Shown here piece by piece: positions 1 through 32,811 of a stretch of 32,811 nt of DNA. The notes beneath the pieces are model-generated. The model saw only the letters and a program-made list of their open reading frames with translations. It had not been told where the DNA came from and did not search any database. Positions within the stretch are counted from its first letter, which is position 1. The number at the start of each line of letters is the position of its first letter. Location of the stretch: IMG/VR virus record IMGVR_UViG_3300025652_000280, positions 1 to 32,811 of that record. One strand, 5' to 3'. A program made the translations under genes and the position numbers. The stretch is from a virus.

Positions 1-92
1 CTAAACAGGAAGCTATACAGAAAGCAGTACGAGAGGGCGGCAGGGACTACCTAGATATTATGATTAAAGAAATGGAGAAACAAGGAGTATGA
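1..92 (+). CDS. C-terminal end of an unidentified protein (cut by window start)
   Basis: An open frame runs in from the left edge (first full codon at base 3) and ends at the TGA at 90-92, leaving 29 residues rich in Lys, Glu and Gln and ending KEMEKQGV. Its stop overlaps the next ATG as ATGA, the gene junction used repeatedly in this genome, which supports it as a real gene end. The fragment is too short to assign. By position in related phages the terminase or lysis region could lie upstream, but nothing in these residues shows that. Confidence 0.6.
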   Translation, partial: KQEAIQKAVREGGRDYLDIMIKEMEKQGV

Positions 93-247
93 GCGAATCA
101 ACACATGGGGGTAAGGGAGACCGCCCCAGAAAAGTAAACAAGGAGAAGTATGAGGCTAACTGGGATGCTATCTTTGGGAAGAAAAAGTTACCCACAGAGG
201 AATTGAATCCTGAATCCAAGTCAAGTAAAAAAGGTGATTCAAATTGA
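89..247 (+). CDS. Small conserved phage protein, function unknown (52 aa)
   Basis: ATG at 89 overlaps the preceding stop (ATGA), and AAGGAG at 82-87 lies just upstream, though close to the start. The product is hydrophilic and strongly basic, beginning MSESTHGGKGDRPRKVNKEK and followed by YEANWDAIFGKKK. From memory, short proteins with a GGKGDRPRxVNxxxYxxNWDxIF core occur in many tailed phages, but no function is known to me. There is no membrane segment or catalytic motif. Its stop codon lies inside the palindrome at 236-250, so the end of this gene abuts the regulatory region of the lysogeny module. Confidence 0.7.
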   Translation: MSESTHGGKGDRPRKVNKEKYEANWDAIFGKKKLPTEELNPESKSSKKGDSN

Positions 248-250
248 ATC
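236..250. promoter_or_regulatory. 15-base perfect palindrome, candidate operator
   Basis: GATTCAAATTGAATC is a perfect inverted repeat (7-base arms around one central A). It lies about 190 bases before the winged-helix regulator gene and 8 bases before a TTGATT hexamer that could be a -35 box. MarR-type dimers typically bind palindromes of this length and A+T character. That it is the operator of the protein at 440-751 is inference from position and shape. Confidence 0.4.
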
Positions 251-258
251 GATAGTTC

Positions 259-328
259 TTGATTATCCACCTGATACAACTATATACGCTAACGTAGAAA
301 CTTGACAAAGGGGTTATAATGCTATTAA
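259..328 (+). promoter_or_regulatory. Possible host sigma70-type promoter region
   Basis: Two hexamer sets are visible in the gap before the regulator gene. TTGATT (259-264) and TATATA (281-286) are 16 bases apart. TTGACA (302-307) is followed by TATTAA (323-328) after 15 bases. A perfect TATAAT (315-320) is also present, but only 7 bases after TTGACA, so those two cannot act as a pair. The host polymerase must start transcription of the regulator, integrase and phage RNA polymerase genes from about here, which makes a promoter likely; the exact start is not determined. Confidence 0.4.
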
Positions 329-391
329 GGTTTTATTGTTGTGAAATATCTTTGGGTAAGTGCCTGTGGGGATGGTACAAACTACCGAGGA

Positions 392-424
392 TTTGTATAA
401 CAAAAGCTGACTTCATTGTCAGTT
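392..424 (+). promoter_or_regulatory. Two small dyads in the regulator leader
   Basis: TTTGT-ATA-ACAAA (392-404) is a near palindrome and is followed at once by a hairpin with stem CTGAC (407-411) / GTCAG (418-422), extendable by one G-T and one A-T pair to 405-424. The hairpin ends just before the AGGAGG ribosome site of the TTG-started regulator gene. They could be a second operator or a translation-control hairpin. No function is shown. Confidence 0.3.
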
Positions 425-439
425 GGTTAGGAGGGTGTA

Positions 440-751
440 TTGTCTGGTCGAGACTTAAAAGAACACATAAGAATACTAACGGAGTTCAGAAAGATTGACC
501 CGTGGATGCATATACAGACAGTGTATGCTTTTGTAACTATCGCTCAACGTACTTTTGTTAATTCAGAAACGCTGAGGGTTATGGACGTAGGTGAGTTGAT
601 GGATACGTCCAGTGCTAGTGCAAGTAGAAACTTACGAGTGCTGGTAGATCACGATTTAATAAAACTATACGAGAATCCCGATAGACGTATTGAGAAGTAT
701 ATCGAGGTAACAAAGCGAGGCAGAGCCTTAGCAAGGAGGATAAGATTATGA
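440..751 (+). CDS. Winged-helix transcriptional regulator, MarR-like
   Basis: The product is 103 residues. The start is TTG at 440, chosen because a strong AGGAGGG ribosome site lies just upstream at 429-435 and no ATG fits. A helix-turn-helix is visible at about residues 47-72 (VGELMDTSSASASRNLRVLV), followed by DLI and a charged wing containing PDRR, then a C-terminal helix TKRGRALARRIR. This is the layout of MarR/ArsR-type winged helices, which bind palindromic operators as dimers. It sits next to integrase and attP and so probably controls lysogeny genes or integrase. No CI- or Cro-like repressor is visible elsewhere in the window. The stop overlaps the next ATG (ATGA). The family call is good, the target is inferred. 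Confidence 0.75.
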   Translation: MSGRDLKEHIRILTEFRKIDPWMHIQTVYAFVTIAQRTFVNSETLRVMDVGELMDTSSASASRNLRVLVDHDLIKLYENPDRRIEKYIEVTKRGRALARRIRL

Positions 752-840
752 CTAAGATTCTAATAGAGGTACTATCATTTTCAGCAGTGTGTATTACCTT
801 CGGATTCGTAATTAATGCTGTATTGGAGGTTTACGTATGA
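748..840 (+). CDS. 30-residue predicted membrane peptide
   Basis: This short ORF has a textbook ribosome site (AAGGAGGA at 733-740) and overlaps its upstream neighbour (ATGA, 748-751) and downstream neighbour (ATGA, 837-840), so it is translationally locked between regulator and integrase. The product MTKILIEVLS is followed by a hydrophobic run FSAVCITFGFVINAVL, consistent with one membrane-spanning helix. I recognise no family. Placement suggests co-translation with integrase; it could alternatively be a coupling leader whose main role is to pass ribosomes to int. Confidence 0.55.
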   Translation: MTKILIEVLSFSAVCITFGFVINAVLEVYV

Positions 841-1850
841 GTGTTAATCAAAGAGGTAACGGGTGGGAAGCCTATGTTACATACAAAGGGAAGAAGTTTA
901 GGCGAACTCTCTCCACTAAGGAAGATGCCACGGTACTGGAGGCAATGTGGCAAAGAGAGATAGCACAAGGGAATATGCCCACAGCTATGGAAGTTAACAG
1001 AGAGACTGGTAAGGCATCAGGGTGGACACTACGCCATGCGTTTGATCGTTGCCATGAGAACTACTGGGCTAATACAAAGAATGAACGTCAGGTTATGTTT
1101 ATTCAGAGTATTGTCTGTAAGTATTGGGGCGAGAAGTCACCCATCAACAGGATCAGCACTACTACAGTGTTTGACTGGATAAGATGGATGCGAGAGAACC
1201 AAGGTTATGCTCCATCAACTGTTAACAGGCACATATCTTGTCTTAAAAAGTGTTTAGATAATGCAGTGGATGAAGGCGCACTAACTACAGTACCGAAGTT
1301 TAAACGCCAGAGCGAGAAAGGTAGGGAACGTATTGAATACTTCTCTAAGGACGAAGAGAATGCCATTCTAAGCGAGTTTGACAGGTTAGGTGAAGATTAC
1401 CTACGTGACTATGCTATCGTGGCAGTAGACACAGGTATGAGGGCAGGAGAGGTGTTGAAGATTGATGGAGATAATCTTATCAAGCTACAACAAACGAGGT
1501 CTGATGGTTCTCAGATGTATGGTGCTTACATACCAGACAGAAAGAACGGTGAACCACTACTGATGCCTATAACTAAAAGAGTAGAGGAGGTACTACGCAA
1601 ACGTAAGACTTTTAACGATCCATTGTACAAGCACAGACTTGCTTGGGACAGGGTGAGAGATTACTTAGGTCTTACTAATAAGTGCTGGCACACTTGGAGA
1701 CATACGACAGCAACAAGACTAACAGAGAAGGGTTGGGACACTGCTAACATCATGCGTTACATGGGTCATAAAAATATTGCAACCACTCTCAAGTATGCTA
1801 AATGGGATACGTCAACTATGGTTGGTGGGTCTAATTTACTTGAAGATTAG
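837..1850 (+). CDS. int: Tyrosine-family site-specific integrase
   Basis: This 337-residue protein has the full tyrosine recombinase catalytic set: Arg202 in DTGMRAGEVL, Lys236 in DRKNGEP, His285-x-x-Arg288 in HTWRHT, His311 in MGHKNIATT, and nucleophile Tyr320 in LKYAKW. The N-terminal 60 residues (GNGWEAYVTYKGKKFRRTL) resemble an arm-site-binding AP2-type domain, followed by a SAM-like core-binding domain at about 65-160. It would integrate the phage at a host attB using the core at 1924-1961 just downstream. GGAGG at 825-829 sets the start at 837. Integrases placed before the RNA polymerase gene with attP following are known in marine T7-like phages such as P-SSP7 and some pelagiphages. 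Confidence 0.95.
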   Translation: MSVNQRGNGWEAYVTYKGKKFRRTLSTKEDATVLEAMWQREIAQGNMPTAMEVNRETGKASGWTLRHAFDRCHENYWANTKNERQVMFIQSIVCKYWGEKSPINRISTTTVFDWIRWMRENQGYAPSTVNRHISCLKKCLDNAVDEGALTTVPKFKRQSEKGRERIEYFSKDEENAILSEFDRLGEDYLRDYAIVAVDTGMRAGEVLKIDGDNLIKLQQTRSDGSQMYGAYIPDRKNGEPLLMPITKRVEEVLRKRKTFNDPLYKHRLAWDRVRDYLGLTNKCWHTWRHTTATRLTEKGWDTANIMRYMGHKNIATTLKYAKWDTSTMVGGSNLLED

Positions 1851-1853
1851 CTT

Positions 1854-1879
1854 GTGTCCTTAAGTGTCCTAAAGTGTCC
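1854..1879 (+). repeat. Three 10-base-phased GTGTCC repeats, probable integrase arm sites
   Basis: GTGTCC occurs at 1854, 1864 and 1874, exactly one helical turn apart, in the context (A)AGTGTCCTAA. They begin 4 bases after the int stop and end 45 bases before the tRNA-like core. A fourth GTGTCC is at 2090, on the other side of the core. Short direct repeats flanking attP are the usual arm-type sites of lambda-type integrases; this assignment is inferred from spacing and location. Confidence 0.5.
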
Positions 1880-1923
1880 GAAGTGGCGTGTTAAAGATTT
1901 CAAGAATGGCTCAAAACCTAGAT

Positions 1924-1961
<38 letters not shown>

Positions 1962-2109
1962 GCCCATGAAACCTTATCACGCCACCGTAACAAGATTAGA
2001 ATATATATTGTAATGTATACCACAATCCACATAATCCTTTGCTCCGCTATCGTAGGTAGTTATGAGTAAAGCCACAGTAAAGCTGATACGTGTCCCAAAA
2101 GGAGGCAAC

Positions 2110-2892
2110 ATGGCAACATTGGATGAACAAATAGCGTTGGAGTATCAGATGGTGCAGTCAGGCATCGACAGGTACGACAAACAACTAACGGATTTATTGG
2201 AGAAAGATTTAGGGTCAAAGACAAAGCATGGACGCACGATTATTAAAGGGATACTTGACCCAGTACAGGAACGTATTGAACAACATTGCGCTAAGGATCA
2301 GCGTAGGAATAAGAGCATATCAAAGAACCTACTCAAGAGTATGGATGCAGGGAAGGTAGCCTACTTGTCCTTGATATGTTTAATAGACAGCCTTGCAACT
2401 AACAGTACATTGTTAAAGGTAGCAAGGGGCATTGGTATACAAATTGAAACACAGAAAAGATTAGACACTTGGTTGAGCTTAGACAAGGAAGTAGCAACCA
2501 ACATGATTAGGGAAGCTAACAAGAAGTCTGATAAAGGTTTTGACCACAAGCGTCACGGTCTTGATCACAAGATAAATACTGATGACTTAGATATACCTAC
2601 ATGGTCATCGAATGAGAGAATTAACGTAGGTATAAAACTGATTGATATAATCATAGAGACAACTGGCATTGTTAAACTTGAGAAGAAGATACAAAAGCGT
2701 AAGACGGTTTACCATGTAATACCTACACAAGAAACTCAGGATTGGATTAAAGCCTTTAACGAGACAAACAGTGTAGCATTGCCACGTTATTGTCCATGTA
2801 TTATCGAGCCTAAAGATTGGGAAGGTTTCTGGGGTGGTGGTTACTACTCTGAACATATTAATAAACTACCATTTGTGAGGGTTCACGCATGA
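2110..2892 (+). CDS. T7-like RNA polymerase, N-terminal subunit (split gene)
   Basis: This 260-residue protein corresponds to the N-terminal domain of single-subunit phage RNA polymerases, which binds promoter DNA and forms the RNA exit region. The start at 2110 is preferred over the in-frame ATG at 2062 because AAGGAGG lies just upstream and MATLDEQIALEYQMV matches typical family N-termini. The last 35 residues (EPKDWEGFWGGGYYS...LPFVRVHA) align with T7 PKPWTGITGGGYW...LALVRTHS, ending at about T7 residue 301. The frame then stops at TGA 2890-2892, which overlaps the ATG of the catalytic part. In T7 this is one 883-residue chain. It is either a genuine two-subunit enzyme or a one-base error at the junction. 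Confidence 0.85.
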   Translation: MATLDEQIALEYQMVQSGIDRYDKQLTDLLEKDLGSKTKHGRTIIKGILDPVQERIEQHCAKDQRRNKSISKNLLKSMDAGKVAYLSLICLIDSLATNSTLLKVARGIGIQIETQKRLDTWLSLDKEVATNMIREANKKSDKGFDHKRHGLDHKINTDDLDIPTWSSNERINVGIKLIDIIIETTGIVKLEKKIQKRKTVYHVIPTQETQDWIKAFNETNSVALPRYCPCIIEPKDWEGFWGGGYYSEHINKLPFVRVHA

Positions 2893-4547
2893 GGCAAACA
2901 GCACAAGATTATATTAACGAGCTAGAGAAGTGTGATTTAGGACTAGAGTATCAATGTGTAAATGCTTTGCAGAAAACACCTTGGCGTATCAATGAGTTTG
3001 TTGTCGATACGTTAAGACTATGTTGGGACAGTGGACAGGAATGGGAAGGTTTACCACCAAGGGACAACTTATCTTTACCTAAGTACCCGTTTAGTAAAGA
3101 GCCTAAGTATCTCAACGAGGAAGAGACACTAAAGTTTAAGATATTCAAATCAGAACGTAACAAGATACACAGCTACAACAATAAGTCTATGTCCAAACGG
3201 ATACAGATAGAAAGAACCATCCAGCTTGCAGAGCAGTATAAGGATATAGAGAAGCTCTGGTATGTGTGGCAGTTAGATTTCAGGGGACGTAAGTATCCTG
3301 TAGAGTCTTTCTTGTCTCCACAGAATGCTGATTACAGTAAAGCACTATTAGAGTTTGCTAACCCAGCTACTATCACGAATGACGAAGAAGCTAAGTGGCT
3401 GGCAATACATGGTGCTAATGTATTTGGAGTAGATAAAGTAAGTTTAGAAGATCGAGAGATGTGGGCGTACATGAACGTAGAGAACGCTGTCGGTGTTTAC
3501 AACGACCCTTTAACTAACAAATGGTGGCAGGAAGCAGACAAACCTTGGCAAGCACTTGCATGGTGTTATGAGTGGGCGTTATACAACAACGCTAGACAGT
3601 TTGGTGAGCATTTCGAGACAAGGCTACCCTGTGCTAGTGATGGATCGTGTAACGGCTTACAGCACCTGTCAGCTATGCTCAGGGATGAGGAGGGTGGTAG
3701 AGCAGTTAACTTACTACCAAGTGCAACACCTCAAGACATTTATACGGACGTAGCAAAGAGAACAACGGAATTGTTACAACAAGAGAACACAGTGTTAGCA
3801 ACGGAATTGCTTAACATTGGAGTGTGTAGAAAGATATGTAAGAGACCTGTGATGATTGTACCCTACTCAGGGACACAACACAGTTGTAGAGACTACATCC
3901 TTGAAGCACTTGAAGATAAATGCAAGGGTAAAAATCCTTGGGGAGATGATTTCTGGAAGGCGGCAACATACTTAGCTAAGTTTGTATGGCAAGCCATCAA
4001 CGAGGTTATTATCTCAGCGCATACGGTAATGGACTACATTAAAAGTATTGCAAAGTTATACAGCAAACAGGATAAACCGTTTGAGTGGGTTACACCTACA
4101 GGGCTGTTAGTAAGACAGGCTTATAGCAACACAAAGAAACTACGCATTGATACACACCTGTGTGGTTCTACAGTGAAGCTGAATTACAGAAAGCCTATAG
4201 AGAACTCCATTGACTCACGTAAGAGTGTGTCAGGTAGCTCTCCAAACTTCACTCACTCACTTGATGCCGCAGCTCTTACGCTTACGGTTGATAAATGTTT
4301 GAAGGAAGGGATTACAGACTTTGCTATGGTACATGACAGTTATGGCACACACAGTCCCAACATGGTGAAACTTAACGATAAGTTAAGAGAAGCTTTTGTT
4401 GAGATGTATAGAGACAATGATGTCTTGTACAATCTCTACGCTTACGCAGTAACATCGCTGAAGGAGGGAACAGAAATACCTGAACCCCCAGCAAGAGGTT
4501 GTTTGAACATTGAGGAGGTACTGAATAGTGATTACTTTTTTGCGTGA
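2889..4547 (+). CDS. T7-like RNA polymerase, catalytic subunit (split gene)
   Basis: This 552-residue protein covers T7 RNA polymerase from about residue 302 to the C-terminus. Conserved landmarks are Arg132/Arg134 in DFRGRKYPV, Asp251 in SDGSCNGLQHLSAM (T7 Asp537), Lys318 and Tyr326 in CKRPVMIVPYSG (T7 Lys631, Tyr639), Asp483 in VHDSYGT (T7 Asp812), and a C-terminal FFA like the T7 FAFA foot. The specificity-loop region (about 425-455) differs from T7, as expected for a different promoter. The start ATG overlaps the upstream stop, with GAGGG at 2877-2881 seven bases before it. It lacks the N-terminal domain, which the preceding gene supplies. It should transcribe the replication and virion genes from the 19-base repeats. 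Confidence 0.9.
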   Translation: MRQTAQDYINELEKCDLGLEYQCVNALQKTPWRINEFVVDTLRLCWDSGQEWEGLPPRDNLSLPKYPFSKEPKYLNEEETLKFKIFKSERNKIHSYNNKSMSKRIQIERTIQLAEQYKDIEKLWYVWQLDFRGRKYPVESFLSPQNADYSKALLEFANPATITNDEEAKWLAIHGANVFGVDKVSLEDREMWAYMNVENAVGVYNDPLTNKWWQEADKPWQALAWCYEWALYNNARQFGEHFETRLPCASDGSCNGLQHLSAMLRDEEGGRAVNLLPSATPQDIYTDVAKRTTELLQQENTVLATELLNIGVCRKICKRPVMIVPYSGTQHSCRDYILEALEDKCKGKNPWGDDFWKAATYLAKFVWQAINEVIISAHTVMDYIKSIAKLYSKQDKPFEWVTPTGLLVRQAYSNTKKLRIDTHLCGSTVKLNYRKPIENSIDSRKSVSGSSPNFTHSLDAAALTLTVDKCLKEGITDFAMVHDSYGTHSPNMVKLNDKLREAFVEMYRDNDVLYNLYAYAVTSLKEGTEIPEPPARGCLNIEEVLNSDYFFA

Positions 4548-4549
4548 TT

Positions 4550-4568
4550 CTCTATTCCCCCCCTATAG
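4550..4568 (+). promoter_or_regulatory. Candidate phage RNA polymerase promoter, copy 1
   Basis: CTCTATTCCCCCCCTATAG occurs here and, identically, at 12759-12777, and I see no other copy in the window. Both copies lie in gaps at functional borders, here between the RNA polymerase and replication genes. The TATAG end matches the -4 to +1 part of T7, SP6 and K11 promoters, so transcription would start at G4568. That the phage polymerase recognises it is inference. Confidence 0.8.
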
Positions 4569-4608
4569 CAACACGACACTAAACATTAACTTATAGGATA
4601 TAAAATAT

Positions 4609-5226
4609 ATGGCGAAGAACATTTTAGTATTAGAAGGGAAAGCAGCTTGGGCAAAGGTATTTGAACCTGATACAAAGTTCAACCCTCTGGGTGACTACAG
4701 TATTAATTTACAGATGCCCGAAGCAGATGCCGCAACTATGTGTGAGAAATTAGAAGGACTGATTCAAGAGACTTTTAAGAAAGCAGTAAAAGAAAAACCA
4801 CCTCTTAAGAACTCTCTGACCACACAAGATGTTATGTCAGTAGTATATGACAGAGAGACGGGAGACCCTACAGGAGATGTAGAGTTTAAATTTAAACTGA
4901 AAGCTAAAGTCCAGAAAAGAGATGGTAGTTGGTATGAGCAAGAGCCAGCAGTGCTTGATGCTAAGAAAACACCACTCACAGGTGATACACTGATTGGTAA
5001 TGGTTCAAAGGTTAAGGTAGCATTCGAGCCTATCCCTTACGTCATGCAATCAACCAAGAAGGTGGGTGTGTCTCTACGACTGAAAGCAGTACAGGTAATA
5101 GATTTAGTTGAGTATGGTAACTCAGCTTCAAGTGTGTTCGATGAAGAAGACGGCTTCATAGCCCCCTCCGCTAATGCCGAAACTTCATCAACAACCGAGG
5201 TCTTTGCAGATGCCGCTGACTTCTAG
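4609..5226 (+). CDS. Single-stranded DNA-binding protein (T7 gp2.5-like)
   Basis: The product is 205 residues, close to T7 gp2.5 (232). It is the first gene after the candidate phage promoter and has the family position between RNA polymerase and endonuclease I. The C-terminus is acidic and ends in phenylalanine (VFADAADF), matching the acidic tail with terminal Phe that gp2.5 uses to contact DNA polymerase and helicase. The body has a beta-rich pattern with KFNPLGDYSINLQMP and KVKVAFEPIPYVMQ compatible with an OB fold. It would coat single strands during replication and recombination. The last 17 bases overlap the endonuclease gene. The ribosome site is weak (AGGA at 4597-4600). Confidence 0.85.
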   Translation: MAKNILVLEGKAAWAKVFEPDTKFNPLGDYSINLQMPEADAATMCEKLEGLIQETFKKAVKEKPPLKNSLTTQDVMSVVYDRETGDPTGDVEFKFKLKAKVQKRDGSWYEQEPAVLDAKKTPLTGDTLIGNGSKVKVAFEPIPYVMQSTKKVGVSLRLKAVQVIDLVEYGNSASSVFDEEDGFIAPSANAETSSTTEVFADAADF

Positions 5227-5581
5227 ATCGACCCTAGAAGAACGTGTGCAAGCAGACCTCGACTACCGTGGGATAGCTTATGAGTATGAACCTTGTAAGC
5301 TACCCTACACGGTAACTAGAAACTACATACCTGATCTTAGGATTGGAGATATATATGTCGAGGTTAAGGGATACTTCCGTGCAGAAGCACAGCGCAAGAT
5401 GCGTAACATGAAGGAACAACACCCAGAGCTAGACATACGATTCTTATTTCAACGAAACAACAGCCCAGTACAAGGAGCAAAGAAACGCAAGGACGGTTCT
5501 AAGATGACTTGTGCAGAGTGGGCAGAGAAACATAACTTCACCTACGCAGAGGGGATGATCCCTGATGATTGGTTTAACTAG
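5210..5581 (+). CDS. Endonuclease I, Holliday junction resolvase (T7 gp3-like)
   Basis: The 123-residue product has the PD-(D/E)XK active site of T7 endonuclease I: Asp42 in YIPDLRIG, then Glu51 and Lys53 in VEVKGYF, followed by EQHPELDIRFLF, which is nearly the same in T7 (T7 residues Asp55, Glu65, Lys67). The enzyme cuts branched DNA and helps break down host DNA. Start 5210 is chosen over the upstream in-frame ATG at 5174 because GAGG sits at 5197-5200 and the upstream extension is only the ssDNA-binding gene read in another frame. It overlaps that gene by 17 bases. Confidence 0.9.
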   Translation: MPLTSRSTLEERVQADLDYRGIAYEYEPCKLPYTVTRNYIPDLRIGDIYVEVKGYFRAEAQRKMRNMKEQHPELDIRFLFQRNNSPVQGAKKRKDGSKMTCAEWAEKHNFTYAEGMIPDDWFN

Positions 5582-5590
5582 GAGATAGTG

Positions 5591-7159
5591 ATGGAAAATC
5601 AGGAGAGTGAATTTGTAATGCACACTCCTTGTAGTAAGTGTGGATCATCAGATGCAAACAGCTTGTACTCTGATGGTCACACCTACTGCTTTAATTGTAA
5701 ACACTATGGGCAATCCCAAGAGGAGGTCAGATTGGTAGAGAACGCAGTAAAAGATACGATATTCAAAACAGGGTCTTATCAACCGTTGGTTAAAAGAAAC
5801 CTATCGGAAAAGACCACTAGGTTTTGGGATTATCAGGTAGCAGAAGGAATGCACATAGCAAACTTCAAGGATGCTGATGGCAACACAGTAGCACAGAAGC
5901 TACGATATCCTGATAAAACTTTTGCTGTAGTAGGTGACTTAAAGAAAGCTGTGTTGTTTGGACAGAACCTGTGGCGAGATGGTGGTAAGAGTTGTGTCGT
6001 TGTGGAGGGTGAGCTAGATGCTCTCTCCATGTCACAAGCCTTTGATAACAAGTGGGCAGTAGTATCCATCAAGACAGGAGCGGCAGGAGCTAAGAAGGAC
6101 ATACAGAAAGCTATAGAGTGGTTAGAGAAGTTTGACTCAGTAGTCTTTATGTTCGATCAGGATGATGTGGGTAAGGCGGCAGCATTAGAGTGTGCAGGTA
6201 TGTTGTCTCCACGTAAAGCTAAGATTGCTAAACTCCCACTCAAGGATGCGAGTGAGATGATACAGGCAGGGAGACAGTCAGAACTTATTGATGCGTTTTG
6301 GGGGGCAAAAGAGTTTGCACCTGATGGCATCATCAACGGTGAAGATTTGTGGGAAGCAGTATCAACAGAGAAGGAAGTACACACAGTACCTTATCCTTAT
6401 CAAGGACTTAACAACAAGATAGGCGGTTGCCGCTTAGGTGAAATTGTAACTGTAACGGCTGGTTCAGGTTTAGGTAAGTCACAGCTCACAAGAGAGTTTG
6501 CTTACCACCTTCTTAATGAAGGAGCTACGATAGGATATGTAGCACTCGAAGAATCTAGCAAACGTACAGCACAGGGACTTATGTCCTTACACCTAGGTAA
6601 GCCAGTACATCTTGAAGAAGTCCCGACAGAAGAGCTTAGAGAAGCCTTTGATGCGACTCTTGGTACAGGGCGTGTGTTTATGTATGACCATTGGGGATCG
6701 ACAGAGAGTGACAACCTCCTCGCTAAGATCAGATACCTAGCAAGAGGGTGTGGTTGCCAGTACATTATACTGGATCACATTAGTATTGTTGTGTCAGGTA
6801 TCGAAGGCGGAGATGAGAGACGAATCATTGATAACATGATGACCAACTTGCGGTCACTAACCGAAGAATTAAATATCGGATTGATTGTTGTATCTCATTT
6901 ACGTAGACCAAGTGGTGATAAAGGACACGAAGAAGGGCAAGTAACATCGCTCTCACAGCTTCGAGGTTCAGCAGCTATCGCTCAACTAAGTGACATAGTA
7001 ATAGGCTTAGAACGTAACCAGCAGGACGCTGAGACTTCTAATGTAACAACCGTCCGTATCTTAAAGAACAGATGGTCAGGTGATACAGGTGTAGCAGGAC
7101 AGCTTCACTACTCCACCACAACAGGTCGTATGTCAGAGGAATTTGATGTACCTTTTTAA
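5591..7159 (+). CDS. DNA primase/helicase (T7 gp4-like)
   Basis: This is a 522-residue bifunctional replication protein. An N-terminal zinc motif is formed by Cys14, Cys17, Cys33 and Cys36 (CSKCG...CFNC). A TOPRIM primase domain follows with VVVEGELDALSM and VFMFDQDDVGKAA. The C-terminal RecA-type helicase has Walker A GSGLGKSQL, Walker B YIILDHIS, and the H4 region SQLRGSAAIAQLSDIVIGLE. It would unwind DNA 5' to 3' as a ring and lay down RNA primers. ATG 5591 is preferred over GTG 5588 because AGGAG at 5580-5584 is then 6 bases away. Whether a short form without the zinc domain is made, as in T7, cannot be seen. Confidence 0.95.
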   Translation: MENQESEFVMHTPCSKCGSSDANSLYSDGHTYCFNCKHYGQSQEEVRLVENAVKDTIFKTGSYQPLVKRNLSEKTTRFWDYQVAEGMHIANFKDADGNTVAQKLRYPDKTFAVVGDLKKAVLFGQNLWRDGGKSCVVVEGELDALSMSQAFDNKWAVVSIKTGAAGAKKDIQKAIEWLEKFDSVVFMFDQDDVGKAAALECAGMLSPRKAKIAKLPLKDASEMIQAGRQSELIDAFWGAKEFAPDGIINGEDLWEAVSTEKEVHTVPYPYQGLNNKIGGCRLGEIVTVTAGSGLGKSQLTREFAYHLLNEGATIGYVALEESSKRTAQGLMSLHLGKPVHLEEVPTEELREAFDATLGTGRVFMYDHWGSTESDNLLAKIRYLARGCGCQYIILDHISIVVSGIEGGDERRIIDNMMTNLRSLTEELNIGLIVVSHLRRPSGDKGHEEGQVTSLSQLRGSAAIAQLSDIVIGLERNQQDAETSNVTTVRILKNRWSGDTGVAGQLHYSTTTGRMSEEFDVPF

Positions 7160-7180
7160 TCACTCCAGCGAGAGGATCGT

Positions 7181-8893
7181 ATGATAATTTTTGATATAGA
7201 AACAGATGGGCTACTACAGGACGCAACAAAAGTACACTGTCTAGTTATGCAGGATACAAAATCAGGTAAGGTGCTTAGTTACCACGGTGAGTCTCTGCAA
7301 GAAGGCTTAACCATATTATCACAAACACCTGAGATTGGCGGACACAACATTATAGGTTTTGATTTACCAGTCTTAAAGAAACTGTTTGGCTTCGAATATA
7401 AAGGTGAAGTGTTTGACACATTAGTGGCTTCACGCTTAATCTGGGCGAACATGAAAGAACGAGATATACTAACACGTAAGGTAGACAACAGGCTCATAGG
7501 CTCTCACTCTTTGAAGGCATGGGGACAACGCCTCAAGTACCACAAAGGTGCTTACGGTGAGCAAGAAGATGCTTGGGATGTATTCACGCCTGAGATGTTA
7601 GAGTATTGTAAACAAGATGTAGGGCTTAACGTGAAACTGTATGAAGTAATACAGCGTAAGCGTTACCCACATGAACCAATGCAACTTGAACATGAGATGG
7701 CTACCCTATTGTTGCAACAAGAACAAATAGGTTTCCCCTTTGATGTAGAAGCGGCACAAAAACTATATACAAAACTCTCTGCTAGAAAGCAGGAGATTGA
7801 AACAGAATTAGTTAACACTTTAGAGCCAACTATAATTGAGCTTAAGACTAAAACAAAGACCATACCTTTTAATCCTGCATCACGACAGCAGATTGCCGAT
7901 AGGCTTATGAAAAAGGGTTGGACACCAACAGAACATACGCCATCAGGAGAGCCGAAAGTTGACGAAAAAATCTTAGCAGGAATTGAGATGCCCGAAGCTA
8001 AGTTGTTAACGGAGTTCTTAATGCTAAACAAACGACTAGGACAATTAGGCAATGGTAAACAAGCATGGCTCAAGCTTGAGAAGAAAGGACGAATACACGG
8101 CAGAGTTAATCATATGGGTGCTGTTACTTCTAGGTGTACACATAGTGATCCTAATGTCGCTCAAGTACCATCTGGAACAGCCGCCTTTGGGGAGGAATGC
8201 CGCAAACTATTTCGTGCGCCAAAGGGCTATTCACTATTGGGAGCGGACGCAAGCGGTCTCGAATTACGCTGCTTAAGCCACTATATGCACAGATACGATG
8301 GCGGTCAGTACGCTAAGGAAATTTTAGAAGGTGATATACACACAGCAAACCAACTTGCAGCAGGGTTAGCAACACGCCCACAGGCTAAGACGTTTATTTA
8401 TGGTTTCTTGTATGGTGCGGGTAACGAAAAGATTGGTGAGATTATTGGCAAGGGCGCGAGAGAAGGTGGGCAGATTAAGAAAAGATTCTTAGCCAAGACT
8501 CCCGCCCTTAAAAAACTAACAGAGGCTATTAAGCTACGGTTAGAAACACAGCATGGTGAGAAGTTTATAAAAGGTTTAGATGGTAGGCTCATACCTATAC
8601 GTCATCCCCATGCAGCATTAAACACACTGCTTCAGTCTGCTGGAGCTATTGTCTGTAAGTATTGGTACAGAACAATAGAGCAGATGATACGTGCTAAAGG
8701 CTACACTACAGAAGAAGTTGCGATAGTGGCGTTTGTACATGACGAAGTTCAAATCATAGTTAAGGAAGGCTTGGAGGATGACATAGGTGAAATCACTAAA
8801 AAGGCTATTAAGAAAACCGAAGAAAAGTATGGATTCAAATGTCCTCTCGACTCAGAGTTCGATGTCGGCAGAAGTTGGGCAGAGACTCACTAG
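7181..8893 (+). CDS. DNA polymerase, family A, with 3'-5' exonuclease (T7 gp5-like)
   Basis: The 570-residue replicative polymerase has Exo I (FDIETDG, Asp5/Glu7), Exo II (HNIIGFDLPVL, Asp61), Exo III (YCKQDVGLNVKLY), motif A (GADASGLELRCLSHY), motif B (AKTFIYGFLYGAG) and motif C (VHDEVQI). The motif B residue equivalent to E. coli Phe762 is Tyr, as in T7. It is about 130 residues shorter than T7 gp5 (704). Where T7 carries the roughly 76-residue thioredoxin-binding loop, this protein goes directly from LEPTIIELKTKT to PFNPASRQQI, so host thioredoxin is probably not its processivity factor. The end overlaps the following nuclease gene by 32 bases. Confidence 0.95.
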   Translation: MIIFDIETDGLLQDATKVHCLVMQDTKSGKVLSYHGESLQEGLTILSQTPEIGGHNIIGFDLPVLKKLFGFEYKGEVFDTLVASRLIWANMKERDILTRKVDNRLIGSHSLKAWGQRLKYHKGAYGEQEDAWDVFTPEMLEYCKQDVGLNVKLYEVIQRKRYPHEPMQLEHEMATLLLQQEQIGFPFDVEAAQKLYTKLSARKQEIETELVNTLEPTIIELKTKTKTIPFNPASRQQIADRLMKKGWTPTEHTPSGEPKVDEKILAGIEMPEAKLLTEFLMLNKRLGQLGNGKQAWLKLEKKGRIHGRVNHMGAVTSRCTHSDPNVAQVPSGTAAFGEECRKLFRAPKGYSLLGADASGLELRCLSHYMHRYDGGQYAKEILEGDIHTANQLAAGLATRPQAKTFIYGFLYGAGNEKIGEIIGKGAREGGQIKKRFLAKTPALKKLTEAIKLRLETQHGEKFIKGLDGRLIPIRHPHAALNTLLQSAGAIVCKYWYRTIEQMIRAKGYTTEEVAIVAFVHDEVQIIVKEGLEDDIGEITKKAIKKTEEKYGFKCPLDSEFDVGRSWAETH

Positions 8894-9161
8894 TTCGAGC
8901 CGTTTAGGAGATGTGGCAGAGCTGTATGCAATTACGTGGTTATGGGATGAAGGGTTTGAAGTGTTCTATAACGCTGGTTGCACAGGAGCTGTGGATGTTG
9001 TTGGTATTAAGGATGGTGAAGTGTACCTATTTGATGTCAAGATGGAAGGTAAGAACACCAACCTACCAAGCAGAACACCAACACAAAAGAAACTGGGGGT
9101 ACAGTTTATTAAGTTTGATCCTGTTACTCGTAAACTTAAATTGGTCAAACACAGGGTATGA
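8862..9161 (+). CDS. PD-(D/E)XK superfamily endonuclease-like protein
   Basis: The 100-residue product has a PD-(D/E)XK-type core: helix GDVAELYAITWLWDEGFEV with Glu20, strand AVDVVGIK with Asp45, and YLFDVKM with Asp58-x-Lys60. This resembles small Holliday-junction-resolvase-like and PDDEXK_5-type endonucleases. It probably nicks or cuts DNA during recombination, repair or host DNA breakdown; the actual substrate is unknown. ATG 8862 is chosen because the homology-like part begins soon after; in-frame ATGs upstream, such as 8829, lie deeper inside the DNA polymerase gene. It sits between polymerase and exonuclease, within the DNA metabolism block. Confidence 0.7.
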   Translation: MSAEVGQRLTSSSRLGDVAELYAITWLWDEGFEVFYNAGCTGAVDVVGIKDGEVYLFDVKMEGKNTNLPSRTPTQKKLGVQFIKFDPVTRKLKLVKHRV

Positions 9162-9163
9162 AC

Positions 9164-9343
9164 ATGGACGGAACAACACTTAATATGATCCTTGTATTTA
9201 GTTTTCTATTCGTAAGCGTGGCTCTTGGAGTCAAGTGGATTGGCGAGATAATTATACAGGTCGTAATAACAAGACATAACTTTCAACTGCAAGAAGAACT
9301 GTTTGAAGCATTTGAAGAAGAGGAGGATGAAGATGAAAGATAG
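9164..9343 (+). CDS. Small membrane protein, function unknown (59 aa)
   Basis: The product begins MDGTTLNMILVFSFLFVSVA; one long hydrophobic stretch at about residues 7-34 makes it membrane-bound, followed by a cytoplasmic-looking tail ending in an acidic run (EEEEDEDER). ATG 9164 is preferred over ATG 9158, which overlaps the previous stop, because AGGG at 9153-9156 is 7 bases from 9164 but only 1 from 9158. The 3' end, whose codons give the GAGGAGGA ribosome site of the exonuclease gene, overlaps that gene by 11 bases. No family recognised. Confidence 0.6.
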   Translation: MDGTTLNMILVFSFLFVSVALGVKWIGEIIIQVVITRHNFQLQEELFEAFEEEEDEDER

Positions 9344-10055
9344 AACATTATTAGTAGACGGTGACATCGTAGCGTACAAAGCTGCGGTAGTAGCGGAGAC
9401 CCCTGTTGATTGGGGCGAAGGTTGCTGGACTCTTCATGCTTTTGAGCAAGATGTAATACAGAACATGACTACGTTTATGAACGAGATCATAGAACAGTCA
9501 GGATGTAACAAGGTCATTACGTGTTTGTCGGGAGATAAGCTCTACCGCAAAGAGGTAGCCCCTTACTACAAGGCTAACCGTAAAGGAACACGTAAACCTA
9601 TGCTTCTAAATTTTGCTAAAAAATATCTAGGCGAAAAATTCAATGGCAAAGTTGAGGATAGGTTAGAGGCTGATGACCTTTTAGGAATACTAGGCAGTGC
9701 GGATAAGAACACAGTCATCTGGTCTATAGACAAAGACCTGTTAACTATCCCCGCTTACCATTTACTAGACGGTAAGGTCACTGAGGTTGATGAAGCAGAA
9801 GCAGACTACTGGTTCTTGTATCAAACTTTAGTGGGTGACTCGACAGACAACTACAAGGGTTGCCCCACTGTTGGAGCGAAGACAGCAGACAAGTTGCTAC
9901 AAGAGAACGGTGCTACATGGCAAACAGTAGTAGATGCTTTTGCAGATAAAGGTTTAAGCGAAGAGGTAGCAATAGAGAACGCGCGGCTGGCACGTATACT
10001 ACGTGACGGAGAATATAATTTTGAAACAAAGAAGGTAAAGTTATGGAAAAGGTAG
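9333..10055 (+). CDS. 5'-3' exonuclease (T7 gp6-like, FEN/PIN fold)
   Basis: The 240-residue protein has metal-binding acids in the order of flap/5' nucleases: LLVDGD (Asp9, Asp11), EADDLLG (112-115), SIDKDLL (Asp133, Asp135), and GDSTDNYKGCPTVGAKTA (168-185), the last leading into a helix-3-turn-helix. The length is somewhat under T7 gp6 (300). It would remove RNA primers and digest host DNA to nucleotides. AGGAGG at 9321-9326 fixes the start at 9333. It overlaps the gene before by 11 bases and the gene after by 13. Confidence 0.9.
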   Translation: MKDRTLLVDGDIVAYKAAVVAETPVDWGEGCWTLHAFEQDVIQNMTTFMNEIIEQSGCNKVITCLSGDKLYRKEVAPYYKANRKGTRKPMLLNFAKKYLGEKFNGKVEDRLEADDLLGILGSADKNTVIWSIDKDLLTIPAYHLLDGKVTEVDEAEADYWFLYQTLVGDSTDNYKGCPTVGAKTADKLLQENGATWQTVVDAFADKGLSEEVAIENARLARILRDGEYNFETKKVKLWKR

Positions 10056-10291
10056 ACCCAATTAATAACCCACCGCACTACAATGCGGGTGAGATTGAAA
10101 CGATAGATTACATTGTAGATGTGTTAGGCAAGTTTGATGCTATCTCATACTGCCAAGGTAACGTAATAAAATATACTGGTGCTCGGATGTGGAACAAAGG
10201 TAAGCCTATAGAGGATGCCAAGAAAGCAGTCTGGTACTTAAATAAAATGATTAAATTAATGGAAGAAACAGAAGGGGAGAATTGGGGATGA
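10043..10291 (+). CDS. DUF3310-type small phage protein
   Basis: The 82-residue product has the pattern of DUF3310: DPINNPPHYNAGEIETIDYI near the N-terminus, then CQGNVIKYTGARMWNKGKPIEDAKKAVWYLNKMI. Such proteins are common beside nucleotide metabolism genes of phages and have no established function (sometimes called nucleotide kinase-like, which the sequence does not show). It overlaps the exonuclease end by 13 bases and the MazG gene start by 4, so it is read in the same translational chain. Confidence 0.8.
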   Translation: MEKVDPINNPPHYNAGEIETIDYIVDVLGKFDAISYCQGNVIKYTGARMWNKGKPIEDAKKAVWYLNKMIKLMEETEGENWG

Positions 10292-10656
10292 GTAACGATT
10301 TAGGCGGAGCAAGTTATGAACAAATTTCAGGGATGTTTGAAGGGTTTGATTGGTATCAAAGCAAGTGTGCTGCCACAGCTATCTTCCCGAAAGACTCAGC
10401 GTTAGTCTATCTAACAATGGGTCTAGCAAGTGAGGCTGGTGAAGTAGCGGGTAAGGTTAAGAAAAAGATTAGAGACGGAGAACCAGCTAACTTTAAAGAT
10501 CAACTGGCATCAGAACTAGGAGATGTGTTCTGGTATCTAGCTATGCTGACAGATGAAGCAGGGCTGAACCTTAGTGACATAGCATTTAATAACTTAAACA
10601 AATTATACAAGCGTAAGATTAGCGACACGCTTAAAGGTTCAGGAGATAACCGATGA
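10288..10656 (+). CDS. mazG: MazG-like nucleoside triphosphate pyrophosphohydrolase
   Basis: The 122-residue all-alpha protein has the metal-binding motif of the MazG/dUTPase superfamily: ExxE at Glu49-Glu52 (ASEAGEVAGKVKKKI) and ExxD at Glu76-Asp79 (SELGDVFWYLAML). These enzymes split (d)NTPs to monophosphate and pyrophosphate; phage versions are proposed to tune the dNTP pool or the host's nutrient signal. It lies between the DUF3310 gene and RNR, fitting nucleotide metabolism. Start ATG 10288 follows GGGGAG at 10275-10280; an in-frame TTG at 10282 is the alternative. The stop overlaps the next ATG (ATGA). Confidence 0.85.
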   Translation: MSNDLGGASYEQISGMFEGFDWYQSKCAATAIFPKDSALVYLTMGLASEAGEVAGKVKKKIRDGEPANFKDQLASELGDVFWYLAMLTDEAGLNLSDIAFNNLNKLYKRKISDTLKGSGDNR

Positions 10657-10793
10657 AAAAGGGTAAGTGTGAAAGATGTAAGGAAGTTGACGAACTCTTT
10701 ACTGTTGAAGAGGATTGGATGATTTGTCAACGATGTATTTGGCAACTCGCTGACGATGGTTTTTGGGACGAAGAAGTGGAAGAGGAAGTATAA
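10653..10793 (+). CDS. Zinc-ribbon mini-protein (46 aa)
   Basis: ATG 10653 overlaps the mazG stop (ATGA) and follows AGGAG at 10641-10645; the TAA at 10791-10793 overlaps the RNR start as TAATG. The product has Cys6-x2-Cys9 (KCERCKEV) and Cys25-x2-Cys28 (MICQRCIW), a compact zinc ribbon, and an acidic C-terminus (WDEEVEEEV). The tight coupling with RNR suggests it is made in step with that enzyme. Function unknown; zinc ribbons of this size can bind nucleic acid or partner proteins. Confidence 0.65.
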   Translation: MKKGKCERCKEVDELFTVEEDWMICQRCIWQLADDGFWDEEVEEEV

Positions 10794-12673
10794 TGGATTC
10801 ATATCAACAATACATACACAAATCACGTTACGCTAGATGGCGAGAAGAAGATAATAGAAGAGAGACTTGGAAAGAAACTGTACAGCGTTACATCGACTTC
10901 TGGTTAGAGCGTGGACAGATAGACGATAAACTTGCTAAGGAATTGTTTAGTGCAATCCACAAGCAAGAAGTAATGCCATCAATGCGTTGTCTGATGACAG
11001 CGGGTGACGCACTTAAGCGTGATAACATGGCAGGGTTTAACTGTAGCTACATAGCAGTAGACAACCCAAGAGTATTTGATGAGATATTATATGTATTAAT
11101 GTGTGGCACAGGTGTAGGCTTCTCTGTTGAGCGTCAGTCTGTGGCTAAACTTCCAACAATAAGTGAGGACTTTTATGAAACAGAAACTACAATCCATGTT
11201 GCAGACAGTAAAATTGGTTGGGCTAAAGCTTTCCGTGAGCTGGTTAGTCTTTTGTATTCGGGTCAAGTGCCTACTTGGGATGTCTCTAAGCTACGGGCTA
11301 AAGGTGAAAGGCTTAAAACATTTGGTGGTAGATCGAGCGGGGCTGATCCTTTGGTTAGGTTGTTCGAGTTTACTGTTGCTACTTTCAAGAACGCTGCTGG
11401 ACGTAAGCTAACGAGTATTGAATGCCATGACATTGTTTGTAAAGTTGCTGAGATTGTTGTCGTTGGGGGTGTGCGTAGGTCTGCTCTCATCTCTCTATCT
11501 AATTTGTCTGATGACCGTATGCGTCATGCGAAGTCTGGGAATTGGTGGGAGACACAAACGCAAAGAGCCTTGGCAAACAACAGTGCAGTCTACAATGAGA
11601 AGCCAGAGTATGAAACCTTTTTGGAAGAGTGGTTAGCACTCTATAAGTCTAAGGCTGGTGAGCGTGGTATCTTCTCCCGTACTGCTGCAAAGAAACAAGC
11701 AGAGCGAAACGGACGTAGAGAGATAGGTCATGACTTTGGGACAAACCCTTGTAGTGAGATTATCCTACGCTCCGCACAGGTATGTAACTTGTCTGAGATT
11801 GTAGTACGCTCTGATGACACACAAGAATCATTAGAACGTAAGACACGACTAGCTACGATACTGGGGACACTACAGTCAACACTAACAGACTTTAGGTATG
11901 TACGCTCTGTCTGGAAGAAGAACACAGAAGAGGAATGTTTACTTGGTGTAAGTATGACAGGCATCATGGATCACAAGTTGTTATCAGGTAAAGGTAGCCT
12001 TGTAGTCTTGAAAGAGACACTAGAGAAGCTTAAGAAGATTGCAGTACAAACTAACAAGCACTTTGCTGCTGAGTTAGGTGTTAATCAATCAACAGCTATT
12101 ACATGTGTGAAGCCATCAGGCACAGTGTCTCAATTAGTAGACAGTGCTAGTGGTATTCACGCTAGGTTCTCTCCTTATTATATAAGACGAGTACGAAGCG
12201 ATGGTAAAGACCCTATCTCTGCATTCCTAAAAGATGCGGGTGTGGCGTGGAAGAAGGACGTAATGAACACGGAGAACTATGTGTTTGACTTCCCCGTGAA
12301 AGCTCCAAAGGGCGCAACCTGTGTGAATGAACTTAATGTACAGCAACAGTTAGACTTGTGGGAAATATATCAGAATCATTGGTGTGAACATAAACCCAGT
12401 GTGACTATATATTACTCTGATGATGAGTTCCTAGCAGCAGGGCAATGGCTATGGGAACGTCTAGATAGTTGCTCAGGCATTAGCTTCCTACCCCGCACTG
12501 ACCATGTATATGCTCAAGCTCCTTATGAAGCTATAGATAAGGACAAGTATATGGAACTTAAACGAGAGACCCCATCAGAGATTGAGTGGGACAGGCTAGG
12601 AGAGTATGAAAAAGAGGACACCACTACTGGAACTCAGGAGTTGGCTTGCTCGTCAGGTTCATGCGAAATATAG
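10793..12673 (+). CDS. nrdJ: Adenosylcobalamin-dependent ribonucleotide reductase, class II
   Basis: The 626-residue monomeric-type class II RNR makes deoxynucleotides using a B12-derived radical. The active site is visible: NPCSEI (Asn318, Cys320 thiyl, Glu322) and Cys331, 11 residues on, with Cys84 in GFNCSYIAVD, matching Lactobacillus leichmannii Cys408, Cys419 and Cys119. The C-terminal CSSGSCEI (Cys619, Cys624) is the swinging redox pair. It is shorter than the L. leichmannii enzyme (739). No cobalamin synthesis or thioredoxin gene is nearby, so cofactor and reductant must come from the host. ATG 10793 overlaps the previous stop (TAATG). Common in marine podophages. Confidence 0.95.
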   Translation: MDSYQQYIHKSRYARWREEDNRRETWKETVQRYIDFWLERGQIDDKLAKELFSAIHKQEVMPSMRCLMTAGDALKRDNMAGFNCSYIAVDNPRVFDEILYVLMCGTGVGFSVERQSVAKLPTISEDFYETETTIHVADSKIGWAKAFRELVSLLYSGQVPTWDVSKLRAKGERLKTFGGRSSGADPLVRLFEFTVATFKNAAGRKLTSIECHDIVCKVAEIVVVGGVRRSALISLSNLSDDRMRHAKSGNWWETQTQRALANNSAVYNEKPEYETFLEEWLALYKSKAGERGIFSRTAAKKQAERNGRREIGHDFGTNPCSEIILRSAQVCNLSEIVVRSDDTQESLERKTRLATILGTLQSTLTDFRYVRSVWKKNTEEECLLGVSMTGIMDHKLLSGKGSLVVLKETLEKLKKIAVQTNKHFAAELGVNQSTAITCVKPSGTVSQLVDSASGIHARFSPYYIRRVRSDGKDPISAFLKDAGVAWKKDVMNTENYVFDFPVKAPKGATCVNELNVQQQLDLWEIYQNHWCEHKPSVTIYYSDDEFLAAGQWLWERLDSCSGISFLPRTDHVYAQAPYEAIDKDKYMELKRETPSEIEWDRLGEYEKEDTTTGTQELACSSGSCEI

Positions 12674-12703
12674 AAATTGGATAACGGTGTTGGAGGTAGT
12701 AAC

Positions 12704-12784
12704 GTGCCTCCACATCATCGCCAACGTCTGGCTGCATCTACCGTCATAACTGGGCTGGCTCTATTCCCCCCCTATAGAGAGTAA
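12704..12784 (+). CDS. Possible 26-residue protein with GTG start
   Basis: In the gap after RNR, GTG 12704 has a good ribosome site (GGAGG at 12692-12696, 7 bases before). It opens a frame to TAA 12782-12784: a basic start PPHHRQRLAAS followed by hydrophobic TVITGLALFPP. The candidate promoter at 12759-12777 lies inside its 3' end, so it would be made only from upstream transcripts. I recall no family. A short hydrophobic peptide with such a ribosome site is plausible, but chance cannot be excluded. Confidence 0.4.
   Translation: MPPHHRQRLAASTVITGLALFPPYRE
12759..12777 (+). promoter_or_regulatory. Candidate phage RNA polymerase promoter, copy 2
   Basis: This is the second exact copy of the 19-base CTCTATTCCCCCCCTATAG, placed between RNR and the head gene block, with G12777 as the expected first transcribed base. 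From here a transcript would read through the portal, scaffold and capsid genes and on to the tail. The match with copy 1 ends directly after TATAG, as expected if only the promoter is conserved. Confidence 0.8.
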
Positions 12785-12786
12785 CG

Positions 12787-12966
12787 ATGAAGAAAAAAGT
12801 ATTTATAAGTAAAGAATTAATAGAGTATTTAAGGAAACTTTTTCCTAATACATTACCCAACAGGAGAGGTATATCAGAAAACGATATAGCTTTTCTTCAA
12901 GGACAACAATCCGTCATACAACGTATGGAAATGATACTAGATGACGATCAACCAGAAGAGATTTAA
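12787..12966 (+). CDS. Small conserved phage protein before head genes (59 aa)
   Basis: This is the first ORF after promoter copy 2. The product reads MKKKVFISKELIEYLRKLFP, then NTLPNRRGISENDIAFLQGQQSVIQRM and an acidic end DDDQPEEI. The LIEYLxKLFPNxLP...GQQxVI pattern is, from memory, common in T7-like phages just before the portal gene; its role is not known to me. Mixed helical, soluble, no Cys. The ribosome site is GAG-rich (GAGAG at 12777-12781). Confidence 0.65.
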   Translation: MKKKVFISKELIEYLRKLFPNTLPNRRGISENDIAFLQGQQSVIQRMEMILDDDQPEEI

Positions 12967-12968
12967 CT

Positions 12969-13193
12969 ATGTGTTTATCAACCCCAAAAGCTCCACCACC
13001 TCCACCAACTGTAGTAGCACCGCCTCCACCAGAGGCAGCTCCCTCAGAACTTGCGAACGCTGTAGACTCAAATGCTACAGGTTTAAAGAAAAGACGTAAG
13101 GGTGCTAAAAGTACACTTGGTCGTGGCAGCTCAGGCGCACAGTACAAAGGATCAGGTAGTGGCACAGGCTTGAAAATTAGTAAAGGAGCTTAA
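12969..13193 (+). CDS. Proline-rich small protein near the portal gene (74 aa)
   Basis: The N-terminal third is a proline run (PKAPPPPPTVVAPPPPEAAP), the middle is basic (GLKKRRKGAKSTLGRGSS) and the end glycine/serine-rich. Proteins with a poly-proline start and a basic RRKGxxST middle are found before the portal gene in many T7-like phages; possibly a minor head or virion component, not proven. The likely ribosome site is the GAAGAG within the end of the preceding gene. The end holds AAAGGAG, which serves the next gene. The poly-proline stretch would be expected to slow ribosomes lacking EF-P. Confidence 0.65.
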   Translation: MCLSTPKAPPPPPTVVAPPPPEAAPSELANAVDSNATGLKKRRKGAKSTLGRGSSGAQYKGSGSGTGLKISKGA

Positions 13194-13194
13194 G

Positions 13195-13398
13195 ATGTGT
13201 GCAGGAGAGTTAGTTATGTCTAAGATGTACAACGACCGTAAAGATAGAAAGTCACGGGAAAGGCTTAACAATAGTTATGCAAACGCCCCTAAAGCTCCCA
13301 TGTCAGACATGACTATTAAAAAACCAGAACCTATCTCAAAACCTACTAAACCAAAAACTAATATTAACACTGGTATGAATATCGGTGGTAGATTCTAA
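13195..13398 (+). CDS. Small basic protein of unknown function (67 aa)
   Basis: The product is hydrophilic and basic, rich in Lys, Asn and Pro, ending NINTGMNIGGRF. Two starts are possible: ATG 13195 with AGGAG 6 bases before, and ATG 13216 (MSKMYNDRKDRK, 60 residues) with AGGAG 8 bases before. Family-like content begins at MSKMYN, so the shorter form is credible. No domain is recognised; likely disordered. It lies between the proline-rich protein and portal genes, suggesting a head-related role. Confidence 0.6.
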   Translation: MCAGELVMSKMYNDRKDRKSRERLNNSYANAPKAPMSDMTIKKPEPISKPTKPKTNINTGMNIGGRF

Positions 13399-13409
13399 AG
13401 GAACAAAAT

Positions 13410-14963
13410 ATGCACGATCAATCTATAGCCAAGACCTATGAAAACATGGCAGCAGATCGTGATGCTTTTCTTTCCAGAGCAAGAAGTTGTGCTGAGTTAA
13501 CAATCCCCACCCTTATGCCTCCTGAAGGACATACAGGGTCTACTCAGTACAACACCCCCTTCCAATCAGTAGGTGCTAGAGGCGTTAACAACCTCGCATC
13601 TAAATTACTGATGACACTGCTTCCCCCTAACCAAGCTTTCTTCCGACTAACGATTGATGATTATGATCTCGTTGAGTTGGGTGGAGACGCTAGAGGTAAA
13701 GCAGAGGAAGCATTGGCTCGTATCGAAAGATCAGCAACACAGGTTATTGAATCAAAAGCTATTCGAGTACCAACCTTTGAAGCTCTTAAGCAGCTCATTG
13801 TGTCTGGTAATGTTCTCGTACATATGCCCCCTAAAGGTGGTATGAAAGTCTTTAGACTTGATCGTTATGTAACCCAGCGTGACACTATGGGCAACATCCT
13901 GAAGATCATCACTAAGGAAACAGTAGCTTACGATGCACTGCCCCAAGATGTACTAAGCACACTATTAGAAAACCCTGAGTATCAGGCAGACACTAATAAG
14001 AAGGAGTGTGATATATTTACTTGCGTTAAACGTGTAGGTAAGAAGTACGAAGTACATCAAGAAGTACACAACATTATGATACCTAGCACCAAAGGTACTT
14101 ACACTGAAGATAAACTACCTTGGATGGCACTACGATTTATTGCTGTAGATGGTAGCGACTATGGTCGTTCTTTCTGTGAAGAAATTGTTGGTGATTTAAA
14201 ATCGTTAGAAGCCTTAACAGGTGCTATCGTAGAAGGTAGTGCAGCAAGTGCTAAACTTCTCTTTATGGTTAGACCAAACGGTACTACAAAGATACGAAGC
14301 ATTGCAGACGCACCTAATGGTGGTATTGTCTCAGGCGATGCTAACGATGTAACTACTTTACAAGCTAACAAGTTTAACGACTTCCGTGTAGCGCAAGAGA
14401 CCATGAACTCTATAACAGAGCGTTTGTCTTTTGCCTTTCTACTGAACAGTTCTGTACAGCGACAAGCTGAACGAGTTACTGCTGAGGAAGTACGCTACAT
14501 GGCACAGGAACTAGAGACCGCTCTTGGTGGTATCTACTCTGTACTATCACAAGAGTTCCAAGTTCCCCTCGTCAACCTCCTGCTTGCGAAGATGCAGAAG
14601 GAAGGCAAGATGCCTAAGTTCCCTAAAGACACGCTTAAGCCGCAGATCGTAACTGGTCTTGAGGCTCTTGGTCGTGGTCAGGACTTAAACAAGTTAAGCC
14701 AGTTCTTACAAATGCTTCAACCCCTTGGTCAGGAAGTTATCCAAAGTGAATTAAACATTGGTGACTACTTAGATCGTCTTGGAGCTTCTCTTGGTATTGA
14801 CACTCAAGGACTAGTAAAGTCTGATGAACAGAAGATGCAAGAGCAACAACAGCAAGAACAGATGATGCAGCAACAACAGATGATGGCAATGGCAGAGAAG
14901 GGCGTAGCCCCTGCTGTTAAAGGCATGGCTGACGCTGCTCAACAGCAACCAGTAGAAGAGTAA
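13410..14963 (+). CDS. Portal / head-tail connector (T7 gp8-like)
   Basis: The 517-residue protein is near T7 gp8 in length (536). The family signature is visible in NTPFQSVGARGVNNLASKLLMTLLPPNQAFFRL near residues 45-78, in KVFRLDRYVTQRDTMGNI at about 145, and in LLNSSVQRQAERVTAEEVRYMAQELETALGG at about 345-375. The C-terminus is Gln/Met-rich (about 475-495). Twelve copies would form the ring at the capsid vertex through which DNA enters and leaves. It is followed at 17 bases by the scaffold gene. Confidence 0.95.
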   Translation: MHDQSIAKTYENMAADRDAFLSRARSCAELTIPTLMPPEGHTGSTQYNTPFQSVGARGVNNLASKLLMTLLPPNQAFFRLTIDDYDLVELGGDARGKAEEALARIERSATQVIESKAIRVPTFEALKQLIVSGNVLVHMPPKGGMKVFRLDRYVTQRDTMGNILKIITKETVAYDALPQDVLSTLLENPEYQADTNKKECDIFTCVKRVGKKYEVHQEVHNIMIPSTKGTYTEDKLPWMALRFIAVDGSDYGRSFCEEIVGDLKSLEALTGAIVEGSAASAKLLFMVRPNGTTKIRSIADAPNGGIVSGDANDVTTLQANKFNDFRVAQETMNSITERLSFAFLLNSSVQRQAERVTAEEVRYMAQELETALGGIYSVLSQEFQVPLVNLLLAKMQKEGKMPKFPKDTLKPQIVTGLEALGRGQDLNKLSQFLQMLQPLGQEVIQSELNIGDYLDRLGASLGIDTQGLVKSDEQKMQEQQQQEQMMQQQQMMAMAEKGVAPAVKGMADAAQQQPVEE

Positions 14964-14980
14964 ACCTAAAAGAGACTATT

Positions 14981-15775
14981 ATGACAGATGAATTAAACAC
15001 ACATGAAGAACAAGGTGAATCACAAGCGCACATAGATGCGATGATTGCCAAAGGTGAACAACTAGAAGCTAACAATAATCCTGATAAGGAAGAGCGTCCT
15101 GATTGGTTGCCAGAGAAGTTTAAATCTCCAGAAGATATGGCAAACGCCTATCAAAATTTGGAGAAAAAAATGGGAGGGAGTCAGAAAGAAGAAGAGACTG
15201 TTTCCCAAGATGAACAAAGTACAGAATTAGAAACAAATGAACAACCTAGTGGCGGTGAAGTTAGAGAAGCAGTAGAAGCCGCTGGTGTTAACTTCGACTC
15301 TCTTCAAGGAGAGTATGACGAAACTGGAGGGTTATCAGATGATGCTTACACTAAGTTAGCAGACGCTGGTTTCTCTCAAGATTTGGTTAATAGTTGGATA
15401 CAGGGTCAAGAGGCTCTAGCCAACAACTACCAAACTGCTGTTTACGAAAGCGTAGGCGGTGAAGAATCTTATCAGCAAATGACTTCATGGGCTGGCGATA
15501 ACCTCAGTCAAACTGAAATCGCTGCCTTTGATCGTGCTGTAGGTTCTGGAGACATTGATATGGTCAAGCTGGCTGTACAAGGATTACAATCTAAGTATCA
15601 AACTGCTGAGGGTACAGACCCTTCTTTAATAGAAGGACAATCCAGTAACTCAACAGGCGGTGTTTATAGCTCATGGGCAGAAGTGACCACGGCTATGAGA
15701 GACCCTCGATACCAGAGTGATCCAGCATACCGTCAGTCTGTTACCTCTAAGTTAGAGCGTAGCAACGTACAATAG
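14981..15775 (+). CDS. Capsid assembly scaffolding protein (T7 gp9-like)
   Basis: The 264-residue acidic protein is rich in Glu and Gln, between portal and capsid genes exactly as T7 gp9. The motif RPDWLPEKFKSPEDMANAYQNLEKKMG (about residues 40-66) is typical of phage scaffold proteins. The middle is predicted mostly helical and low complexity, and the C-terminus is positively charged (DPRYQSDPAYRQSVTSKLERS), as expected for a capsid-binding tail. It directs procapsid assembly and leaves before maturation. A terminator follows 9 bases after the stop. Confidence 0.9.
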   Translation: MTDELNTHEEQGESQAHIDAMIAKGEQLEANNNPDKEERPDWLPEKFKSPEDMANAYQNLEKKMGGSQKEEETVSQDEQSTELETNEQPSGGEVREAVEAAGVNFDSLQGEYDETGGLSDDAYTKLADAGFSQDLVNSWIQGQEALANNYQTAVYESVGGEESYQQMTSWAGDNLSQTEIAAFDRAVGSGDIDMVKLAVQGLQSKYQTAEGTDPSLIEGQSSNSTGGVYSSWAEVTTAMRDPRYQSDPAYRQSVTSKLERSNVQ

Positions 15776-15784
15776 TCTCTTTAT

Positions 15785-15806
15785 GCCCTCTTCGGGGGGC
15801 TTTTTT
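15785..15806 (+). terminator. Intrinsic terminator between scaffold and capsid genes
   Basis: Stem GCCCTC / GGGGGC closes a TTCG tetraloop (15785-15800), followed by TTTTTT (15801-15806). It lies directly after the scaffold stop. A terminator before the capsid gene is odd because capsid needs high expression; it may be leaky, may act on host polymerase only, or may mark a transcript end that protects upstream mRNA. Confidence 0.8.
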
Positions 15807-15931
15807 AAAAAGTAACGAAACACAGAATTAATTACCTTTGACCCCTGCGGGGACAATCTAAGCGGAAAGATTAAGTGTTAAGTGACTAAACATTAAACAT
15901 TCATTTAAACATTTAACAAAAGGTAAATATT
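15807..15931 (+). other. Capsid gene leader with hairpin
   Basis: After the terminator comes a 125-base untranslated stretch. It holds a G+C-rich dyad CCCC-TGC-GGGG (15842-15852) and an A+T-rich run with repeated ACATT/AAACATT units up to the ribosome site AAAAGG. The 12-mer ACTAAACATTAA (15885-15896) is also in the ssDNA-binding gene leader (4578-4589). I see no copy of the 19-base promoter or a clear sigma70 promoter. It could hold an RNA processing site or a translation-enhancing leader. Confidence 0.45.
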
Positions 15932-16963
15932 ATGTCTTGGAATAGTACAACAGAAGCGAGTGTATCTCGATTAGGTAAAGGCTCAGGTGCTGATAAGCGA
16001 GCTTTATTCCTCAAGCAGTTCTCAGGTGAAGTCCTAACTGCTTTTGAAGAAAAAAACATTGCGATGCCTCTTCACAGAGTTCGCACAATCAACAGTGGTA
16101 AGTCAGCTCAGTTCCCATCTATCGGAACTACTACTGCTGCATATCACTCAGCGGGCGAAACCATCTTTGGTGGTTCAGTACCTGCTAGTGAAATCACAGT
16201 AACTGTAGATGACTTGTTAGTTTCTTCAGCATTTGTGCCGAAAATTGACGATGCCATGAACCATTATGATGTCAGGTCGATTTATAGTGCCGAAATGGGG
16301 AATGCCCTAGCTAACGCTGCTGACAGAAACATCTTCTCAACAATCTACTCTGCTGCGACTGGTACTGGTAACGGTGACCAAGAAGCTCAGTGGACTAACG
16401 GTGACTTTGCTAATCTATCTGCTGGTGCTACTGGTGCTAAAGGTAAGATTGACATTAAGACTGTAGCTGCTGAAGGCACTTCTGGTGCAGTAGCGCAGGA
16501 CGTTGTTAACGGTATCATCAAAGCTTTAGAAACTTTCGACAAGCACGATGTAACTGGTGAGAAGTATTGTGTTCTGAACCCAGAAACTTACTACCTACTT
16601 CTAGGTGCTGACTCTACAGCTATCAACCGTGACTTCGGTGGTAACGGTAGCGTTGCAACTGGTCAAGTTCCGACTGTTGGTGGTGTTAAAATCTTTATGT
16701 CTAACCACTTACCGATTGATGCACAATCAACTGACACACCTTCAGGTGCTAACGAAGCAAACAGAGCTACTGCTTATGCAGGTCGTGACGCTGATCTTAA
16801 GGGACTTATGTTCACTAAAGACGCTGCTGCTACTGTTAAGCTACTTGATCTTGGTGTTGAGTCTGAGTATCAGATCGAACGTCAAGGTACTTTGATGGTT
16901 GCTAAATATGCAATGGGTCATAACGTACTACGTAACAAATCAGCTATCGCTCTAGTAGCATAA
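15932..16963 (+). CDS. Major capsid protein (T7 gp10-like)
   Basis: The 343-residue protein (T7 gp10A is 345) has the HK97-fold T7 capsid pattern: LFLKQFSGEVLTAFEEKNIAMPLHRVRTI near the N-terminus, SAQFPSIGTTTAAYHSAGE (E-loop region), VDDLLVSSAFVPKIDDAMNHYDVRS, and a C-terminal VESEYQIERQGTLMVAKYAMGHNVLR. It forms the icosahedral shell. Codons here look favourable to strong expression (many GCT, GGT, ACT). No slippery sequence for a gp10B-like extended form is apparent at the 3' end, where a terminator follows the stop. Confidence 0.95.
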   Translation: MSWNSTTEASVSRLGKGSGADKRALFLKQFSGEVLTAFEEKNIAMPLHRVRTINSGKSAQFPSIGTTTAAYHSAGETIFGGSVPASEITVTVDDLLVSSAFVPKIDDAMNHYDVRSIYSAEMGNALANAADRNIFSTIYSAATGTGNGDQEAQWTNGDFANLSAGATGAKGKIDIKTVAAEGTSGAVAQDVVNGIIKALETFDKHDVTGEKYCVLNPETYYLLLGADSTAINRDFGGNGSVATGQVPTVGGVKIFMSNHLPIDAQSTDTPSGANEANRATAYAGRDADLKGLMFTKDAAATVKLLDLGVESEYQIERQGTLMVAKYAMGHNVLRNKSAIALVA

Positions 16964-16974
16964 CTGTATCTTTT

Positions 16975-17010
16975 GAGAACACCTCCTTCGGGGGGTGTCT
17001 CTCTTTATTT
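16975..17010 (+). terminator. Intrinsic terminator after the capsid gene
   Basis: ACACCTCC (16979-16986) and GGGGGTGT (16991-16998) pair around TTCG, extended by GAG/CTC with a bulge, and followed by a T-rich run (CTTTATTTTTTC). The position matches T-phi of T7, which lies directly after gene 10 and reduces expression of the tail genes relative to capsid. Partial read-through is needed because no other promoter is seen for the tail genes. Confidence 0.8.
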
Positions 17011-17026
17011 TTTCATTGAGGTAAAT

Positions 17027-17641
17027 ATGACAACTCCTACATCTAAAATAGAAGCAGTAAACTCAATGCTTTCTACTATCGGTGAAGCTCCAGTTAACTC
17101 TTTGAGTTCTGGTCTTGTAGATGCTGAAACTGCTGAGACTATACTCAATGAAGTTTCAAGAAGTATTCAAGCTATGGGCTGGAACTTCAACACCGAACTT
17201 AATTATCCTATTGTTGCTGACTCAGACGGCAACATCAATCTTCCACAGAATGTCCTTAGAGCTGACTCTACATCAAAGTACAGAAGTTCTAAGAATGAGT
17301 ACATTCAACGTGGTAGCAGAATATACGACAAACGACAACACACCTTTAACATAGGCAAAGACCTATCCTTTGATGTGGTTGTCTTATTAGATTTCACGGA
17401 CTTGCCCGAAGTGGCGAGACGATACATTACTGTTAAATCAGCCCGCATCTTTCAAGAGAGAGTTGTAGGGAGTGATACCCTATCCGCTATGAACAGGAAT
17501 GACGAACAAGAAGCCTTGTTTGCCCTGAGAGAGATGGAAGGGGACAACGGTGACTATAACATATTTGACGATTACGGCACAGCCAGTGTCCTTGATCGTT
17601 CTATTGGAACAAAGGTGATACGTAATGGCTCTAGTTTCTAA
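17027..17641 (+). CDS. Tail tubular protein A (T7 gp11-like adaptor)
   Basis: The 204-residue protein (T7 gp11 is 196) has the family pattern: SKIEAVNSMLSTIGEAPVNSL at the start, AETILNEVSRSIQAMGWNFNTE (about 40-60), LPQNVLRAD, and ARRYITVKSARIFQERVVG. It forms the ring linking portal to nozzle. ATG 17027 is chosen because GAGG precedes it at 17018-17021 and the family begins there; the upstream in-frame extension crosses the terminator and is not likely. The end overlaps the tail tubular B gene by 17 bases. Confidence 0.95.
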   Translation: MTTPTSKIEAVNSMLSTIGEAPVNSLSSGLVDAETAETILNEVSRSIQAMGWNFNTELNYPIVADSDGNINLPQNVLRADSTSKYRSSKNEYIQRGSRIYDKRQHTFNIGKDLSFDVVVLLDFTDLPEVARRYITVKSARIFQERVVGSDTLSAMNRNDEQEALFALREMEGDNGDYNIFDDYGTASVLDRSIGTKVIRNGSSF

Positions 17642-20600
17642 GAACATACCTAACCTCATTAACGGGGTTAGCCAACAGCCCGCAGCTCTACGATTAGAGA
17701 GTCAGGGAGAAGTACAGGAAAACGGTTTCTCAGATGTGGTTGATGGTCTTAAGAAACGCCCACCTACAAAGTTTTTAAAACAGTTAAAGTGTCTTAGTTC
17801 GTCTACTAGTAATAGCGCTACAAACCTAAACAATAGATCAGACTATGTAAATTTATCAGGTTTAGAGACAGCATTTTTCCACACTTACAAACGAAGTGAT
17901 GATGAACAATACCATGTTATCATTACGTCAGGAAAAATAGTACACGTTTACGACATCGCTGGTAACTTACGATACCAATCAGGTCATGGTAGTTGGTTAG
18001 CAAACGGTAACGCAATTTCTAATTCTAACAATACGGACAACATTGCCGCAACTGCTTATCTACCAACGACACCTTCAGATATTACATCTACCTCTGTTGC
18101 TGATGCTACGTTTATTGTTAACAAAGGTAAGACAGTAGCACTGTCAGATATTAGAAACCCCTCAAACGACCTTAACCAAGCTTTGGTTTATCTTAAGAGT
18201 GTTAACTACGGTAGACAATATACTGTTAGAATGACCTCTAAAGCAAACACCCTTAACCCAGATGCTGAACATACAACAGTTAAACAAATAACAGAGACTG
18301 CCTCTGATGACCATGAAATAAACTCAGACGGTCTTAAGGTATCTAGTGTTATATCAGAAACAAGGAACACTAATCCATGTCTACGGGAAGAGATAGACAA
18401 TGAATTAGGTAGCACAGTTATATCTAATTTCCAAGCATACGGAGCTGAAAACGCTAATATTGTAGCGTATGATGCAACTGTTACAGGTGTTACTATAACA
18501 ACTACAAACGCTGAAGATGGTAAATATATTGTTCAAGTTGGTGGAGTTACAATACCTTACAGAACTAACACAGGTACAGCTTACGAACTTAACGGTTGGA
18601 GCGTAGTTAGCAGCAACAAGATTAGGTTTCCTGTTTATGCAACACAACTTATAAACCCACAACAGGGCTTAAGGGTTAGAGCTGCGGGTAGGGTTCTTTA
18701 TACAGCCAACAGCTCCTCTACTCATGGTTTTATTTCTCCAGAGACATCTAACGATGAGCCTTACTTTATTATCAACACTCCTAAAGACAGCGGTAATGTT
18801 CGTGACTTTGACATCCAAGTTACAGATGATGACGGTGGTGTTAACCTTAAAGCATTTAAAGGTAACGCTAAATCATTTACAGACTTACCTAACCAATGCG
18901 AGAACGGTTTTAGATTAGGCGTAGTTGGAGATAACCAGAAGAAAGAAGATGACTTCCATGTTGTCTTTACAGGTGAAGCTGGTGCTGGTTACTGGAAAGA
19001 AACTGTAGCGTACAACTTACAGAACGACTTCGACCTTAGTACAATGCCACACACGTTGAGACAAAACGCTGACCTTAGTTTTACCTTTGGTAAAGGTACT
19101 GAAGAGGAAGGCAATCAATGGCAGAGCCGTAAGGCTGGTGATGATAACACTAACCCTGCTCCTAGTTTTGTTGGGCAAAAGATACAAGACATATTCTTTC
19201 ACAGAAACCGCTTAGGTGTTCTTGCAGGAGAAAATGTAATCTTTAGTGAAGCTAGTGGTTACTACAACTTCTGGCGTACAACAGTACGTACACTACTTGA
19301 CTCTGATCCTATTGATGTAGCAGTCAGTCAGAACGAAGTATCGGAACTTAAAGCGGCTGTGCCTATTCAGGATAACTTACTACTGTTCTCAAACCTCAAC
19401 CAGTTTACTCTATCTGCTTCCCAGTTATTAACACCAGCGGAAGTAACAGTAGACCAATCAACGAAGTATGAGTGTGATTTAACAACCTCACCTGTTGGTG
19501 CTGGTAACAGTGTATTCTTTGCTACTAAATCAGGCGGCTATGCAGGAGTACGAGAGTTCTTCACAAGAGATGATACAGAAATTAAAGACGCTGTAGATAT
19601 TACATCACACGTACCAGAGTATCTTACAGGCAACATCAGAGAGTTTGCAGCATCTTCTAACGAGGATATGCTTGTAGCTCTTACTTCTAGTAATAAGAAA
19701 GAGTGCTACGTTTATAAGTGGTATAACTCCTCACAAGAGCGGCTACAAAGTTCTTGGTCTAAATGGACGTTTAGTAAAAGTATTGCCCATGTTGCTTTTA
19801 ATAACGCTGACTTATACTTTACCTTTACCGATGGTAGTTATGAGAAGATGTCTTTAACAGGTTCTAGCTCTGCTATTACTGTTACGGAAACTCCCACTAG
19901 CTCTGCCAGTCTAATTTACATAATAGACAGTTTTGGTGGTACTGATTATGACACTATAAACTACATAAACCCATCTAATAGGCAATCATGGGGTGGTTGG
20001 GCATCAACGGCTAGTGCAAGCTACCGCATCCAAGCACCTTACGGGGCTGTGTTAACCTTTAATGCTCGATGTCCTTTTGGTGGTTCAACAGACATAACAT
20101 TCACGTTAGAGAATGCTCCATATCCTAATGCAAACCCTATGGTTGTACTCACACCAGTAACTATATCAGGCAGCACGTACAGCTCGTACTCTGTTGTCAT
20201 AGACCCTCAACCTGTTGATAATGTTTATACAAATATAATCATGCGATCTAGTGCAGACAATGTACTGTTTGGTATAAACTCTTTATCTATAACAGCAACT
20301 GAGGGACTAGTTAGAGGCTCTGAACAAGACGTACTCCTAGATCATAGAAAGTATATCCTAGGCGCACAGTCAGCAGCAGCTTTGACTACGTGGGGTATTG
20401 ATGAGTATACGCAGTTTGTTAACCATAAAGGTGTAGTAGTAGGACAAGGTAATTCTTTAGAGGAACGTCAGAAAGTATCAACTTACCTTAACGGACAACA
20501 CAATGAAATACTAGACCATAACGGTGACGGTAACTTAACAGATGCTGCGGTAAACAACTACGTCTATGTAGGGCAGCCATACACATTTAAGTACCAGATG

Positions 20601-20942
20601 TCTGAGCAGCTATTTAAACCAGCTCAGGGTGACGCTACTAGAATGGCTAGGCTGCAACTACGTAAAGTATCCTTTAACTTTAACGACACAGGTTACTTTG
20701 AGGTAGATGTAACATCAACAGGAAGAGATGCTAATAAGACAACCTTCACAGGTAGAACATTAGGTCAAATAGATAACTTGTTAGGTTACTCTGCTGTCGT
20801 ACAAGACGGTACGCAAGAAGTAGGAATACAATCACAAGCAAGTCAAACAGACATTACAATAACTAATGACACACACCTCCCATGTATTTTCCAAAGTGCA
20901 GAATGGGAAGGCTTTGTCACACTACGAAACCAGAGACTCTAA
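17625..20942 (+). CDS. Tail tubular protein B (T7 gp12-like nozzle), enlarged
   Basis: The 1105-residue nozzle protein is much longer than T7 gp12 (794). Family marks are NLINGVSQQPAALRLESQGEVQENG at the start, the DIFFHRNRLGVLAGENVIFSEASGYYNFWRTT region (about 525-555), ETREFF-like GGYAGVREFFTRDD, and a C-terminal AEWEGFVTLRNQRL. A stretch at about 745-900, rich in Ser, Thr, Tyr and beta pattern, lies between the expected FTDGSYEKMSL strand and VLLDHRKYI and looks like an inserted domain. Six copies would form the tail nozzle and may contact the cell surface. Confidence 0.95.
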   Translation: MALVSKNIPNLINGVSQQPAALRLESQGEVQENGFSDVVDGLKKRPPTKFLKQLKCLSSSTSNSATNLNNRSDYVNLSGLETAFFHTYKRSDDEQYHVIITSGKIVHVYDIAGNLRYQSGHGSWLANGNAISNSNNTDNIAATAYLPTTPSDITSTSVADATFIVNKGKTVALSDIRNPSNDLNQALVYLKSVNYGRQYTVRMTSKANTLNPDAEHTTVKQITETASDDHEINSDGLKVSSVISETRNTNPCLREEIDNELGSTVISNFQAYGAENANIVAYDATVTGVTITTTNAEDGKYIVQVGGVTIPYRTNTGTAYELNGWSVVSSNKIRFPVYATQLINPQQGLRVRAAGRVLYTANSSSTHGFISPETSNDEPYFIINTPKDSGNVRDFDIQVTDDDGGVNLKAFKGNAKSFTDLPNQCENGFRLGVVGDNQKKEDDFHVVFTGEAGAGYWKETVAYNLQNDFDLSTMPHTLRQNADLSFTFGKGTEEEGNQWQSRKAGDDNTNPAPSFVGQKIQDIFFHRNRLGVLAGENVIFSEASGYYNFWRTTVRTLLDSDPIDVAVSQNEVSELKAAVPIQDNLLLFSNLNQFTLSASQLLTPAEVTVDQSTKYECDLTTSPVGAGNSVFFATKSGGYAGVREFFTRDDTEIKDAVDITSHVPEYLTGNIREFAASSNEDMLVALTSSNKKECYVYKWYNSSQERLQSSWSKWTFSKSIAHVAFNNADLYFTFTDGSYEKMSLTGSSSAITVTETPTSSASLIYIIDSFGGTDYDTINYINPSNRQSWGGWASTASASYRIQAPYGAVLTFNARCPFGGSTDITFTLENAPYPNANPMVVLTPVTISGSTYSSYSVVIDPQPVDNVYTNIIMRSSADNVLFGINSLSITATEGLVRGSEQDVLLDHRKYILGAQSAAALTTWGIDEYTQFVNHKGVVVGQGNSLEERQKVSTYLNGQHNEILDHNGDGNLTDAAVNNYVYVGQPYTFKYQMSEQLFKPAQGDATRMARLQLRKVSFNFNDTGYFEVDVTSTGRDANKTTFTGRTLGQIDNLLGYSAVVQDGTQEVGIQSQASQTDITITNDTHLPCIFQSAEWEGFVTLRNQRL

Positions 20943-20943
20943 T

Positions 20944-21411
20944 ATGACACACTACTACAGACCCGCTAAATTTGAAGACTGCCGAGAACTAGCTCCAGCT
21001 ATGCGTGAACAAGACGCTAAGGAAGTAATGGCTAGTGATGGGCTTACACCTTTAAGGGCGTTACAGCACAGCTACAACAGCTCTGCACCTGAATGCTTTA
21101 GTATCGTCCATGAAGATGGAGATATAGTGGGTATGTTTGGTTTGTCTAACTCTGGTCACTTTGCTAGTCCTTGGTTACTAGGTTCTCATAAACTACCAGA
21201 AACTAAGAAAGTAATGTTGCCTGTTTCAGCAAAGTGGGTGGAGGAAAAGAATGACCAATACCCACTCTTGCTTAACTACGTACACGCAGAAAATACAGTG
21301 TCGATGAGATGGCTAAAAGCACTAGGCTTTAAGTTTATCAAACTAGACAAAGAATACGGAGTAGGAAAACAACCTTTCTACCAATTTGTGAGGATAAAAG
21401 AAAATGTGTAA
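20944..21411 (+). CDS. Internal virion protein A (T7 gp13-like, GNAT-like fold)
   Basis: The 155-residue product begins MTHYYRPAKFEDCRELAPAM and continues with VHEDGDIVGMFGLSN, SPWLLGSH and NYVHAENTVSMRWLKALGFKF. The last part resembles the acetyl-CoA-binding half of GNAT acetyltransferases, as seen in the DUF2833/T7 gp13 family. In T7, gp13 is needed for building infectious particles; enzyme activity is not established. ATG 20944 is used since an upstream in-frame ATG lies inside the nozzle gene. It overlaps the next gene by 8 bases. Confidence 0.8.
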   Translation: MTHYYRPAKFEDCRELAPAMREQDAKEVMASDGLTPLRALQHSYNSSAPECFSIVHEDGDIVGMFGLSNSGHFASPWLLGSHKLPETKKVMLPVSAKWVEEKNDQYPLLLNYVHAENTVSMRWLKALGFKFIKLDKEYGVGKQPFYQFVRIKENV

Positions 21412-21901
21412 CCCACCACTTCTAGCGGTAGCTTCTGCTGGTATGTCTATTTTGGGAGCTTCCCAACAACACCAAGCACAGAAGGTAAAAGAGCAAGTTA
21501 ATAGACGTAGTGCTTTAGCTGCTCAAACAGATGAACAAAGACAGATTAACATACAAGCAGCTCAGGAAGATACAGCGGCTGCTGAACAGAAACTACAAAC
21601 AGATTTAGAAACAATGCAAACTGAAGCACGGGCTGAAGTAGCTGGTGGTGAAAGCGGTGCAGAGTTAAACAACAATGCAGTTATCCAAGAGATAAGACGG
21701 CAAGCTCTTGTGGCTAACACAGGTGTCGATAGAAACTTAGATAACACAATGCAAGGGTTACAAGAAGAACGCTTAGGCTCTAAATCAAGAGCGCAATCAA
21801 GAATAAACTCAGTGTCAAAACCAAGCTCAACAGCTACAGGCTTAAAGATAGGTCAAGCTGTTGTAGGTGGTATGAGCGACTCTGGAGCATTCGAAGACTA
21901 A
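21404..21901 (+). CDS. Internal virion protein B (T7 gp14-like)
   Basis: The 165-residue protein starts with a short hydrophobic segment (PPLLAVASAGMSILGAS), then a long helical, Gln/Ala/Glu-rich body (about 25-110), typical of T7 gp14, which on infection leaves the virion to form an outer membrane pore. It lies in the T7 order between gp13-like and gp15-like genes. It overlaps the previous gene by 8 bases. The identification rests on position, size and composition rather than strict motifs. Confidence 0.8.
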   Translation: MCNPPLLAVASAGMSILGASQQHQAQKVKEQVNRRSALAAQTDEQRQINIQAAQEDTAAAEQKLQTDLETMQTEARAEVAGGESGAELNNNAVIQEIRRQALVANTGVDRNLDNTMQGLQEERLGSKSRAQSRINSVSKPSSTATGLKIGQAVVGGMSDSGAFED

Positions 21902-21918
21902 ACAATAGGACATACTAA

Positions 21919-24063
21919 ATGGCAACCTCAATAGATAAATCAGTAAATTGGCGTAATGCTGCGGCTGCGCCTGATTATCAGGTTACTGCTAAACGAGTGG
22001 ATACATTCGTTCAAGGTGAAAGAAATACCAAAGGGGAACAAATAGCTGCGGCTCTTGACTCTGCTGCTGGTACTGTTTCACAAGTTGGTAAAAAACAGCT
22101 GGCAAAGCTAAGACAGGAGCAAGAGGCTTCTCTGTCAACAACCCAAGCTATGGTACAGCAAGAGCTAAAAGACGGCACAATAAAAAGGATTCAGCAGAGT
22201 AAAAACTATACAGTCCTCCCTGAATACTTACGCATACGCTTGGCACAGGGCATTGGTAAGGATGATGATGCTGTAATCTATAACGATATGCTCACAGCTT
22301 ATAACAAAGAACCTAACATTGCTCTTACGGACGATGCCTTAGAGAATTTCTTAGGTCAATACAATGTAGCAGTAGACGGTAAAGATGGATACAACATACA
22401 CCGACAAGCAGCACAACTAGACTCTTTAAATAAGAACAAGATAAAGTTTCGTGCCGATGCTCAATCAAAGCGCACTGCACATAATGAAAGGATGTTAACG
22501 GATAGACATACTAAAGATGTGACCAAAATCTTTATGAACGACACTGTTGATGCAGATGGTAACAAAGTAATACTAACTGGTAAACAAATGTGGGATCAGG
22601 TAACTGAGTTAGATAAAACCTTAACAGGTCTCGATAACACAGCCAAGAATAAAATTTACTTTGAGGTTGCTAAACAGGTAGCCGAAACGACAGGTAACAC
22701 AGATATACTTCAAGATCATAACATAAGTAACACTGATTTTAAGAACCCCTTATTTGGTATTATTAACTCACAAGTTTCTTATAAAATGGAACAGCGATCT
22801 AGAGCCACAAAGACTTACACCGATCAACAAACGGCTTTAACAAAAAAGCTAAATTATGATAAAGCAAGAAGCGAAGCTGCACAGTCTTTAATTGATACAG
22901 GAACTATTAACTTTGATGATATAAAAGACCCAGAGCTTCAGCTTGAATTAGTAAGAATAATGGGGCAACCTATAGTAGGTACAGAAGCCTCCAATAAAAA
23001 GTATAACGAAGTTAAGGATAATGTTCGGTCAATGATCTATGGTATTACACCTTATGAAGGTGCTGATGGCGTAGCAAGAGAGCCTAGTATAGGTGATATG
23101 CGTAAGCTTATTTATAATACAAAAGGCATGGATATGGCTGAAAAGAAAAAGCTAGAAGATGAGTTAGAAGGTTTTTACACAATGTCTAACGTTCTTGAAA
23201 GCCCAACGTATAGAAGAGCTGTTGCTCCCTCTATGGTAATGTTACAAAATAAACTGTTCGATACGTTTGATGACGGGTTAGACGGAAGTAATGTTCTTGT
23301 TGGTAAAATCACCGCACAGATACAAGATGCTTTTGTTAGGCTTTATCAAGAGGCTGAGGCAGACGGAGTTGTGAAATATTCAGAGGAAGTAACAATCAGA
23401 GAAGAGATAGAAAAAGAGGCAGAGAGAATCTTAAAGATTACCGAGAACAATACCAACAGCACTGATAGTTTCAGTGATGCTATGTCGGGCATGAACTTTG
23501 ATGATGACGATGTTGTCGATACAGATGACGTTGTTGTAGAGCCTCCAGTAAAAGAACCCACGCTTAGGCAGGGTATTATAGACAAGGATGCTCCTAAAGA
23601 TAACAACCCTAGAATTGAACAGTCTAATACTAAACCTGATGATTATAAAGTAACAGCAAAAGGCGAAACAGCGGCTTACTCTATCTCGGATGAAAACTCA
23701 GAAAGAAGTGTAAGGATTGAACAAGAAGCAGAGGCTGAAGCTACAAGAGCTTATGAATTAATGAGTGAGAAATATGGGTTTAACGAAGAGTCTGCTACTT
23801 TTGATCTAGATACTGAAGTAATGTCTGGCATAGAAGCCGCTATTAAGAAGTTTAACAACAGGACGATCAGAGGCAAGAAGAAAGCTACCCCAGCTAACGA
23901 TGGTAACATACGAAGCATAATAATTGATGAGTTGGGATTGAACAATATTAAGTCTTTCGACTACGGAGATAACTTAGTTACTCCTGATGATGCTGCTGAC
24001 ACTGCTGGTGAGATAGCTGTTCAAAGGCTTGTAGACCAAATGCTAGAAAAATACGGAGGCTAA
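21919..24063 (+). CDS. Internal virion protein C (T7 gp15-like ejection protein)
   Basis: The 714-residue protein (T7 gp15 is 747) is hydrophilic and mostly helical, without signal or membrane segments. The N-terminal DYQVTAKRVDTFVQGERNTKGEQIAAALDS is typical of the family. The C-terminal part from about residue 520 has an acidic linker (DDDDVVDTDDVVVE) followed by a separate charged domain. In T7, gp15 forms the periplasmic tube through which DNA is drawn into the cell. Between the gp14-like and gp16-like genes, with one base between its stop and the next ATG. Confidence 0.85.
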   Translation: MATSIDKSVNWRNAAAAPDYQVTAKRVDTFVQGERNTKGEQIAAALDSAAGTVSQVGKKQLAKLRQEQEASLSTTQAMVQQELKDGTIKRIQQSKNYTVLPEYLRIRLAQGIGKDDDAVIYNDMLTAYNKEPNIALTDDALENFLGQYNVAVDGKDGYNIHRQAAQLDSLNKNKIKFRADAQSKRTAHNERMLTDRHTKDVTKIFMNDTVDADGNKVILTGKQMWDQVTELDKTLTGLDNTAKNKIYFEVAKQVAETTGNTDILQDHNISNTDFKNPLFGIINSQVSYKMEQRSRATKTYTDQQTALTKKLNYDKARSEAAQSLIDTGTINFDDIKDPELQLELVRIMGQPIVGTEASNKKYNEVKDNVRSMIYGITPYEGADGVAREPSIGDMRKLIYNTKGMDMAEKKKLEDELEGFYTMSNVLESPTYRRAVAPSMVMLQNKLFDTFDDGLDGSNVLVGKITAQIQDAFVRLYQEAEADGVVKYSEEVTIREEIEKEAERILKITENNTNSTDSFSDAMSGMNFDDDDVVDTDDVVVEPPVKEPTLRQGIIDKDAPKDNNPRIEQSNTKPDDYKVTAKGETAAYSISDENSERSVRIEQEAEAEATRAYELMSEKYGFNEESATFDLDTEVMSGIEAAIKKFNNRTIRGKKKATPANDGNIRSIIIDELGLNNIKSFDYGDNLVTPDDAADTAGEIAVQRLVDQMLEKYGG

Positions 24064-24064
24064 T

Positions 24065-27000
24065 ATGGCTGATTACACACCCTTTGGTGTAGTCGAGGAA
24101 GATTTAGATCATACCAAACTACACAAGAAAAGGCACTGGGTAGAAGGTTCTCTTAGACTTTACCACGTAAACCACAACGCTTTACCAACAGAACAAGACT
24201 TAGAAGATTATGAAGGCAACACCTTTCAAGAAAAGATAGCTGATTACGGTTTAAAGCAGATGGCTGGTTTTAATTTTAACATTACAGACCAAGCTATTGA
24301 CACTTATACTATTACACAAAAAGGTGATCAGAAAACTAAAGAAGCTTTTGTCTATATGTTAGATCAATATGACGAAGTTAACTCTAGCTGGCACACAGCA
24401 AAGCAAGCTGGTTGGGAAATGTTAACTGATGCTACTAACTGGTTAGGTATTGCTACACTAGGTACAGGGGCTGTTGTCTCTCAAGCTGCTAAACTAACAG
24501 GCAAAAAGATTGTTAAAGAAACCTTAAAAGGACAAGTTAAAAAGTCTTTAGGTAAAACAATGATGGTTGCTGGATTAGAAGGGGCAGCGCATGGTGCTTC
24601 CTATGATACTATGGATCAAGCTGTTCGAGTTGATGCAGGATCACAGGCAGAGTTCAATGCTGGGCAAACAGCTCTTAGTGCTGGTGTAGGTTTTGTCGCT
24701 GGTGCTGCTGTAGGTACTGCCATTGACTTTACTGCTGCCAAGCTAGGCTCAAGAAAAGCTCGTAAGGCTGTGGAGAAGAAAGCTGCTGAAGATAACTTCG
24801 TTGCTGAACAGATGGCAAAGGAAGCAGTAGAAGAGGCTAAGGTTACACCTAAACCAAAAGCAAAAGAACAGCCCAAGACTGATCCCGATGGATTGCCCGC
24901 TCCTAAGCAAGATGAGTGGACAGGTGTCAAGATGGGGCAGCTTGTGCTTCGTGATGCAAGAGACTTGGTTAACATTAAAGTTGAAAACATTATCGAAGAA
25001 GTAAACATGAATCCTGAGTTTGCTGATGATGTATTGTCTAGGTTTGAAGGACTAGAGCTTCACCGTAAAGAGTTCAGTCAGCTTGTGGTTGATTTCAACA
25101 ACGCTGAGAGATACTTTGGTGATGTAGCCCTTAAGTTAGATGCTATCGTTAATGACACATCTAAGTCAGCTTACGAGAGAGCAATGGCACAAAAAGCTTA
25201 TGATGAAAACCTACCAAAGTTCTTACAGGCTAGTGCTGGTGCAGAACACGTAAACTCCTACAGTGGTCTTGATCTAAACAATGCTAAACTAAGGTCACAA
25301 CTTAAGACTGATCCAGAGACAGGTAAAGTAACTCCAGAAGCTTTACAAATAGCACACGAGAAAACACAGCTTAAAAACTTGAGAGATGTACATGAAAAAT
25401 ATGACCCTCAAATCAACAAGTTGCTTTCTAGTGACGATCCTAAAGAACAAGTAAAAGCTTTTGAGATGTTTCGTGTAAGAGATGACGAAGCAGCTATAAT
25501 AAAAGCGAACCTAAGAGAAGGGCAAACACAAACCAGATATGATAAAATTAATAGAGTAGCTGAGAGATATGTAGAAGCTTCTATTAGTGGTGTGTTCAGC
25601 CCCTCTACAGTTATCATTAACACTGTGTTTCCAATGCTTAAGAACTACACGTACCCCCTAATTGACCAGATTATATCTAGCCCCCTGTCTCTCACTAAGT
25701 GGAGAAGGATGGTTCGGGTGTATGGTCATATGTTTGCAGCTCAAAAAGCAGCACGTAATTCTTTTAAAGCTGCTTGGGAATTTGAACAAACATTACTTAC
25801 TAAGGACATCTCAAGATTTCTTGGAGAAGGTATTAAGAACAAAGGTAAGATGGCAGCTTATATGCGAACCTTTCCTAGACTACTAGGTTCTACTGATGCT
25901 TATAACCAAGAGGTAGCAGCAGCGGGTTATATTGCTGGTGATGCTTTTGACCGTCTCTTAACAAAAGGGATGGACAAGAAACTTAAAGGGGATGAGCTTA
26001 AAAAATACATTGATGATAATATGTCTTTTGAAGTTAACAAAAGCTATGACGAAAAGCTAACAGTAGAGGCACTTGCCCCTATTTATGAAAAAGGACGAGC
26101 GTTAAAACTAGAAGGTGATAAGCTAACTGAGTACGTAGCGAACAATGTTAAGAAGTTTGGTTCTAAAGCTTTTAGACGGCTTGGTGATGACACTAAGATT
26201 AAAGAGCTAAGAACACAAGCTGATATACTGGTTAAACAAAACAAGCGCAAAGATGCACAACCTATGTATGCAGAGGCAGATGAACTAGAAAGGCTCGCTG
26301 CTAACGCTAAGGACTACGTAGAAACTCTTCTCTATAAGAAAGACTTTGAAACAGGTAAGACAGGTCTTGCTGGTGCTATGGAAAGCGGAGCTAAGAGGTT
26401 AGAAGAACTGCATAAATCACACCCTGTTGCTAAAATCTTTGGTCAGTTGTTCTTTAGAACCCCCGCATGGGTGTTCCATGAGTCTGCTAGATTGACTCCT
26501 GCTATTAATCTTTTGCTCCCTCAGTTTAGAAAAGACTTAGCTGGCTTGAACGGTGTAGGCAGACAGGCTAGAGCGCAGACAGAAGCTACACTAGCATTTG
26601 CGTTAATGATGTATGTAACTACGAAGTGGGCGCAAGGTGAGATTACAGGCAGTGCTAATAGAGATTACACCATGACAGGTGAACAAGAAACAGACGGTCT
26701 TGGTGCGTTAAGCATAGCTATTGGTAACGATGGTAAGACAGTTGACTACAAACGCTTTGAACCCTTGCGTATTCCTATTACTATTATGGTAAACGCCCTT
26801 GATGGTGTTGTTGCTACAAGAGAACAGGAAAACTTTGGGAACAGAGGAAAAGGTCTTGATGACAGACTACTAGCGTCAGGCGGTATTGCAATGGCTACTT
26901 TCATCAGTGCCTTCCAAGACTCAGCACTCTTCTCAGGTATTGTAGATACGTTCACCGCTGGATCACGGGCTGTAGGTGCATTTACATCTGATAAGCCCGA

Positions 27001-27727
27001 TGCGAGAGAGGACGGCTGGAGTGTTACTAAAGACTTAGCTCTTAAGAAAGCGTTGATGATTGTTCCAAGTATTATCAAGAAAGGTCAGGTGGCTGCGGGT
27101 GCTTCCGAACTAACCTCTCCTGTTAATGTTAAACAGAGGGTTCTAGCAAGCTTCGCCCCCAACCATCCAGCAATACCACGTAAGTATGATATTTTCGGTA
27201 ACATAAGAGAGATAGATAATCCAATGACAGTTATGAATCCTTTTTGGTACTCTACACAGGAGCAACGTGCTTCTGGTAGGTCTACAGAAGAGCTTGAAGT
27301 AAACGAATGGATTAATGAGCTTGAGCAATCAGGTTATGGTAACTTTACCAGAGCTAAGTTTAGAACTAATAAGCTCGGTAAAATTGATATTAGAGAAGTT
27401 AACATTATCCATGACGGTATTGAGGTTAGTCTATACGATGCTATGATGGCAGAGATTAACAAACCTTACATTAAGAAAAGATTAGTTAAGTCCTTACACA
27501 GACTTAGTAAATCAACAAAACCTTTAGGCAATCCAGCAGAACCCGCTTTTCATGGTGAGCCTGTTAAGGACGCTAAAAAAGCTATTAGCGATGCTAAAGA
27601 AAAGGCTCTTGAAAGAGTGTTAATGAACTCTAAAACCACACTTAAAGAAAGTGGGAAACCTCTTAAATCTATGGTTCTCGAACGACAGAATAAAATACAA
27701 AACTCTATACGTGGCGTATTTAACTAA
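24065..27727 (+). CDS. Internal virion protein D (T7 gp16-like ejection protein)
   Basis: The 1220-residue protein (T7 gp16 is 1318) is the largest of the internal core. Unlike T7 gp16, the N-terminus (MADYTPFGVVEEDLDHTKLH) shows no lytic transglycosylase motif. Hydrophobic Gly/Ala-rich segments at about 125-220 (GAVVSQAAKL, SAGVGFVAGAAVGTAIDFTA) may insert in the inner membrane. Later parts have the gp16 pattern, such as ISGVFSPSTVIINTVFP, FFRTPAWVFHESARLTPAINLLLP and DGKTVDYKRFEPLRIPI. It would complete the channel for DNA entry. Confidence 0.85.
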   Translation: MADYTPFGVVEEDLDHTKLHKKRHWVEGSLRLYHVNHNALPTEQDLEDYEGNTFQEKIADYGLKQMAGFNFNITDQAIDTYTITQKGDQKTKEAFVYMLDQYDEVNSSWHTAKQAGWEMLTDATNWLGIATLGTGAVVSQAAKLTGKKIVKETLKGQVKKSLGKTMMVAGLEGAAHGASYDTMDQAVRVDAGSQAEFNAGQTALSAGVGFVAGAAVGTAIDFTAAKLGSRKARKAVEKKAAEDNFVAEQMAKEAVEEAKVTPKPKAKEQPKTDPDGLPAPKQDEWTGVKMGQLVLRDARDLVNIKVENIIEEVNMNPEFADDVLSRFEGLELHRKEFSQLVVDFNNAERYFGDVALKLDAIVNDTSKSAYERAMAQKAYDENLPKFLQASAGAEHVNSYSGLDLNNAKLRSQLKTDPETGKVTPEALQIAHEKTQLKNLRDVHEKYDPQINKLLSSDDPKEQVKAFEMFRVRDDEAAIIKANLREGQTQTRYDKINRVAERYVEASISGVFSPSTVIINTVFPMLKNYTYPLIDQIISSPLSLTKWRRMVRVYGHMFAAQKAARNSFKAAWEFEQTLLTKDISRFLGEGIKNKGKMAAYMRTFPRLLGSTDAYNQEVAAAGYIAGDAFDRLLTKGMDKKLKGDELKKYIDDNMSFEVNKSYDEKLTVEALAPIYEKGRALKLEGDKLTEYVANNVKKFGSKAFRRLGDDTKIKELRTQADILVKQNKRKDAQPMYAEADELERLAANAKDYVETLLYKKDFETGKTGLAGAMESGAKRLEELHKSHPVAKIFGQLFFRTPAWVFHESARLTPAINLLLPQFRKDLAGLNGVGRQARAQTEATLAFALMMYVTTKWAQGEITGSANRDYTMTGEQETDGLGALSIAIGNDGKTVDYKRFEPLRIPITIMVNALDGVVATREQENFGNRGKGLDDRLLASGGIAMATFISAFQDSALFSGIVDTFTAGSRAVGAFTSDKPDAREDGWSVTKDLALKKALMIVPSIIKKGQVAAGASELTSPVNVKQRVLASFAPNHPAIPRKYDIFGNIREIDNPMTVMNPFWYSTQEQRASGRSTEELEVNEWINELEQSGYGNFTRAKFRTNKLGKIDIREVNIIHDGIEVSLYDAMMAEINKPYIKKRLVKSLHRLSKSTKPLGNPAEPAFHGEPVKDAKKAISDAKEKALERVLMNSKTTLKESGKPLKSMVLERQNKIQNSIRGVFN

Positions 27728-27739
27728 CAGGATAAATAA

Positions 27740-30700
27740 ATGGCAAACTCAATTAAGAAATACACTTGGAGCGGCACACACAACACAAACGCTGTGTTCG
27801 TAGCTCCAAACACACTAGCGGGAAGAGAAGCTACCGATCTTAAAGTTAAGGTGGGGAATACACTACTCAATAGTAACCAATACTCACTTCCAGTAAACTT
27901 AGGTATTACCCACGTACAGTTTAACCAAGGTTTCACACCTAACGTAGGTGATCCTATAAGGATATACCGAGAAACAAACCACACTGCTAGACTTGTAGAC
28001 TTTGTAGATGGTTCTCTACTTACTTCTGAAACTTTAGATTTGGATTCAAACCAACTCTTTAACATAGCTCAAGAAGCTTATGACAAAGGTGACGAAGCAA
28101 CTATAGGTAGTGAGAGTTTTTACTACTCACAGGGAGACGCACCAACGAACGTAGCTGTCGGTACTTTGTGGTATGACACCAGTTCTTCTACAAACACCTT
28201 ACAGGTTTGGAGTGGCACAGAGTGGCAAGCAACAGCTCCTGCTAAAGTTAAAAAGACTTACCAAAGAGTTACAACAAACGGCTTCTTACAAGTAGCTAAT
28301 AATGCACACTCATCTGGTAAAACTAAATTTGCAGATACTGCTTTTAAAACACACTCATCGTTATACCTTAACGGTGTTAAACTAGTTGAAGCATCAACCT
28401 TAGCTAACATACCGTCTAAAGGAGATTACTTCTTATCTGGTGGTGATGTTATATTACTAAACCTAAGCTCAGATACAGATGTCTTGGTATCAGAAACTTT
28501 TGATGGTTCTTTCAGTTCTTCTGTAACTGCCTCTGAAGCTAATGCTTTAGATTATAAGAACCAAGCAGGGCAATCTTCTACGGGTGCTGCACAAAGCGCA
28601 TCCTCAGCTAGTGATTTCAAAGACGATGCTGAAGCTTTTGCAAGTGACGCTCAGAAATATTCAGACACCGCTAAGGATACTGCTTTTACTACAAGCACAG
28701 GTTTAGCTAATCAATACTCTGCTAGACACTTTGCAGCCCACGCAGCTGATGCTTCCTCCGCAGCCTTGGGCGTTGTTTTAGACGCTAATGTACAAAGAAT
28801 AGGTATGGACTTAGGTATTGGAAGTAACTCTAAGATTAACATAGTAGCTGCTGATATAGATAAAGTAGAAGATGTAGCTGGTATTATTAATGATGTTACT
28901 AGTGTGTCTAACTTAGGTAATGAACTAGACACCATAGTTAACAAATACGATGGTACTACTAACGCATCAGGAACTAACAAAAACATTGTACAGATAGACA
29001 CTGTTGCTGATAACATCGGTGACGTTAATACTGTAGCTGCTGATACAAGTAAGATTGATACCATAGCTAGTGACTTAGATACTGGTGCATCTTCTTTTAT
29101 CAAGAAAGTAAGCGATGGTATGGTAAGTGTTACTGCGGTAGCCTCACTTGTTGGTACAGCTCTAGCTAATGGTATTACATGGTTGGCTAACGCTACAAAC
29201 CAAAACACCCTCGGTGCAGTTGAAGGTAAGATTGCAGAGATAGACGCAGTTGAAGCTAAACTAACTCAGATAGACGCTGTTGCAGGAGTTGCTGATGAAG
29301 TAGCTGTTGTTGGTGAGTCTGGTTATAAAGGTAATGTACAAACAGTAGCTAACACCGACTACAAAGCTAAAGTAACAACTGTTGCTTCTATGCAAGACGA
29401 TGTAAACACTGTAGCTTCTGCTTCAAGTGATATAGATACTATAACAACTGGTGCTAACTTAAGTAACATTGGAACTGTAGTGTCTAACATCAGTGCTGTT
29501 CAAGGAGCTTCAACTAACGCTGCTACTGCTTCTACTGGTGCATCTACAGCAACAATTAAAGCAAACGAAGCTAGTGTGTCAGAAGCTAACGCTGAGACAT
29601 ACATGAACACGGCTTCAGGTCATGCCACTACTGCTGGTACTCATAAGACTGCTGCTCAATCAGCACAAGCTGCTGCCGAAGCTGCTCAGTCAATAGCAGA
29701 AGGTGCAAGTACTTCAGCTTCAAGCTCTAAAACACAAGCTGCTGCTAGTGAGAACAACGCTGCTGCAAGTGCTGCTTCTGCACAAAACAGTGCATCAAGT
29801 GCTACGGCTAGTGAGAACCAAGCTGAAGTGTACATGAATGCCTCTAACGATTGGGATTCATTCTACCAGAAGAGATACTTAGGGGATGCAAGTTCAAACC
29901 CTAGTGTTGATACTGCGGGCAATGCACTAGAAAACGGTGCGTTGTATTTTAACACTTCTGATAACACTATGTATGTGTTCAACGGCTCTACTTGGGTAGC
30001 GGCTGAAAGCACAATCAATAATGTTAACTACGGTGCTAACCTAGCGTCTAACCTTAACACTAATAACCATGACATTAGCTTTGGTGCTGGTGATAAGGCT
30101 CAGTTTGGTGCAGGGAATGACCTACAGATTTATCATGATGGTTCTACAAGTTACATAGATGATTCAGGAACTGGCAATCTTATTATCAAGTCAGAAGATT
30201 TTTACGTGTACGGTTCTGCGACTTTAGAGCCTAAAATACGTGCAATAACTAACGCTGAAGTTGGGTTGTATCACAACGGCTCTGAAAAACTAGCCACAAC
30301 ATCCACAGGTATAGACGTTACTGGTTCAGTAAAAGCAATAGAATCAGGCGATAACGCCTCAATAGTTATGAGGGGTTTTAACTCTTCAACCGATTCTGGA
30401 TTAGCTTCCCTCTTTTCAGGTACAACTAGAAGTGCATTTGGTGGCTTAATAGAAAGCGGAACTAACGGTCAAGTTGTTGTAGGTGTTAGAAACAATGACA
30501 ACAGTGATGGTTTTTCTGTAGTATCAGGGGGCAATGACCCTGAATACATGGACGATAATACTTATGACAGTGAACTATTTACAGTACGTTCATCAGGCAA
30601 CGTAGGTATAGGTACTAGTAGTCCTAACTATCTGCTACACATTCACGAACCATCAGATACTACAGTTCGTTTTCAAATAACTAATAGTAATACTGGGTCA

Positions 30701-32425
30701 GCGGTTGGTGATGGATTTCAAATTATTCAAAATGGTTCAGCACAATCAAATAAAGTAAACCTTTTAAATTATGAAAACTCGGCTCTCGGTATATGGACAA
30801 ACAATACTGAAAGACTGCATATAACGGCATCAGGCAACGTAGGTATAGGTACTAGTAGTCCTGCAGGTAAACTTGAAGTATCTTCTGCTGATTTTGACAC
30901 ATTATATTTGACACGTTCCACCGCAGGTTCTGCTACTATATTGATGAAGAACTCTAGCAATAACGGTGGGCTTATACAGTCTATGGGAAATGGCGGGCTA
31001 TCCTTCTTTAGCACTGTTAGTAATTCTAGCTCTGAACGCCTCCGTATTGACGCATCAGGCAACGTAGGTATAGGTACTACTAGTCCTTCTGAAGCATTAG
31101 AGGTAAATGGAAACCTAGCGTTTTCTGGTGGTTCTGATAAAGGAATCATTGGACCTGATTTTAGGTCTTTAAATATATTTGCTAATCCTAACTCTACTAG
31201 TGAAGGAATTAAGTTTAGTACAGACGGGGGAGCGACAACTGAAGTCTTTATACAAGATGGTGGCAAGGTAGGTATCGGTAGTACTAACCCACAAGATTTA
31301 CTTCATATCAACTCTGACACAACAGACGCAAGGATTTTACTAGATGGTCATACTAACTTTGATGCTGAGTTAAAGTTTGCTGAAAATGGTTCTATCAAGT
31401 ACACAGTAGGGCATGATGCGGCTACAGATTCTTTCAGAATTGGTACAACTAATGTTGATACTAATCCAAGACTAGTCATTGACTCATCAGGCAACGTAGG
31501 TATAGGTACTACTAGTCCTGACTTTTCATTGTCTGTCGGAAATGACTCAGATTCTTTCAACTATGTATCTATTAGGGCTTCTAACACAGGTAGTGCAGGT
31601 TACTTGTTCTCAGACGCACAAGACTCTGATGTAGGTTATGTAAATTACAACCACGCTACGAATCACATGGGTTTCGGAGCTAACGGCTCTGAAGCAGCAA
31701 GGATTGACTCATCAGGCAACCTGTTGGTGGGCACTACTTCAAGTTCATCAAGCACAGCAGGTATTAAACTGTCGTCAGCAGGCACTGCAAGTTTTGTAAG
31801 GAGTGGAGTGCAACCTGTTTACGTTAATAGACTTACAAACGATGGTGATTTAGCAGTATTCGCCAAAGACGGTCAACCTGTAGGGTCTATTGGTACTGAA
31901 ACTAATAGTTTAGTTATAGATACTCCTAGTAACGGTTCTGCTTTAATACTTGAAGGCTCAAATACTAGTGGAACAACTACTAGACTTGCTATGAGTAATG
32001 CAGGTGGTTCAGAAGCATTTAGACCGTTTAACGCAGATAGTGATGCTTTATTTGATTTAGGCTCTGGTACAAGACGCTTCAAAGACCTCTATCGTTCAGG
32101 TTCAACTTATTCAACATCTGACAGAAACAAGAAGCAGGACATTAGAGACTTAACTGATGCAGAAGCTAGAGTAGCTGTAGTAGCTAAAGGCTCTCTAAAA
32201 GCATTCAGATATATTGATACTGTAGAAGCAGAGGGCGATGATGCAAACATACACTTTGGTATTATTGCACAGGACTTGAAGGCGGCATTTGAAGCAGAGG
32301 GTTTAAACGCTAACAACTATCAAGTATTAAAAACTTCAACGTATACAGACGATGATGGTGTAGAGCAGACTACATACAGCGTTTGTTATGAAAACTTACT
32401 AGCATTTATAATTTCAGCAATTTAA
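27740..32425 (+). CDS. Tail fibre with T7 gp17-like anchor and S74 chaperone
   Basis: The 1561-residue fibre has four parts. Residues 1-155 match the T7 gp17 particle-binding domain (RLVDFVDGSLLTSETLDLDSNQ). About 350-600 is a repetitive V/I/D-rich shaft (TVADNIGDVNTVAADTSKID). About 590-700 is an Ala/Ser-rich trimeric coiled coil. From about 760 come repeats of SGNVGIGTSSP. The C-terminus is a peptidase S74 intramolecular chaperone with Ser1460 and Lys1465 in STSDRNKKQDIRD and HFGIIAQDLKAAFEAEG; these chaperones cut themselves off after trimer folding, here expected before Ser1460. Three copies per fibre would recognise the host surface. Confidence 0.95.
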   Translation: MANSIKKYTWSGTHNTNAVFVAPNTLAGREATDLKVKVGNTLLNSNQYSLPVNLGITHVQFNQGFTPNVGDPIRIYRETNHTARLVDFVDGSLLTSETLDLDSNQLFNIAQEAYDKGDEATIGSESFYYSQGDAPTNVAVGTLWYDTSSSTNTLQVWSGTEWQATAPAKVKKTYQRVTTNGFLQVANNAHSSGKTKFADTAFKTHSSLYLNGVKLVEASTLANIPSKGDYFLSGGDVILLNLSSDTDVLVSETFDGSFSSSVTASEANALDYKNQAGQSSTGAAQSASSASDFKDDAEAFASDAQKYSDTAKDTAFTTSTGLANQYSARHFAAHAADASSAALGVVLDANVQRIGMDLGIGSNSKINIVAADIDKVEDVAGIINDVTSVSNLGNELDTIVNKYDGTTNASGTNKNIVQIDTVADNIGDVNTVAADTSKIDTIASDLDTGASSFIKKVSDGMVSVTAVASLVGTALANGITWLANATNQNTLGAVEGKIAEIDAVEAKLTQIDAVAGVADEVAVVGESGYKGNVQTVANTDYKAKVTTVASMQDDVNTVASASSDIDTITTGANLSNIGTVVSNISAVQGASTNAATASTGASTATIKANEASVSEANAETYMNTASGHATTAGTHKTAAQSAQAAAEAAQSIAEGASTSASSSKTQAAASENNAAASAASAQNSASSATASENQAEVYMNASNDWDSFYQKRYLGDASSNPSVDTAGNALENGALYFNTSDNTMYVFNGSTWVAAESTINNVNYGANLASNLNTNNHDISFGAGDKAQFGAGNDLQIYHDGSTSYIDDSGTGNLIIKSEDFYVYGSATLEPKIRAITNAEVGLYHNGSEKLATTSTGIDVTGSVKAIESGDNASIVMRGFNSSTDSGLASLFSGTTRSAFGGLIESGTNGQVVVGVRNNDNSDGFSVVSGGNDPEYMDDNTYDSELFTVRSSGNVGIGTSSPNYLLHIHEPSDTTVRFQITNSNTGSAVGDGFQIIQNGSAQSNKVNLLNYENSALGIWTNNTERLHITASGNVGIGTSSPAGKLEVSSADFDTLYLTRSTAGSATILMKNSSNNGGLIQSMGNGGLSFFSTVSNSSSERLRIDASGNVGIGTTSPSEALEVNGNLAFSGGSDKGIIGPDFRSLNIFANPNSTSEGIKFSTDGGATTEVFIQDGGKVGIGSTNPQDLLHINSDTTDARILLDGHTNFDAELKFAENGSIKYTVGHDAATDSFRIGTTNVDTNPRLVIDSSGNVGIGTTSPDFSLSVGNDSDSFNYVSIRASNTGSAGYLFSDAQDSDVGYVNYNHATNHMGFGANGSEAARIDSSGNLLVGTTSSSSSTAGIKLSSAGTASFVRSGVQPVYVNRLTNDGDLAVFAKDGQPVGSIGTETNSLVIDTPSNGSALILEGSNTSGTTTRLAMSNAGGSEAFRPFNADSDALFDLGSGTRRFKDLYRSGSTYSTSDRNKKQDIRDLTDAEARVAVVAKGSLKAFRYIDTVEAEGDDANIHFGIIAQDLKAAFEAEGLNANNYQVLKTSTYTDDDGVEQTTYSVCYENLLAFIISAI
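30591..31519 (+). repeat. Near-identical 35-base direct repeats within the tail fibre gene
   Basis: Four copies start at 30591, 30828, 31053 and 31485, each beginning CATCAGGCAACGTAGGTATA and ending with GGTACTA(G/C)TAGTCCT. The first two are identical, as are the last two; the pairs differ by one base. They encode SGNVGIGT(S/T)SP. A fifth, diverged copy begins at 31710 (CATCAGGCAACC), and a protein-level relative (GKVGIGSTNP) is at about 31262. Identity at codon third positions exceeds what the protein needs. Confidence 0.9.
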
Positions 32426-32438
32426 CTCGGAGCAAACA

Positions 32439-32726
32439 ATGAACTTTACAATATCAACTTTAGAAAGCAACACAGACGGTGGCGTTATCGTAGCACATTG
32501 GCAAGTAAACAAAGCCTCTGGTGAGAACGTAGCTACTTCATACGGTACTGTAGGATTTACTCCTGATGCAGATGCAGATGGTTACACAGCTTATGACAGC
32601 TTAACCGAAGCTGACGTAACCGCATGGGTTACAGAGTCGTTAGACACTGAAGCTCTTGAGGCTTCACTAGACGCTGACTTAGCAGAACAAGCTACTCCGT
32701 CTGTAACTGTAGGGACACCTTGGTAA
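32439..32726 (+). CDS. Small post-fibre protein, function unknown (95 aa)
   Basis: The acidic 95-residue product begins MNFTISTLESNTDGGVIVAH and reads on through YGTVGFTPDADADGY, LTEADVTAWVTESL and a final VTVGTPW. Small proteins with a strand-rich N-half, an EAxVxAWV helix and a PW ending follow tail fibre genes in many marine phages; from memory this is the DUF7936 type, but I could not check. CGGAG at 32427-32431 is the ribosome site. It overlaps the next gene as TAATG. Confidence 0.7.
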   Translation: MNFTISTLESNTDGGVIVAHWQVNKASGENVATSYGTVGFTPDADADGYTAYDSLTEADVTAWVTESLDTEALEASLDADLAEQATPSVTVGTPW

Positions 32727-32811
32727 TGATTACAATCGGAGATAAGACATACACGGAAGAGGACTTGAGCGGGGAACAACTCGCTCAGGTTCAACGTATC
32801 AACTCATTGAG
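32726..32811 (+). CDS. Start of a small protein, cut by window end
   Basis: ATG 32726 shares its A with the previous stop (TAATG). The first 28 residues begin MITIGDKTYTEEDLSGEQLA and continue QVQRINSL. The pattern of a short beta pair with GDKxYxxEDLSxEQ and then a helix is like small DUF6447-type phage proteins located after tail fibre genes; the family call is tentative because the end is missing. Confidence 0.6.
   Translation, partial: MITIGDKTYTEEDLSGEQLAQVQRINSL

Follow-up and report, generated by a model that had tools for sequence, protein, structure and literature searches.

A T7-type RNA polymerase encoded by two overlapping genes in a clade of marine phages

Introduction

The T7-type RNA polymerase of a marine virus infecting bacteria is encoded by two overlapping open reading frames, and the occurrence of the same break in diverged relatives confirms that this arrangement is genuine and no sequencing error. 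T7 RNA polymerase (T7 RNAP) is the textbook example of a polymerase in one chain, and to pass from initiation to elongation it relies on its N-terminal domain turning relative to the catalytic body; the refolded N-terminal domain then remains and aids elongation. The polymerase described here is cut at the border between these two parts, into an N chain and a C chain. On the evidence set out below, the two very probably form a heterodimeric T7-type polymerase by way of coupled translation, with the N chain serving promoter binding and carrying the hinge and the C chain serving catalysis. Throughout the text, "the window" is the whole stretch of DNA that was analysed, a 32,811-base IMG/VR virus record with a G+C content of 41.7%; residues are numbered within each chain, and positions labelled T7 refer to T7 RNAP.

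Architecture of the split polymerase

The initial annotation described a T7-type polymerase encoded by two overlapping cistrons and broken near T7 residue 301, at the border between the N-terminal domain and the catalytic body, and this description holds. Pfam finds RPOL_N in the N chain (E 1.3e-15) and RNA_pol in the C chain (E 1.7e-105), and profiles of the clade's N and C chains, searched against PDB profiles, align to the ranges of T7 RNAP given in Table 1 (E 3.9e-32 and 7.1e-150, respectively), so that the chains meet at T7 297-301. The claim that the family is covered without loss is borne out by PHROG 414 (816 positions), of which the N chain covers 2-267 and the C chain 266-816; as the two together cover it throughout, nothing is lost at the join. 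The four catalytic residues of the C chain were correctly read as retained: they are invariant throughout an alignment of 28 C chains that takes in fused relatives, and we take their T7 counterparts to be D537, K631, Y639 and D812. The domains, catalytic residues and predicted fold of the window's enzyme are thus those of the single-subunit (T7-like) family, and at the gene level it departs from the family's single polypeptide, with two ORFs in all 130 of the clade records that reach N. A split intein was considered and rejected, since the chain ends carry no added domain and N and C span the family without a gap.

At the join, the N chain ends in VRVHA and the C chain begins with MRQTA. The ATGA overlap and the GAGGG that had been noted 7 bases before the second ATG are both in place, the latter at 2877-2881. 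The N frame is open up to the TGA at 2890-2892 and the longest ORF there begins at 2062; we prefer the ATG at 2110 because AAAGGAGG (2098-2105) lies shortly ahead of it, because an in-frame stop precedes this position in relatives L024 and L025, and because similarity to the N chain starts at this position in L017-L022.

Table 1. Features of the window around the split polymerase, with positions counted from its first base
Feature	Position	Strand	Remarks
MarR-like regulator	440-751		Pfam match under cut-off
Tyrosine integrase	837-1850		Pfam
tRNA-Phe, 5' half	1924-1961		between integrase and N gene
Ribosome-binding site	2098..2109	+	AAAGGAGGCAAC, ahead of N-chain ATG 2110
N chain, 260 aa	2110..2892	+	promoter-binding domain, hinge proline P225, conserved 35-residue tail; T7 RNAP 32-300
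Shine-Dalgarno-like site for C chain	2875..2881	+	GTGAGGG, within N coding sequence
Start/stop overlap of both cistrons	2889..2892	+	ATGA
C chain, 552 aa	2889..4547	+	catalytic body with D251, K318, Y326, D483; T7 RNAP 298-883
Putative phage promoter, copy 1	4550..4568	+	CTCTATTCCCCCCCTATAG, exact 19-base repeat, ends CTATAG
T7-type ssDNA-binding protein	4609-5226		Pfam
Putative phage promoter, copy 2	12759..12777	+	CTCTATTCCCCCCCTATAG, second exact copy

The predicted model of the C chain (pLDDT 91.2) resembles 3e2e with a TM score of 0.87, and that of the N chain (pLDDT 81.9) resembles 1h38 with a TM score of 0.76. When the N model is compared with the PDB, elongation complexes take ranks 1-18 and initiation-state structures rank lower. 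Residues 227-235 and 237-260 of the N chain, folded alone, are predicted with low confidence, and this tail is well conserved, with the motifs PRYxPCIIxPKDW and GGGY. Across 24 sequences 25 columns of the N chain are invariant, among them the hinge proline P225, which is the first proline of the tail and aligns with the hinge proline P266 of T7 (counted on the profile alignment). PMC3961267 draws the C-linker of T7 RNAP as residues 251-296 and gives the hinge as 258-266, so that a cut at T7 297-301 lies where the C-linker ends and leaves the hinge in the N chain. We infer that the N tail docks on the C chain, and its low confidence in isolation fits such a docking tail, short of proof.

The polymerase genes lie between the integrase and single-stranded DNA-binding protein (SSB) genes. 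Downstream of the latter we place an endonuclease I-like gene, a primase-helicase, a DNA polymerase and structural genes, presumed from their position and from what is typical of the family, the endonuclease I-like ORF by its position. HTVC019P-type pelagiphages share the window's gene order of regulator, integrase, polymerase and SSB; HTVC019P and Gjalp differ in having a lysozyme gene between the endonuclease I-like ORF and the primase, for which the window has no room at 5174-5600. The tRNA-Phe half upstream of the N gene is likely the attachment site and also occurs in near relatives (33 locus matches, with the window and repeat fetches counted). Its 37 bases are identical to tRNA-Phe in 24 genome contigs, 21 of them from methanotrophs by title; Crenothrix and the other genera belong to the Methylococcales. 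This match hints at the type of host, short of proof. A scan of genome contigs for prophage hosts with a C-chain alignment gave 43 pattern matches, none encoding a relative.

Conservation of the break

Relatives were collected in first scans with C and N queries (57 and 24 loci) and in two further scans, from which we used the best 80 of 573 matches (viral contigs, one alignment) and 80 of 255 (another alignment), so that the survey is a non-exhaustive one biased to near relatives. We counted as members of the window's clade the records with a C chain sharing 49.5% identity or more with that of the window across at least 100 residues, with the window itself and repeat fetches included. Among the matches listed, 143 locus records belong to this clade: 130 are split, none is fused and 13 end before N, having at most 253 bases ahead of C and no recognisable N. 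The 130 split records represent 76 distinct junctions (distinctness being judged by 200 bases), although the contigs are related and locus counts are not independent events. Sixty of the 76 are four-base overlaps, with ATG as the start in 58, GTG in one and TTG in one (L137, which also has an ATG, at TGATG); 12 are TAATG or TGATG, and four are of other kinds (L150, L041, L121 and L156). In L015, for example, identity to the window is 67% in N and 83% in C.

In L150, N and C share one frame and are divided by a stop, the C start lying 6 bases past the first base of the stop. In L121 they are separated by 975 bases with five small ORFs, and in HTVC025P, of another clade, by two annotated ORFs, which means that N and C can exist as fully separate genes. 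Of the five small ORFs at 2025-3000 in L121, one matches PHROG 5913 and a few weaker families, of unknown function, and the other four match nothing. L041 has an odd 22-base junction and the C frame of L156 is broken; each is perhaps a contig error or a decaying gene.

Selection on the two chains and on the second start

Both chains are, by their substitution ratios, under purifying selection: across 66 pairs from 31 sequences with a complete N, kept where dS was 0.1-1.5 for C and above 0.05 for N, dN/dS has a median of 0.047 in N and 0.069 in C. Of the two chains, N evolves the faster, with a median dN ratio of 1.45. Codon usage at the join bears on the start of the C chain. Among 46 sequences, made up of the window and 45 loci, the valine before the arginine of the join is encoded by GTG in 39 of 39 cases, against a background of 364 of 2121, and arginine codons at the join are AGG in 43 of 47, against 347 of 1554; the codons of the neighbouring leucine, proline, phenylalanine and next valine vary in the same sequences. 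These neighbours serve as a control, given that counts from related sequences are not independent trials. Together the two nearly fixed codons spell GTGAGG, a Shine-Dalgarno-like motif, which on this codon evidence is kept ahead of the C start by synonymous choice, that is, selected. Grouped by reading frame, a mere proxy for clade, such a motif precedes the C start at 66 of the 71 split junctions in the -1 frame and at 53 of the 63 in other frames (5 and 10, respectively, lack it), and it occurs at the matching place in 1 of 25 fused genes.

Two split clades and almost one cut site

All fetched loci together (253, repeats included) comprise 209 split, 27 fused and 17 without N. For a tree of the C domain we took 229 domains, removed 8 lacking the N side and clustered the remaining 221 at 80% identity into 63 rows. 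The window's clade forms 24 of these rows, all split, with support of 100/100; its sister group (95/89) consists of four fused rows (L162, L163, L165 and L168) that share about 43-44% identity with the window. The polymerases of Fussvirus, Stopavirus, HTVC025P and Chosvirus-like phages fall in a second clade, whose 18 rows are all split save HTVC011P; the fused L228 and L231 lie just outside it. The split label changes three times on this tree, compared with 18.4 times when labels are shuffled on the same tree; a tree of the N domain (57 rows, built by a quick method) likewise has three changes, two of them forced by its starred branches. An AU test rejects a single clade uniting every split row (p-AU 0.000225, for a group named post hoc with the tree already seen). 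The simplest reading of the three changes is two gains and one loss: from these trees, the split seems to have evolved at least twice at almost the same spot, the window's clade being apparently separate. One ancient split followed by several re-fusions is a less likely history.

By its annotation, HTVC011P (L090) is the one fused exception within the second split clade, and the split may therefore be dispensable in places. It clusters at 80% identity or above with 17 loci, all 17 split, and differs at the junction from eight aligned near relatives by one base, so that either a re-fusion or an error in the HTVC011P record would account for it.

Proposed mechanism and alternatives

We propose that the host polymerase makes one early two-cistron transcript; transcription by the host is presumed from the position of both genes ahead of the first putative phage promoter. 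Ribosomes finishing N at the ATGA would restart on C, aided by GTGAGG, and such coupled translation would yield similar amounts of the two chains; the tightness of the overlap argues for this rather than for the separate control or limiting N suggested in the initial annotation. The N chain would contribute the promoter-binding domain, the hinge proline and the 35-residue tail that in T7 joins the catalytic body, and the C chain the complete catalytic body; the two would assemble non-covalently, and the dimer would read the phage's 19-base promoters. The 19-base repeat, present in two exact copies where none is expected by chance, is probably the promoter of this polymerase, and its CTATAG ending is also found in promoters after T7 gene 1. 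The exact 14-base core occurs in 7 of the 253 loci, which are the window and two other contigs only. Diverged, similar-looking elements were seen by eye, unscored, after the C gene of many clade members.

A sequencing or assembly error in an ordinary one-gene polymerase has next to no probability. A one-base slip could mimic a split in one contig, and HTVC011P shows fused and split neighbours one base apart; the same break, however, recurs, at identities as low as 50%, in 76 distinct junctions and in contigs from many metagenomes, the codon choice is conserved for the second start, and the N and C genes lie apart in L121 and HTVC025P. The initial annotation had suggested looking for the break in related genomes and had named one missing A as a possible cause; with dozens of diverged contigs sharing the break, a missing base in the window is no explanation. 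We also consider improbable a programmed -1 frameshift that would join the two parts into one full-length polymerase, be it as sole product or alongside the separate chains. The frames are -1-related in most of the clade, and most loci have a shared open zone of 4 to 82 bases, but of 132 split loci with this frame relation (repeats included), the 131 open to examination all lack an X XXY YYZ heptamer in that zone, the in-frame stop of L150 and the gap of L121 speak against it, and the N/C frames differ in the other split clade. It is very improbable that N is a relic in decay beside a C chain that acts alone: N diverges faster than C, as both L015 and the median dN ratio illustrate, yet its dN/dS is low and its invariant columns include the hinge proline.

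A further alternative is that N acts as a dissociable initiation factor, sigma-like, which assists the C chain at promoters and then leaves or is exchanged during elongation. The promoter-binding domain does sit in N, and the cut ends the C-linker, a segment that T7 RNAP reshapes as it passes from initiation to elongation (PMC3961267). We nevertheless regard this as unlikely, since the N model is closest to elongation-complex structures, the N tail is strongly conserved, translation appears coupled and unsystematic inspection showed no second N gene. The refolded N-terminal domain of T7 RNAP likewise stays through elongation. A broader conjecture holds that marine T7-like phages evolved the cut behind the C-linker two or more times independently for an advantage closed to a single chain, namely a promoter-binding subunit whose supply, withholding or exchange is separate from the catalytic core. 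It is doubtful; if true, it would mean that a sigma-like factor evolved inside the single-subunit polymerase family. Natural enzymes cut at this border, apparently more than once, offer a direct test of the role of the covalent link in the initiation-elongation change, and natural split polymerases are ready-made parts for synthetic biology.

Comparison with known two-part polymerases

Two chains within the single-subunit family have a natural precedent in RNA polymerase II of phage N4 (RNAP1 and RNAP2; PMC5418858). The parallel drawn to it by the initial annotation stands as regards a natural two-chain member of the family and fails as regards the cut: the N4 chains are parted at T7 452-456, within the catalytic body, and their genes do not overlap, unlike the window's; N4 belongs to the Schitoviridae. 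Engineered split T7 RNAP is active from co-expressed fragments according to PMC4299498, whose text names cuts at 67, 179 and 601 and which reports five seams; these splits are artificial, and one of the five may lie near T7 300.

Closer to the window are HTVC019P-group III pelagiphages, whose two-part T7-type polymerase was published as an observation without a mechanism (Chen et al., PMC6811365), so that the initial annotation, which knew of no established two-gene polymerase in T7-like phages, is to be amended here. GenBank also annotates two-gene polymerases in Gjalp, Eyrgjafa, S30-C28, HTVC041P, HTVC025P and Deep1-GF2-KM23-C739. Among the matches listed in searches of an open-access library there was no other report of a two-part T7-type polymerase; the relevant passages of PMC10386132 and PMC8472413 mention no split T7-type polymerase except N4 RNA polymerase II. 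HTVC019P-group III and its kin, among which we count Fussvirus, Stopavirus HTVC041P, HTVC025P, uv-Fonsiphage-EPL (PMC6811365) and Chosvirus, likewise have two genes, cut at about T7 290-300 (their ragged chain ends align anywhere across T7 255-317), and, where seen, an integrase gene upstream as in the window. They differ from the window's clade in their position on the tree, in having mostly other frames and longer overlaps or small gaps in place of ATGA, in N chains of 298-329 aa (five translated) against 260 aa, and in including one fused member where the window's clade has none. The window's polymerase is thus not wholly new, its type being in print and in GenBank, and its clade is apparently a second, independent instance.
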